A stretch of 64,000 nucleotides of DNA. It comes from Prochlorococcus marinus bv. HNLC2 (GTDB lineage Bacteria; Cyanobacteriota; Cyanobacteriia; PCC-6307; Cyanobiaceae). A model generated the notes under the pieces. That model had not been told where the DNA came from, ran no database searches, and worked only from the letters and a program-made list of their open reading frames with translations. The stretch covers positions 900,332 to 964,331 of the forward strand of contig GL947595.1 of the NCBI GenBank assembly GCA_000218745.1. The letters are read 5' to 3'. The translations under genes and the position numbers were made by a program. Positions 1-64,000 of this stretch are shown here, one piece after another (within the stretch, counting starts at the first letter, position 1; each line of letters starts with the position of its first letter).

Positions 1-202
1 TAAAATTTTAATACAATTTTAAAGATAACTTAAACTTTCTTTTTCTTGAAAAATAATTGTTTACATTAATGGGGTTTTTATTGGTTAACTATTTATCTGA
101 TTGATAAATATAAAAGTATCTCTTGTTAATTGTCACATGTGACAGTTGAATTAGATAAACATTCCACTAAGGCCCTTTAATTATCGGGGCTATTATGTGT
201 AT
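1..202. other. Gene-free AT-rich leader at window edge
   Basis: No open reading frame of useful length or recognisable RNA fold is visible here. The stretch is AT-rich and holds only the palindrome at 131-144 and a possible -10 element (TATTAT, about 191-196) just ahead of the candidate small RNA. The gene to the left, if any, ends outside the window. Confidence 0.5.
131..144. promoter_or_regulatory. Perfect 14-bp palindrome, possible operator
   Basis: TGTCACATGTGACA is identical to its own reverse complement. It sits about 60 bases upstream of the apparent start of the candidate small RNA. A CRP/FNR-family dimer would bind a site of this general shape, but the half-site spacing does not match the NtcA consensus GTA-N8-TAC. 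Its role as an operator is inference from symmetry and position. Confidence 0.35.
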
Positions 203-295
203 GTGTGTAGGAGTTAGTTGTAAATTCAGTGGAAACATGGAAACACTTGAGTTTATAGCTACTAAAACTCATCTGAAAAGATGAGTTTTTTTTTT
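203..295 (+). ncRNA. Candidate Yfr2-family small RNA
   Basis: The stretch carries two copies of GGAAACA (231-237 and 239-245) separated by one T. They lie in the loop of a folded arm: 215-224 pairs with 252-261 over ten positions including two G-U pairs, and AGTG (228-231) can pair with CACT (244-247). A strong intrinsic terminator follows at 264-295. A transcript from about 203 to 293 would be roughly 90 nt. Abundant Yfr2-Yfr5 RNAs of Prochlorococcus are about this size and, as I recall, share GGAAACA repeats in an unpaired loop. The start is guessed from a TATTAT -10 element at about 191-196. No coding alternative is visible. Confidence 0.65.
264..295 (+). terminator. Rho-independent terminator of the small RNA
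   Basis: An 11-bp perfect stem (264-274 with 279-289) closes a GAAA tetraloop and runs straight into a tract of ten T residues (286-295). This is the strongest intrinsic terminator I see in the window. It ends the candidate Yfr2-like RNA. Confidence 0.85.
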
Positions 296-463
296 GCAAA
301 ATTTTAAATCAAAAGATAAATATCTAAATTCACTCTAGGTCCCCAAAATAATGTATGTTTCATCTTTATAAATAGGAATAATTAAGGTTATAAAGAATCT
401 ATTTCAAATTATTTTTGGTAGTTAAAAATTACTTTTATAATAGCGTAGAACTTTAATACATTA

Positions 464-823
464 CTAATCCATCCACATATCTATTTTTTCATTTTTAATT
501 TCATCAGTATTTAGCTCCTTAACATTAGATGTACCTTTTTTGGATTCAACTATACAATCTTGTTTTGTTGCTTCAAATTTTTTTTTGATTCCTTCTAAAA
601 TAAATTCAAAATTATCTCTAAAGAAATTTTCTATTTCTTCCCAAGCTTCCTTTTCTTCCTCATCTCCTATGGTGTTTTTGACTTGATGACTGAAAATTTC
701 ATTCGCAAATTGTCTTAATTCAGATTCATTCATACTTTTTACTTTTTCAGTTATGTAATATTCTTTAAGACTTTCAAGTTCTTTTTTTGAAAAATCTGAA
801 TAATAAAATTTGTTCTTTTTCAT
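464..823 (-). CDS. Small acidic protein of unknown function
   Basis: 119 residues, highly charged and predicted helical, with no membrane segment or signal peptide. The middle holds an E-L-R-Q-F-A-N-E stretch followed by a G-D-E-E-E-K-E-A-W-E-E stretch. This pattern recalls a family of small proteins that recurs in Prochlorococcus and its cyanophages (possibly the one catalogued as DUF7326), but that link is from memory and untested. The last third is lysine/glutamate-rich and probably disordered. It stands alone between the small RNA and rpaA, transcribed towards the RNA. I cannot assign a function. Confidence 0.6.
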   Translation of the reverse strand: MKKNKFYYSDFSKKELESLKEYYITEKVKSMNESELRQFANEIFSHQVKNTIGDEEEKEAWEEIENFFRDNFEFILEGIKKKFEATKQDCIVESKKGTSNVKELNTDEIKNEKIDMWMD

Positions 824-1151
824 ACTGATAAATATTATTTCTAAGATAAACCATTTTTTCTAAGATAAATCAATAATTGATAACGATTTCTTATAAAAAA
901 GCTGATTAAATATTATTAGGAAATTAAATTAAATATGATAATCTTAATATAGAATATTAAGGAAAAGTTAAAAAAAACAAAAGAAATTATAAAATTATGA
1001 AATTTTTCTTATCCTTTTTATTGCCTAAATCCCTTTTCTTGACTGAGTTTTTATATATTTTTCAATTAATTTACTTGTTAACAAAAATCTGCAATAAATA
1101 AAAATTATTGAGAGAATATACCAAATTTAATAAATACAAAAGTCGATAAAT
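824..1151. other. 328-bp intergenic region upstream of rpaA
   Basis: The region between the divergent small acidic protein and rpaA has no credible reading frame and no RNA fold that I can see. It is extremely AT-rich and must hold both promoters. I could not settle on a -35/-10 pair for either gene. Confidence 0.5.
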
Positions 1152-1925
1152 ATGAAAACTACAATTCTTTTAATTGAAGATGATCGTGATATGCGCGATT
1201 TAGTTTCGGGACATCTTGAACATTCAGGTTTTGATGTCTTAAAAGCAGATGATGGTATTAAGGGCCAAGCACTTGCCTTACAGTACTCTCCTGACGTTAT
1301 TTTGCTCGATTTGATGCTTCCTAATGTAGATGGATTAACTTTATGTCAAAGATTGAGAAGGGATGAAAGAACATCCGGTATCCCAATACTAATGATTACT
1401 GCTTTAGGTGGTCTGAAAGATAAAGTTACAGGTTTTAATTCAGGTGCAGACGACTATATTACAAAGCCTTTTGATTTAGAAGAATTGCATGTAAGGATAA
1501 AAGCTTTGTTAAGGAGAACTAATAGAGCTGCTTTAAATTCTAGTAATCAACAAGAAATCCTGAATTATGGACCTCTTACACTTGTACCAGAGAGATTCGA
1601 AGTTATTTGGTTTGATTCTCCGGTTCGCTTAACACACTTAGAATTTGAACTAATACATTGCTTGCTGCAAAGACATGGACAGACAGTTTCTCCAGCATTG
1701 ATACTTAAGGAAGTATGGGGTTATGAGCCTGATGATGATATTGAAACAATAAGGGTTCATGTAAGACATTTGAGAACAAAGTTAGAACCTGATCCTCGCA
1801 AGCCAAAATTTATTAAAACTGTATATGGTGCTGGTTATTGTCTTGAACTTCCTAAGGGTGAAGAAGTTGAAATAGAAAAAAAAGAATTCATCGACTCAAG
1901 AGAATCAAATTTAATTAATACTTAA
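1152..1925 (+). CDS. rpaA: OmpR-type response regulator RpaA
   Basis: Cytoplasmic DNA-binding response regulator. In cyanobacteria RpaA is the main output of the KaiC-SasA clock and is phosphorylated by the kinase SasA. The receiver domain (about 1-120) shows the acidic pair E9-D10/D11, the phospho-acceptor D53 in LLDLMLP and K105 in ITKPF. A winged-helix output domain follows (about 135-235), ending in the YGAGYCLEL signature. The RpaA assignment rests on close similarity to RpaA sequences I remember, including the LGGLKDKV segment. The charged tail after residue 235 is short and lineage-specific. It meets holB tail to tail with a 4-bp gap. Confidence 0.93.
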
Positions 1926-1929
1926 TTCA

Positions 1930-2889
1930 TTAATTAGAAGATTTATTTATTGCAACTTCTAATAATCCTACCTCCCATGATAAACGTGGATTTAATTTAT
2001 TTTTGAGATTGTTTTTAATCTTTTCTAGTGAGAAAGCTATTTCTCTGTTTAGTGTTGTCTTCCACCAGCAATATTGGACATAGTCTATAAGATATTCTTG
2101 GTTTTCTAAATCTATCTCCTCATTAATTTTTTTTGCGATATTAAATACTTTTTCAAACTCATATATAGGGTTTTTTAAATCTAAAACTATACTTTCAGGT
2201 ATATTCATTAATTTTGTTATGTTTTTATAAAGTTTTCCTGGAGATCCATTTGAAATAAAAATTATATTTTCTAGATCTAAGTATTTTTTATTGTTTAATT
2301 CATCAAAATATTCTGATTGAATTAATTTTTCCTTTAAGTCCTTATATGAGTAAGATGAGAATTTTATTTTTTGACAACGTGAAATTATGGTATCTATGAT
2401 TAAATTTAATTTAGAAGTTATCAAAATAAAAAGTCCATTTGAAGGTTCCTCTAATGTCTTTAATAAGCAATTAGATGAAGCTTCATTTAAAAGATGAGCA
2501 TCGTTGATGATAATAAATTTTTTATCAGCTTCAATTGATACTCTGCTTAAAAAAGTATTAATTGAGCGTATTTGATTTACCCTTATTAAAGGTTTATATT
2601 TGTGTTTTATATCTTTATCAATTTCAGATTGATTTATCAAATTTGCTTTTAATAGATATGTGGGTTCAATGAATAAATAATCTGGATGATTATTTTCTCT
2701 AATTCTTTGTATTATTTTTGTATCTAAATTGTTTTCATTAATAATTTGGGAAATAAACTTAATGGCTTCATCTTTTTTCCCTACGTCTTCTGGGCCATAA
2801 AATATGTATGCATTTGAGATATTTTTTTTTAAAATTACTTGTTTTAATATATTATTTTCTAGATTATTATTTGAAGAATTGAGATCCAT
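1930..2889 (-). CDS. holB: DNA polymerase III subunit delta-prime
   Basis: Clamp-loader subunit that works with DnaX and HolA to load the beta clamp. It is an AAA+ fold of 319 residues. The P-loop at 32-39 (GPEDVGKK) has lysine where an active ATPase has Ser/Thr, as expected because delta-prime does not hydrolyse ATP. A LLKTLEEP box and an SRCQ motif (the sensor/arginine-finger region) follow. The C-terminal collar part is poorly conserved. It is the last gene of a minus-strand run with tmk (18-bp gap) and the copper ATPase. Confidence 0.88.
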   Translation of the reverse strand: MDLNSSNNNLENNILKQVILKKNISNAYIFYGPEDVGKKDEAIKFISQIINENNLDTKIIQRIRENNHPDYLFIEPTYLLKANLINQSEIDKDIKHKYKPLIRVNQIRSINTFLSRVSIEADKKFIIINDAHLLNEASSNCLLKTLEEPSNGLFILITSKLNLIIDTIISRCQKIKFSSYSYKDLKEKLIQSEYFDELNNKKYLDLENIIFISNGSPGKLYKNITKLMNIPESIVLDLKNPIYEFEKVFNIAKKINEEIDLENQEYLIDYVQYCWWKTTLNREIAFSLEKIKNNLKNKLNPRLSWEVGLLEVAINKSSN

Positions 2890-2907
2890 AAAATTTCTAA
2901 TATTAAT

Positions 2908-3537
2908 TTAGCCGAATTTCTCAATTAGAGTATTTTTGATTGTAGTGGTTATATTTTCTTTATTATTCGATGCAGAGATTACAATCCAATTGTTTTCCTT
3001 AGCAATTTTCTTAAAGCCAATATTTACTTTTCTCAAAAAATTTACACCTTCAGATTCAATTCTATCTGGGATTTGATTTTTTCTTCGTGCAATACTTTCT
3101 TCAATAGAAATATCTAAGAAGAAAGTAATATCAGGCTTTTGTCCTTGACATGCAATAATCTCTAATTTTTTGATAATTTCTTTATCAAGATTTCTCCCAT
3201 ATCCTTGATATGCAAGGGTTGAGCCAGAAAATCTATCACTTAATACCCAATCTCCTTTGTTTAATGCAGGAGAGATGATTTTTGTCACGTGTTCTGTTCT
3301 ATCAGCAGCATATAAAAGTAATTCAGTAAGATTTGTGGGTACATTATCTTTATTATTAGATAAGATAAGTTCTCTTAATTTTGCGCCAATTAAACTGCCC
3401 CCTGGTTCTCTTGTTTTTATAATTGAAGAATTATTAGATATAAGGTTACTAGTAGGAAGCCAATTGAATATCTCATTAATTTGCGTAGTTTTACCGCATC
3501 CATCAATACCTTCAAATACTATAAATTTTCCTTTCAT
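2908..3537 (-). CDS. tmk: Thymidylate kinase
   Basis: Phosphorylates dTMP to dTDP for DNA synthesis. All family signatures are visible in 209 residues: P-loop [10 protein letters not shown] (9-18), TREPGG (42-47), the ADRTEH segment near 78-83 and DRFSGS (101-106). Its start codon overlaps the stop of the upstream ATPase by one base (TAATG on the minus strand), which suggests translational coupling. Length is normal for the family. Confidence 0.95.
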
Positions 3538-5840
3538 TAGTCTAATTCTATGGATAGTGCATTTAAAACTACTGTAATTGAACTTATAGCCATTAATAGT
3601 GCTGCTATGGATGGTGAGAGAAGGATTCCAAATTTAGGGAAAAGTACTCCAGCTGCAAGAGGGATGGCAATTAAATTGTATCCAAAAGCCCAAATTAGAT
3701 TTTGTTTGATTTTTTTTATGGTCTCTTTTGCGAGTCTAAATGCATAAGAAATTCCACTTAAGTTATTTCCCATTAGGACAAGATCTGCATTCGCTTTAGC
3801 TATTTGAGTTCCAGATCCAACAGCTACCCCTAAAGTTGATGCTGCTAGTGCAGGCGCATCATTAATTCCATCACCAACCATTGCAACTTGATAATTATTT
3901 TTTAATTGTTCAAGACTATCAAGTTTATTCTCAGGTAAGAGTTCCCACTTTAATTGTTCTATATCGCATTTCAAAGTCTTACCAAGTTCAAGGACAGTGT
4001 TTTGTCTGTCGCCACTGAATATGTAAATATTAAATTTATCTTTTCTTAGTTTTTCAAAAGTTGATTTTACGTCTCCTCTTAGTAAGTCTCCAATTAAAAT
4101 GCAACCTAATAAATCCTTTCCGATACTAACCCCAATAATTGTATATTTTTTAATATCTTCTGAATCCACTATTTTTTGGGTAGCATCGGTTATTTTCACT
4201 CCATTATTTTGCAACCACTTAAGATTGCCAACTTTTACTTCACCTTCAATATCTTTTAAGGTTCCTGTTATACCTCTTCCTGATTCTGTTTTTATGCTAT
4301 TAATTTTCAATAAATCTATTTCTTCTTTTTTTGATTCTCGTATTAAAGCATTTGCAATTGGATGTCGACTTTGATTCTCTAAACTTGCAGCAACCTTAAG
4401 AACATACTTTTTGTCAAAGGAAGAAATATAATCGACAACATAGGGTGTACCTTGGGTAAGTGTTCCAGTTTTATCAAAAACAATCGTATCTATTTTGGAT
4501 GCTATTTCAATTTTATCGCCTCCTTTGAATAAAATTCCTTTTTTTGCCGCTTTACCAGAGGCAACTGTTATTACAGTAGGAGTGGCCAAGCCTAGAGCAC
4601 AAGGGCATGCTATTACTAAGACAGCAATTGAGAGTTGAATAGCAAGGCTTAGAGGACTATCTGCGGAACTTCCTAGGGAATTATGTAAAGTATGGTTTGA
4701 GTGTAATCCAATTAATTCTTGATTTTTTTCAAGAAGGTTAGGCCATAAGTTTGGTGCAATTTTCCACCAGAATATAAAGCTAAAAATAGATGTGGATAGA
4801 ACAAAATAAGTAAATTTTCCAGCAATTATATCTGCTAACCTTTGTATTGGCGGTTTTTGAGATTGTACGGATTCAATAAGATTTACAAGTTTTGCTAGTG
4901 ATGTCTCTGAACCAACTTTTATCACTTTAAGCTTAAGAGTAGAGTTTAAATTAAGTGTTCCGTTTAATAAATTATCATTTTGTTTAACTTCAACTGGTTC
5001 TGATTCCCCTGTTATGTGAGATACATCTATAAATGACTCTCCTTCTATCACTAAACAATCTGCGGGTATTCTGTCACCTGCTAAAACTTGTATCTCATCT
5101 CCAGGCTGCAAAGTGTTAACTCTTACTGATTTTAAATTATTATCTTTATCAAATAAATAAGTAGTCTCTGGTTGTAAATCAAGTAATTCACTGATTGAAG
5201 ATCCAGTTTGAAATTTTGCTCGGTCTTCTAAAAATCTTCCCAGCAAAATAAAGCCTAATAACATGACAGGCTCATTAAAAAAACAGGGAAAACCTGTCTT
5301 AGGGAAAATCACAGATAATAGACTTGTTGAATAAGCACTTGTTACTCCAAGTGCGACAAGTGTATCCATGTTTGGCCTATTTTTTATGAATGATTGGAAA
5401 CCTTTTATTATTATTGGTCTTCCAGGAAATGCTAATGCTGTTGTAGCGATAATTGCATGAAAAGATATATTTCCTAAGAAGGGTGAATTAATATAACCTC
5501 CTTCGGCAAGATGCCCTAATACCGAAAATAAAAGTAATATAAATGCAAAATTAAGTTTTTTCCATTGATTTAACCATTTATATTTTTTATTTAGGTCAGC
5601 TTTATTTATTTTTTCTAAAAAATCATCATTAGAAATTTTAGAAGGAAAACCATTATCATCAAGATTTTGAAGAATTTCAGATATGTCATAGTTATTATTT
5701 TTAATATCAAAATATGCACTTTCTGTAAGTAGATTTACGTTTACATTCTGTGTTTCTTTGTAATTATTTAAAATTTTCTCAACAGTTTGAACACATCCTC
5801 CGCATTTCATTCCGCTTATATTTAGTTGAATATTTTTCAT
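3537..5840 (-). CDS. pacS: Copper-transporting P1B-type ATPase
   Basis: Membrane pump that moves Cu(I), into the thylakoid lumen or out of the cell, supplying plastocyanin and limiting toxicity. Order of parts: N-terminal heavy-metal domain with GMKCGGC (10-16); membrane hairpins from about 95; actuator TGES (277-280); CPC metal site (412-414); phosphorylation motif DKTGT (456-460); HP (493-494); GDGINDAP hinge. The last helices carry YN and MxxSS (MAISS), the pattern of Cu(I) pumps of subgroup P1B-1. Length (767) is typical. Whether it is PacS-like (thylakoid) or CtaA-like (plasma membrane) cannot be decided from sequence alone. It is divergent from ycf3 across 115 bp. Confidence 0.88.
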
Positions 5841-5955
5841 GTTTACAATTGAAAACTTTTAAATTTCAAAGAATAAGTATTTATTACTTAATAATAATAA
5901 AAATTTGTAATAGTATATTATTAATAAAATCTAATTTAACGATTTATTCTTTTCC

Positions 5956-6477
5956 GTGCCTAGTAATCAAAACAGAGACAACTTTATAGATAAAGCTTTT
6001 ACTGTTATTGCAGAATCAATAGTAAAGGTGCTACCCATAGCTGAAAAGGAAAAAAAGGCATACATCTATTATAGAGACGGTTTAGCTGCTCAAAATAATG
6101 GTGATTATTCTGAAGCACTTGAATATTATCAGGAAAGTCTTTCACTTGAAGAAAGTCCTATTGATAGGGGAGAAACTTTAAAAAATATGGCAATTATTTA
6201 TATGAGTAATGGAGATGAAGAGCTTGCCATTGAGACTTATCAAAAAGCATTAATTGAAAATCCTAAGCAACCCTCCTGTCTTAAAAATATTGGTCTGATA
6301 TATGAAAAAAGAGGTAGATATGCTGAACAGGATGGTGATTTTGATCAAAGAGATATTTGGTTCGATAAAGCAGCAGAGGTTTGGGCTAAAGCAGTACGGT
6401 TATATCCAGGTGGCTATTTAGATATTGAGAATTGGCTGAAGACAACCGGAAGAAGTAATATTGATGTATACCTTTAA
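5956..6477 (+). CDS. ycf3: Photosystem I assembly protein Ycf3
   Basis: Thylakoid-associated chaperone needed to assemble PSI subunits PsaA/PsaB. 173 residues with three tetratricopeptide repeats spanning about 36-138 ([20 protein letters not shown] is the first). The N-terminus [14 protein letters not shown] is a strong family signature, so the GTG at 5956 is taken as the start. It overlaps the 3' end of radA by 4 bp on the opposite strand. Confidence 0.95.
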
Positions 6478-7829
6478 TTATTAATTTTCAAGGAAAGGGT
6501 TATAGCTTCTTGAATATTTTTAACTGTAATTACTTTAATATTGTGGACATTTATAAATCCATTATTTTTTGTATGAGGAATTATTATTTGCTCAAATCCT
6601 AGTCTGATACTTTCATCTATTTTTGATTTAATCGAATTAGTCTCTCGAACTTGACCATTTAAGCCTAATTCTCCAATAAATGCACAATTCCTTAAAGGAA
6701 TTTGATTCTTTAAGCTAGAGACTATAGAAATAGCTATTGCTAGATCGGATGAAGGATCGTTTAGCTCAAATCCTCCTGCAGTCGCGAGATAACAGTCAAA
6801 TGAAGATAATTGAATTTTAATATGTTTTTCTATAACAGCTAAAATCTGATGGACCCTATTTAGGCTTATTCCTGTAGTGGTCCTCTTAGGGTTTTGGTAA
6901 AAACTTTTATTAACTAATGCTTGGATATCTACAGCAAATGATCTTGTTCCTTCTAGTGTAATTGTAGTTGCCACCCCTGAAATATTTTCATTATTAGTGA
7001 AGCTTGAGTTAGGATTTATAACTTCATTTAGACCATTTTCTTGCATCTCAAATACCCCAAGTTCTAATGTCGCTCCAAATCTATTTTTGATACCTCTTAG
7101 TAATCTTCGGGAGGCAATATGATCTCCTTCAAAATTCAATACAACATCAACAAGATGTTCAAGAGTTTTTGGACCAGCAAGCGATCCGTCTTTAGTGACA
7201 TGGCCAATTATAAGAAGAGCAATATTATGTTTCTTTGCGAAATTTTGTAACTCTGAAGAGCATGATCTTACTTGCGATACTGACCCAGAGGAGCTTTCCA
7301 TATCAGCATTATTAATTGCTTGAATGCTATCAATAATTGCAATTTTGGGTTTAAGTTGTTTGATCTCATTGATTATGCTTAAAAGATTATTTTCTGCGAA
7401 AATTCTTAAATTAGAACTTTTTTGATTTAATCTTTCCCATCTTATTTTTATTTGCTCTAATGATTCTTCAGCAGTTACATAAAGCACTTTTTCCAATAAT
7501 GAAATTTTAGCGGCTGATTGAAGTATTAATGTGCTTTTACCAATTCCTGGTTCTCCACCTAGCAAGACTATTGAACCATTTACAAATCCCCCCCCTAAAA
7601 CTCTATCGAATTCTTTAAAGCCACTTTTTATTCTTGTTAACTCTTCAATTTGAATCTCTTTAAATTCTTTAGATCTTGAATTTTTATTATCAAAAAAGTT
7701 TTTTGATAAGAGTCCTTTTTTCTCTTCAATAATTGAATTCCATTCTTTACAATTCATACATCTTCCAAAGTATTGCGAAGTCTCTGAACCACAATTTTGG
7801 CAAATATATTTTGAAAATTTATTTGGCAT
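6474..7829 (-). CDS. radA: DNA repair protein RadA
   Basis: RecA-like helicase that drives branch migration in recombination. It shows the C4 zinc finger (C10, C13, C24, C27), Walker [11 protein letters not shown] (91-100), Walker B IIDSIQ near 165-170 and the RadA-specific KNRFG motif (248-252). A Lon-protease-like domain with no visible catalytic role forms the C-terminus. Length (451) is normal. It is divergent from rpaB with a 106-bp shared upstream region. Confidence 0.95.
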
Positions 7830-7935
7830 TTTATCTTTTCTAGAAAAAACTTTTAAACAAGTTTGGGATATTGACCCTCTACAAGTTAGATTAGGATAAG
7901 GTTAAAATCACATACTGATTAGCTAATAACAACAA

Positions 7936-8682
7936 ATGGCTGGATCAAGTCAAACAAAAGAAACAATTCTCGTTGCCGATGATGAGGCAAGTATCAGAAG
8001 AATCCTAGAAACTAGGCTCTCTATGATTGGATATAAAGTTGTGACTGCATCTGATGGAAAGGAGGCTTTAAAATTATTTAAAGACTATGATCCTGATTTG
8101 GTTGTCTTAGATGTAATGATGCCGAAATTAGATGGATATGGAGTCTGTCAAGAATTAAGGAAAGATTCTGATGTACCAATTGTTATGTTGACTGCATTAG
8201 GAGATGTTGCAGATAGAATTACTGGATTAGAATTAGGGGCAGATGATTATGTTGTAAAGCCTTTTAGTCCCAAAGAATTAGAGGCTAGAATAAGATGTGT
8301 ACTTAGAAGAATTGATAAGGAACAAATTGCAGGAATGCCTAATTCAGGCCTCATTCAAGTAACTGATATTAAGATTGATACAAACAGAAGACAGGTATTT
8401 AAAAGTGATGAAAGGATACGATTAACAGGAATGGAATTTAGTCTCTTAGAATTGTTAGTCAGCAGATCAGGAGAGCCTTTTAGTCGGGGAGAAATTCTCA
8501 AAGAAGTCTGGGGATATACACCTGAAAGACATGTTGATACTCGTGTTGTTGATGTACATATTTCTAGACTTAGATCAAAATTAGAAGCTGATCCTGCAAA
8601 TCCTGAATTAATTCTTACTGCCAGGGGTACTGGCTATTTATTTCAGAGGATTGTTGATATAGCCCCTTTTGAGGGTGGTTAA
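7936..8682 (+). CDS. rpaB: OmpR-type response regulator RpaB
   Basis: Essential light- and redox-stress regulator. In cyanobacteria RpaB receives phosphate from Hik33/NblS and binds HLR1 sites at high-light genes. The receiver domain shows D15/D16, the phospho-acceptor D59 in VVLDVMMP and K108 in VVKPF. A winged helix spans about 137-240 and ends in RGTGYLF. Assignment is by close similarity to remembered RpaB sequences. The stop codon is followed directly by the plsX start (TAAATG), so the two are probably cotranscribed. Confidence 0.93.
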   Translation: MAGSSQTKETILVADDEASIRRILETRLSMIGYKVVTASDGKEALKLFKDYDPDLVVLDVMMPKLDGYGVCQELRKDSDVPIVMLTALGDVADRITGLELGADDYVVKPFSPKELEARIRCVLRRIDKEQIAGMPNSGLIQVTDIKIDTNRRQVFKSDERIRLTGMEFSLLELLVSRSGEPFSRGEILKEVWGYTPERHVDTRVVDVHISRLRSKLEADPANPELILTARGTGYLFQRIVDIAPFEGG

Positions 8683-10143
8683 ATGAGCAAAGATATTAAT
8701 AAAAAAAATAATAAGTCACGTGCTATAAGAAGATTAGTAATTTGGTACAAAAGGAATTCAGCTGTAACTTCTATAGTTGATACTGCAACTAGTTCTGCTG
8801 CTACAGCAACTAATGTTGCAGGAAATGTTGTTTCAGGAGCCGGATCAGTTGTAAATACGGCAAGTAATCGGCAAGTAATGTTGCAGGAAATGTTGTTTCA
8901 GGAGCCGGATCAGTTGTAAATACGGCAAGTAATGTTGCAGGCAAATGTTGTTTCAGGAGCCGGATCAGTAGTAAGTACAGCTTCGAGCGTTGTATCAAGT
9001 GCAGGATCTTTAGCTAAAAATACCCTCCAGCCGTTAGTTTTTGATCCACTTAAAAGACTTCAAAATAATGAAAATCAAATAACGGATGATCATTGTTCGA
9101 GTAAGGAACGTGTTTGGATAGCAGTTGATGCTATGGGTGGTGATCATGCTCCTGGCCCAATTCTTGAAGGTTGTCTTGATGCAATTTCAAGATTTCCAAT
9201 AAATATAAAATTTGTTGGTCAAATAAAAAAGATTAAACAGATTTCTGAAGAAATAGGTTTGAGAGAAATTATGGATAAAGAGATTGAAAATAATCGTCTC
9301 GAATTGGTAGCGAGTGGTCCTCCTATTGGAATGAACGAAGAAGCAACTGCTGTACGAAAAAAGAAGGATGCAAGTATTAATATCGCAATGGACTTAGTTA
9401 AAAATAATCAAGCAAAGGCAGTTTACTCAGCTGGTAATTCAGGTGCCTTGATGGCATCAGCTATTTTCAGGATAGGCAGATTAAAAGGAATTGAAAGGCC
9501 TGCAATAGGTGCATTATTTCCTACAAGAGATCAAAGTAGACCAGTACTTGTGCTTGATGTAGGAGCAAACACTGACTGTAAACCTACTTACTTGCATCAG
9601 TTTGCATTATTAGGCAATATTTATGCAAAAGATGTTTTACAAGTAAAGAAGCCAAAAATTGGGTTATTAAATATAGGAGAAGAGGATTGCAAAGGTAATG
9701 AGTTATCATTAAAAACTTTTCAGTTGTTATCCAATGAAAATAATTTGAATTTTTTAGGTAACTGTGAAGGTAGAGATGTCCTAACAGGTGATTTTGATGT
9801 TGTTGTTTGTGATGGATTTACAGGGAATATACTTCTGAAGTTTCTTGAATCTGTAGGTGGAGTCTTATTAGATATACTGAGAGCTGAATTACCAAGAGGT
9901 AGAAGAGGTAAAGTAGGTTCTGCTTTCTTAAAAAGTAATTTAATTAGGATAAAAAAAAGATTAGATCATGCTGAGCATGGAGGTGCATTATTACTTGGTG
10001 TAAATGGTATATGTGTGATAGGGCATGGTAGTAGTAAATCTTTATCTGTTGTAAGTGCTTTAAGGTTGGCACATTCTGCGGTAAATCATGACGTTATGGA
10101 ACATTTAAATCAATTACAAAAACTTCCAGTATTGAATAGATAA
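8683..10143 (+). CDS. plsX: Phosphate acyltransferase PlsX with repeat extension (disrupted)
   Basis: Makes acyl-phosphate from acyl-ACP for phosphatidic acid synthesis. The catalytic core starts near base 9109 (VWIAVDAMGGDHAPGPILEG) and runs intact to the end. A picocyanobacterial N-terminal extension of over 100 residues precedes it: a basic head (NKKNNKSRAIRRLVIWYK), then repeats rich in Val, Ala, Gly, Ser and Asn. The extension is interrupted by an 11-base duplication (8866-8876) and one extra base (about 8942). Together they add 12 bases, so the two ends are in the same frame, but the shifted part hits TAA at 8917-8919. Either the sequence has an error or translation restarts downstream (ATG 8932 is available). 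Confidence 0.85.
8812..8985 (+). repeat. Three tandem 54-bp coding repeats in plsX
   Basis: Copy 1 (8812-8865) and copy 2 (8877-8930) are identical over 54 bases. Copy 3 (8931-8985) has one extra C and diverges near its end. Each unit encodes NVAGNVVSGAGSVVNTAS. An 11-base partial duplication (CGGCAAGTAAT again) lies between copies 1 and 2. The identity of copies 1 and 2 points to recent duplication or to an assembly artefact. Confidence 0.85.
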
Positions 10144-10194
10144 ACATATTTTACTTGATTTATGTTTGACTTATATAATGAATAAAAAACTTTT

Positions 10195-11202
10195 TTGAAA
10201 GGAACTAATCTGAATCAAATTGGAATAACTTTTAAAGGCTGCGGGAGTTTTGTGCCCAATCAAAACTTAAGTAATGAAGATATAAGTAGAATTGTTAATA
10301 CGAGCGATGATTGGATTAAAACTAGAACTGGAATTTCTAATAGAAGGATAGCTTCTTTTGATGAAAACGTTTCTCACATGGGTTATCAAGCTTCATTAAA
10401 AGCTTTAGAAATGGCTGATTGGCCAGTTGAATCTATTGATTTAATTATCTTGGCAACTTCAACACCAGATGATTTATTTGGATCGGCCCCAGTCATACAA
10501 TCAAAATTAAAAGCAAAAAATGCTGTTGCTTTTGACATAACAGCTGCATGCAGTGGTTTCATATTTGCTTTAATAACAGCCTCTCAATATATCCAATCTG
10601 GTTCTTACAAAAGAGCAATAGTTATAGGCTCAGATCAACTCTCTAGTTATGTTAATTGGAAAGATAGAGGGAGCTGTATCCTATTTGGTGATGGCGCTGG
10701 GGCTATTGCAATTGAAGCAAACCAAGATTGTAATAATTTTTATGGATTTCAAATGAAGACAGATGGGGAAAGAGGAAATTTTTTAAATCTTTTAAATGAA
10801 AATAAAGAAGGGAGTATTGTAGATAATGTAAATTTTAGACAAGGTAATTTTTCGAAAATATCTATGAATGGACAGGAGGTTTATAAATTTGCTGTACGAG
10901 AAGTTCCTCTAATTATTAAAAAGTTAATTCAAATTGCAGAGATTAGTTCTTCAGAAATTGATTGGCTGATTTTACATCAGGCAAACCAAAGGATTTTAGA
11001 CGCTGTTGGCGAAAGATTAAAAATTGATAAATCGAAGATTCTAAGTAATTTAAAAAATTATGGTAATACATCAGCAGCTACAATTCCTTTACTTATTGAT
11101 GAATCAGTTAGAAATAAGAAAATAAAAACTAATGATCTTCTCGTTACTAGTGGTTTTGGTGCTGGTTTAAGTTGGAGTTCTGCCCTATTTAGATGGGGTT
11201 AA
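10195..11202 (+). CDS. fabH: 3-oxoacyl-ACP synthase III
   Basis: Starts fatty-acid chains by condensing acetyl-CoA with malonyl-ACP. The catalytic triad is visible: C119 in TAACSGF, His in ILHQANQR and Asn in NYGNTSAA. The frame begins with TTG at 10195, which has no upstream Shine-Dalgarno. An AAAGGA at 10198-10203 is well spaced for CTG at 10210, so the exact start is uncertain by five codons. It is third in the lipid block after rpaB-plsX and is followed by fabD after a 19-bp gap. Confidence 0.95.
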   Translation: MKGTNLNQIGITFKGCGSFVPNQNLSNEDISRIVNTSDDWIKTRTGISNRRIASFDENVSHMGYQASLKALEMADWPVESIDLIILATSTPDDLFGSAPVIQSKLKAKNAVAFDITAACSGFIFALITASQYIQSGSYKRAIVIGSDQLSSYVNWKDRGSCILFGDGAGAIAIEANQDCNNFYGFQMKTDGERGNFLNLLNENKEGSIVDNVNFRQGNFSKISMNGQEVYKFAVREVPLIIKKLIQIAEISSSEIDWLILHQANQRILDAVGERLKIDKSKILSNLKNYGNTSAATIPLLIDESVRNKKIKTNDLLVTSGFGAGLSWSSALFRWG

Positions 11203-11221
11203 ATTTTATTATTTCAAAAAC

Positions 11222-12127
11222 ATGCAAATTGCTTGGGTATTTCCTGGTCAGGGTTCACAAAAACTTGGAATGGGAAAAGACGTCATCACTCTTGAAGGTG
11301 CTAAAACAAGGTTTGATTTTGCCTCTGATATATTTGGTATGGATCTTTTTAAAATCTGTGAAGAAGAGTCAGGAAAAAATAACGATAATGATTTAAATAA
11401 TACAAAAAATACGCAAATATGTCTTTTTTTAGTAGAGTCAATTTTATTAGATGCATTAAAAATAAGGGGATATAATCCTGATTTTGTAGCAGGACATAGT
11501 CTTGGTGAAATTACGGCTTTATATGCTGCAAAAGTTATTTCGTTTGAAAGTTGTGTTTCTCTTATAAAAATAAGGTCAGAATTGATGTCTAAAGCTCCTG
11601 CTGGAAGTATGGCAGCATTAATTGGTTTTGATAGAGATATCCTAGAAAGTCTTGTAAAGAATAAGGAAGATATTTTTATCGCAAATGATAATAGTGCATC
11701 TCAAGTTGTTCTATCTGGTAAAAAAGATACGTTAGATGAAATTTCTAAAGAATTAAAGTGTAAAAGATTTATATTTTTAAATGTATCTGGAGCATTTCAT
11801 TCTCGTTATATGAATGAGCCTTCAGAGAGGTTTTCAGAATATTTAGATTCTGTTAATTTTAATGAACCTTTAATTCCTGTTATAAGTAACTCTAATCCAT
11901 CTTTTTTAAAAGACTCAATTCAATTAAAGCAAAATTTAAAAAAGCAAATGTGTAATGGTGTGAGATGGAGAGAGACAATGGATCTTATGAATACTGTAGA
12001 TAATCTACATATTGTTGAAATAGGTCCCTCGACTGTGCTGGGAGGTTTAGCTAAAAGACATCTAAAAAATATAAAAATTAGTCAAGTTTCTTCTGCAAAT
12101 ACTCTTCTTTATGAATCTCATGAATAA
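11222..12127 (+). CDS. fabD: Malonyl-CoA:ACP transacylase
   Basis: Loads malonate onto acyl carrier protein. Catalytic serine S93 lies in GHSLGE and the partner histidine H193 in AFHSRYM. The N-terminal FPGQGSQ box is also present. Length (301) is typical. The 3' end overlaps the start of plsC, so the two are likely coupled in translation. Confidence 0.95.
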   Translation: MQIAWVFPGQGSQKLGMGKDVITLEGAKTRFDFASDIFGMDLFKICEEESGKNNDNDLNNTKNTQICLFLVESILLDALKIRGYNPDFVAGHSLGEITALYAAKVISFESCVSLIKIRSELMSKAPAGSMAALIGFDRDILESLVKNKEDIFIANDNSASQVVLSGKKDTLDEISKELKCKRFIFLNVSGAFHSRYMNEPSERFSEYLDSVNFNEPLIPVISNSNPSFLKDSIQLKQNLKKQMCNGVRWRETMDLMNTVDNLHIVEIGPSTVLGGLAKRHLKNIKISQVSSANTLLYESHE

Positions 12128-12740
12128 TCTTATATTTGAAAAAATAGTTTATAAATTTGTAAGTATTTGTATAGTTTTTCCAGTATTTAGATTTTTATTT
12201 AGAGGATGTTTAATTGGGGCTCATAATATTCCTACTAATAAATCTTTTATTGTAGTTTCTAATCATGGTTCATTATTAGATCCACCTTTTCTCGGACATG
12301 CTCTAGGAGTTAAGGTTTCATTTATGGCAAAAGAGGAACTTTTTCGCATTCCATTACTATCTCAAGTAATTAAAGCTTGTGGCGCTTATCCTGTAAGGCG
12401 AGGTATTGCTGACAGAAACTCAATAAAGATTGCATCGAATAAATTAACTAATAATGAAGTAATTGGAATATTTATTGATGGAACTCGTCAGAGTAATGGA
12501 ATTGTTAATAAGCCTAAAAAAGGTGCTGCTTTAATTGCATTTAAAACCAAAAAATTATTATTACCTGTGGCAATTATTAATTCTCATAGATTAATAAAAT
12601 TTAAATATTGTATTCCTATTTTTAATAAAATAATTATTAAAGTTGGAGAGCCTATTAATTATCCAATTAGTAGTTCAAAAAAAGATATTGAGGGAATTAC
12701 TAATCAACTGAAAAATAAAATTAATTTTCTTATTGGATAA
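12111..12740 (+). CDS. plsC: 1-acyl-glycerol-3-phosphate acyltransferase
   Basis: Adds the second acyl chain in phosphatidic acid synthesis at the inner membrane. It has the HX4D motif NHGSLLD (H52-D57 counting from 12111), the FIDGTRQ box and a hydrophobic N-terminal stretch. The start could be ATG 12111 (17-base overlap with fabD) or ATG 12120 (8-base overlap). With plsX in the same run, the block covers acyl-phosphate formation and the second acylation step; plsY is not here. Confidence 0.92.
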   Translation: MNLMNNLIFEKIVYKFVSICIVFPVFRFLFRGCLIGAHNIPTNKSFIVVSNHGSLLDPPFLGHALGVKVSFMAKEELFRIPLLSQVIKACGAYPVRRGIADRNSIKIASNKLTNNEVIGIFIDGTRQSNGIVNKPKKGAALIAFKTKKLLLPVAIINSHRLIKFKYCIPIFNKIIIKVGEPINYPISSSKKDIEGITNQLKNKINFLIG

Positions 12741-12748
12741 ATTTAATC

Positions 12749-13414
12749 TTAATTTACTGGAGAGATAGGATAGATAGGGAGAACATCCTCCCATGAGTTT
12801 GAAATTGAGTTTTGATAGTTTAAGTAAGATAAATTTAGTAATTCTTCTAATTCTTCTTTAATATTAAAACTGACTTCAAAATGAATACTATTTTTTTCTA
12901 GATTCTTGTAAAGTTTAGGCCTCACTACTTCATTTACTATTAATTCTTGAGTTTGAATGTTTTTTAATTCAATATTATATTTTCCAGCTATGTAACCTCT
13001 TTTTTTTAATTTATTGATTATCCAAAAACTTTTATTATTTTTTAAATTTGAATAATTGTTATTCGTGATTAATCTTTTTGCAATTATTTGAAAACTACTA
13101 TAACTATCCAAAGAACATCTTATTTGTTGAGACAGAGATTTTGAACAGGTAACAATAAGTCTTGATGCATTGAAATTAGATGGTCCTAATGTAATTACAA
13201 TTCTCTCTATTAATTTAAATGAAGAATTCTTATTAATAAAGAATGATAAATCTTCAATTAAATTATTTGATAAGTCTTTATCAAAATCTTTAATGAAAAA
13301 TTTATTCTGAAAGTTATTTTTGTTTAATTCTCTTAAGCCAAATCCAAAAGACTTATCTGTACAATGTAAGGCAAGTATACTTTTTGAAATGTTGGTTTTT
13401 TTTCTTTGAAACAT
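12749..13414 (-). CDS. tsaB: tRNA t6A biosynthesis protein TsaB
   Basis: Partner and scaffold of TsaD in making N6-threonylcarbamoyl-adenosine on ANN-decoding tRNAs. The ASKHA fold is recognisable from ILALHCTD at the N-terminus, the GPSNFNASRLIVTCSK segment (family form GPGSFTGLR) and the C-terminal LPIYPISPVN (family form LPLYxRxP). No metal-binding site is expected in TsaB and none is seen. Conservation is weaker than in other bacteria. It is convergent with plsC, 8 bp apart. Confidence 0.8.
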   Translation of the reverse strand: MFQRKKTNISKSILALHCTDKSFGFGLRELNKNNFQNKFFIKDFDKDLSNNLIEDLSFFINKNSSFKLIERIVITLGPSNFNASRLIVTCSKSLSQQIRCSLDSYSSFQIIAKRLITNNNYSNLKNNKSFWIINKLKKRGYIAGKYNIELKNIQTQELIVNEVVRPKLYKNLEKNSIHFEVSFNIKEELEELLNLSYLNYQNSISNSWEDVLPIYPISPVN

Positions 13415-13623
13415 CTATCTTAATAGGTATTTCTATAAATAATTTTTGAATTATAAATAGTATAATCATATGATTACACTATTAAATCTAACTAATAAGT
13501 AAACAAGTATCCCAATATTCAGATAATCTTAAATGGAAAGAAATAATTTCCTTAAACTTATGAAAGCTTAAAGTAAAAGTTAAATAATTTTTTATGTAAA
13601 ATTTCGAAATTTTTTTAAATGAT

Positions 13624-14841
13624 ATGGAAAACGACTTGATTATGAATTACGAAAATATAGAAAATCAAATTATTCAAAGTATTAAAAAATATAATTGGGA
13701 ATTTCTATTAAAAGAGCTGCCATTAGAATCAATATTAGTGGGAGGCTATATAAGAGATCTTCTTCTAGAGAATAGTAATCAAATATTAGATATTGATATA
13801 GTTGTCCCAGAAAATGCTTTAGAGATTTGTAAAAAAATTTCAAAAAAATTCAATTGTAAATTTGTAGTTCTTGATGAAATAAGGAATGTTGGAAGAATTA
13901 TTTTTAAGGAGTTTGTAATTGATATTGCTTGTAGAGTTGGTGAAACAATTATTGAAGATTTGGAAAGTAGAGACTTCACAATAAATTCAATAGGTTTTCA
14001 TATTAATCAAAGAAAAATCATTGATCCACAAAATGGCTTGATCGATTTAAATCTTTTGAAATTAAATTGTCCTAATAAAAATAATTTAATAGAAGATCCT
14101 CTTAGGATTTTGAGGTTTTTTAGATTTTATTCAGAATATAATTTTGAATTTGAAGATAGTTTGATAAATTTTATTACTGAAAATAAAAAATTATTGAAAG
14201 AAGTGGCGACTGAAAGAATTATTTATGAATTAAGAAAAATCTTTAAAAGCAAAAGATCATTAAAAGCCCTTTTACTTATGAATGAAATAAAGCTTTTTGA
14301 TTGGCTACAGACATATGAACATTTATCTACTGAATATATCAGTAATTTAAATTTTCAAAGTTTTACAATAAAAGAAGTTGAAAGTTTTTTGCCAATTTAT
14401 TATCTAACAGAAGTTTTAGAAGAGGGTGCTATAAAGAAATTAAAATTTAGTAGATTTGAGATTTCAAGCAGTAAAGTTATAAAAAAGTGGAAAAAAAAAT
14501 TGATCAATAAAACAATTGATCAATTTACGGAATTAGAGAGATTTGAATTGCATTCTGAAATGGAAAAAATATTACCAGCATTTATTTTTTATTTACCTTT
14601 TGAGGATCAAAATGATTGGTTAGTAAGATGGAGAGATGCAAGTGATAAATTATTTCATCCAAGGCATTTGATTAATGGGAATATTCTAAAAAGACATCTA
14701 AATCTTCATGATGGGCCTTTATTAGGTAATCTTTTGAACTATCTTTCTAAAGAATATGCCTTTGAAAGAATAAATAATTTTGATGAAGCAATTTATGAAG
14801 CTGGACGATGGATTCAACAAAATGCGCCAAAATGTGATTAA
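13624..14841 (+). CDS. CCA-adding / poly(A) polymerase family tRNA nucleotidyltransferase
   Basis: Class II nucleotidyltransferase that adds or repairs the CCA end of tRNA (or only part of it). It shows the catalytic motif VGGYIRD (39-45) with the carboxylates of DID (56-58), then SRDFTINSIG and the LRFFRFYSE helix. ATG 13624 or ATG 13645 could be the start. The 209 bp between tsaB and this gene hold both promoters and nothing else I can identify. Whether it adds C, A or both cannot be read from motifs alone. Confidence 0.87.
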   Translation: MENDLIMNYENIENQIIQSIKKYNWEFLLKELPLESILVGGYIRDLLLENSNQILDIDIVVPENALEICKKISKKFNCKFVVLDEIRNVGRIIFKEFVIDIACRVGETIIEDLESRDFTINSIGFHINQRKIIDPQNGLIDLNLLKLNCPNKNNLIEDPLRILRFFRFYSEYNFEFEDSLINFITENKKLLKEVATERIIYELRKIFKSKRSLKALLLMNEIKLFDWLQTYEHLSTEYISNLNFQSFTIKEVESFLPIYYLTEVLEEGAIKKLKFSRFEISSSKVIKKWKKKLINKTIDQFTELERFELHSEMEKILPAFIFYLPFEDQNDWLVRWRDASDKLFHPRHLINGNILKRHLNLHDGPLLGNLLNYLSKEYAFERINNFDEAIYEAGRWIQQNAPKCD

Positions 14842-14896
14842 ATACACATAGTCAGTTTTGGTTTATTGATTTAGATCCAAATTATTTATTAAATTT

Positions 14897-15316
14897 ATGG
14901 GCATTCGTATTTACATTGGCAATCTACCTAAAGGATTCAATATTAAAGAATTCGATAATATTTTAAAATCTTCAGTTGAAGGTATAAGATTTAAACCTGT
15001 CTTTGATAAAGAAACAAAAGAATGTCGAGGGTTTGGTTTTGCGACAGCAAATAATGAAAACAATGCTAATCTTATTATTGAGAAACTAAATGGCTTTGAG
15101 TTTCAGGGCAACAAATTAAGAGTTGAAAGATCCGAGAAAAAAGATTCCTCAGCTAATAAACGAAATTTTTCTGGCTCCAATAAAAATAATAAAAGAAAAA
15201 ATATTAAAAAGATTGTTCATAGTGATGCACCAAATATGCAATCACCTGATCCAAGATGGGCGGGTGAACTTTCTAAGCTTAAAGACTTATTGGCAAACCA
15301 AAAGACGCCAGCTTAG
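14897..15316 (+). CDS. RRM-type RNA-binding protein
   Basis: Single RNA-recognition motif with RNP2 (IYIGNL, 5-10) and RNP1 (CRGFGFAT, 43-50), like the small cold-associated Rbp proteins of cyanobacteria. After residue 80 comes a basic, Asn/Lys/Ser-rich linker and then a short tail SPDPRWAGELSKLKDLL that looks conserved and helical. It probably binds mRNA; the target is unknown. Its stop abuts the stop of crtB on the other strand with no gap. Confidence 0.9.
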   Translation: MGIRIYIGNLPKGFNIKEFDNILKSSVEGIRFKPVFDKETKECRGFGFATANNENNANLIIEKLNGFEFQGNKLRVERSEKKDSSANKRNFSGSNKNNKRKNIKKIVHSDAPNMQSPDPRWAGELSKLKDLLANQKTPA

Positions 15317-16225
15317 TTATTTAAAACGTGAAATTATAAATGAAATCGGGATTTCTAAAGCCTTAACTGTATTATTTACATATGCTCTATTATTAAAAAC
15401 GTCATAATCAAGCTTTTCGATTGAATTTAATATACCCCTATATAATCTCAATGAGGTCCATACTGGCCATCTAGCATCTCCTGAGAGCCACTTAATTCCC
15501 TTTTCAGATAACTGGAACCACTCTCTCGCTCTCGCAAGCTGAAAAGCCATAAGTTCTTTCCATTGAGAATTTATTTTTCCTTCTAGTAGTTCCTCCTCTG
15601 AATAACCAAACTTTTCAATTTCATCTTGAGGTAAGTAAATTCTGCCTCTTTGTCGATCTTCTCCTACATCTCTTAAGATATTTGTTAATTGATTGGCAAT
15701 GCCTAATGCTATTGCTGATTCTGAGATGTCAGGTACCTGAATCCAAGATGCAGAACTATAGTAAGAATCAATTCCCATTACATTTTGAGTCATTAAACCA
15801 ACAGTCCCAGCGACTCTATAACAATATAATTTTAATTCCTCAAAATTTTTATATCTAAATTTTGTCAAATCCATTCTTTGACCCTCAATCATATCTAAAT
15901 AGGGATCTATAGTTTGAGGAAAATTTTCGATGGTATCTGCCAAAACGGCATCAAGATCTGAATTTATTTGACCTTTAAAAATATTTCTAGTGTTTTCTTC
16001 CCATTTGTTTAGATTATCTGAAAGTTCTTCTTTTGACTTATTTAATGCCTCTGAACTATCCATTAATTCATCTGTTCTTCTACACCAAACATAAATAGCC
16101 CAAATTGCTTTTCTTTTTGGATAAGGTAACAATAATGTTCCCAAATAAAAAGTTTTTGCCCACTTTTGAGTTTCTTTTCTGCATATTTCATATGCATCTT
16201 CAAGATCATTAAATGATTTTTTCAA
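15317..16225 (-). CDS. crtB: Phytoene synthase
   Basis: Joins two geranylgeranyl diphosphates into phytoene, the first committed carotenoid step. The two Asp-rich substrate sites are DELMD (52-56) and DVGEDRQRGR (186-195). Length (302) is normal for cyanobacteria. It lies 43 bp downstream of crtP on the same strand, the usual crtP-crtB order. Confidence 0.96.
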   Translation of the reverse strand: MKKSFNDLEDAYEICRKETQKWAKTFYLGTLLLPYPKRKAIWAIYVWCRRTDELMDSSEALNKSKEELSDNLNKWEENTRNIFKGQINSDLDAVLADTIENFPQTIDPYLDMIEGQRMDLTKFRYKNFEELKLYCYRVAGTVGLMTQNVMGIDSYYSSASWIQVPDISESAIALGIANQLTNILRDVGEDRQRGRIYLPQDEIEKFGYSEEELLEGKINSQWKELMAFQLARAREWFQLSEKGIKWLSGDARWPVWTSLRLYRGILNSIEKLDYDVFNNRAYVNNTVKALEIPISFIISRFK

Positions 16226-16268
16226 AAATTTCTAATAAATAATTAGTCTTAACTCTATTTTATATTTT

Positions 16269-17667
<1,399 letters not shown>

Positions 17668-17755
17668 TTAACTTAAAAAAGTAAATTAACACTTACAATG
17701 AAGCTACCCTAAAGTTAGAACATTATCCTTTCTTTTGTTGATTATTTTTTAAATT

Positions 17756-18103
17756 ATGGAAAAAATGCTTTTAAAATCAACCACACGACATGTCAGGATA
17801 TTTACGGCTGTTGTAAAAAATAGTGAGTTAATATTTGATCCAAGGAAGTTAACTATAGATATTGATCCAGATAACGAATTCCTTTGGAATGAGGAAAGTT
17901 TGAAAAAAGTAAATGAAAAGTTTAGTAATCTTGTCAGTGAGAGGGATGGTAAGAATTTAGATGATTATGAATTACGCAGGATAGGTTCTGAGATAGAGGG
18001 TTTAATTAAGCTATTGCTTCAACAAGGTTTGTTGAGTTATAACCCTGAGTGTAGAGTAATGAATTATTCAATGGGATTACCTAAGACAAAAGAGGTATTG
18101 TGA
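17756..18103 (+). CDS. ndhM: NDH-1 subunit M
   Basis: Oxygenic-photosynthesis-specific subunit of the cyanobacterial NDH-1 complex, sitting on the stromal arm near the ferredoxin site. 115 residues; recognised by [13 protein letters not shown] at the start and the [17 protein letters not shown] region near the end. It is divergent from crtP (88 bp) and its stop overlaps the next start (GTGA). Confidence 0.93.
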
Positions 18104-18729
18104 CAAGATTTTCAGAAGGTAGATCAAATAGAGGCTCGAGAAGAAGGAGCCAATATGATTCTTATGAGGGTGCAAGTTCCTCAAGTTACGCTTCTAAAGG
18201 GAGAAGGCTTCCAACTTCTAAATCGAATGACCCAATAAATTTGAATACTGGTACAATTGCAGTCTTAGCTGGTGTTTTGATTTTAGGAGTGGGTATTGGT
18301 AGTGCCATAACAAGTACTACTGATGGTGGTCAAGGTAATATTGCTAGCCAGCAACAATTGGATATGGCAGTGCCTGATCCTGAATTTTGTAGGCAATGGG
18401 GTGCCAGTGCCTTTGTAATTGATGTGGAAATGTATACCACCCTTAATCCTTCTACGAGTTTTGTTACACAGCCTGCTCTGCAACCTGGGTGCGTTATTCG
18501 AAGAGAGAATTGGACCGTGTTACAAAAACAAGGTGCTATAAGCAATGAAGATGTCAGAGAGTGTAAACAACGAATGAATACTTTCGCTTATATAGGCTCC
18601 ATTCGGGATAAACCTATTGTGAAATGCGTTTATCAAACTGATGTGAAAGAAAATAAGTTTATTATCAAAGGTGATGGTCAAGCAGAAGATGGGGGAGTAG
18701 GTATTAATAAAGAGGCCTCTCAATTCTAA
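18100..18729 (+). CDS. DUF3172-type membrane-anchored protein
   Basis: 209 residues. A basic, Ser/Arg/Tyr-rich cytoplasmic head (1-45) is followed by one membrane segment (about 51-69, [17 protein letters not shown]) and a soluble domain with four or more cysteines ([32 protein letters not shown]). This matches the cyanobacterial family I know as DUF3172, function unknown. Start is GTG, overlapping the ndhM stop by 4 bases. That pairing suggests a thylakoid or NDH-related role, but only as inference. Confidence 0.75.
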
Positions 18730-18738
18730 TTTTTCTTA

Positions 18739-19669
18739 TTAATTATTTAATTTCGAGAATTGGGGTAAAATATTTTTCTTGAATGCTTCAGATGCTTTTG
18801 ATGTATATCTAGAAGGATTAGTAATTAATTTTAGTTCTCTTTTAACACCAAGATCAATCATATTTGGTTTATGTATAGTACCTGATGCAAGCTCTCTTTC
18901 AATTGAAACAACAGGAAGAAATGCTGCTCCTAATCCTGATTGAACAGCATTTTTAATGGCTTCAAGTGAATTTAGTTCCATTTCAATTCTTAATCTTTGG
19001 ATGTCTATTCCAGAATTTTTTAATAATTTATCAACAACTTTTCTTGTTGTAGATTGTGAATCAAGAGTAACAAAATTAAGTTTATATAAGTCTTCCTTGG
19101 ATAATTCCTTCTCTTTGGAAAATTTATGATTTATAGGGAAGAACTAATGCAAGCTCATCTGTAGCATAAGGGGTAACTTGCAATAAATTTTCAAGTTCTG
19201 AAGGAAGTTGACCTCCAATTATTGCTAAATCTATTTCGCCATTGGCAACACTCCAGCCTGTTCTTCTTGTACTATGCACCTGAAGTTGAACAGATACATC
19301 AGGATATTTTTGTCTAAAAAGCCCAATCATTCTTGGCATGAGATATGTTCCTGTTGTTTGACTTGCTCCAATTATTAATGTCCCACCTTTTAAACTATTT
19401 AAGTCTTCTACTGCTTTACACGCCTCATCGCATTGATTTAAAATTCTTTCACAATATTCAAGTAACAATTGTCCAGCTTCGGTTAATAGTGCTTTTCTTC
19501 CTCCTCTATCAAAAATAATAATTTCAAGTTGTTTTTCAAGATTTTGAATTTGTAAACTTACAGCTGGTTGTGTAACAAAAAGAATATCAGCAGCTTTTTT
19601 AAAACTTCCTTGCTCAGCAATTGCTTTAAGAATTCTCAATTGATCAAGAGTAAAAGGTAGTTCAGGCAT
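18739..19669 (-). CDS. rbcR: LysR-type regulator RbcR (one frameshift)
   Basis: LysR regulator of the RbcR/CmpR group, which controls RuBisCO or inorganic-carbon genes. The N-terminal winged helix (about 1-65) starts [24 protein letters not shown]. The frame breaks at the GGG of 19136-19138: minus strand CTTCCCTATAAATCATAA ends in a stop, but with CC instead of CCC it reads [13 protein letters not shown] and continues without further stops through [14 protein letters not shown] to the end. The effector domain is otherwise complete. Which promoters it binds is not visible. Confidence 0.85.
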
Positions 19670-19757
19670 TAAATACCAGAAAATAATATTAATAAGTTTA
19701 ATGCTTTGGAGAATTATTGTTAATAATAAATTATAAATATTGTGAATTAAAGATTTT

Positions 19758-20507
19758 ATGGAGACTCATAAAAGCTCAATAATTGTTTTTATCATAATTA
19801 TATTTTTTGCCATAGTTCATAGTGGTGGGGCTGCTTTAAGAAGTAGAGCTGAACTTATTATAGGTCCACGATTATGGAGGTTATGCTTTGTATCGATGAG
19901 TTTACCTACAGCTTTGGTTTTAATAGGATATTTTTTAGCTCATAGATATGATGGGATTAGATTATGGAATTTACAAGGTAACAATATAGTCTTTTTTTTA
20001 GTGTGGACTCTTACGGCTATTAGTTTTATATTTTTGTATCCCGCGACATATAATTTATTAGAAATTCCTTCATTACAAAAACCAAAAATAAGAATCTATA
20101 GTACAGGGATAATGAGAATTACTCGTCATCCACAAGCTATTGGTCAAATAATATGGTGTATTGCTCATTCATTGTGGATTGGAACAACATTTACATTGGT
20201 CACTTCTTTTGGCTTGATTTGTCATCATTTGTTTGCAATTTGGCATGGAGATAAAAGATTAGAGTTTAAATTTGGAGATGAATTTCATAGGTATAAGAAA
20301 AATACATCAATTATTCCTTTTCTTGCAGTGATTGATGGTAGACAAGAGATTAAAATAAGGGAATTTTTCAAGTTATCACAACTTGGTATTTTGATTGCTA
20401 TTTTCGTTCTGTGGAGTTCTCATCAATATATAAATCTTGCTGTAAAAACATTTAATTCATCTTTTTTGTCTGAATTTTTCAATTGGCAGTTTAAAATCAA
20501 TATATAA
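19758..20507 (+). CDS. ziso: 15-cis-zeta-carotene isomerase (Z-ISO / NnrU family)
   Basis: Integral membrane haem protein that isomerises the 15-cis bond of zeta-carotene between the CrtP and CrtQ steps. 249 residues with about six membrane helices. HSGGAALR near the start, [14 protein letters not shown] and the [13 protein letters not shown] segment match plant Z-ISO closely; the histidines in these motifs are candidate haem ligands. The family is also annotated NnrU from denitrifiers, but no denitrification gene is nearby, while crtB and crtP lie 2-4 kb away. Divergent from rbcR (88 bp). Confidence 0.82.
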
Positions 20508-20519
20508 CAGATTATAAAA

Positions 20520-22562
20520 ATGCCTCAAGCATCTGAAATTGCCTGGTTGATTCCTGTTTTTCCCATTAATTGGAGCAGTCATATCTGGCTTAAGTTTAAT
20601 TAGTATTAATAAAAAGATTAATAATTCAAGACGAATTGTAGCGGTTAGCTTACTTTCATTTGTAGGTATCTCTGCAGCAATAAGCTATAAGGCTTTATAC
20701 GAGCAGATAACTGGTTATCAAACTGTAGAGAAATTATTTGTTTGGGCTAGTGCAGGTGATTTTCAAATCCCAATGGGTTTTGTTTTGGATCCTTTAGGAA
20801 GTGTGATGCTTTGTTTGGTTACTACAATTACTCTTTTAGTAATGATTTATTCTCATGGGTATATGGCTCATGATAAAGGTTATGTCAGATTTTTTACTTA
20901 TCTAGCACTTTTTAGTAGTTCAATGCTTGGATTAATAATTAGTCCTAACTTACTAGAAATATATGTTTTTTGGGAGTTAGTTGGCATGTGCTCTTATCTT
21001 CTAGTAGGTTTTTGGTATGACAGAGATGGAGCTGCTCATGCTGCTCAAAAGGCTTTTGTCGTAAATAGGGTAGGTGATTTTGGATTGTTACTTGGGATAT
21101 TAGGCCTGTTCTGGGCAACAAAAAGTTTTGATTTTAATGAAATTGCAGTTGGTATTTCCCAAGCTATGGCGAACCAATCGCTTCCTTCCTGGGCGCCATT
21201 ATTACTTTGTTTCTTAGTATTCTTGGGACCGATGGCAAAATCTGCTCAGTTCCCTCTTCATGTTTGGCTTCCTGATGCCATGGAGGGTCCCACACCTATT
21301 TCTGCTCTAATTCATGCTGCAACTATGGTAGCTGCTGGTGTTTTTCTTGTAGCTCGTCTTGATCCTCTTTACTCCATTTTTCCAATGATGCAATTTATTA
21401 TTGCTTTGGTTGGAACTATAACTTGTTTCTTAGGAGCATCTATTGCTTTAACTCAAATGGATTTAAAAAAAGGTTTAGCCTATAGTACTGTTTCCCAACT
21501 TGGTTATATGATGCTTGCAATGGGATGCGGAGCTCCTTTGGCAGGCATATTTCACTTAATTACTCACGCTTGCTTTAAGGCAATGCTATTTCTTGGTTCC
21601 GGTTCAGTGATTCATGCAATGGAGGAAGTTGTTGGTCATCAGCCTGTATTAGCGCAAGATATGAGATTAATGGGTGGACTCAGAAAGAAAATGCCATTTA
21701 CTTCATCTACATTTTTGATTGGATGTGTTGCTATTAGTGGTATTCCTCCTTTAGCAGGTTTTTGGAGTAAAGATGAAATTCTTGGAAATGCATTTATTTC
21801 TTTTCCGCTTTTTGGTTTATTGGTTTTATGACCGCTGGTATGACTGCTTTTTATATGTTTAGATTATATTTCTTAACTTTTGAAGGAGAATTTAGAGGTA
21901 ATAATGAGGAATTAAGATTACAACTTACTCAAGCTGCTGGGTTAGATATTGAAGATGATCATACAGAAGAAAGTCACGAAGAAGAGGAACATGAGGCTTT
22001 AAGCGGTGAGGTTCATGAATCACCATGGTCGATGACTTTCCCATTGGTTTTTCTAGCATTTCCCTCTGTTTTAATAGGTTTTATGGGTCTCCCATGGGAT
22101 AGCAAGTTTGTTGGATTATTAGATCCAGAAGAAGCTATAACTCTTAGCTCTTCATTCGAATTAAATGAATTTCTTCCTCTTGCGATTGCTTCTGTAGTAA
22201 TTGCATCAACGGGAATATCAATAGCTTACTTAGCTTACTTCGCTAAGAAAATAGACTTATCAATTTTATTTGCTGCAAGATTTCCTAAAATTAATAATTT
22301 CTTATCTAAAAAGTGGTATTTAGATGAAATTAATGAAAAAATATTTGTTAAAGGTACTAGAAGAATAGCAAAAGAAGTATTAGAGGTTGATTCAAAAGTT
22401 GTTGATGGAGTAGTAAATCTGACTGGTTTAGTAACACTTGGAAGTGGAGAAGGCTTAAAATATTTTGAAACTGGTAGAGCACAATTTTATGCTCTGATTG
22501 TTTTTGGAGGTGTTTTACTACTAGTTGCATTATTTGGTTTGCAAACTCCACAAGTTGCATAA
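20520..22562 (+). CDS. ndhF: NDH-1 subunit 5, NdhF (two frameshifts)
   Basis: Antiporter-like proton-pumping subunit of NDH-1, homologue of NuoL. The ATG at 20520 opens with PQASEIAWLIPVF. One extra C near 20562-20564 breaks the frame, and removing it gives PLIGAVISGL and runs into the long part containing MDLKKGLAYSTVSQLGYM. A second break near 21806-21815 needs one added base, after which FWFIGFMTAGMTAFYMFRLYF continues to the stop. Repaired length is about 680 residues, normal for NdhF. It is followed by ndhD after 84 bp. Confidence 0.88.
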
Positions 22563-22646
22563 TTTAGAATTGTGTGTCTTCACTGCAAATAGGATGTAAA
22601 AATCAATAAAATTTCTAGACTCTACTTATATAAATAACTACTTCTC

Positions 22647-24293
22647 GTGATTGATCTTCTTTTATCACATATTCTTCATTTTGGAGCACTTGGAAAGTTA
22701 GGTGCAGACTTAACTAATATACCTTGGTTATCATTATCAATACTTTTCCCGATTATATGTGCTTTTATTGTTCCTTTCTTTCCCGATAAAGGAGAAGGTA
22801 AGGAGGTTCGATGGTTTGCATTAATAGTAGCTTTAATAACCTTTCTCATAACAATAGGAGCTTATATAAATGGGTTTGATATCAGCAATGAAAACGTTCA
22901 ACTTAAAGAAAGTGTTAATTGGCTTCCTAAATTAGGTTTAACTTGGACTGTGGGAGCAGATGGATTATCAATGCCTCTTATACTTCTCACAAGTTTTATT
23001 ACAGCATTAGCTGTTTTAGCTGCTTGGCCTGTAAGTTTTAAACCGAAATTATTTTTCTTTTTAATTCTTGCAATGGATGGAGGCCAAATAGCTGTTTTTG
23101 CTGTGCAAGATATGTTGTTATTTTTCTTGGCTTGGGAGCTTGAATTATTACCTGTTTATTTATTACTTGCTATTTGGGGTGGAAAAAAAAGACAGTATGC
23201 AGCTACAAAATTTATCATTTATACGGCTGGAAGCTCAATCTTTATACTTTTAGCTGCATTAGCTATGGGATTTTATGGTGGTAGTATTCCAAATTTTGAC
23301 TTTACGCATTTAGCTCAACAAGACTTTAGTCAGAATTTTCAAATACTTTGCTATGCAGGCCTATTAATTGCATTTGGAGTCAAATTACCTATAGTTCCTC
23401 TTCATACATGGTTGCCAGATGCTCATGGAGAGGCTACTGCACCAGTACATATGTTGCTTGCAGGAATTCTTCTAAAAATGGGAGGCTACGCCTTATTGCG
23501 TTTTAATGCTCAATTATTGCCTCTTGCTCACGCTCAATTTGCTCCTTTATTAATTGTCTTAGGAGCAGTAAATATTATTTATGCTGCTTTTACATCTTTT
23601 GCTCAAAGAAATTTAAAAAGAAAAATTGCATATAGCTCAATAAGTCATATGGGATTTGTTCTTATTGGTATTGGGAGTTTTAGTGCTTTAGGTACAAGTG
23701 GTGCAATGTTGCAAATGGTTAGTCATGGACTTATTGGGGCAAGTTTATTCTTTTTAGTTGGGGCTACGTATGACAGAACTAAAACTTTGCAACTTGATGA
23801 AATGGGAGGTGTCGGTCAAAAGATGAGAATTATGTTTGCTCTTTGGACAGCATGTTCTTTAGCATCTCTAGCCTTGCCTGGGATGAGTGGTTTCGTCTCT
23901 GAGCTTATGGTATTTACTGGATTTGTAACTGATGAAGTTTATACTCTCCCATTTAGAATTACTATGGCCTCTTTGGCTGCAATTGGAGTAATTTTGACGC
24001 CTATTTATCTACTATCAATGCTTCGTGAAATTTTCTTTGGAAAAGAAAATCCTAAACTAATTGGAGAAAGAAAGTTAATTGATGCCGAGCCCCGAGAGAT
24101 TTATATTATTGGTTGTTTATTATTGCCAATTGTAGGAATTGGTCTATATCCTCGGCTGATTACAGAAAGTTATCTTGCTTCGATAAATAATTTAGTGGAT
24201 AGGAATTTAAATGCAATAAAATCTAATGTTAAAGATGTTGATTTCGTTAGTGATAGTAGCCAAGTAATGAAAGCGCCTCCAATTAAGTTTTAA
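22647..24293 (+). CDS. ndhD: NDH-1 subunit 4, NdhD
   Basis: Second antiporter-like membrane subunit (NuoM homologue), 548 residues and complete. Typical segments are [36 protein letters not shown] and [16 protein letters not shown]. Start GTG at 22647. Pairing with NdhF suggests the respiratory/cyclic NDH-1L form (NdhD1) rather than a CO2-uptake form, since no cupA/cupB-like gene follows. Confidence 0.95.
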
Positions 24294-24352
24294 TTTAATG
24301 TAAAAATGATGGCTAATTAATTTATAAATAGATAAATTGTATTTAGTTATTT

Positions 24353-25228
24353 TTGTCTAAAATATCGAATTCTGCATCTATTGATAGGTCAAAATTAGGA
24401 CCTAGATTATTGATAAAATTTCTTCAAGATGCGGCTGGAAGAGGAGATTTAGATCCGTGGGATATTGATGTAATTAGTGTGATTGATAGTTTTTTGGATC
24501 AATTCAATCAGAAATTAGAGAATTCGGGTGGATGCCAAATTTCTTATGAAAGAGATTTATCAGATACTAGTGAAGCATTTTTTGCGGCATCTGTTTTAGT
24601 GAATTTGAAGGCTCAAGTTCTTGAATCTGATGTTTTCCCTGAAGATTTTTCAAGTTTTGAAGATGAAGGAGAAATAATGGATCAACAATGGATAAATCAG
24701 AATTTTGATATCCCGCAATATCCAGAGAGATATTTGCGAAGAAGATCAGTAGCTCAGCCAATTATTCAAAGATCATCGACCTTGGGTGAACTTATAAGTC
24801 AATTGGAATCAATTGCAGAAACTATTGAGACTCAAGATATTTTATTAATGAAGAGAAAAAGGCTTAAGAAATATTCTGATAAAGCTTTGATTGACCAAGT
24901 TAAAACTCTTGCGCATCGAGAAAAATTACCAGAGACTACTAAGGCTTTGGGAGATTTTCTTGAGAAATGGGAGAAAGCATTACAGTGGGTAGATTTTGAA
25001 TACTTGGTAAATATTTGGAAAGAAGTAGCCAAAAAAGATCTTGATAAGGATAGATTAGGGGTGTTCTGGGCTTTACTTTTCCTTTCTTCCCAAAATAAGA
25101 TAGAAATTAAGCAATTTAATTCTCTTTATGGTCCTATAAAAATAAAACGGATTATTCCTAAAGGTGGTTTAGCTCAATTACCTATTGAAAATCTGGAAGT
25201 GACAGATACTTCTCCGACCGCTGCTTAG
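24353..25228 (+). CDS. scpA: Segregation and condensation protein A
   Basis: Kleisin subunit that bridges the SMC dimer during chromosome compaction. The family start LLIKFLQDAAGRGDLDPWDIDVI is present. The C-terminal part forms the SMC-binding winged helix. Translation most likely begins at TTG 24353, since that puts the conserved segment close to the N-terminus. 291 residues is slightly long for ScpA but usual in cyanobacteria. Confidence 0.85.
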   Translation: MSKISNSASIDRSKLGPRLLIKFLQDAAGRGDLDPWDIDVISVIDSFLDQFNQKLENSGGCQISYERDLSDTSEAFFAASVLVNLKAQVLESDVFPEDFSSFEDEGEIMDQQWINQNFDIPQYPERYLRRRSVAQPIIQRSSTLGELISQLESIAETIETQDILLMKRKRLKKYSDKALIDQVKTLAHREKLPETTKALGDFLEKWEKALQWVDFEYLVNIWKEVAKKDLDKDRLGVFWALLFLSSQNKIEIKQFNSLYGPIKIKRIIPKGGLAQLPIENLEVTDTSPTAA

Positions 25229-25274
25229 AGGTTTTGGAGGATTTAGGTCTAATGTTGTACAAAGAGGTTTTTAG

Positions 25275-26459
25275 ATGCCCATGAAGGCGATGATACTTGC
25301 AGCTGGTAAAGGAACGCGCGTTCAACCCATAACGCACATTATTCCAAAACCGATGATTCCAATTTTGCAAAAACCTGTAATGGAGTTTTTATTGGAATTA
25401 TTAAAAGAACATGGTTTCAAGGAAATCATGGTTAACGTTTCTCATCTTGCTGAAGAGATAGAGAATTATTTTAGAGATGGGCAAAGATTTGGTGTCGAAA
25501 TTGCATATAGTTTTGAGGGCAGAATCGAAGATGGTGAACTAATTGGAGATGCCTTAGGTTCTGCAGGTGGTCTAAAAAAAATACAAGATTTTCAGAAATT
25601 TTTTGATGAAACTTTTATAGTATTGTGTGGAGATGCTTTAGTAGATGTTGATTTAACAGAAGCTGTTAGACGACATAAAGAAAGGGGTGCAATAGCAAGT
25701 CTAATTACTAAGAAAGTTCCTAAAGATCAAGTTTCTAGTTATGGAGTTGTAGTTACTGATAGTAAAGATAGAGTAAAGGCATTTCAAGAAAAACCTTCAA
25801 TAGAAGAGGCTTTAAGTGATTCAATTAATACTGGAATTTATTTATTTGAACCAGAAATATTTGAACATATTCCATCTGGGAAGAAATTTGATATTGGTGC
25901 TGATCTTTTTCCTAAATTAGTTGAAAAAAAGTTACCTTTTTATGCTCTTCAGATGGATTTCGAATGGGTTGATATAGGAAAAGTTCCTGATTATTGGAGA
26001 GCTATTCGAAATGTTTTAAAAGGCAAGGTTAGACAAGTTGAGATCCCAGGCAAGGAGATAAAACCTGGAGTTTTTACTGGTTTGAATGTGGCAGCAAACT
26101 GGGAAAAGGTTGAAATCAAAGGACCAGTATATATCGGAGGGATGACTCGTATTGAGGATGGAGCTACAATTATAGGCCCAACGATGATTGGCCCAAGTTG
26201 TTGTATTAGCGAGGGAGCAATCATAGATAATTCAATAATTTTTGATTATTCAAAAATTGGAAAAGGTGTTAAGTTGGTCGATAAGTTAGTTTTTGGAAGA
26301 TATTGCGTTGGAAAGAATGGAGATCATTTTGATTTACAAGATGCATCACTTGATTGGTTGATTACTGATTCTAGAAGGATGGATCTTTCAGAGCCTTCTC
26401 CTCAGCAAAAGGCTATGGCAGAACTTTTAGGTACTGATTTAATTAATATTCCAGAGTAA
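25275..26459 (+). CDS. Sugar-phosphate nucleotidyltransferase
   Basis: Activates a sugar 1-phosphate with NTP, for glycan precursors. The N-terminal nucleotidyltransferase domain has the LAAGKGTRVQP nucleotide motif and IPKPMIPI. The acceptor part shows LCGDALVD and FEWVDIGK. From about residue 255 a left-handed beta-helix region begins (GPVYIGGMTRIEDGATIIGP). The architecture fits mannose-1-phosphate guanylyltransferase, but glucose-1-phosphate enzymes look similar, so the sugar is open. The 3' end overlaps convergent metF by 17 bp. Confidence 0.8.
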   Translation: MPMKAMILAAGKGTRVQPITHIIPKPMIPILQKPVMEFLLELLKEHGFKEIMVNVSHLAEEIENYFRDGQRFGVEIAYSFEGRIEDGELIGDALGSAGGLKKIQDFQKFFDETFIVLCGDALVDVDLTEAVRRHKERGAIASLITKKVPKDQVSSYGVVVTDSKDRVKAFQEKPSIEEALSDSINTGIYLFEPEIFEHIPSGKKFDIGADLFPKLVEKKLPFYALQMDFEWVDIGKVPDYWRAIRNVLKGKVRQVEIPGKEIKPGVFTGLNVAANWEKVEIKGPVYIGGMTRIEDGATIIGPTMIGPSCCISEGAIIDNSIIFDYSKIGKGVKLVDKLVFGRYCVGKNGDHFDLQDASLDWLITDSRRMDLSEPSPQQKAMAELLGTDLINIPE

Positions 26460-27333
26460 TACCAGCTTTCTTTATTATCTCTGGGATTAGATGTTCACTT
26501 TTTACAGCCATAATATGAACTCCTTCTGCAATTTCTATGAAGTCTCTTACTTGTTCTGAAGCTATATTAATTCCTTCTTCCAATGGATTCTTTGCCTCTT
26601 TCAAACGATTTAAGATTTCATCAGGAATATTTGCTCCTGGAACATACTTATTTATAAAAAGTGCATTTTTATAGGATTTTAAAAGAAAGACGCCTGCTAA
26701 AACAGGTAAATCAATGGGTCTACTTATTTCTTGGCAAAATCTAATTAAATATTTCTTATCCATAATCATTTGAGTCTGTAGAAATTTGGCACCAGCTTGT
26801 TTTTTCTTTTCAGTTCTCTTTTTTAATATTTTTAAATTATTGCAACTTGGATCAGCTGCAGCACCAGCAAAAATATCTGTTTTATTATCACTTAAGCTTT
26901 TAAAACTGGGGTCAATCCCCTTATTAAATTCTTGAATTTGTTTGAGCAGTTTTACTGCTTCAAATTCATGCACAGCCTTGGTGTCTTGTTGATCTCCTGC
27001 TTTAACAGAATCGCCTGTAATGCAAAGAATGTTTTTGATACCTAAAGCATTGGCTCCAAGAATATCTGATTGTAAAGCGATTTTATTACGATCTCTACAT
27101 GATATTTGCATGATTGGTTCTATCTCATTCTCCAGTAATAGTTTGGACATTGCCAAACTGCACATCCGCATTACAGCCCTACTGCCATCAGTTATGTTAA
27201 CAGCATGTACCTTATCTTTCAAAAGTTGTGCTATCTTGAGAGATCGTATGGGGTCACCACCTCTTGGAGGCATTAATTCTGCCGTTATTGCTTTAGAATG
27301 AGATTCTAAGGTTTTCTGAAGTTTCGATTTCAA
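26443..27333 (-). CDS. metF: Methylenetetrahydrofolate reductase
   Basis: Reduces 5,10-methylene-THF to 5-methyl-THF for methionine synthesis. FAD-binding TIM barrel of 296 residues with family segments AELMPPRGGDP, NITDG and a FLQTQMIMD strand. Length is normal. It is divergent from the PedR-like gene (79 bp). Confidence 0.9.
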   Translation of the reverse strand: MKSKLQKTLESHSKAITAELMPPRGGDPIRSLKIAQLLKDKVHAVNITDGSRAVMRMCSLAMSKLLLENEIEPIMQISCRDRNKIALQSDILGANALGIKNILCITGDSVKAGDQQDTKAVHEFEAVKLLKQIQEFNKGIDPSFKSLSDNKTDIFAGAAADPSCNNLKILKKRTEKKKQAGAKFLQTQMIMDKKYLIRFCQEISRPIDLPVLAGVFLLKSYKNALFINKYVPGANIPDEILNRLKEAKNPLEEGINIASEQVRDFIEIAEGVHIMAVKSEHLIPEIIKKAGITLEY

Positions 27334-27412
27334 TTGCTAAATTGTTTGCTTGATAGTTAACAACTTTGATTAGATTGGCAAACTTCATTACTATAAAAAA
27401 AGAGCTGTTTAA

Positions 27413-27691
27413 ATGCAAATGGTTGATGACGAAGTAAACAACTTTGATATGATGGGTCTCTCTTCAAGAGAGATGGAAATCATTGATTTAGTTGCTGATG
27501 GATTAACAAACCAAGAAATTGCTGTAAAGCTCACTATCAGCAAAAGAACGGTTGATAATCATGTAAGCAATATGTTTACTAAAACTGGTTCCAAAAATAG
27601 AGTAGCTCTTTTAAATTGGGCTATGGATCATGGAAAAATATGTAGAGATGGTTTTAATTGTTGTTCTCTTCCTGATTCTGATCAAGATTAA
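27413..27691 (+). CDS. LuxR-type HTH regulator, PedR-like
   Basis: Stand-alone LuxR-type DNA-binding protein of 92 residues; the helix-turn-helix spans about 16-80 (LSSREMEIIDLVADGLTNQEIA, then SKRTVDNHVSNMF). There is no receiver domain. Size and sequence fit the cyanobacterial PedR group (Ssl0564 in Synechocystis), which senses photosynthetic electron flow through thioredoxin. Three cysteines lie near the C-terminus (one in GKICRDG, two adjacent in FNCC). The redox role here is inference from family. Its last 38 bases overlap the convergent small gene. Confidence 0.8.
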   Translation: MQMVDDEVNNFDMMGLSSREMEIIDLVADGLTNQEIAVKLTISKRTVDNHVSNMFTKTGSKNRVALLNWAMDHGKICRDGFNCCSLPDSDQD

Positions 27692-27839
27692 TATCTTTAA
27701 GATCATCCCCTGTATTGTTAAGAGATAGTAAAGAGTAACTTTTATCGTTTAATCCAAATAATGCTGCATATTCTAAACAAGCATCTTTGTCAGAATTGAC
27801 GTATCTTAATATACCTTCTCTATCGTAAAGACCATACAT
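27654..27839 (-). CDS. Small conserved-looking protein, 61 residues
   Basis: The N-terminal half (MYGLYDREGILRYVNSDKDA, then CLEYAALFGL) is well structured and resembles a small protein I associate with marine Synechococcus and Prochlorococcus. The tail is Asn/Asp/Gln-rich and probably disordered. No motif gives a function. It lies 59 bp downstream of the CYTH gene on the same strand. Confidence 0.6.
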   Translation of the reverse strand: MYGLYDREGILRYVNSDKDACLEYAALFGLNDKSYSLLSLNNTGDDLKDINLDQNQEENNN

Positions 27840-27898
27840 TCGTTCATTTGATCTATGTATAAAAAGAATCTAAATCAATTATGCGCATTTGGCTAGAT

Positions 27899-28390
27899 CT
27901 AAGAAAATTTATTGATATCTTTATCACTCCAAGAAGAAAATGGGTTGATTGATAATTGATAATTTGAAAAAATCTTAATCCCAGTAATTTCTTTAGAAAT
28001 AAAATCGGGGATGCTAATTGTTTCTTGTTCAGATTCCAATTCAATTTCAGCAATTTCTAAAGGTGCATTTCTATCTTGAAAAATATCTACTATCCAATTT
28101 TGCTCATTAATTTTTAAATAAAACCTTTCCTTTTCAATTTTATTTTTGATATTAGAAAGTATTTGATTTCCTTCAGTGCTATTGATTTCATACTCGAACT
28201 CAAGGCTTGTAGATTGAATAATGTGTTTTTTAAGAGTTAATTTGAATTGTTTATTCTCGGATCTCAAACGCACTATCCATTCATCATTATTTGAGCTCAA
28301 ATAACCTTGAACTATTAGAACTTGATTGATTATATATTTTCTCCAGTTATTGTTTTTTATTAAAAATCTTCTTTCAATTTCTAAATTCAT
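27899..28390 (-). CDS. CYTH-domain protein (triphosphate tunnel family)
   Basis: The start is set at ATG 28390, because this places the family motif EIERRFLI at residues 3-10. An upstream in-frame ATG at 28432 would overlap nadK and add non-conserved residues. CYTH enzymes use an eight-strand tunnel with ExExK-type metal ligands to hydrolyse triphosphate or polyphosphate. Further signature pieces are IVRLRSEN, KLTLKK, LEFEYEI and APLEIAEIELESE. Substrate is not predictable. It lies 20 bp behind nadK. Confidence 0.82.
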   Translation of the reverse strand: MNLEIERRFLIKNNNWRKYIINQVLIVQGYLSSNNDEWIVRLRSENKQFKLTLKKHIIQSTSLEFEYEINSTEGNQILSNIKNKIEKERFYLKINEQNWIVDIFQDRNAPLEIAEIELESEQETISIPDFISKEITGIKIFSNYQLSINPFSSWSDKDINKFS

Positions 28391-28410
28391 AAAGAGTTTG
28401 GAGAGTATTT

Positions 28411-29295
28411 TTAGGATAAATTCCCTCTCCACTCTAATTTTTGTACTAACGTGTTGTAATAAGAAGTACTATTTTTTAATGAAATCATATTTGTAATATT
28501 TGAACTTTTTTGGATTAAGCAATAGTCGGATTTATTGAAAGATATACATTTCGAACCGTCTTTCCAAATTTGGAGTTCTTTACTTATCGTCTTAATTACA
28601 ATCTTACTTATTCCAGGGATTATGATTGGTCTGCTTGATAAGCTCATAGGACATATTGGATTAATGATTATAGAATCTATTAAAGGGTGAACAATTGGTC
28701 CACCAGCAGCCATTGAGTATGCAGTTGAGCCAGTTGCAGATGAGATGATTAACCCGTCCCCTTTATACTCATTAACTGATTCGCCATCTATCTCAATTTT
28801 TATTTGATTTGTTGAACAAAGATCATCCTCTTTAGACTTGAAGTAAAAGTCATTTAAAGCAAAAAATCTATTCATTTTGGAAGTATTAGATCTCTCATGC
28901 TTTTCATCAAAGACGGTACATTCAAGCATTGATCTACTATCAATTTTAAAATAATCTTTTTCTATAAGTTCTAAGAATGATTTATCTAATAACAATTGCT
29001 TGTCTTGAGTTAAAAATCCAAGATTGCCTCCTACATTAAAACTTAGGATAGGAATATTTTGATTAGCTATTGCATCTGTAGATTTAAGTACTGTTCCATC
29101 ACCTCCTAAGACAACTACTAAATTTGGTTTTTGTTCCTTTGCGAAAATTTCTTCAATACTATTTTTATCAAAATCACTTTCAAGTTTAATTGAAAGGATA
29201 CTTTTTTCATCTAAAACACTTGCGCAAAATTTAGCGGCTTCTTCAGCAATAGTGCTTTTCGATCGATATATAATAAGAACTAATGAAAGTTTCAT
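28411..29295 (-). CDS. nadK: NAD kinase
   Basis: Makes NADP+ from NAD+. The kinase motif GGDGT lies at 64-68, and the NAD-binding [22 protein letters not shown] follows in the C-terminal half. 294 residues is normal. It sits 9 bp behind ndhE, at the end of the ndhA-I-G-E run, so it is probably cotranscribed with the NDH-1 genes. Confidence 0.95.
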
Positions 29296-29304
29296 TAAGC
29301 ATAA

Positions 29305-29625
29305 TTACCATTTCAATAAATTAAAGCTTTCCATATCTACTGTTACTCTATTTCTGTAGAGTGAAAGGAGTATAGCTAATCCCACAGCAGCTTCAGCTGC
29401 TGCAACAGTTATTACAAATATGGAAAACACTTGACCTTGTATTAAATTATTATCTACATAAGAAGAAAAGGCCATTAAGTTAAGATTCACAGCATTTAAC
29501 ATTAATTCAATACTCATTAAAACTCTTACGGCATTTCTACTATTCAATAAACCCCAGATCCCAATGCAAAATAGTATTGAAGATACTATTAGGAATCCTT
29601 GTAATGGGATTGATTCAAAATTCAT
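29305..29625 (-). CDS. ndhE: NDH-1 subunit 4L, NdhE
   Basis: Small three-helix membrane subunit (NuoK homologue), 106 residues. The segment [16 protein letters not shown] contains the conserved glutamate of the proton path, and [16 protein letters not shown] follows with the second conserved acidic residue. It lies 11 bp behind ndhG. Confidence 0.95.
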
Positions 29626-29636
29626 TATCTTTTAAA

Positions 29637-30236
29637 TTAATTTTTTTTAATAAGTAAAGGTTTATCTGATTTCTCAATCAGCTCTTGGTCTACAGGTAAA
29701 CCAGTCGAAATATCCTTGGTTAAAACATCTCTTCTAGCTAATACAATTGCACCAATCATAGCCATTAGTAGAAGTACAGATGCAACCTCGAAAGGGAGTA
29801 AATAATCGCTAAATAAATGTTCTCCAATTCTTACAGTTGATTCTTCACCAATTGATAAATTAGGGTTGGCAATCTTCCAGACTTTTGATAAATCAACACG
29901 AATTAATAGACTAAGAAGAGTTATACAAATGGTAGTAGAAATTAATCTTCTTGAATTAAGGTATTTCATTGGTTTTAAGTCTTCTTTTTTATTAACTAAC
30001 ATAATGGCGAAAAGGATTAAAACATTAATTGCGCCAACATAAACTAAAACTTGAGCAGCAGCTACAAAACTTGCATTTAATAGAAGGTAAAGTCCTGCAA
30101 CACTCATGAAAACTCCTCCGAGTAAAAATGCGGAATAAACAATATTTTCAAGTAAGACAACACCTAAGGCGCCAACTATAATTACTAATGATAAAACTGC
30201 AAAGCAAATAAATTGAGTGGTTACAGCTATAGACAT
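29637..30236 (-). CDS. ndhG: NDH-1 subunit 6, NdhG
   Basis: Membrane subunit (NuoJ homologue) with five helices in 199 residues. It is recognised by LLNASFVAAAQVLVYVGAIN and LFAIMLVNKK. The last 40 residues are a soluble tail typical of the cyanobacterial form. It lies 4 bp behind ndhI. Confidence 0.95.
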   Translation of the reverse strand: MSIAVTTQFICFAVLSLVIIVGALGVVLLENIVYSAFLLGGVFMSVAGLYLLLNASFVAAAQVLVYVGAINVLILFAIMLVNKKEDLKPMKYLNSRRLISTTICITLLSLLIRVDLSKVWKIANPNLSIGEESTVRIGEHLFSDYLLPFEVASVLLLMAMIGAIVLARRDVLTKDISTGLPVDQELIEKSDKPLLIKKN

Positions 30237-30240
30237 TTAT

Positions 30241-30864
30241 TTACTTAGAATTACCTACAGGAAGTTCTTCTTTGGAATTTGTTGATACCATCCAATCTAG
30301 CACCTCTTCAGGTAGCTTACCTACTCTTGGGTCAGATGCAGGAACTTCATGAGGATCCATAACACCTTTTGGGAGATAAGTTAATTGTTTTAGAGATTGA
30401 ACTGTAGGATCAGAAGTGACATTTGTAGGTAATCTTCCAAGAGCAACGTTGTCGTAGTTTAAATTATGTCTGTCAAAGGTCGCCAATTCATATTCTTCAG
30501 TCATTGACAAACAATTTGTTGGGCAGTATTCCACACAGTTACCACAAAATATACATGCTCCAAAATCGATAGAATAGTTTCTTAATTCTTTCTTTTTTGT
30601 TTCTTTATTCATTACCCAATCAACTACAGGTAAATTAATTGGACATACTCGAACACATACTTCACAAGCAATACATTTATCGAATTCATAGTGAATTCTG
30701 CCTCTATATCTTTCTGAAGGAATTAATTTCTCGTAGGGATATTGGACTGTTACTGGTCTTCTTTTTAAATGATCGAAAGTAACTGTAATCCCGTCAAATA
30801 AATATTTACTGGCACCAAAAGCTTCTTTGATATAACTGTTAACTTTTTGGAGAAAATCTTTCAT
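30241..30864 (-). CDS. ndhI: NDH-1 subunit I, two [4Fe-4S] clusters
   Basis: Peripheral-arm ferredoxin-like subunit (NuoI homologue). The two cluster motifs are complete: C64-C67-C70-C74 in [12 protein letters not shown] and C104-C107-C110-C114 in [12 protein letters not shown]. 207 residues. It carries electrons from ferredoxin towards plastoquinone. Confidence 0.96.
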
Positions 30865-30929
30865 AACAGAAACCTATATATATACGTTATAACAGAAAAA
30901 TATTGTTTCTGTAAGTATTAATACTTAAA

Positions 30930-32048
30930 TTATCCCCCAAAGAATCTTGGAAGAGCCAGTTTAAGTCCTGCTGTTAATAAAAGATTTGCTAGGGAAATAG
31001 GTAATAGAAATTTCCAACCTAAATCTAGTAATTGGTCTATTCTTACTCTTGGTGTAGTCCATCTAAGCAGGATTGCTATGAAAACTAAAAGATAGGCTTT
31101 CAATATAGTCATAACTATTCCTAACGTTGCTGTTATAACTTGTATAAATGAGGAATTGATTGGGATATTTAAAATATTTGCAATAGTTTCAACTGGAATT
31201 GGGAATCCCCACCCGCCTAGATATAGGACAGAAACAAGTAATGCTGAGAGAATAAGGTTGATGTAACTACCGAGATAAAACAAGGCAAATTTCATACCTG
31301 CATATTCAGTTTGATATCCAGCTACTAACTCTTCCTCTGCTTCTGGGAGGTCAAAGGGAAGGCGTTCGCACTCTGCTAATGCACATATCCAAAAAACTAT
31401 AAAACCAACAGGTTGTCTCCAGATATTCCAACTTAAAATTCCTGCTCCACTTTGTTGATTAACTATATCTACTGTACTCAGTGAATTAGTCATCATTACT
31501 ATGGCTAATACAGATAGAGCAAGTGGTATTTCATAACTAATGGATTGGGCAGCCGCTCTTAAACCTCCTAAAAGGGAGTATTTATTGTTGGACGCATAAC
31601 CGCTCATTAGTAGACCTATTGGCTGAATACTACTTAGAGCAATCCATAAGAAAATCCCCACTCCAACGTTACTTATTAAAAGATTTTGTCCAAAAGGTAC
31701 TATTAACCAGGATAAAATAACTGGAACTAATACTAATACTGGTCCAGCAGTAAACAAAATTGAGTCTGCTTTTGCAGGAATGATGTCTTCCTTTACTAGG
31801 AGTTTTAAACCATCTGCAATTGGTTGAAGTACTCCAAGAGCTCCGGCATACTCAGGACCAATTCTTTGTTGAGCAGCAGCAGAGATTTTTCTTTCTAACC
31901 ATACAGTTACTAGCACTCCTACAACCGCAGCGACTAATACAATTAGCATTGGGAAAGGTAACCAAATAATATGTGCTATTTCGCTGGATAATCCTAATCC
32001 CTTTAACAATTCGTTAAAACTATATTCTAAATCTAAACCAGTGCTCAC
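30930..32048 (-). CDS. ndhA: NDH-1 subunit 1, NdhA
   Basis: Membrane subunit at the quinone site (NuoH homologue), 372 residues with about eight helices. Conserved loops include [18 protein letters not shown] and [21 protein letters not shown]. It leads the ndhA-I-G-E run and lies 79 bp behind gltA on the same strand. Confidence 0.96.
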
Positions 32049-32127
32049 AACATTTTTAATAATCTACTATATAACATTAGCTTGATTTATGGTTTAATCG
32101 CGGATTTTTTTTGGGTAGTAACTATTT

Positions 32128-33270
32128 TTATCTTTCATCTAACGGAACCCAAGATCTTGGTTTTGAACCTGTATATATTTGAGATGGTCTAAAAATTCTA
32201 TTAGCACCTAGCTGTTCTCTCCAATGTGCAAGCCATCCTGCCACTCTAGAAATTGCAAAAATAGGTGTGAAAAGATCTCTTGGTATTCCCAATTTTCGAT
32301 AAACTAGTCCAGAGTAATAGTCAACATTTGGAAATATTCCTTTTGCTCCTAACAGTGGTATAGCTTCTTCTTCAAGTTGTTTAGCTACTTCATACATTTC
32401 ATCTTTTCCGAATCTATCAAATAGTTCCTCAGCTAATTGTTGCAGTATCATAGCCCTTGGATCTTTTACTTTATATTCCCGATGACCAAAACCCATTATT
32501 TTTCTTTTGGTTAATATGGAATCTTTAATAAAAGACTTTGCATTTTCTGGTAATTTAATTTCATCTAGCATTGCAATCACGTCCTCATTTGCACCTCCAT
32601 GAAGAGGTCCAGCCAAGGTACCAACGGCTGATGCGACAACTGCATACGGATCTGTAAGTGTACTAGCTGTTACCCTCGCACTAAAGGTACTGGCATTTAA
32701 GCTATGCTCAGCATGAAGAATTAGACATTTATCAAATACCTTAGCTGCGAGAGGGTCTTGCTCCTTCTCGGTAAGCATGTAGAGAAAATTTGATGAATAT
32801 GATAAATCATCTCTTGGTTGGATGGGATCATGCCCTTTCCTTATTAGTTGAAAAGCAGCTATCATAGTCGGGATTTTTGCTATGAGTCTTATAACTGCGT
32901 TATATACATATTTAGGGTCATCTATTGCTCTTCTTGAGTAGAAAAGGCCTAGCGAGGCTGCGCTTGATTGCAGAGCATCCATTGGATGACCTGAAGCAGG
33001 GAAACATTTCATCATATCTCTAACTCGAAAGCTTAATCTTCTATGCATTTGCACTTCAGCTTCAAAATTTCTTAATTCACTAGTTGTTGGTAATTCACCC
33101 CAAATTAAAAGAAAAGCGGTTTCTAAAAAACTACTCTTTTGTGCTAATTCTTCAATTTGATATCCTCTATAAAGTAAATGGCCTTTTTGGCCATCAATAT
33201 CGCAAATTGAAGATTGAGTCACGGGAATACCTTCTAAACCTGGCTTTAAAATTAGTTTTGAGGTATCCAA
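32128..33270 (-). CDS. gltA: Citrate synthase
   Basis: Condenses oxaloacetate and acetyl-CoA at the entry of the TCA pathway, which in Prochlorococcus mainly feeds 2-oxoglutarate to nitrogen assimilation. Family motifs include HAEHSLNAS, GPLHGGANE and GFGHREYKVKDPR, giving the two active-site histidines, and FPNVDYYSG with the catalytic Asp. 380 residues, the small (type I) form. Confidence 0.95.
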   Translation of the reverse strand: MDTSKLILKPGLEGIPVTQSSICDIDGQKGHLLYRGYQIEELAQKSSFLETAFLLIWGELPTTSELRNFEAEVQMHRRLSFRVRDMMKCFPASGHPMDALQSSAASLGLFYSRRAIDDPKYVYNAVIRLIAKIPTMIAAFQLIRKGHDPIQPRDDLSYSSNFLYMLTEKEQDPLAAKVFDKCLILHAEHSLNASTFSARVTASTLTDPYAVVASAVGTLAGPLHGGANEDVIAMLDEIKLPENAKSFIKDSILTKRKIMGFGHREYKVKDPRAMILQQLAEELFDRFGKDEMYEVAKQLEEEAIPLLGAKGIFPNVDYYSGLVYRKLGIPRDLFTPIFAISRVAGWLAHWREQLGANRIFRPSQIYTGSKPRSWVPLDER

Positions 33271-33378
33271 AGTAATTTATTTTAAAAGTGTGGTATGTAA
33301 ACAACATAATAAAATTATAATTTGTTAACCACAATTATTGAAAGTTAATTGAAACGTTTTAAACTTTAGTGCAAATAT

Positions 33379-34818
33379 TTAAGAAAAGTTTATATAGGTT
33401 TTCAGTTGAATACTAGGTATAGTTTCTGGAATTTTTTGTGTGGTTTTTGATTCCAAAGTATCTAGGCTAAGAGACAGCCCATCTGCAGTAAAATAATTTA
33501 ATGAGTCAAATATATTTAAAAAATCATCATATATTCGATTATTAAAATCTCTAATAATTAGTTTGTCGTCGAGAATTAAATTACTTGTTTCTGCCTGAAG
33601 TATATTGTCAAGAATAAGTGGATCTAATGTATTTAATAATTCAGATAAATCATTACTTAGAAAAGTAAAGTTGTTTGATTCATAAACAAAAATAGGTCGC
33701 TCAGATTTATAAATTATTTTTTGATCTAAAAATTTTAAATTATTTTTTGAAAATATCGTATAAGTATAATTATTGTTTTTAAATTTATCTTGATGGAAAT
33801 CATTTAATGAAGTTAATTGATCAATAGAGAAATTATTTATTGGTCTTTTAAAACCTATAACCCAATTATTAGTCTTAATTTTAATAAATATTTTTTCTTT
33901 AATTATTTGTGAAATATCTTTAAATAACTCTTTATAAAATTGATTTTTGACTGAACTGTTTAAAAAATCCTTATAAATATTAATATCATTTGCAAATAAA
34001 ATTATGTCATCCTTTTCTTGTATATTTAAATTATTTTTATTCAAAAATTTATCATTATTATTTAATGAAAAACTATTAAGCACTAATTTATTATTTTCTA
34101 AATAAAATTGTGTTAAATAATTTATATTTTTAAAATTAAATGGTCTAATATTTACCAAATCATAAAATTGTTTATTTGTAAATAAAAATAATTTCTTATT
34201 ATTTAAGATAGTTTGATAATATTTAAATTTTTCTTCTCTTATCTTAGTTACTTTATTATTATTAATAGCTCTCAATGATTCATCAATTAAATCTTTATTA
34301 GAAGCACAAATTATAAAGTTATCATTTGTTTGAATAATATGTGTTATTAAATTAAGAGTCTTAGGTCTTGAAATCTCGATTAATTGATTAACGTTATAAT
34401 TATTATCTTCTATATTAAGAATTTTATTTAAATCAATTTCATTTTTTGTTTTAAAAATAATTAATACCTCTCTTTTTTTATTTGTTTTTTTAAATGTTGA
34501 TAATACAAATTCACCATCAAATAAATCATTTAAATTACCTTTTATATCAAAACCAAAAAATGATATTAAGCCATTTTTCATCATATTTATTTTTTTAATT
34601 TCGTTATTGGAAAACTTTTGTTTAATAAACTTATTTATTTGATTATTTTTATAGTTTGAATAAAATAATAGTTCATTATTATCTGGTATGAACTTTGAAA
34701 TTTTATTGGTTTTGATTTCAGAATTATTTAAGTTATTAGATTTGGCTTCAGATATATAAAATGTAAAAATAAATATACATAAAAGTACAGTTGTTAATAT
34801 TTTTTTAAAGTTAATCAT
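33379..34818 (-). CDS. Exported Asn/Lys-rich protein, function unknown
   Basis: 479 residues, with a hydrophobic N-terminal segment (about 7-22, ILTTVLLCIFIFTFYI) that is a signal peptide or anchor. The rest is soluble, very rich in Asn, Lys, Ile and Leu, with no cysteine pairs or catalytic motif I recognise. The layout (FIPDNNELLFYSN start, LFDGEFVLSTF, repeated mixed strand/helix units) recalls DUF3352-type exported proteins, but I am not sure. The Asn/Lys richness follows the AT bias of the DNA. It is divergent from the rhodanese gene and 108 bp ahead of gltA. Confidence 0.65.
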   Translation of the reverse strand: MINFKKILTTVLLCIFIFTFYISEAKSNNLNNSEIKTNKISKFIPDNNELLFYSNYKNNQINKFIKQKFSNNEIKKINMMKNGLISFFGFDIKGNLNDLFDGEFVLSTFKKTNKKREVLIIFKTKNEIDLNKILNIEDNNYNVNQLIEISRPKTLNLITHIIQTNDNFIICASNKDLIDESLRAINNNKVTKIREEKFKYYQTILNNKKLFLFTNKQFYDLVNIRPFNFKNINYLTQFYLENNKLVLNSFSLNNNDKFLNKNNLNIQEKDDIILFANDINIYKDFLNSSVKNQFYKELFKDISQIIKEKIFIKIKTNNWVIGFKRPINNFSIDQLTSLNDFHQDKFKNNNYTYTIFSKNNLKFLDQKIIYKSERPIFVYESNNFTFLSNDLSELLNTLDPLILDNILQAETSNLILDDKLIIRDFNNRIYDDFLNIFDSLNYFTADGLSLSLDTLESKTTQKIPETIPSIQLKTYINFS

Positions 34819-34890
34819 AATATTTATATTCTTAACAATAGATTTATTACTGCAAGTTTTATTTATTAAATTGTTAATAAGTTCTTATAA

Positions 34891-35253
34891 ATGTTAGTTT
34901 CTAAAAAAATGGAACCAAAATCAATAGATGCATATGGCTTACAAAAGTGGTTGTCCTCGTCACTTGAAAAACCAGTGATCATTGATGTTAGAGAGGATAT
35001 GGAGTTAAATATTGCTTCTTTACCTTTTACAGAAATATTTATTCCTATGAGTAAAGTATCTATTGAATTAGTAGTATCGGAATTAGAGAAATATAAGAAA
35101 AAGAACTTTGTTGTTTTATGTCATAGAGGTATCAGAAGTTATAATTTTGGTCAATGGTTACTGGATAATGAAATTGTTGATGAAGTCTGGAATTTAAGCG
35201 ATGGAATTGATGGTTGGAGCAGAGATGTTGATCCCAGTATTCCAAGATATTGA
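34891..35253 (+). CDS. Rhodanese-domain protein
   Basis: Single rhodanese domain of 120 residues. IIDVREDMEL opens the fold and the active-site loop LCHRGIRS holds the catalytic cysteine. It could be a sulfurtransferase or a redox-sensing module. The start may be ATG 34891 or ATG 34909. It ends one base from the stop of trpB. Confidence 0.88.
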   Translation: MLVSKKMEPKSIDAYGLQKWLSSSLEKPVIIDVREDMELNIASLPFTEIFIPMSKVSIELVVSELEKYKKKNFVVLCHRGIRSYNFGQWLLDNEIVDEVWNLSDGIDGWSRDVDPSIPRY

Positions 35254-35254
35254 A

Positions 35255-36505
35255 TTATTGAAGATTCTCCATTTTAGATGCGACAGTATTTACATCTTTA
35301 TCTCCTCTCCCCGAGCAATTTATAACTATTTCTGTATCTTTACTCAATGTTGGGCATAACTTATCTAACCAAGCAAAGGCATGAGCAGTTTCTAACGCTG
35401 GAATAATTCCTTCTAGTTCACTTACAAGTTTAAGTGCATCAAGAGCTTCTTGATCTGTAACTGATCCATATTCTGCTCTTCCAACTTCTTTTAGATAGCT
35501 ATGCTCTGGCCCCACTCCTGGATAATCTAATCCAGCACTTATTGAATGAGCTTCTTGTACTTGACCGTCTTCGTCTTGAAGTAGAAGGCTCATAGATCCA
35601 TGAAGTATACCTACTGAGCCTTTAGTGATGGTAGCAGCATGTTTATCAGTATTTACTCCATTACCTGCAGCTTCAACTCCAATTAACCTTACCTCTTTAT
35701 CTTCAACAAATGGGTGAAAAAGACCCATCGCATTAGATCCTCCTCCCACGCAAGCAAGTAGTATATCTGGAAGCGCTCCAAATGCCTCTAAGCATTGGCT
35801 CTTTGTTTCGAGTCCAATAACAGCGTGGAAATCTCTTACGATCATTGGGTAAGGATGCGGGCCAGCAACAGAGCCTAAGATATAATGAGTGTCTTCAACA
35901 TTTGAAACCCAATCTCTGATTGCTTCGCTGGTAGCATCTTTTAATGTTGCTGTGCCTGAAGTTACAACTTTAACTTCAGCTCCAAGTAATTTCATTCTAA
36001 AAACATTTAATGATTGCCTTTTTATATCCTCTTCACCCATATATATGATGCATTTTAATCCAAATCTTGCACAGACAGTTGCAGTTGCTACACCATGTTG
36101 ACCCGCTCCGGTTTCTGCAATTATTCTCTTTTTACCCATTCTTATTGCGAGTAATGCTTGACCTAATGCATTATTAATTTTGTGGGCACCGGTATGATTT
36201 AAATCTTCACGTTTGAGCCATATACGATTATTCGAATTTGAATTTGCATAATGAGCAGTTAGCCTTTTGGCTTCATAAAGAGGAGTTTCTCTTCCAACAT
36301 ATGTTTTTAGCAGATGATCTAACTCATTAATAAAGCTTTGATCTAGCCATGCGTCCTTAGCAGCTTTTTCTAACTCGAATAATGCTGGCATTAATGTTTC
36401 TGGAACATATTGCCCTCCAAATCTTCCATACCTTCCGTTTTTGGAAGGACGTATCAAGTTCTCATCTTTGCTATCTTGATCTGTATTAGAGATTGAGCTT
36501 ACCAA
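35255..36505 (-). CDS. trpB: Tryptophan synthase beta chain
   Basis: Joins indole and serine to tryptophan. PLP-binding K109 lies in [12 protein letters not shown]; the phosphate-binding [10 protein letters not shown] loop and GRGDKDV end are present. 416 residues, with a short extra N-terminal stretch typical of cyanobacteria. trpA is not in the window. Divergent from the SUI1 gene with only 47 bp between starts. Confidence 0.96.
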
Positions 36506-36552
36506 TTTTGTATATGATACCTATTAAACAACTATAAGCTAATCTGAAAATA

Positions 36553-36861
36553 ATGCGAAAGAAAAATTGGATTGAATTCAGTAATTTAAATAATATTGAT
36601 AAGTTTAATAATAAAGATGAATCTAAAAATCAATCCGAGAAGATAAAAGTATTTTCTCAAAAAAAAGGTAAAGGGGGAAAGACTATTACTTTAATTACAG
36701 GGCTAAAATTTGATGATGTATTCCATAAAAAAGAATTTTTAAAGAAATTAAAAATTTATTGTAGTACCGGCGGTAAATTATGTGATGAAGGTATACAGCT
36801 CCAAGGAATGATGGTTGATAAAGTTATTTTTTTTCTTCGTAAAGATGGCTATGAATTGTAA
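36553..36861 (+). CDS. SUI1/YciH-family translation factor
   Basis: Small eIF1-like protein, 102 residues. The N-terminal 40 residues are charged and non-conserved; the SUI1 fold follows (KKGKGGKTITLITGLKF, then CSTGGKLCDEGIQLQG). The bacterial family may assist start-codon selection, with unclear physiological role. It is followed by cysC after 50 bp. Confidence 0.9.
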   Translation: MRKKNWIEFSNLNNIDKFNNKDESKNQSEKIKVFSQKKGKGGKTITLITGLKFDDVFHKKEFLKKLKIYCSTGGKLCDEGIQLQGMMVDKVIFFLRKDGYEL

Positions 36862-36911
36862 GCCAGTAAAAGCTATCATAGAATATTAAGTTTTTTGAAC
36901 CTGAGAAAGTA

Positions 36912-37532
36912 ATGAATCCAGACAAATCTGAAATTTCTAAAAAAAATATTAAATGGCATGAGATAAGTATTGATAGAAGAAAGTTAGAAAAAATGCATGG
37001 TCATAAAGGCATGGTTCTCTGGTTTACTGGTTTATCAGGCTCAGGCAAAAGTACTTTAGCTAATGCTTTAAATGAGGCATTACATTTAAAAGGTATTTCA
37101 ACTTATGTCTTAGATGGAGATAATATTAGGCATGGTTTATGTAAGGATTTAGGATTTTCAGATAGTGATAGGGAAGAAAACATAAGGAGAATAGGAGAAG
37201 TGGCAAATTTATTTATGAATGCAGGAATAGTTGCTATTACTGCTTTTGTCTCACCATTTAAAGCAGATAGAGATAAAGCAAGATCCATTATTGGAAATAA
37301 TGATTTTATTGAAATCTATTGTGCGGCAAATCTATCAGTTTGTGAAAAAAGAGATACAAAAGGGCTTTATAAAAAAGCAAGATTAGGAGAGATTAAGGAA
37401 TTTACGGGTATCTCTAGTCCATATGAAATACCTGAAAATCCTGAGATTACAATTGATACTGGAAATATTGGATTAACGGATTCAGTTCAAAAAATAATTA
37501 ATTATTTAGATAAAAAGTTTGATATTGATTAA
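36912..37532 (+). CDS. cysC: Adenylylsulfate kinase
   Basis: Makes PAPS from APS in sulfate assimilation. P-loop GLSGSGKS (40-47), DGDNIRHGLCKDLGFS, DREENIRRIGEVA and AFVSPF are all present. 206 residues, single-domain form. It ends 23 bp from the convergent purE. Confidence 0.95.
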   Translation: MNPDKSEISKKNIKWHEISIDRRKLEKMHGHKGMVLWFTGLSGSGKSTLANALNEALHLKGISTYVLDGDNIRHGLCKDLGFSDSDREENIRRIGEVANLFMNAGIVAITAFVSPFKADRDKARSIIGNNDFIEIYCAANLSVCEKRDTKGLYKKARLGEIKEFTGISSPYEIPENPEITIDTGNIGLTDSVQKIINYLDKKFDID

Positions 37533-37555
37533 TAATCTTATGAGTTATAAAATAC

Positions 37556-38089
37556 TTAATTTTGTAAAAATTTTTTTACTCCTAACTTTGTTAGATTCAT
37601 ATTTTTGTTTCTCACGCTTTTATGAAGATTTGATTTAAATGATAAATATTCAGATTTTTTTGTTTCATCAAATAGGCTACATATCTGTACAGCTAATAAG
37701 CCTGCATTTTCGCTTCCATTGATAGCGACTGTAGCAACTGGTACTCCTGATGGCATTTGAACAATAGAAAGTAATGAATCTATTCCTTTAAGTGTTTTGC
37801 TTTCAACAGGTACTCCTATGACTGGAATAGAAGTTAATGAAGCTATCATCCCTGGAAGATGAGCTGATCCTCCTGCGCCAGCAATAATTACTTTTATATT
37901 GTTTGAGTCTGAATTTTTTGCATACTCCATCATTTCTAAAGGTGTTCTATGTGCAGATAATATGCAGACTTCATTTGAGATCTTGAATTTATCAAGAACA
38001 TCTATAGCGGCTTTCATTACTTTAAGATCTGAATCGCTCCCCATGACTACGGAGACTTTATAGGATGTTTGTGTATTAGATGAAGACAA
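37556..38089 (-). CDS. purE: N5-CAIR mutase
   Basis: Purine-pathway enzyme converting N5-carboxyaminoimidazole ribonucleotide to CAIR. Family motifs are MGSDSDLKVM, SAHRTP and AGAGGSAHLPGM. 177 residues, a single domain. Divergent from chlM across 90 bp. Confidence 0.95.
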   Translation of the reverse strand: MSSSNTQTSYKVSVVMGSDSDLKVMKAAIDVLDKFKISNEVCILSAHRTPLEMMEYAKNSDSNNIKVIIAGAGGSAHLPGMIASLTSIPVIGVPVESKTLKGIDSLLSIVQMPSGVPVATVAINGSENAGLLAVQICSLFDETKKSEYLSFKSNLHKSVRNKNMNLTKLGVKKFLQN

Positions 38090-38179
38090 AATAACAATTC
38101 TATTCTTTTATTATCATGACGTGCTATTACTGGAGCGCTAGTTAGTTAATATTAAAAATATTGATTTTTTAAAAAAGTT

Positions 38180-38881
38180 ATGCCAATTAGTAACAATCTG
38201 GAAAAGGAGGAAGTAAAGGATTACTTTAACGGGACGGGATTCGATAGATGGAGAAGAATTTACAGCAAATCTGAAGATGTAAATACTGTTCAGAAAAATA
38301 TTCGGATAGGCCATCAAAAAACTGTAGATGATGTACTTGATTGGATTAAAGATGATCCAACATTTTTAAAATCATCATTCTGCGATGCAGGTTGCGGTGT
38401 TGGTAGTCTCTCAGTGCCATTATTAAAACTTGGAATTAATGATATCCAGGTTAGTGATATATCTGCCTCTATGATTGACGAAACAAAATTAAGAATCAAA
38501 AGAGAAAATTTAAATTCTAAAAAAATAAAATATAAGATATGTGATCTTGAGAATTTATCTGGTTCTTTTGATTTTGTAATATGTTTAGATGTATTTATAC
38601 ATTATCCTCAACCAGTTGCTGAGGAGATGGTTAAACATCTATGCTCATTAACTAAATCTAATTTAATTGTAAGTTTTGCTCCTTACACACCATTTTTAGC
38701 TTTTTTAAAAAGTATTGGTAAATTATTTCCTGGACCTAGTAAAACTACAAGAGCTTATACATTGAGGGAGCAAGGCATAATTAGAGCTGCAAAAGAACAG
38801 GGTTTTGCTGTTTCCAGAAAGAAGTTAAATCAAGCACCTTTTTATTTTTCAAAATTGATTGAGTTTAAGAAAAATAATTGA
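38180..38881 (+). CDS. chlM: Mg-protoporphyrin IX methyltransferase
   Basis: Transfers a methyl group from SAM to Mg-protoporphyrin IX in chlorophyll synthesis. The family start YFNGTGFDRWRRIYS and the SAM loop DAGCGVG (69-75) are clear, and FSFAPYTPF-type residues follow the DVFIHYP segment. 233 residues. It ends one base from the convergent response regulator. Confidence 0.94.
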   Translation: MPISNNLEKEEVKDYFNGTGFDRWRRIYSKSEDVNTVQKNIRIGHQKTVDDVLDWIKDDPTFLKSSFCDAGCGVGSLSVPLLKLGINDIQVSDISASMIDETKLRIKRENLNSKKIKYKICDLENLSGSFDFVICLDVFIHYPQPVAEEMVKHLCSLTKSNLIVSFAPYTPFLAFLKSIGKLFPGPSKTTRAYTLREQGIIRAAKEQGFAVSRKKLNQAPFYFSKLIEFKKNN

Positions 38882-38882
38882 A

Positions 38883-39608
38883 TTACTTAACAAGGTGATT
38901 CTCTAATGCATATCTTACAAGTTCAGTTCTGCTAGATGTACTTGTTTTTATAAATAACCTACTTACATATTTTTCAACATTTCTAATTGAAGTTTCTAAT
39001 TTTCTTGCGATCTCTTTATTCATAAGGCCCTCAGCAACTAATTGTAGAACGCTAGCTTCTCGTGGAGTAAAACTAGGAATATTTATTTCATTTTCTGGAT
39101 TAGCAGAATTATTGTGAGTGAGCATAGATCTTATTTCGGTAATTTGTTTAGCCATCTTGCTAACGTCTGTATCAGCAAATCTGGCTGCCTCTTTCAGTAA
39201 TCTTTCTTGTCTTTTAATTACATTCTTAACGCGAGCTGCCAATTCATCAGGATCAAATGGTTTGGATATATAGTCATCTACTCCTGCTAGATAACCTTGT
39301 GTTCTATCTAAAGTCATACCTTTTGCAGTAAGAAAAATTACAGGTGTACCACTTAAACGTTCATCTTCTCTTATTCTCTCTAGTAAAGAATAGCCATTGC
39401 ATCGGGGCATCATTATGTCACTGATTATTAAATCAGGAAAAAATTGTTGGGCTTTTTCCCATCCATCTTCTCCGTCTACTGCCACAGTAATTTCAAAACC
39501 TTCGTCTTCTAGAAATGTTTTTACTGCATTTCTCAATCCAGGTTCATCATCTACTAAAAGAATTTGGGGTTTTTTTAGAACCTCATTACTCTGATTTAAT
39601 TCATTCAT
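38883..39608 (-). CDS. Response regulator with LuxR-type HTH
   Basis: Receiver domain (about 14-130) with acidic D20-D21, phospho-acceptor D64 in IISDIMMP and the ISKPFDPDEL lysine, joined by a helical linker to a LuxR-type HTH (about 175-238, FTPREASVLQLVAEGLMNKEIA). The architecture fits the cyanobacterial/plastid Ycf29 (Rre1) group, which pairs with Hik2 in other cyanobacteria. I am fairly but not fully sure of that orthology. No kinase gene is adjacent. Confidence 0.85.
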   Translation of the reverse strand: MNELNQSNEVLKKPQILLVDDEPGLRNAVKTFLEDEGFEITVAVDGEDGWEKAQQFFPDLIISDIMMPRCNGYSLLERIREDERLSGTPVIFLTAKGMTLDRTQGYLAGVDDYISKPFDPDELAARVKNVIKRQERLLKEAARFADTDVSKMAKQITEIRSMLTHNNSANPENEINIPSFTPREASVLQLVAEGLMNKEIARKLETSIRNVEKYVSRLFIKTSTSSRTELVRYALENHLVK

Positions 39609-39661
39609 CTTTAAATAACTTTTTCATAAGAACTTATTAAAAATTTTATATACTAAAAATT

Positions 39662-40810
39662 ATGCTATCAAGTCCTATATTACTAGATTATCAATCTTCG
39701 ACTCCTTGTCATCAAGAAGTAGTTGATGCGATGAAACCTTATTGGAATCAAATTTTTGGAAATCCTTCAAGCAAATCTAATTTAGCGGGGATATCCTCTA
39801 GTGCAGCTTTAGAAGTATCAAGAGAAAAAATAATACAAAAATTAAATCTCAAAAATCAAAAAATTATTTTTACAAGTGGGGCTACCGAGGCCAATAATTT
39901 AGCTTTACTTGGTTACGCAAGGGATTTTCATATGAGAACTGGTTCTTTTGGCAATATTATTACTTTAAAAACGGAACATCATGCTGTTCTTGAACCTATT
40001 AGGCAATTAGCAAAAGAAGGTTTCACAATTACTGAAATTAGTCCTCAGGAGAATGGTTTAATAAATCAAGAAATTCTTCTAAAGGCGATAAAAAAAGATA
40101 CATTTTTAGTAAGTATTATGTTGGCTAATAATGAGATTGGGGTGATTCAGCCAGTAAATGATATTGCTCAAATTTGCAAATCTAGGAAAATTATTTTTCA
40201 TACCGATGCAGCACAATGTATAGGATATTTACCTTTGAATTTAATTAGCAGAAACGCAAATATGATTACTTTAAGTTCTCATAAAATTTATGGCCCAAAG
40301 GGAGTAGGATTATTAATTATTGATGAGGATATAAATTTAGAACCATTACTTTTTGGCGGTGGACAAGAATTTGGATTTAGACCTGGCACAATCCCTTTGC
40401 CTTTAATAGTAGGTTTTGCAAAAGCTATAGAAATAGCTATTAATAATACTGAAAAAAATATAAGTAAATTATCCTTATTAAGAAATAATCTTTTAAAAGG
40501 GATACTAAAAACTGGTAATAAAGTTCTTATAAATGGATCAATGAATCATAGACTTCCTCATAATTTAAATATTACATTCTTAGATTTAAGTGGTTCTAGG
40601 TTACACAAAGAGTTGAAATCTAAAATAATTTGTTCTAGCGGCTCTGCGTGCAGTAATGGAATGCCTTCTCATGTATTGATGGCGCTTGGGAGATCTTTAA
40701 AGGAGTCTGAATCCTCATTAAGATTAAGTCTTGGAATACAAACTAGTCATGATGATATTAACAACGCAATAGTGATTATTAATAATGTAGTTCATGCTTT
40801 AAGAAAGTAG
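39662..40810 (+). CDS. Cysteine desulfurase
   Basis: PLP enzyme of the NifS/IscS group that takes sulfur from cysteine for Fe-S clusters and thio-modifications. PLP Lys is K208 in SSHKIYGPKGVG, His lies in TEHHAVLEP, and the sulfur-carrying cysteine is in the SSGSACSNG loop. 382 residues. It is one base from the convergent rsmH. Confidence 0.93.
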   Translation: MLSSPILLDYQSSTPCHQEVVDAMKPYWNQIFGNPSSKSNLAGISSSAALEVSREKIIQKLNLKNQKIIFTSGATEANNLALLGYARDFHMRTGSFGNIITLKTEHHAVLEPIRQLAKEGFTITEISPQENGLINQEILLKAIKKDTFLVSIMLANNEIGVIQPVNDIAQICKSRKIIFHTDAAQCIGYLPLNLISRNANMITLSSHKIYGPKGVGLLIIDEDINLEPLLFGGGQEFGFRPGTIPLPLIVGFAKAIEIAINNTEKNISKLSLLRNNLLKGILKTGNKVLINGSMNHRLPHNLNITFLDLSGSRLHKELKSKIICSSGSACSNGMPSHVLMALGRSLKESESSLRLSLGIQTSHDDINNAIVIINNVVHALRK

Positions 40811-40811
40811 A

Positions 40812-41714
40812 CTATTTCAATTGTGCAATTCGCATTTTTGCACTTCTTGATCTTTTATTACTTTGAATTTCTATATCTTGTGGAACAATTGGCTTCTTCG
40901 TAAGATTTAATAACTTGTTGTTAGTTTTGAAATTTTCTTTAACTTTTCTATCTTCAATTGAATGAAAGCTAATAATAGCAATGATTCCTTCAGGTAAAAG
41001 CCAATTTGGCGATTTTAATAATAATTTCTCCAGTGACTCAATTTCTTGGTTTACGCCAATCCTTAATGCCTGAAATGTTCTAGTTGCAGGATGAATTTTT
41101 TTATATCTTTGTCCTGGTGGAAAACAACCTCCAATTGCATAGGCTAATTCTTTAGTACTTTTATATGATCCTTTTTCAAATAAATCTCTTTTAATTTTTC
41201 TTGCAATTTTTCTCGATAATCTTTCCTCACCATATTTGTATATTAAGTCTGCTAATTCTTTCTCATTTAAATTATTGATAAGTTCTTCAGCGTTTATTGC
41301 TAAAGAAGGATCCATGCGCATATCTAGAGGTCCATCTTTTTGAAAACTAAATCCTCTTTCAGGTTGATCAATTTGGAAGCTATTAACTCCTAAATCTGCT
41401 ATTACGAAGGCAACTTTTTCTTTAGGTTCAAAATCTGCAAAATTTGCAGCTTTAATGTTGATTCGATTTTTGAATTCGTTAAGTTTGATTGTTGCGGCTT
41501 GTCTTGCATATGGATCTTGATCAATTCCAATTATTTTTAATAATGGAAATTTTTTTAATAATTCATAAGAATGTCCTCCTCCTCCTAATGTTGCATCAAT
41601 TCCTATAAAGTTAGGAGATGATTTTTGAGGGCAATTATCAATAGCACTAATAATCTCCTCAGTCATCACTGAAGTATGATTGAATAATGGTGACTTATTC
41701 GATTCAGTTTCCAT
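40812..41714 (-). CDS. rsmH: 16S rRNA (cytosine-1402 N4) methyltransferase
   Basis: Methylates C1402 in the decoding centre. SAM-binding segment DATLGGGGHSYELL, DLGVNSFQID and the FQALRIGVNQE helix are typical. 300 residues. In many bacteria this gene (mraW) opens the division cluster, but no division genes are here. Only 37 bp separate its start from that of ndhH. Confidence 0.95.
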   Translation of the reverse strand: METESNKSPLFNHTSVMTEEIISAIDNCPQKSSPNFIGIDATLGGGGHSYELLKKFPLLKIIGIDQDPYARQAATIKLNEFKNRINIKAANFADFEPKEKVAFVIADLGVNSFQIDQPERGFSFQKDGPLDMRMDPSLAINAEELINNLNEKELADLIYKYGEERLSRKIARKIKRDLFEKGSYKSTKELAYAIGGCFPPGQRYKKIHPATRTFQALRIGVNQEIESLEKLLLKSPNWLLPEGIIAIISFHSIEDRKVKENFKTNNKLLNLTKKPIVPQDIEIQSNKRSRSAKMRIAQLK

Positions 41715-41751
41715 AACTTTCTACTAGAATTTAATAAAGGTAAATTTTTAA

Positions 41752-42940
41752 ATGGCTCAGTTAGAGACTAGAACAGAACCGATGGTGGTCAACTTTGGCC
41801 CTCACCATCCTTCCATGCATGGTGTACTTAAGACTAGTTGTAACACTCGACGGAGAAAATGTAATTGATTGCGAACCAGTTATTGGTTATTTGCATAGAG
41901 GGATGGAAAAGATTGCAGAAAATAGAACTAATGTAATGTATGTTCCTTATGTAAGCAGAATGGATTATGCTGCCGGGATGTTTTATGAAGCAATTGTAGT
42001 CAATGCTCCAGAAAGATTAGCTAATATCTCTGTCCCAAAAAGAGCAAGTTACATAAGAGTATTAATGCTTGAGTTAAATAGAATAGCAAATCATCTTTTA
42101 TGGCTTGGTCCTTTTTTAGCAGATGTTGGAGCTCAAACACCTTTCTTTTATATATTTAGGGAAAGAGAAATGATTTATGACCTGTGGGAGGCGGCTACTG
42201 GACAAAGGTTAATTAATAATAACTTTTTTAGAATTGGTGGAGTAGCATGCGATTTACCTTACGGGTGGTTAGAAAAATGTTTAGATTTTTGTGATTGGTT
42301 CGGACCTAAGATTGATGAGTATGAAAAGTTGATTACAAATAACCCTATTTTCAGGAAGAGAATTGAGGGTTTAGGAAAAGTAAGTAAAGAGCAAGCTATT
42401 AATTGGTCACTCTCTGGTCCAATGTTAAGAGCATCGGGAGTTGCTTGGGATTTAAGGAAGGTAGATCATTATGAATGTTATGACGAGCTTGAGTGGGATA
42501 TAGCTTATGAAAATGAAGGTGATTGTTATGCAAGATATAGAGTTCGGGTTGAAGAGATGCGTCAATCTTTAAAAATCATTCGTCAAGCATGCCAAATGAT
42601 ACCTGGAGGTCCTACAGAAAATCTTGAAGCTAAAAGGATGGCAACTGACGATAAGAAAGATCCGATATTTGGTCCTGACTATCAATATATTGCTAAAAAA
42701 GTTGCACCTACCTTTAAAATTCCAAATGGTGAACTTTATACTAGGCTTGAATCAGGAAAAGGCGAAATAGGGGTTTTTATTCAGGGTAGTAATGAGGTGA
42801 CACCATGGAGATTTAAAATAAGGGCAGCAGATTTAAATAATTTGCAAATTTTGCCTCATATTCTTAAAGGTGCAAAAATAGCAGATATTATGGCAATACT
42901 TGGTTCAATTGATGTAATTATGGGATCTGTAGATAGATAA
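41752..42940 (+). CDS. ndhH: NDH-1 subunit H (one frameshift)
   Basis: Peripheral subunit next to the quinone site (NuoD homologue). ATG 41752 opens with [23 protein letters not shown]. One extra A near 41830 (CTTAAGACTAG for CTTAGACTAG) breaks the frame; without it the protein reads [20 protein letters not shown] and continues to the stop. The repaired length is about 396 residues, as expected. It stands apart from the other ndh genes and is followed by menI after 8 bp. Confidence 0.9.
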
Positions 42941-42948
42941 AAATTTTA

Positions 42949-43398
42949 ATGAGAGCAGATAATTGGTTACTTTTAGAAAAAAAAGTAAAATTTGGAGATT
43001 GTGATTCAGCGGGTGTAATTCATTTTCATAACTTATTACGATGGGCACATGAATCTTGGGAAGAAAGTATGGAAATTTATGGAATTAACTTAAAAGAAAT
43101 TTTCCCTTCGATGAAAAATGATACAAAAAAAATTTTTCCCATAATAAATTGTGAAGCAAATTTTTTATATCCAATTGAACTTGGGGATAAATTAAAAATA
43201 AATATTTTGCCCAAAAAAATCAATAATCACTTATTTGAGGTCAATATATCTTTTTACAAAGATACAATAATAGTTGCCAAAACTAAATTAATCCATTGTG
43301 TATTAGATATTGTTGATAGGAAGAAAGTAGATTTACCTGAAAGTTTAGAACTTTGGATAGAAGCATCTAATATTAATAGCAAAATTGAAAGTTGTTAA
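42949..43398 (+). CDS. menI: DHNA-CoA thioesterase (hotdog fold)
   Basis: Releases 1,4-dihydroxy-2-naphthoate from its CoA ester in phylloquinone synthesis. Hotdog fold of 149 residues, with the acidic catalytic site in GDCDSAGVIHFHN (D17/D19) and the WAHESWEESM helix. The cyanobacterial enzyme was identified as Slr0204. Position beside menE, menC, menA and menF supports this role over other 4HBT thioesterases. Confidence 0.87.
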   Translation: MRADNWLLLEKKVKFGDCDSAGVIHFHNLLRWAHESWEESMEIYGINLKEIFPSMKNDTKKIFPIINCEANFLYPIELGDKLKINILPKKINNHLFEVNISFYKDTIIVAKTKLIHCVLDIVDRKKVDLPESLELWIEASNINSKIESC

Positions 43399-44606
43399 AT
43401 TTGAATATTTTTCCAATTTTCGATGTAATTTTCTGTTTGAATTTTCTCAGAAATAACAACCCATTTTAATGGTCGCTCATGTTTTGACCATATTTCTGTA
43501 TATTCTTTTAAAAGATCCAAAGAAGATTGTATTTTATTTTTTTCAGCATTATTTTTCAGTTGAATAATGATCTTAAATTTATTTTCCCGGTATTTATCTT
43601 CTAATTTCGAAATTATAAATTTCTCAAAAGGAAGTTTATTCGCAACAGTAAATTTTTTTAATCTTTCAATTATTATATCTGGGAAAATAATTTCACCTCC
43701 AGAGCTAAATGCATTATCTCCTCTGCCAATAATTTTTATATAAATTTTATTTTTAATTCTTATTTTTTTTCCTAAATCGCCACTTTCCCACCATCCACTT
43801 TTATCTGTAAAACTTTTTAATTCTTTATCTCTTATTTTAAATCCAATCCGATTAGATTTTACTTTGATCAAACCGTAATTATTAATATTTAATTTTATAT
43901 CTTTTAAAAGCTCTCCTGAAGTTGAATTACCATTTAAAAATTCACTTGGTTTTAATGCAGTTATCATTGCTGCTGTTTCAGTAGCTCCATAACATGGAGA
44001 AAGATTAATTTTTTCTTTAATACATTTAGTTATAGTTTCGGTTGAAAGTGCAGCTCCTCCTACCCAAACTAAATCAAATAACTTTAACCATTCAAGGCCA
44101 TATTTTTCCTCTATAAGTCTATTTAATTGCGAAGGGACTAAAGATGTAATGAGATGTTTTTTATTTATCAATTCATTTCTAATAGTATTCTCATATAAAT
44201 CCTTTGTATTTTTTATTAAATTTGGGGCTACCCTCTCATAGCTACAATCCCAAATTTTACTTCGCCAAAGAGGCATTACACCACTTATATGATAAAAGGG
44301 CAAAGTATTAAAAATCAGACAATTTTTTAATATAAAACCCTGTTCTTCAAGCCAATTTCCTGATGAGATTGCTGAATTATTAAGATTACTAATTGTATGA
44401 AGACAGAATTTAGGTCTATTTTTGCTACCGCTACTTTTAATAATAATTGCTGATTTTTCATAATTAATTTCATCCAATGAGTTATTTATTTTCTCAAACT
44501 TATTAGTAATTAAAATAATTTTTTTTTGATTAAGAGATTCTAAAATTAATTTCCTAGAGCTATCTTCATTATTTTTTACTATGAGTTTGTTTATTTTGGT
44601 TATCAT
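43395..44606 (-). CDS. menE: o-Succinylbenzoate-CoA ligase
   Basis: Adenylate-forming enzyme that activates o-succinylbenzoate. The start is set at ATG 44606, which overlaps the menC stop as ATGA; a TTG at 44618 is a weaker alternative. The protein is short (403 residues) and the AMP-binding loop is divergent (KSSGSKNRPKF instead of TSGTTGxPK). The GATETAAMIT and WWESGDLGK motifs and the IIGRGDNAFSSGGE segment are recognisable. It overlaps the 3' end of menI by 4 bp on the other strand. Confidence 0.87.
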   Translation of the reverse strand: MITKINKLIVKNNEDSSRKLILESLNQKKIILITNKFEKINNSLDEINYEKSAIIIKSSGSKNRPKFCLHTISNLNNSAISSGNWLEEQGFILKNCLIFNTLPFYHISGVMPLWRSKIWDCSYERVAPNLIKNTKDLYENTIRNELINKKHLITSLVPSQLNRLIEEKYGLEWLKLFDLVWVGGAALSTETITKCIKEKINLSPCYGATETAAMITALKPSEFLNGNSTSGELLKDIKLNINNYGLIKVKSNRIGFKIRDKELKSFTDKSGWWESGDLGKKIRIKNKIYIKIIGRGDNAFSSGGEIIFPDIIIERLKKFTVANKLPFEKFIISKLEDKYRENKFKIIIQLKNNAEKNKIQSSLDLLKEYTEIWSKHERPLKWVVISEKIQTENYIENWKNIQI

Positions 44607-45568
44607 AGAAACTTCCAAATATCATTGGGATTATTTGAAAAAAGAATGGTTTTTGGAAAATTTCTTAATGCTAAACCAGGTACTTTTGGAGTTGGACCAG
44701 TTTGTTGAATTGAAGAGAAATGATTAAGTACTCTCATACCTATACCGGTTTCAAAAGAAGTACTGATTATTCTTAATCCTTTTTTTTCCTGAAGTTCTTT
44801 AAGTAAAATTAAAGGGTTAATTTCTTGAGAAGGCCTTCTGATTTGCCAACCTTTCCACTCTCTTGTTAAATCGGGATATTTTATTATTGATTCGTCTAAT
44901 GCTACAGGTATTTTTTTTTCTAATTCTTTTAAACCTTCTAAATCATCCTCTGCAAGTGGTTGTTCTAGCCAATCCAGATTTATATTATCTCTTAAGATCT
45001 CAGCCCATCTGTTTGCATAGTTTCTATCCCATGAGCCATTAGCATCAATACGTAATTTCACTTTATTATTTATTTCACTTAGGATCTTTTCTAAAATCTT
45101 TTCTTCTGATTCACTTTCTAAAGTCCCAACTTTCCATTTTAAAGTTATTTCTTTATTTACTAAAGTGTTATCATTTTTTAAATTATTTAACTCATCCAAA
45201 ATATTATTTGAATCTACTAGTATTGCCGTTTTATGAATATCATCAAAATCATAATTATTTTGATATTTCAATATTGATCTAATTTCGCCAAGGGCAATAT
45301 TTACTGCAGATTGTATACAAGGATGTAATTTACAGATTTCATTTATAATAATGTTTTCATTTATTTGTTTAGGAATCTTATCTAATTGATTCTCGCATAA
45401 AGCTAAATGTTCTGATTTCAGAGGCGATACTTCTCCATATCCAATAACATTTTTTTCATTTTTTAATTGAATAATCCATCCTTTTTTATTCAATATCTTA
45501 ATTTTCGAATTAATTACTTTTTTAGATAAATTGAATAAATAAGGCTTTTTACTAAAGTTAATTTTCAC
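44603..45568 (-). CDS. menC: o-Succinylbenzoate synthase
   Basis: Enolase-superfamily dehydratase of the phylloquinone pathway. Catalytic KWK (144-146), metal ligands D175 (RIDANGSW), E202 (LEQPL) and D225 (ALDES) are all visible. 321 residues. It lies 2 bp behind menA and overlaps menE by 4 bases, so menA-menC-menE form one transcription unit. Confidence 0.93.
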   Translation of the reverse strand: MKINFSKKPYLFNLSKKVINSKIKILNKKGWIIQLKNEKNVIGYGEVSPLKSEHLALCENQLDKIPKQINENIIINEICKLHPCIQSAVNIALGEIRSILKYQNNYDFDDIHKTAILVDSNNILDELNNLKNDNTLVNKEITLKWKVGTLESESEEKILEKILSEINNKVKLRIDANGSWDRNYANRWAEILRDNINLDWLEQPLAEDDLEGLKELEKKIPVALDESIIKYPDLTREWKGWQIRRPSQEINPLILLKELQEKKGLRIISTSFETGIGMRVLNHFSSIQQTGPTPKVPGLALRNFPKTILFSNNPNDIWKFL

Positions 45569-45570
45569 AA

Positions 45571-46488
45571 TTATAAAAATGAATTAAAAAGAAGACCTAT
45601 TATTAACCCAAATCCATTCATAGTTTGGAATTTCAAAGCAATAAATTTGCAATCTTTTAAAGCTTTAGGATTATAGTGATAACTATTAAGGATATTTATT
45701 AGTTTGAGTGCATAAGGCAGGCTAATTAAGTAAAGAAAGCATAATTTTGGAATAAATTCTACAAAAATAGTAAATGTCTGGAAAGAATATATAAATAAAA
45801 CTATTAATGGTACTAATGAGGCAGATTTTTTTGTGCCCATTAAAACTAAAGGAGAACGCTTTCCATATTTTTTATCTTCATTTATTTGATGAAAATGAGA
45901 ACAAAATAGAACTAAAGTTATAGATAAGGCTGGACCTGTACCCAAAAGTAAAGATTCTCGCCATGGGATTTTATTTGCGTATATCCCAATTGGATTAAGT
46001 GCAATTAGCCCAGCGGCAAAAGCAAAAGGGCCGAATGCTAACCAGCATAGAGGTTCGCCTAGACCTAAGTAACCTAATCTAAAAGGTGGACCTTGGTATA
46101 AATAACCTAAAGTGCATGATAAAAGGATAAGAATTAATATATTTATACTTAGAGATAAAGAGATAATATAAATAATTAATAAACCTAGAAATAATGATAA
46201 ATATGCAATTAAAAATATTAATTTTTTATTTTTTATAAGATTAACTATTGAATGAAATTTAAATTGATCAACTCCAGTATCTGAATCATATAAATCATTA
46301 GTAAGGTTTTCCCATAGAAGTAGTAGTATAGAAGCTATTGTAAACCAAAAAAAGTTAAGAAATTTTATATCTTTAAAAGCATAAAAATTATATGCTCCAC
46401 AAATAAATATAGGAATTATTGCGACAGAATATAATGGCCATTTTATTGCTTGATTCCATAATTGTTTTTTATCTACACTCATTCCCAA
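45571..46488 (-). CDS. menA: 1,4-Dihydroxy-2-naphthoate phytyltransferase
   Basis: Membrane UbiA-type prenyltransferase that attaches the phytyl chain, committing DHNA to phylloquinone, the A1 acceptor of PSI. The Asp-rich site is ENLTNDLYDSD (60-70) with D74 following. About eight membrane helices in 305 residues. Start may be ATG 46488 or the ATG two codons later. Divergent from menF across 93 bp. Confidence 0.92.
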   Translation of the reverse strand: MGMSVDKKQLWNQAIKWPLYSVAIIPIFICGAYNFYAFKDIKFLNFFWFTIASILLLLWENLTNDLYDSDTGVDQFKFHSIVNLIKNKKLIFLIAYLSLFLGLLIIYIISLSLSINILILILLSCTLGYLYQGPPFRLGYLGLGEPLCWLAFGPFAFAAGLIALNPIGIYANKIPWRESLLLGTGPALSITLVLFCSHFHQINEDKKYGKRSPLVLMGTKKSASLVPLIVLFIYSFQTFTIFVEFIPKLCFLYLISLPYALKLINILNSYHYNPKALKDCKFIALKFQTMNGFGLIIGLLFNSFL

Positions 46489-46581
46489 TAGTTGTTTAAA
46501 ATTAATAATATTATTTAATATAGTTTACAGTTAATTTGAATTTTTTAAATAAAAAACTATTCTGATTTCAAGAAGTAATTT

Positions 46582-47964
46582 ATGAATCATAATTTAAGCT
46601 TTTCAGATTTTTCTAAAAGTGTTTTGCAAGAAATTGATAAATATTCTTTAGATAATTCTATTATTTCTATTTTTATTGAGATTCCAAGAATAGATTTAAT
46701 TGATATCTATGAAGATTTATTGGAAGATTATTCTTTTTCCTCTTTCTGGGAGGACAATAATCAAATCTCATATTTAGCACTTGGAAAATGTGAAAGTTTG
46801 AATTATTTCGGGACTAATAAATTTAAATTTGCAAAAAAATTTAATGATCAAATTTTTAAAAAATTAATAACTATAAATCTTTATTCAAAAAGAATATTTT
46901 TTCCAAAATTAATTTATTTTTTCTCTTTTGATGATAAAAAAATTAAAAGTGCATCTTATAAATCTATTCCCTCTTTTGAAGCTGTACTTCCAAAATTTTT
47001 AATAATAAAAGACAAAAAAAGTACATATATATCTATGAATATAAAATTACTAAATAAGAAAAATATTAGTGTATTAATTGAAGAGTTTTGGAATTTAAGA
47101 AAAAGAATATTATCCAAAAAGACATTTAATAGCAGCTACAAATCAGATAAAATAAACCATGACTCTTTCAACGATTTATTGGGCCAATCTCGCAATGTTT
47201 TATCCAAAAAAGTAGTAAGAGGAATTAAACTTATTAATGATGATATACTTCAAAAGATAGTAATAGGAAGTAGATTAATATTTAAAGCTAATAAAGATTT
47301 AAATTTAATAAAAATTTTAAAAAAACTAAGAATCAATCAACCTAATTCTTGTAAATATGTTTGGAAAAGGAATAGTCAAGATATTACTTTTGGAGCCTCA
47401 CCTGAAAAATTATTTTCTTTTAATAAAAACTTATTAATTTTAGAAGCAGTTGCTGGAACTGCTCCAAGTAATTTAGATAAAAATATACTTCTTAAAAGCC
47501 AAAAAGATTTACTTGAGCATAATTTTGTAAAAGATTATTTATTTGAATCCTTACATCATTTGAATATTAATGAATATAAGATTGAAAAAATAAAAGTTAT
47601 TCAATTTGGAGATGTCTCACATTTATATACTGAAATTAATTCTGAGATTGAAAGTATATGTCCTTTTTTATTACTGGAATATTTACATCCATCTCCTGCG
47701 GTTTGTGGTGTCCCAAAAAAAGAAGCACTTTTTTGGATAAATAATATTGAGGTTTATGATAGAGGTAATTATGCTTCACCAATAGGATGGATTGATAGTA
47801 GAGGTAATTCTGATTTTAGAGTCGCAATAAGAGGTGCAAGATTTATAAATAATGAAATAGAAATTACAGCAGGTTCAGGAATTGTAAAAGGATCTATTGC
47901 TGAAAATGAAATTGAAGAGATAAATCTTAAGTTATTAACTCTAGCAAAAGAAATTTTGTCTTAA
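46582..47964 (+). CDS. menF: Isochorismate synthase
   Basis: Converts chorismate to isochorismate, the first step towards phylloquinone. Chorismate-binding fold in the C-terminal 260 residues, with GASPEKLF, EAVAGTAP and LHPSPAVCGVPKKEA. The N-terminal part is weakly conserved and AT-biased. 460 residues. It stands head to head with menA, which fits shared regulation. Confidence 0.92.
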   Translation: MNHNLSFSDFSKSVLQEIDKYSLDNSIISIFIEIPRIDLIDIYEDLLEDYSFSSFWEDNNQISYLALGKCESLNYFGTNKFKFAKKFNDQIFKKLITINLYSKRIFFPKLIYFFSFDDKKIKSASYKSIPSFEAVLPKFLIIKDKKSTYISMNIKLLNKKNISVLIEEFWNLRKRILSKKTFNSSYKSDKINHDSFNDLLGQSRNVLSKKVVRGIKLINDDILQKIVIGSRLIFKANKDLNLIKILKKLRINQPNSCKYVWKRNSQDITFGASPEKLFSFNKNLLILEAVAGTAPSNLDKNILLKSQKDLLEHNFVKDYLFESLHHLNINEYKIEKIKVIQFGDVSHLYTEINSEIESICPFLLLEYLHPSPAVCGVPKKEALFWINNIEVYDRGNYASPIGWIDSRGNSDFRVAIRGARFINNEIEITAGSGIVKGSIAENEIEEINLKLLTLAKEILS

Positions 47965-47965
47965 A

Positions 47966-48892
47966 TTAATCAATAATATTTAATAACTTTTCTATAACTT
48001 GATCAGAAACTAAATGATTAGATAATTTTTCTATTTCTCTTAATCCTGTTGGACTGGTTACATTGATCTCGCTCAACATTCCATTGATAACATCTATACC
48101 AACAAAAAATAATCCTTCATCTCTAAGATGTTTTGATAATTCTGAACAAATATTCTTTTCTTGTAAAGTTAAGGATGTTTTTTCTGCATTCCCCCCTAGT
48201 GCAAGATTGCTTCTGAAATCGTCTTTCTTGGGAATTCTATTGATATAACCCAATGGATCTCCATTAACTAGAATTATTCTTTTGTCTCCATTTTTAACCT
48301 GTGGAATAAACTTTTGCATCATTACAGGTAGTTGTTCTTGTGAAGTGATTAATTCGATTAATGCATTTATACCTGGCGAGTCTCTGGTTAATCTAATAAC
48401 TCCTTGTCCTCCTTTTCCTCCTAGAGGTTTTACAACTACATCCTCATTGATTTTTGCAAAGTTAATTAGATCATCTACTTTACTTGCAACGATTGTTGGT
48501 GCCATTAAATGACTATATCTAAGAGCACCTAATTTTTCATTCCATGCTCTTAATGATGATGGCTTATTAATTACTTTTACACCTTTCCTTTCAGCAACTT
48601 CAAGAAGATGTGTTGCGTAAAGATATGCTTCATTTACTGGTGGATCTTTTCTCATCCATATGCAGCTAAAATTTGCAAGAGGTATACATTCACTTTCAAG
48701 ATAATTAATCCAAGGATTAGGTTTCGTTTTAGTACTTGAAGCCCATACTTCATCTCCTCTTGCTTCAAGATCTTGAGGCGTACAAAACCATACTTCAATA
48801 TTTCTTAGATCAGTTGCTTGCATTAATGCTGCAGTTGAGTCTTTAAGAGGATTTATATTTTTAATAGGATCAATAACAAATAAAAATTTCAT
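47966..48892 (-). CDS. gshB: Glutathione synthetase
   Basis: ATP-grasp ligase joining glycine to gamma-glutamylcysteine. The start is set at ATG 48892 ([19 protein letters not shown]), 7 bp behind grxC; an ATG nine codons upstream would overlap grxC. ATP-grasp pieces are [29 protein letters not shown] and the [13 protein letters not shown] end. About 308 residues. Confidence 0.94.
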
Positions 48893-48899
48893 ACTTTTA

Positions 48900-49154
48900 T
48901 TAGAGTAATAAATTATCAAGTTTATTTTCTTTCTCTAATTCATAAAGATCATCGCATCCTCCAATCCCTTCATCATTGATAAAAATCTGTGGTAGTGATC
49001 TTCTTCCACTGGCTCTTAAACTCATTTCATCTCTAGCGGCTTCATCCCCATCAATTTTATATTCTGTAAATTGTATATTTTTTTTATTTAATAAATTTTT
49101 TGCTTTTATACAAAAGGGACAGTATTGCCAAGTGTAGATCTCAATTTTTGACAT
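48900..49154 (-). CDS. grxC: Glutaredoxin 3
   Basis: Glutathione-dependent thiol reductase of 84 residues. The dithiol site is CPFC (C12, C15) after TWQY, with RRSLPQIFI containing the cis-proline and GGCDDLYEL binding glutathione. It is cotranscribed with gshB, which makes its reductant. Confidence 0.95.
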
Positions 49155-49228
49155 TTTTTTAAATATTATTTACTTTATACTATTAAATAATCGACCCTGT
49201 TAGATTATTAATAACAATAAATTTTATT

Positions 49229-50339
49229 TTGATAGATATTGCAGAATTTAAAAAGGATCTTTCTGAGTTAACAGAACGTTTAGTAAATGTAGAGGACTGT
49301 CTTTGACATGCCTAAATTAGAATCTCAAAAGAAAGAATTAGAGCAAATTATTATTGGAGAGAATTTTTGGGATGACCCTAAAGAGGCTCAGAAATTAATG
49401 CGCAATTTAGATGATATTAAAGACCAACTAAATTTAGTGAAACATTGGAAAACTCTAATATCAGATGCTAATGCTTCTATTGAACTTTACTCTTTAGAGC
49501 CAGAAGATGATTTAATTGAAGAATCTCAAAATGGGCTTATAACTTTAAAAGAAGATTTAGATAGGTGGGAATTACAAAGATTATTAAGCGGAGAATATGA
49601 TAAGTTGAGTGCTGTAATTTCTATTAATGCTGGAGCTGGTGGCACAGATGCTCAGGATTGGGTAGAAATATTATTAAGGATGTACTCAAGATGGGTTGAG
49701 CAACATTCAATGAAATTATCAATTTCAGAAATATCTGATGGAGAGGAAGCTGGTATAAAAAGTGTTACTTTTGAAGTTGAGGGAAAATATGCTTTTGGTT
49801 ATCTTCAGAATGAGAAAGGTACACATAGATTAGTGAGAATTTCTCCTTTTAATGCAAATGGTAAAAGACAGACAAGTTTTGCTGGTGTAGAAGTAATGCC
49901 TAAATTAGATGAAAATATTACTTTAGATATTCCTGAAAAAGATTTAGAAATAACAACCAGTAGATCAGGTGGAGCTGGAGGACAAAATGTTAATAAAGTT
50001 GAAACAGCTGTAAGAATTACACATTTACCAACAAAAATATCTGTACGTTGTACTGAAGAAAGATCTCAGTTAAAGAATAAAGAGAAGGCAATGAATTTAC
50101 TTAAAGCAAAGTTACTAGTTATAGCAAAAGAACAAAGAGCTGCTGAAATTTCAGAGATCAAAGGTGATATTGTAGAGGCTGCTTGGGGTACTCAAATAAG
50201 GAATTATGTATTTCATCCTTATCAAATGGTTAAAGATCTTCGTACTAAGCAAGAAACAAATGATTTAGATTCAGTATTAAATGGTGATCTAGACCCTTTT
50301 ATTAATAAGTTATTGCGTCTAAATATTTCTAATAGATAA
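49229..50339 (+). CDS. prfB: Peptide chain release factor 2 (programmed +1 frameshift)
   Basis: RF2 terminates at UGA and UAA. A short first frame starts at TTG 49229 ([20 protein letters not shown]), reaches CTT-TGA at 49301-49306 and shifts +1 to GAC (49305-49307), continuing as [14 protein letters not shown]. This reproduces the family N-terminus exactly. Later the [15 protein letters not shown] loop carries the GGQ that acts in the peptidyl-transferase centre. Total about 369 residues. Confidence 0.96.
49291..49307 (+). promoter_or_regulatory. RF2 autoregulatory frameshift site
   Basis: The CTT TGA C heptamer (49301-49307) is the slip site used by prfB mRNAs. A Shine-Dalgarno-like AGAGGA (49291-49296) lies just upstream and could act as stimulator; the gap to CTT is a little longer than in E. 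coli. Low RF2 lets the ribosome pause on UGA and slip, so RF2 controls its own synthesis. Confidence 0.9.
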
Positions 50340-50348
50340 ATTATTAAT

Positions 50349-50531
50349 ATGACTATTAAAAAAGAAGATCCTAATAAAAAAATTACATCTCCAAGTTTCA
50401 TTAAACTTGCTATGCGTAATATGGTAAGGAAAGGTAGTAAAAGTATCTCCCATTTCTTTATTACTTTTTTAATCTTGTTTGGATTATTAATTTTATTGGC
50501 GACATTAAGTAAACCAACTATGCCGCTATAA
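50349..50531 (+). CDS. Small single-span membrane protein, 60 residues
   Basis: Basic, polar head (1-35, with FIKLAMRNMVRKGSKSI) and one membrane helix (about 38-54). It lies 9 bp after prfB and 4 bp before ybeY, so it is in the same transcript. The head resembles a small cyanobacterial family of unknown function (possibly DUF3285, from memory). No role can be inferred beyond a membrane location. Confidence 0.7.
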   Translation: MTIKKEDPNKKITSPSFIKLAMRNMVRKGSKSISHFFITFLILFGLLILLATLSKPTMPL

Positions 50532-50535
50532 ATAT

Positions 50536-51081
50536 ATGATTAAAGATAATTTATTTCAATTAAAAATAGATTTGGTATTTAAATTTGATAAAAGTCTTAG
50601 ATTAAAAAATTTATTAAAAGAAGAAAATGATAATTTAATTTTTGAACATTATTTCTGGCAAGAAATATTTGAAGCATGGATGGATACCATTTTAAGTGAA
50701 AATAAATTTAGTTATTTATCTAATTTAAATTTGAAAAGGTATAATTTTTCATTAAGTTTTGAGATTATAGATGATGAATTAATTGCTGATCTTAATAAAA
50801 GGTGGCTAAATAAAAAAGGACCTACTGATGTTTTGTCTTTTCCAATTATCGCCGAAAATGATTTATATATTGAAATGCCTACTATTGAGTTAGGAGATTT
50901 ATTTATATCACTAGATACTGCTCAAAAACAATCAAAGGAATTTAATAATTCTTTAAAGGAAGAAATGATTTGGTTGGCTAGTCATGGCTTTTTACACTTA
51001 CTTGGATGGGATCATCGTGATAGTAATGAATTAGATAAAATGCTTTTTTTGCAAGAATATTTGATTTCAAAATTAAATTGA
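50536..51081 (+). CDS. ybeY: Endoribonuclease YbeY
   Basis: Metal-dependent RNase acting in 16S rRNA 3' maturation and ribosome quality control. The zinc site HGFLHLLGWDH holds three histidines, and GPTDVLSFP is the other family signature. 181 residues with a longer N-terminus than in E. coli, as in other cyanobacteria. 20 bp ahead of dgkA, the order common in many bacteria. Confidence 0.94.
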   Translation: MIKDNLFQLKIDLVFKFDKSLRLKNLLKEENDNLIFEHYFWQEIFEAWMDTILSENKFSYLSNLNLKRYNFSLSFEIIDDELIADLNKRWLNKKGPTDVLSFPIIAENDLYIEMPTIELGDLFISLDTAQKQSKEFNNSLKEEMIWLASHGFLHLLGWDHRDSNELDKMLFLQEYLISKLN

Positions 51082-51101
51082 ATGAAAGAAATTAAGATTT
51101 T

Positions 51102-51518
51102 ATGAATAAGAAAAAATCTACTTTAAATAAAAGAGGCCAATCCTTTAAAACTTCAAAAAATTTCTATGAAAGTTTAAATTATGCCTATACGGGTATAGTT
51201 TATTGTTTCAAATATTCTAGGAATTTTAGAATTCAGATCCTTTGCTCTTTAATAACAATTTTTTTAGGACGACTGCTTAAATTAAATGGTACTGAATCAA
51301 TAGTTATTCTTGCTACTATATTTTCGGTTTTGATCTTGGAAATATTAAATACTTCTATTGAATCGCTTGTTGATCTTGTAGTCGGTAATAATTACAGTAA
51401 ACTAGCAAAAATCTGTAAGGATTGTTCAGCAGCATCCGTATTAATAGCCTCTATTAATTCTATATTTGTTGCTGCGTATGTATTTTTTCCTAAAATTAAG
51501 ATGATCTTACTAACCTAA
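51102..51518 (+). CDS. dgkA: Diacylglycerol / undecaprenol kinase family
   Basis: Small integral membrane kinase with three helices after a 30-residue basic head. The active-site helix EILNTSIESLVDLV is clear and KICKDCSAASVLIAS follows. 138 residues. Substrate could be diacylglycerol or undecaprenol; sequence does not decide it. Confidence 0.9.
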   Translation: MNKKKSTLNKRGQSFKTSKNFYESLNYAYTGIVYCFKYSRNFRIQILCSLITIFLGRLLKLNGTESIVILATIFSVLILEILNTSIESLVDLVVGNNYSKLAKICKDCSAASVLIASINSIFVAAYVFFPKIKMILLT

Positions 51519-51524
51519 TAGATT

Positions 51525-52121
51525 ATGTTTTTAGTTATTGATAATTATGATAGTTTTACTTTCAACTTAGTCCAATATCTTGGGGAGTTATCTTCTGAAC
51601 ACTCTATTACGAAAGATATTTTGGTAAAAAGGAATGATGAAATTACTTTAGATGAAATTATTGAAATCAAACCAGATGCGATCTTATTATCTCCTGGTCC
51701 AGGAAACCCAGATCAATCAGGTATTTGCTTACCAATTTTAAAAGATATTTCACAAAATATTCCTACTTTAGGGGTTTGTCTTGGTCATCAAGCTTTGGCT
51801 CAGGCATATGGAGGAAATGTAATAATTGCTAAAGAATTAATGCATGGGAAAACTTCCAAAATTTTTCATACCAAAGAAGGCTTATTTAAAGATATCGATA
51901 GCCCTTTTATTGCTACTAGATATCATAGTTTAATTGTAGATTCGGTTACTTTACCCGCTTGTTTTGAAGTCACTGCTTATTTGGAGGACTCTACAATTAT
52001 GGGACTGGTTCATAAAGAATATAGACATATTCAAGGAGTACAGTTTCATCCAGAAAGTGTTTTAACACAATTTGGACATAAATTGATAAGTAATTTTCTT
52101 AAATTGGCTGAACAGATGTAA
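51525..52121 (+). CDS. trpG: Glutamine amidotransferase of anthranilate/aminodeoxychorismate synthase
   Basis: Class I glutaminase subunit providing ammonia for anthranilate (TrpE) and probably aminodeoxychorismate (PabB). The catalytic triad is visible: Cys in LGVCLGHQ, His and Glu in VQFHPESVL. DNYDSFTFNLVQYLG opens the protein. 198 residues. The synthase partner is not in the window. Confidence 0.93.
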   Translation: MFLVIDNYDSFTFNLVQYLGELSSEHSITKDILVKRNDEITLDEIIEIKPDAILLSPGPGNPDQSGICLPILKDISQNIPTLGVCLGHQALAQAYGGNVIIAKELMHGKTSKIFHTKEGLFKDIDSPFIATRYHSLIVDSVTLPACFEVTAYLEDSTIMGLVHKEYRHIQGVQFHPESVLTQFGHKLISNFLKLAEQM

Positions 52122-52147
52122 AATCTAAAGTTAAAAGACTTAGAGTT

Positions 52148-52864
52148 TTGAAAATTAACAAATCACTCCTAATATTAATATTTAGCTTTTTGCTACCCTC
52201 ATCTGTTTTGGCAGAGGATTTATTTATAAAGAGTTATGGACATAGTAATTTCTTAATTGAGGGTGATGGTAAATCTATAATTTTAAATCCATATAAATCA
52301 GTAGGTTGTGCATCAAATTTAAAAAAAGCTAAATTTTCAGGGGCAGATTTTATTTTAGCAAGTTCAAGATTAGCTGATGAAGGATATAATCCTTCTAATT
52401 TACTAATGTTTGTAGATCCTGGTTCTTATAAGTATAATGAAATTCTCTTTCAGGGTGTACCTATTGCTCATGATAGGTTTGGAGGAAGAAGGTTTGGAAT
52501 GGCAACAGTATGGACTTGGACACAAAGTAATTTAAAAATTGTTCATATGACTGGAGCTGCTGGAGAAATTAATTTTAAGGATAAAATACTATTGTCTAAA
52601 CCAGATATCCTATTTATTTCTATAGGAGGAGGAGATAAATCTTATAATAGTAAAGAAGCTATAGAAATTATAAAAGAATTACAGCCTAAGATTATTATTC
52701 CTGCTCATTATCTTCCAAGTAATAAATTACCTGATAATTGTCAATTTACAAGTTCAGATTTGTTTTTGAAAAATATGAAAGGGTTTAAAATAAAAAATTT
52801 TCGAAATAGTTTGAAAATAAACTCTAATAAGATATCCGACAAAACAATATATTTAGTAAATTAA
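52148..52864 (+). CDS. Exported beta-lactamase-fold protein with degenerate metal site
   Basis: 238 residues from TTG 52148. The signal peptide (about 1-22, LLILIFSFLLPSSVLA) predicts export. SYGHSNFLIEGDGKSIILNPY is the UlaG-like opening of the metallo-beta-lactamase fold, and PAHYLP near the end is the usual last-histidine strand. The HxHxDH motif that should follow the ILAS strand is replaced by SSRLADEGYN, so at least one metal site is lost. Function unknown. Confidence 0.78.
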   Translation: MKINKSLLILIFSFLLPSSVLAEDLFIKSYGHSNFLIEGDGKSIILNPYKSVGCASNLKKAKFSGADFILASSRLADEGYNPSNLLMFVDPGSYKYNEILFQGVPIAHDRFGGRRFGMATVWTWTQSNLKIVHMTGAAGEINFKDKILLSKPDILFISIGGGDKSYNSKEAIEIIKELQPKIIIPAHYLPSNKLPDNCQFTSSDLFLKNMKGFKIKNFRNSLKINSNKISDKTIYLVN

Positions 52865-52865
52865 T

Positions 52866-53975
52866 TTATTTAAGGTCTAAATCTTCATAAGTTTTCCAGA
52901 ATAATTCCATTTGCTCTTTAGTTCCAATACTAACTCGGATTGATCCTTCAATATATTTTTTGTTACTCATATTTCTAATAAGTATTCCTCTTTTTCGCAT
53001 ATCTTTTTCTAATTCATTTGGTTCTTTATTAGGCCACATTAGAAAATAATTGCCTCCACTAAAGTGGCTTCTGATATTTATATTTTTGAATTTATTCATA
53101 ATCCAATTTCTCGCTTTCTTTACTTGTAAAACATAATTACTTATATATTCATAATCCTCAATTGCAGCTATTGCTGCAGTCACAGCGAAACTATTTACAT
53201 CATATGGCCCAGTAACTTTTTTAATATATTGCATTATTTTTTCATTACCAAATGCAAATCCTATTCTGAGTCCTGCTAATCCAGCAGTCTTTGATAAAGA
53301 TTGTATTACTATAATATTTTTTGTGTTTTTAAAATTAATTTTCTTTAGGAGACTATCACCTTCAAATTTCTCATAAAGTTCATCAACAACTATTAAAGCT
53401 TCTCTATGCCTTTGCGCTAAATCAATTATTTTTTCAGCCTTTAAAATTGTTCCTGTAGGATTATTCGGATTACATATAAATATTAATTTAGGATTATATT
53501 TTTTTATTTTATTTTCAAAATCTTTAAGAGGGAATAAAAAATTATTTCCTTCATATGGAGTTGTAATTATTTTCATTCCTTGTATTTCCGCACATGGAAA
53601 GTAATAGCCAAAAGTAGGATTAGTTGTTAAAAAGAATTTATTCTTTGCGCCAAAAGTATTAAATATAGAATTAATTGCAGCATCAGCTCCATTAAATATT
53701 CCTATTTCTTCATAATCAAAATTTTCAAAATTTTGATATTTTGTGCATAAAATTTTTTTGAGAAAATTATATTCTGGATAGACAGAAATCTCATTAAGTT
53801 TTATTGATTGAATTGCCTCATAAACTTTTGGACTTGGACCTAGTGTATTTTCATTGAAATCTAATCTCAATAATTTTCTTCTGTCCTCCAATGGTGCAGA
53901 ATAAGATTTCATATTGATAATCTCTTTTTTAGGCTCAGGATTACAATTATTTTTATTTTTAAATAAAGACATCAC
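52866..53975 (-). CDS. hisC: Histidinol-phosphate aminotransferase family
   Basis: Fold-type I PLP aminotransferase, 369 residues. [16 protein letters not shown] opens the domain, [11 protein letters not shown] is the cofactor region, and the PLP lysine lies in [16 protein letters not shown]. This is HisC-like; a CobC/threonine-phosphate role is an alternative. The start overlaps the stop of argS (ATGA), so they are cotranscribed. Confidence 0.82.
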
Positions 53976-55768
53976 ATTCTTTCAAGAGTTTCAATACCAA
54001 GAATATTTAAACTTAATTTTAATGTCTTTTCAGTTATGTAGCATAATAATAGTCTTGATTGTTTGATATTTTTTTCTGCCTTTAGAATACTTAATTGATC
54101 ATAAAATCTATTAAAAATCTGGCATATTTCATATAAGTAATTACAAATTCTATTAGGCATAAGTTCATTTTCTGCAGAAATAATTATTTCATCAAATTTC
54201 AATAATTTTTTAATAAGTCTCCATTCTTGTATTTCATTAAACAATATTTTATCTAAATTAATTTCATCTTCTTTGAAATTATTTTTACGTTTTATTCCTG
54301 CAATCCTCACAACAGTATATAAAAGATAAGGCGCAGTATTACCATTTAAAGCAAGCATTTTATCAAAACTAAATTGATAATTTGTAATTCTATTTTGGCT
54401 TAAATCAGCATATTTCACAGCACTTATTCCAATAATTTTTGAAGTATTTTCTATGAAATCCTTGTTTTCTTTACGATTTTCTTTTTCTAATCTAAGCTTC
54501 AAATCATTTTCTGCTCTTTTGATTGATTCATTTAATAAATCTTTAAGGCGAATAGTTTCACCCTCTCTTGTTTTTAGCTTTTTGCCATCAACTCCTTGAA
54601 CTAATCCAAAAGGGACATGGGTGACTTGGCAATTTTTTGGAATCCATTGTGCTTTTTCAGCAACTTGAAAAACAGCAGAAAAGTGATTTGATTGACCTTG
54701 ATCAGTCACGTATATTATTCGATATGCTCCATCTCCATTAGGTGCTTTATTAAATCTATATTTTAATGCTGCTAAATCAGTAGTAGCGTAATTAAATCCT
54801 CCATCTTTTTTTTGAATTATTAGCGGCAGTGGTTTACCTTCCTTGTTTTTCATGCCTTCTAAAAAGACACATTTAGCTTTTTGGTCTTCAACTATAATAT
54901 TTTTAGATTCCAGTTCTTGGACTATATTTTTTAAATATTTATTATAAAAAGACTCACCTCTTTCTTCAATTTTTATATTGAGAATATTATAAATATTATT
55001 AAATTCTTTTCTTGATTGATTGCAAAGCAATTTCCATGCAGATATTGATTCTGCATTACCTTGTTGAAGGTTAATTACTTCTTGTCTAGCTTTTTCCTGA
55101 AAATTAATATCATTATCAAATCTTTTTTTAGATGATTTATAGAATTCTACTAAGTCACCTAAATTAATATTTTCTGTACTTTTTAGTGCATCTGGATAAA
55201 CATCTTTTAGATGACTAATTAACATTCCAAATTGAGTCCCCCAATCTCCTACATGATTAATTCTGAGAACTTTAAATCCTCTAAATTCAAAAATTTTAGC
55301 TAATGAATCTCCAATTATAGTAGATCTAAGATGTCCTACATGCATCTCTTTTGCGATATTTGGACTTGAAAAGTCAATAATTATTTTTTTTTCTTTTTCT
55401 ATTTTTGGGACATTAAGTCTCTCAGATTTATAATTTAAAATTAATTCATTTATAAAAATATTTTTTTTTAATTTTATGTTTATGAATCCTGGACCTGCTA
55501 TTTCTAAGTCTTCTACCATATTTGTAATATCATCATTGGCTCTTATTAATTTTAAAATTTCTGATGCTATAACTTTAGGATTTTTCTTGCAAATCTTTGA
55601 TAGTATTAAACTAACATTAGATTGGAAATCACCAAATTCTTCTTTTGTTGATGCTACTAAAATATTTTCACGAACCTTATCAAATTCCTCTGATTTATTA
55701 TTTAACTTAAGATAACTTAAGATAGAATCTTCAAAAAATTTTGTAAGTTTATTAAAGATAAGAATCAT
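53972..55768 (-). CDS. argS: Arginyl-tRNA synthetase
   Basis: Class I synthetase, 598 residues. [12 protein letters not shown] is the HIGH motif and [14 protein letters not shown] the KMSKS equivalent. The N-terminal Add-1 domain and C-terminal anticodon domain ([14 protein letters not shown]) are present. 31 bp behind nadC on the same strand. Confidence 0.95.
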
Positions 55769-55799
55769 GAAATATATCTAAAAATGATCTATTTATTAC

Positions 55800-56660
55800 T
55801 TAAATATAACGCATACTAAAATCAATCCACTTACTTTTTGTAACTGAAGAACTAGTTGAAATAAAATCTATACCTTCAATTAAATATTTATCAATTTCTA
55901 AGTGATTTATCCCAGAAACTTCAATAATTAATTGCTTATTATTTTTTTTGTAAAGTTCTTTAGAAGTCATCCTTAATTCTTTGATAGATTTTCTTAGTAG
56001 ATCTGGATTTATTTCATCTAGTAAAATACTATCTGCTCCTGCAATAATTGCTTCTTTAGCTTGTTCAATTGTCTCGGCTTCAATAATAATATGAGAAGTA
56101 AAAGGTATATTTTCTCTTAATCTCTTGACTGTATTTATTAAATTATCTGACCATGCGATATGGTTTTCTTTTATCATTGCAGCATCATAAAGACCCATTC
56201 GGTGATTTATTCCACCACCGCATTTAAATGCATATTTTTCAAAAATTCTCAATCCTGGAGTAGTTTTCCTTGTATCGGCTAATTTTATATCTGTATTTTT
56301 TAATTTTTCTACTATTTTATATGTAAATGAGGCTACTCCTGAGAGATGCATAGCTATATTTAGAGCAGTTCTCTCCAATGATAAAAGGCTTATAGCTTTA
56401 CCATTTAATTCAAGAATTATTTGATTTTTACTAAATTTTTCCCCATCAGTTATCAAAAAATTATATTCAATTTCTTTATCAATTTTTTCAAATAAAAGTT
56501 TTAGTATTTCTACTCCACAGAATATCCCATCCTCTTTAGCTATCCATTTTGCTTTTACTTTATCTTTTGTAATTGCATATTTAGTTAAATCACCTTTTCC
56601 AATATCTTCATCAATCCATTCATCTATTTTTTTTGAAATGTATGGTGTATTCCAGTGCAC
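55800..56660 (-). CDS. nadC: Quinolinate phosphoribosyltransferase
   Basis: Makes nicotinate mononucleotide from quinolinate in NAD synthesis. ADTRKTTPGLR, KCGGGINHRMGLYD and MIKENH are active-site segments. 286 residues, normal length. Together with nadK elsewhere in the window it serves the pyridine nucleotide supply. Confidence 0.95.
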   Translation of the reverse strand: MHWNTPYISKKIDEWIDEDIGKGDLTKYAITKDKVKAKWIAKEDGIFCGVEILKLLFEKIDKEIEYNFLITDGEKFSKNQIILELNGKAISLLSLERTALNIAMHLSGVASFTYKIVEKLKNTDIKLADTRKTTPGLRIFEKYAFKCGGGINHRMGLYDAAMIKENHIAWSDNLINTVKRLRENIPFTSHIIIEAETIEQAKEAIIAGADSILLDEINPDLLRKSIKELRMTSKELYKKNNKQLIIEVSGINHLEIDKYLIEGIDFISTSSSVTKSKWIDFSMRYI

Positions 56661-56718
56661 GATTTAAATTTTATGAGATATATTTTCTAAACTATTCTAA
56701 CCTTTTAAGTACTATTAT

Positions 56719-58107
56719 TTATTTTCCAATACAAAATTTAGAAAATATATTATCAAGTAATTGTTCATTTAATTCTTCACCAGTTAACTTTGATAAGTTT
56801 TTAATACTATCTCTTAGTTCAATTGAGAGAAGATCAAATGGTAATTTATTTTTTATTATCTGTTTAGTATCATTTAGATTTTTTAAAGAACTAATTAGAT
56901 TTGATAATTGTCTATCATTTAAAAAGATTTCGATATTTTCAGATCTTTCAGAACTACATTTTTTAATTATTTCATTAATAAGTTTTTGTTCTCCTATCTT
57001 ATTTTTAATGCTCATATAAATTGTATTTCGAGATTGATTGTTTGATTCTGAAAAATCTTTTTCTACAATATCTAATTTATTACCAATTAAAGTAATTAAT
57101 TTTTGATTAGGAATTTTCTTTATTATTTTTTCATCCTCCAAATCAAGCCCTTTTTCAATATCAAATATATAAATTATGTAATCAGCTTTTTTTATCATTT
57201 CTAAGCTTTTGCTAATACCAATATTTTCTATGATTCCTGTTGTTTCTCTTATTCCAGCTGTATCTATTATTTTTATTGGGATATTATGTATTGTTAAATC
57301 CACTTCTATAATATCTCTTGTAGTTCCTGGAATATTAGTAACAATTGCTTTGTTTTGCTTAGAAAGTAAATTTAATAAAGAGCTTTTACCTGCATTTGTT
57401 TTCCCAATTAAAGCTATAGAAATACCATTATGAATATATGAATTTCTTTTTTGGGTTTCAACTAAAGAATTAATTTCATTTTTAATTTTATTTAAGTCTT
57501 TTTCAAATTTTATATAGTCGAAATCTTTAAAATCCTCTTCAAAATCTACTCTAGCTTCAATTTCTGCAAGTTGTTCTATTAGATTATTTTTTATTAAATC
57601 TATTTTTTCTTTAATGAGTCCTTTTACTCCATTGAAGGCTAATTCTGCAGATCTAACATTTTTTGAACTTATAAGTTGATTAATTGATTCTGCTTGAGTT
57701 AAATCAATTTTCCCATTAAGAAAAGCTCTTTGACTAAATTCACCATGATTAGCTAATCTTATTTTCCCTGTTTTTATAAGTAATTCTAAAATTCTATTTA
57801 CTACAATAATTCCTCCATGACAATGTATCTCAACAATATCCTCTCCCGTAAAGCTATTAGGAGATTTCATAACTAAAACTAAAATTTCATCTAAATATTT
57901 ATCTTCAGAAATATCTTTAGCAAATCCATGGAAAACTCTATGGGATTTCCAAGCAAGCTTTGATTTTGTTTCAATAATTGTCTTGCATATTTGAATTGAA
58001 TCTGCGCCCGATATTCTAATGACCGCGATTCCACCTTCACCAATATTGATTGCAGTAGCAATTGCTGCAATTGTATCTTCCATAGTAATTATTGAGTTCA
58101 TTCTCAC
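56719..58107 (-). CDS. mnmE: tRNA modification GTPase MnmE
   Basis: With MnmG it adds the carboxymethylaminomethyl group at U34. N-terminal folate-binding domain, then the G domain with [12 protein letters not shown] (G1), DTAGIRET (G3) and GNKLD (G4), and the C-terminal CIGK end with its essential cysteine. 462 residues. nadC lies 58 bp downstream. Confidence 0.96.
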
Positions 58108-58161
58108 TTTGTATAAGATATTTAAGTAAGATAGATTTAAAAATCTGATCTTAGTTTTTAA

Positions 58162-58614
58162 TTGATGAAATTAATAAAAGATTTAAATTTTAAAAAAATT
58201 CTATCACTATTTTTGGAACAAAATGGTAGTCCTTTTTTTAATGCAAAAGGAATAGCTTTTGGTGTTTTTAGTGGATGTTTTCCTTTTTTTGGTTTTCAAA
58301 CTTTATTAGGAGTATTTCTTGCACAAATAGGCAGAGGTAATATTGTTTTAGCAGCCATTGGAACTTGGGTAAGTAATCCTTTTACATATATACCACTTTA
58401 TCTTTTCAATTATAAATTAGGAGCATTTGTTTTACGAAATCCAGAAAATATAATAATCCAACCTAACTTAATTAAAGAAGATTTTTGGGGCCAGGGTTGG
58501 TTTTTTACCTCAAGATTAATTATGGGATCTTCATTAGTAGGATTATTTTTGGGATTTATTTGTGGATTACTAGCTTATCTCTTTTACAAAAGAAAATACA
58601 AAAATTTAATTTGA
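58162..58614 (+). CDS. DUF2062 membrane protein
   Basis: 150 residues with three or four membrane helices. [21 protein letters not shown] and [17 protein letters not shown] are the family signature. Function unknown. Divergent from mnmE across 54 bp, and convergent with the relA-like gene, 6 bp apart. Confidence 0.85.
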
Positions 58615-58620
58615 TTATTT

Positions 58621-60936
58621 TTATGATTTTGTTAATTCAACTCTAGCGATATCAATAACATCTGCCATTGATTTAATTTGATCCATTGTTTTATTTAACT
58701 GGTTAGAACTTTCCAACTCAACGCAAAGATTTATTATTGCAGGTTTTCCAAATGCTGTTTTCACACTTGCATCACTTACGTTAATTCCTTTATCAGATAA
58801 ACGCATCAATATATCTTTTAAGACACCTACCCTATCTATTACTTCTATCCTTAATTGTATTGGAAACTTATTATTTTTAATTTTATTATTGTCATTCCAT
58901 CCAACTGGGAGTCTTCTTTCTACAGGAATATTATTTATATTTTCGCACTCTCTCCTATGAATAGTTATCCCATGATTACCTAATGATACAGCTCCAATTA
59001 TTTCTTCGCCCGGTAAAGGACTACAGCATTTACCAATTCTAAAGTCAAGACCTTCAATTCCTGAAATAGGAGATTTTTGAGTATTTATGGACTCAGATTT
59101 ATTTGAAATATATCTCTCTTTAATATTATGAGTAATTGAGATATTGGTTTCATTCTGAATTTTTTCAGTGTGGACTTTAATTTCTTCTCTTAATCTATTC
59201 AGTACTTGATGTAATGTTAATCCTCCAAATCCTAGAGATGCCAAAATGTCTTCAGTAGATTTTAAATTACATCTTTGAGCAACTTTTTTCATAGCTTCAC
59301 TTGACATTAATGCTTCAAATCCATTTTTCCCAACTTCCTTCTCTAATAAATCTTTGCCTCTTTTTATAGTTTCATCTCTATGACTTTTTTTATACCATTG
59401 TCTAATCCTATTTTTAGCAGTAGGAGTAACTACAAAATTTAACCAATCTAAGCTAGGACTGGCATTATTACTAGTTAATATTTCAATAAAATCACCGTTA
59501 TTAAGTTTAGTGGAAAGTGGAGATAATTTTTCGTTAATTCTTATTCCACTACAATGATTACCTACTTCGGAATGAATTCTATAAGCAAAATCAATAGCAG
59601 TAGATCCCTTTCTTAAGCCAACTACATCTCCTTTAGGAGTGATAACAAAAACTTCTTCATCAAATAGATCTTCTTTAATAGAAGCTAAATAATCATTATG
59701 GTCTTTTTCAGTTCCTTCCTCTTGCCATTCTACTAACTGTCTGAACCAATTAAATCTTTCAGCTTTGCCAATAGCAGGAGATCCTCCCTCCTTATATTTC
59801 CAATGAGCGGCGATTCCAAATTCTGCAACTTGATGCATTTCGCTAGTTCTAATTTGGATCTCAACTGGCCTAAATCTTCCAATAACAGATGTATGTAGAG
59901 ATTGGTATCCATTAGGTTTTGGTAATCCAATATAGTCTTTAAATCTTCCTGGTATTGGTTTGAAAGTATCATGGACAACTGCTAAAGCTCTATAACAATA
60001 TTCAGTATTAGATGTAATTATTCTAAGTGCAGCAACATCATAAATTTCGTGGAATTGTTTTTGTTGCCTTTTCATTTTGCTCCATATTCCATAAAGGTGT
60101 TTTGGCCTACCTTTAATCTCAAAATTGGTTAATCCTGCATGAAGTAAATTATTTTTTATGAGATTTAAGGTTTCATCTAATCTTTTTTCTCTATCACTCC
60201 TTTTAATTGCAATTTGGTTCTTCAAATTCTCATATGCTTCTGGTTCAAGAAATTTAAAAGCTAAATCCTCTAATTCCCATTTAAATCTATTTATACCTAA
60301 TCTATTAGCTAATGGAGCATAAATTTCTTTAGTTTCCCTAGCAATTCTTTTTTGTCTTTCTTCATTTAGCCATTCAATTGTCCTCATATTATGAAGTCGA
60401 TCAGCAAGTTTAACGAGAACAACTCTTATATCACTTGCCATTGATAAAAACATTTTTCTAAGATTTTCAGCCTGAGCTTCAGTTCTATTATTGAAATGAA
60501 TACCTCCCAATTTTGTTACGCCTTCAACTAATATTTTTATTTCTGAACCAAAATTTTCTTCAATATAATCTAGTTGAATCCCAGTATCTTCGACAACATC
60601 ATGAAGAAGACCAGCAGCAATAACAGAAGGGCTAGCACCAATTTCTTTTAATAATCCTGCTACTGCAATTGGATGAATGATATATGGTTCACCACTTGCT
60701 CTTAATTGTCCATCATGTGCTTTATAAGCTAATTTAAATGCTTTTGCTATTAATCTTTGATTACTATATTTATTTGAGTTAGTATTTTCTAATTTAAGAA
60801 GATTATCCTCTAGCCATGAAGGTAATTTAACTTTATATATAGACGATTCACTTTCATATTTTTTATTTTCAGGCAAAATGGATTTTGAAACCTTTGGTTT
60901 CTTTTTCTCGTTTGAATTTGTTTGTGTTTCAAACAT
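58621..60936 (-). CDS. spoT: RelA/SpoT-family (p)ppGpp synthetase/hydrolase
   Basis: Alarmone enzyme of 771 residues. HD hydrolase domain with H112-D113 in LHDVVEDT, then the synthetase domain (FKDYIGLPKPNGYQSLHTSV), TGS (IRINEKLSPLSTKLNNGDFIEILTSN region) and a C-terminal ACT domain. The intact HD motif suggests a bifunctional Rel/SpoT type, the only such long protein visible here. Divergent from the ABC gene with 57 bp. Confidence 0.93.
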   Translation of the reverse strand: MFETQTNSNEKKKPKVSKSILPENKKYESESSIYKVKLPSWLEDNLLKLENTNSNKYSNQRLIAKAFKLAYKAHDGQLRASGEPYIIHPIAVAGLLKEIGASPSVIAAGLLHDVVEDTGIQLDYIEENFGSEIKILVEGVTKLGGIHFNNRTEAQAENLRKMFLSMASDIRVVLVKLADRLHNMRTIEWLNEERQKRIARETKEIYAPLANRLGINRFKWELEDLAFKFLEPEAYENLKNQIAIKRSDREKRLDETLNLIKNNLLHAGLTNFEIKGRPKHLYGIWSKMKRQQKQFHEIYDVAALRIITSNTEYCYRALAVVHDTFKPIPGRFKDYIGLPKPNGYQSLHTSVIGRFRPVEIQIRTSEMHQVAEFGIAAHWKYKEGGSPAIGKAERFNWFRQLVEWQEEGTEKDHNDYLASIKEDLFDEEVFVITPKGDVVGLRKGSTAIDFAYRIHSEVGNHCSGIRINEKLSPLSTKLNNGDFIEILTSNNASPSLDWLNFVVTPTAKNRIRQWYKKSHRDETIKRGKDLLEKEVGKNGFEALMSSEAMKKVAQRCNLKSTEDILASLGFGGLTLHQVLNRLREEIKVHTEKIQNETNISITHNIKERYISNKSESINTQKSPISGIEGLDFRIGKCCSPLPGEEIIGAVSLGNHGITIHRRECENINNIPVERRLPVGWNDNNKIKNNKFPIQLRIEVIDRVGVLKDILMRLSDKGINVSDASVKTAFGKPAIINLCVELESSNQLNKTMDQIKSMADVIDIARVELTKS

Positions 60937-60993
60937 AGAGGAATTTGCCTTTAATTTAGTTTATTTACTCCTGGTAAAGTTTGCTACAAAATC

Positions 60994-62592
60994 ATGAATT
61001 CAAAAGCAAGAAATATTGTTGAAGCAAATAATTTAACAATTATTTATCCGTCAAATAAAAAGTCAACATTAAGGAACTTTAATTTAAAAATTAATAAGAA
61101 TGAGCATACAGCAATAATAGGAGAGTCTGGATGTGGAAAAAGTACTTTTGCTAAATCATTAGTTCAAATGCTTCCACAAAATACGATTTGTGAAGGTGAT
61201 TTGATTGTAGATAGAAAGGATTTAAGAAAAATTAGTAAAAAAGAATTAAAGATTTTCAGAAGAACAAGAATTGGTTTTATTTATCAGGATTCACTTCAAA
61301 AGTTAAATCCTTTAATGACAGTTGGTGATCATTTATATGAATTATTGAAAATACATTTGCCATCGAAATCAAATAAATATATTTCCCAAATTGTGAAAGA
61401 AACATTTAATAAGGTAGGAATAGAGAAAAATCGTTTAAAATCTTTCCCTCATGAGTTTAGTGGCGGAATGAGGCAAAGGGTTTGTATTGCCTTGGCAATT
61501 GCATTAAAACCTAATTTATTAATAGCTGATGAACCTACCACAAGTCTTGATAGTAATACTAGTTATGAGATTATGAACCAAATTTTATCTTTATGTAATC
61601 AAAATGGTAGTACTCTTATTTTAATAAGTCATGATATAAATCTTGCAGCTAAGTGGTGTAAAAAAATAGCGATAATAAATGATGGTTCAGTTGTAGAAGA
61701 AGGCAATATAAAGGATGTTTTAAACTCTCCTCAATCATTCATTGGTAAAAAATTAGTTAAGTCATCTTTTCGATTATTGGAATATGATATTCAATCATAT
61801 AAAAATAAGGATCCAATTCTTGAAGTAATAAATTTAAGATATTGGTTTAAGTTGAATTCATCTATATTAAGACCAAAATGGAACAAAGCTATCAATGAAG
61901 TTAGCTTTAAGCTATTCCGTAACGAAACACTTGGAATAGTAGGTAAATCTGGGAGTGGCAAAAGTACTCTAGGAAAAGCGCTTGTTGGTTTGATAAATAA
62001 ACGAGGTGGAGAGATTAGATTTTTAAGGGATTATTCAAATATGAAAGGCAGTTTAAAAGTAAATAAGGCTAAAAATATACAAATGATTTTTCAAGACCCT
62101 TTTTCAAGTTTAAATCCCAAAATGAAAATAAAAAATATTTTAGAGGATGTCTACTCTATTCATAAAGGAGCAAATAATTTAAAGATGTATAAAGAGCGCG
62201 ATCAATTACTATCAAAATTGAATTTACCAAATAATAATTCTTTTCTTAATTCTTATCCACATCAATTATCGGGCGGGCAATTACAAAGAATTTCAATAGC
62301 AAGAGCTCTATTGATTCAACCAAAAATATTGATTTGCGATGAAAGTGTAAATATGCTTGATGCTTGTGTAAAAATTGACATTCTTCATTTACTAAGACAA
62401 TTGCAAATAGAGATGAATTTAACAATTATTTTCATAACACATGATTTAGGTTTAGCTAAAAGATTTTGTAATAGATTGCTAGTAATCAGTAATGGTCAAA
62501 TTGTTGAAGAAGGAAATTCTTTAGAAATTTTCAAGAATCCTAAACATAAAGTTACTAAAAATCTTTTAGAAAGTAGCTTAAATATTAATTAG
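60994..62592 (+). CDS. ABC transporter with two fused ATPase domains
   Basis: 532 residues with two nucleotide-binding domains in one chain. Domain 1: Walker A GESGCGKST, signature FSGGMRQR, Walker B LLIADEPT. Domain 2: Walker A GKSGSGKST, signature LSGGQLQR, Walker B ILICDESV. The architecture matches fused OppD-OppF/DppD-DppF-type exporters or importers of peptides or nickel. No permease or binding protein is next to it, so its membrane partner lies elsewhere. In domain 2 the residues after the Walker B aspartate read ESVNMLD rather than EPTSALD. Confidence 0.88.
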   Translation: MNSKARNIVEANNLTIIYPSNKKSTLRNFNLKINKNEHTAIIGESGCGKSTFAKSLVQMLPQNTICEGDLIVDRKDLRKISKKELKIFRRTRIGFIYQDSLQKLNPLMTVGDHLYELLKIHLPSKSNKYISQIVKETFNKVGIEKNRLKSFPHEFSGGMRQRVCIALAIALKPNLLIADEPTTSLDSNTSYEIMNQILSLCNQNGSTLILISHDINLAAKWCKKIAIINDGSVVEEGNIKDVLNSPQSFIGKKLVKSSFRLLEYDIQSYKNKDPILEVINLRYWFKLNSSILRPKWNKAINEVSFKLFRNETLGIVGKSGSGKSTLGKALVGLINKRGGEIRFLRDYSNMKGSLKVNKAKNIQMIFQDPFSSLNPKMKIKNILEDVYSIHKGANNLKMYKERDQLLSKLNLPNNNSFLNSYPHQLSGGQLQRISIARALLIQPKILICDESVNMLDACVKIDILHLLRQLQIEMNLTIIFITHDLGLAKRFCNRLLVISNGQIVEEGNSLEIFKNPKHKVTKNLLESSLNIN

Positions 62593-63544
62593 TTTTGCTT
62601 ATAACCTTAATTAATTTTTGAAATTCTAGAGGCAATTCTGCTTCGAATATCATATTTTGGCCATTTATAGGATGAATTAGACCTAATTTGTTTGCATGCA
62701 ATGCCTGACCTTTTAAATTGCAGGGAAGCTTTTTACATCTTCCATAAAGTGGGTCTCCTACTATTGGATGCTTAATAAAAGAGCTATGTACTCTTATTTG
62801 ATGTGTTCTTCCAGTTTCTAATTTAAAACTCATCAGAGAGTAGTTACCAAATTTTTCAACTAGTTTCCAATTTGTGCATGCATATTTACCCGAATTCTCA
62901 TCAACAACTGCATATTTCTTTCTATCATTGGGATGTCTTCCTATATTTCCAACTATTTTACCTTCAGATGTATTAGGTACTCCGTGAATAATTGCAAGAT
63001 AATTTCTCGAAGCTATTTTATTTTTTATCTGCATCTGTAAATTGACTAATGATTCCTGATCTTTTGCTACAACCATGCATCCAGAAGTATCTTTATCTAA
63101 TCTATGAACAATCCCCGGTCTTAACTTTCCATTGATTCCTGGTAAGTTTTCACAATGAGCTAATAAACCATTAACTAAAGTTCCAGATTTATGGCCTGGA
63201 GCAGGATGAACTGTTAAGCCTGATTGCTTATTAATAACAATAATATGTTTATCTTCAAATAAAATATCAAGATGCATTCTTTCAGCTTTTAGATAAGGAA
63301 GTGGTTCAGGGGGCGGCAACCAAATTTGCACATTATCGCCTTTCTTTAATGGAGTCTTTGACTTTGCTGTCTTATAGTTTATTAATACGAGTCCAGAATT
63401 GATGAATTTTTGGATGCTTGATCGACTTTGTTCAGGTCTTTGGTCTACTAACCAACGATCTAATCTCATTGGTAGGTCATAGCAATAGGTTATTTCAATA
63501 AGTTCGCCTTCTCCTAAACCAAATTGATTGTTTTCTAAATTCAT
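62585..63544 (-). CDS. rluD: 23S rRNA pseudouridine synthase, RluD family
   Basis: Modifies uridines in helix 69 of 23S rRNA or a related site. The start is set at ATG 63544, overlapping the rbgA stop as ATGA; an in-frame upstream ATG at 63562 would overlap more. An S4 domain (about 20-75) comes first, then the catalytic motif HRLDKDTSG with its Asp, and RTHQIRVH. About 319 residues. It overlaps the end of the ABC gene by 8 bp. Confidence 0.92.
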   Translation of the reverse strand: MNLENNQFGLGEGELIEITYCYDLPMRLDRWLVDQRPEQSRSSIQKFINSGLVLINYKTAKSKTPLKKGDNVQIWLPPPEPLPYLKAERMHLDILFEDKHIIVINKQSGLTVHPAPGHKSGTLVNGLLAHCENLPGINGKLRPGIVHRLDKDTSGCMVVAKDQESLVNLQMQIKNKIASRNYLAIIHGVPNTSEGKIVGNIGRHPNDRKKYAVVDENSGKYACTNWKLVEKFGNYSLMSFKLETGRTHQIRVHSSFIKHPIVGDPLYGRCKKLPCNLKGQALHANKLGLIHPINGQNMIFEAELPLEFQKLIKVISKTN

Positions 63545-64000
63545 AATGGAATCTCCAAACAAATATTTCCTAAAAATTGATTACGGAAGTCTTCTAATAA
63601 TTTATTTGCCATTCTTCTTCTATCGCCTGAAGTATGTTTTTCTGCTGTAAGGAATAACCATTTATTCGGATCTTTAAATCCTTCATTAATATCAACTCCA
63701 TATCTATTTGAAATTTTCTTTAAGGAAATATTACTAGTTTTATTATTACTTAGTTTTTGAATCATTTTAATAAATTCTATAGCAACAAAATCTAAGTCAT
63801 AAGCTGCTTCTCCAATGTCATCACATAAAGCAAGATTTAAAGCGGATTTCTGATTCTCTAGATAAGGAGGAATAACTCCAGGAGCATCCAATAGGTCTAT
63901 ACCATTTGATATTCTGATCCATCTTAAATCTCTAGTCACCCCTGCTTTTCTTGCGCTTTTTGCAACTTTCTTACTGGCTATCCTATTAATTAATGCTGAT
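63541..64000 (-). CDS. rbgA: Ribosome-assembly GTPase RbgA (3' part only)
   Basis: The frame is open to the edge of the window; the G1 loop and everything before it lie outside. The visible N-terminal end reads ALINRIASKKVAKSARKAGVT, the stretch that follows GK in RbgA/YlqF, and DLLDAPGVIPP is the G3 motif of this circularly permuted GTPase. It assists 50S assembly. Cotranscribed with rluD. Confidence 0.9.
   Translation of the reverse strand, partial: SALINRIASKKVAKSARKAGVTRDLRWIRISNGIDLLDAPGVIPPYLENQKSALNLALCDDIGEAAYDLDFVAIEFIKMIQKLSNNKTSNISLKKISNRYGVDINEGFKDPNKWLFLTAEKHTSGDRRRMANKLLEDFRNQFLGNICLEIPL

Follow-up and report, generated by a model that had tools for sequence, protein, structure and literature searches.

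A Yfr2-family small RNA of Prochlorococcus marinus bv. HNLC2 with a covarying stem, a tandem GGAAACA loop and a candidate GntR-activated promoter

Yfr2 is a well-studied small regulatory RNA (sRNA) that occurs in nearly all cyanobacteria, where it pairs with the sRNAs Yfr1 and Yfr10 and thereby tunes carbon, nitrogen and light responses. An element called CGRE1, which is bound by a GntR regulator, has been reported upstream of some marine picocyanobacterial Yfr2 copies. In Prochlorococcus MED4, pull-down of Yfr2 enriched Yfr1, Yfr10 and 302 mRNAs, and the level of Yfr2 rises in high light and nitrogen starvation; Yfr2 blocked the binding of Yfr1/Yfr10 to the ppa mRNA and lifted the repression that Yfr1 exerts on a porin 5' UTR reporter in E. 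coli; and RNase E cut Yfr2 unless Yfr1 or Yfr10 was bound (PMC6778093). An earlier sequence-only reading of the present DNA remarked that the targets of the family are poorly known; for MED4 this is outdated, given the published assays (pull-down sequencing, reporter and RNase E).

Here, a 64,000-nt stretch of the HNLC2 genome (the window) was analysed, and the locus at 203-295 (+) was compared with these systems. Like the RNA described here, Yfr2-Yfr5 of MED4 have the 5' motif GUGUGUAGGAG, their own terminator, a length of 89-95 nt, and a long stem, bulged at position -4 from the loop, that carries the GGAAACA repeat in its 12-base loop; in addition, MED4 yfr2, yfr4 and yfr5 are preceded by a GTGACA element, as is the present copy. 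On the other hand, the base between the two repeats is A in MED4 and U here, and MED4 has four Yfr2-type copies, whereas a single one, as a lower bound, is found here. Similarly, Yfr2a-c of Synechocystis sp. PCC 6803 share the unpaired 5' motif, the 12-base loop and the bulge at -4 (PMC2662882).

The family assignment rests on the covariance search that the sequence-only reading had proposed. Once run against Rfam release 15, it matched just one family across the window, namely RF01701 (Cyano-1) at 201-265, with 58.9 bits against a cut-off of 41 and with model positions 1-69 of 69 covered; the identification as a Yfr2-type sRNA is thus borne out. The same model recovers all four mapped Yfr2-5 genes of MED4, where the matches begin at 346826 (yfr2), 654509 (yfr3) and 383387 (yfr4) and span 972111-972178 (yfr5). 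Since these matches agree with the published coordinates of MED4 yfr2, yfr3, yfr4 and yfr5 (PMC1242208), Cyano-1 can be equated with the Yfr2 family. RF01701 scores above the cut-off in 131 of the 151 sampled genomes of the genus, with copies reaching 80.9 bits. The score found here is below most of these, so that the present copy is somewhat diverged. The orthologous 201-bp locus is 86% identical in two relatives.

The transcript is predicted to run from 203 to the end of the T run at 295, about 93 nt. In MED4 the RF01701 model begins 2 bases ahead of the mapped start (346826 versus 346828 in yfr2 and 654509 versus 654511 in yfr3), and the start of the HNLC2 transcript is therefore placed at 203, by homology to MED4; the start proposed from the sequence coincides with the one that the RACE-mapped MED4 starts imply. 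A -10 promoter element, TATTAT, occupies 191-196 (+), which corresponds to -12 to -7 from this putative start. Downstream, the fold and a terminator search both identify an intrinsic terminator at 264-295 (+). As had been described, its hairpin has 11 pairs (264-274/279-289) and is joined to ten T residues at 286-295, four of which lie within the stem. It is the one intrinsic terminator in the first 1200 bases, where 0.1 would be expected.

Between the 5' motif and the terminator, the RNA forms a stem-loop at 215-261 (+). The segment 203-305 folds with -32.5 kcal/mol, compared with -17.1 +/- 2.8 for shuffled sequences (z = -5.4; none of 200 shuffles was as stable). The pairing of 215-224 with 252-261 in the sequence-only reading is correct, and its stem length of 10 pairs is not: these pairs are the lower portion of a stem in which 215-231 pairs with 244-261, giving 17 pairs with one bulge at 247. 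An alignment of 23 distinct homologues supports this helix. The stem covariation score is 0.384, compared with 0.126 +/- 0.019 after shuffling (0 of 500 reached it) and at most 0.142 for slid controls; relatedness alone can lift covariation above shuffles, but the slid controls preserve relatedness and still lie far below. In these homologues, 10 of the 15 tested stem pairs have changed on both sides, and 91.3% of cells are paired. Within 215-224/252-261, where the structural proposal could have failed for lack of covariation in related genomes, all eight tested pairs (217-224/252-259) have changed on both sides, and the structure passes this test. RNAalifold, unaided, returns nearly the same helix.

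The stem carries the tandem GGAAACA-U-GGAAACA at 231-245 (+), with two exact copies one base apart (231-237 and 239-245), as the sequence-only reading had it. The repeats are only partly unpaired: the loop comprises the 12 bases 232-243, and the closing GUG/CAC pairs therefore take up the first G of repeat 1 together with the CA that ends repeat 2. The string GGAAACANGGAAACA occurs exactly once in the 64 kb, where 0.57 chance matches would be expected with two mismatches allowed. Both repeats and their closing pairs, the spacer base excepted, are invariant among the 23 homologues; these were selected by a pattern that requires most of the bases of the repeats, the closing pairs and the 5' motif, so that the invariance of these parts is partly built in, while the stem covariation is not. 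A genome scan for the loop complement TTTCCNTGTTTCC yielded one other site, TTTCCTTGTTTCC at L100:1501-1513 (-), which is complementary to the genus-consensus Yfr2 loop and lies towards the 3' end of an ORF for a sodium-dependent transporter; as a loop-pairing target this site was set aside, since it is probably due to chance.

The best-supported interaction platform of the RNA is its 5' end. The unpaired motif GUGUGUAGGAG at 203-213 (+) is complementary, with one bulge, to ACUCCUCACACAC of Yfr1 and Yfr10, and 10 of its 11 positions are invariant in the 23 pattern-selected homologues. Both potential partners are encoded in the genome, Yfr1 as a match to RF01116 (55 bits) and Yfr10 as a match to RF02362 (46.7 bits, cut-off 43), and the genome's only two exact copies of CTCCTCACAC sit in them. 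For the first 14 bases of Yfr2, a duplex with this genome's Yfr1 that leaves one base bulged is predicted at -18.0 kcal/mol, an energy that 2 of 500 shuffled 5' ends attain; the predicted duplex with its Yfr10 has -18.3 kcal/mol. A pairing of Yfr2 with Yfr1 that leaves a single C bulged has been proposed before (PMC2518516). The sequence-only reading had suggested a binding platform in the unpaired repeated motif; this needs revision in so far as the better-supported platform is the unpaired 5' end. Compared with the UGUGU-AGGAG of almost all genus copies, the Rfam consensus of the 5' motif (UGUGUGAGGAG) has one extra G. The Rfam alignment hinted at a strain-specific loss of this G from the Yfr1-pairing motif, and this was rejected because nearly all copies of the genus carry the same short form. 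The arrangement reported for high-light strains, with Yfr10 adjoining Yfr2 upstream, is not seen: the Yfr10 homologue (L071:1492-1577, +) lies far from Yfr2, at about 329 kb, and the neighbourhood of Yfr2 is a gap.

Upstream of the promoter, at 131-144 (+), lies a perfect 14-bp palindrome, TGTCACATGTGACA, whose position is conserved and to which no other site in the genome comes within one mismatch. Of 57 homologous loci, 51 have its right half, GTGACA[AG]TT, at a distance of 64-66 bases ahead of the 5' motif, compared with 0.13% of shuffled upstream sequences. The full palindrome is limited to this copy and a few relatives; elsewhere in the genus, the right half occurs at the fixed distance. 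In MED4, the GntR protein PMM1637 binds CGRE1, a motif confined there to the yfr2 promoters (PMC6778093), and the HNLC2 genome encodes one GntR-family protein, of 333 aa. The palindrome is a probable binding site of the GntR-type activator and a candidate CGRE1, whose description it fits.

The genomic setting places a limit on the copy number. A run of 100 N (genome C1:900232-900331) directly precedes base 1 of the window, so that only 202 bases separate the Yfr2 gene from a scaffold join, and the gene order upstream is consequently not secure. A single RF01701 copy in the genome scores above the cut-off, which is a lower bound: the assembly is about 96% complete, and Yfr2 adjoins the gap at a place where the upstream region of its relatives is missing. 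Two close relatives have a second Yfr2 copy 7.7 kb upstream, in the region that was not recovered at that place in this assembly. Given the gap, the completeness and the second copy of the relatives, a true reduction to a single Yfr2 copy is not accepted. The other RF01701 matches in the genome are weak, at most 20 bits, and were attributed to chance, and the one of 17.7 bits is the reverse strand of Yfr1. On the downstream side, a small conserved protein gene (464-823, -; DUF7326) is convergent with the sRNA and is retained beside it in two close relatives, and 1152-1925 (+) encodes a response regulator with a winged-helix output domain, which presumably resembles RpaA. Outside the window, at L072:1856-2895 (-), hemE is apparently split in two ORFs, which may be an assembly frameshift error.

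GGA-rich sRNAs such as RsmY titrate CsrA/RsmA, and the tandem GGAAACA loop might likewise serve mainly as a platform for protein binding, by which a translational regulator of the CsrA/RsmA type is titrated. GGA and ANGGA repeats are indeed present, repeated GGA motifs lie in loops as in RsmY/RsmZ-type sRNAs, both repeats are invariant in the pattern-selected homologues, and a resemblance to GGA-rich CsrA/RsmA-titrating sRNAs has already been noted (PMC2662882). However, a Pfam search found neither a CsrA nor an Hfq gene in this genome (PF02599, CsrA, gave no match), while control genomes gave matches; as the assembly is about 96% complete, this absence is strong, not absolute. In addition, RsmA/E has not been found in cyanobacteria (PMC2662882), and Yfr2 differs from RsmY/RsmZ in that its best-documented partners are RNAs. 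Such a titration as the main role is therefore quite unlikely. It is possible, if doubtful, that the invariant GGAAACA loop docks a candidate RNA-binding protein while the 5' end serves as a sponge for RNAs, which would give Yfr2 two separable functions.

That the stem-loop is the 5' leader or a 3' element of a neighbouring mRNA rather than a free sRNA is very improbable. Although Yfr2b and Yfr2c of Synechocystis have a start in common with the downstream gene (PMC2662882), Yfr2 here has its own terminator, the next gene (464-823) is on the opposite strand, and in MED4 the homologues exist as free RNAs 89-95 nt long (PMC1242208); the region further upstream is hidden by the scaffold gap. A hairpin due to chance or a decayed pseudogene, as the comparatively low Rfam score might suggest, has next to no likelihood in view of the fold z of -5.4 and the significant Rfam match; the promoter element, 5' motif, loop and terminator are all retained, and the orthologous locus keeps its 86% identity in two relatives.

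Based on the results presented above, the locus is very probably a Yfr2-family sRNA of about 93 nt that would be activated by GntR and whose 5' end would titrate Yfr1 and Yfr10, this joint reading being the best explanation. HNLC2 itself has the sequence, the structure, the partners and a GntR regulator; the mechanism, experimental in MED4 only (PMC6778093), would be carried over by homology, as the partners of the circuit are present in the genome. The cyanobacterial GntR regulator, at the putative site 131-144, would activate the -10 promoter, from which transcription would begin at 203, and the level of Yfr2 would rise under nitrogen starvation and in high light. Bases 203-213, being unpaired, would then pair with the constitutive sRNA Yfr1 and with Yfr10, which would titrate both off their mRNAs and shield Yfr2 from RNase E. 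Further mRNAs and antisense RNAs are probably contacted by the GGAAACA loop and by other parts of the RNA.

In general, this copy is an ordinary member of a well-studied, already known family, and it leaves knowledge of that family unchanged. It provides a clean comparative result, namely covariation of the stem next to a 5' motif and two repeats that do not change, and it extends the documented circuit of GntR, Yfr2, Yfr1 and Yfr10 to one more Prochlorococcus-type lineage.
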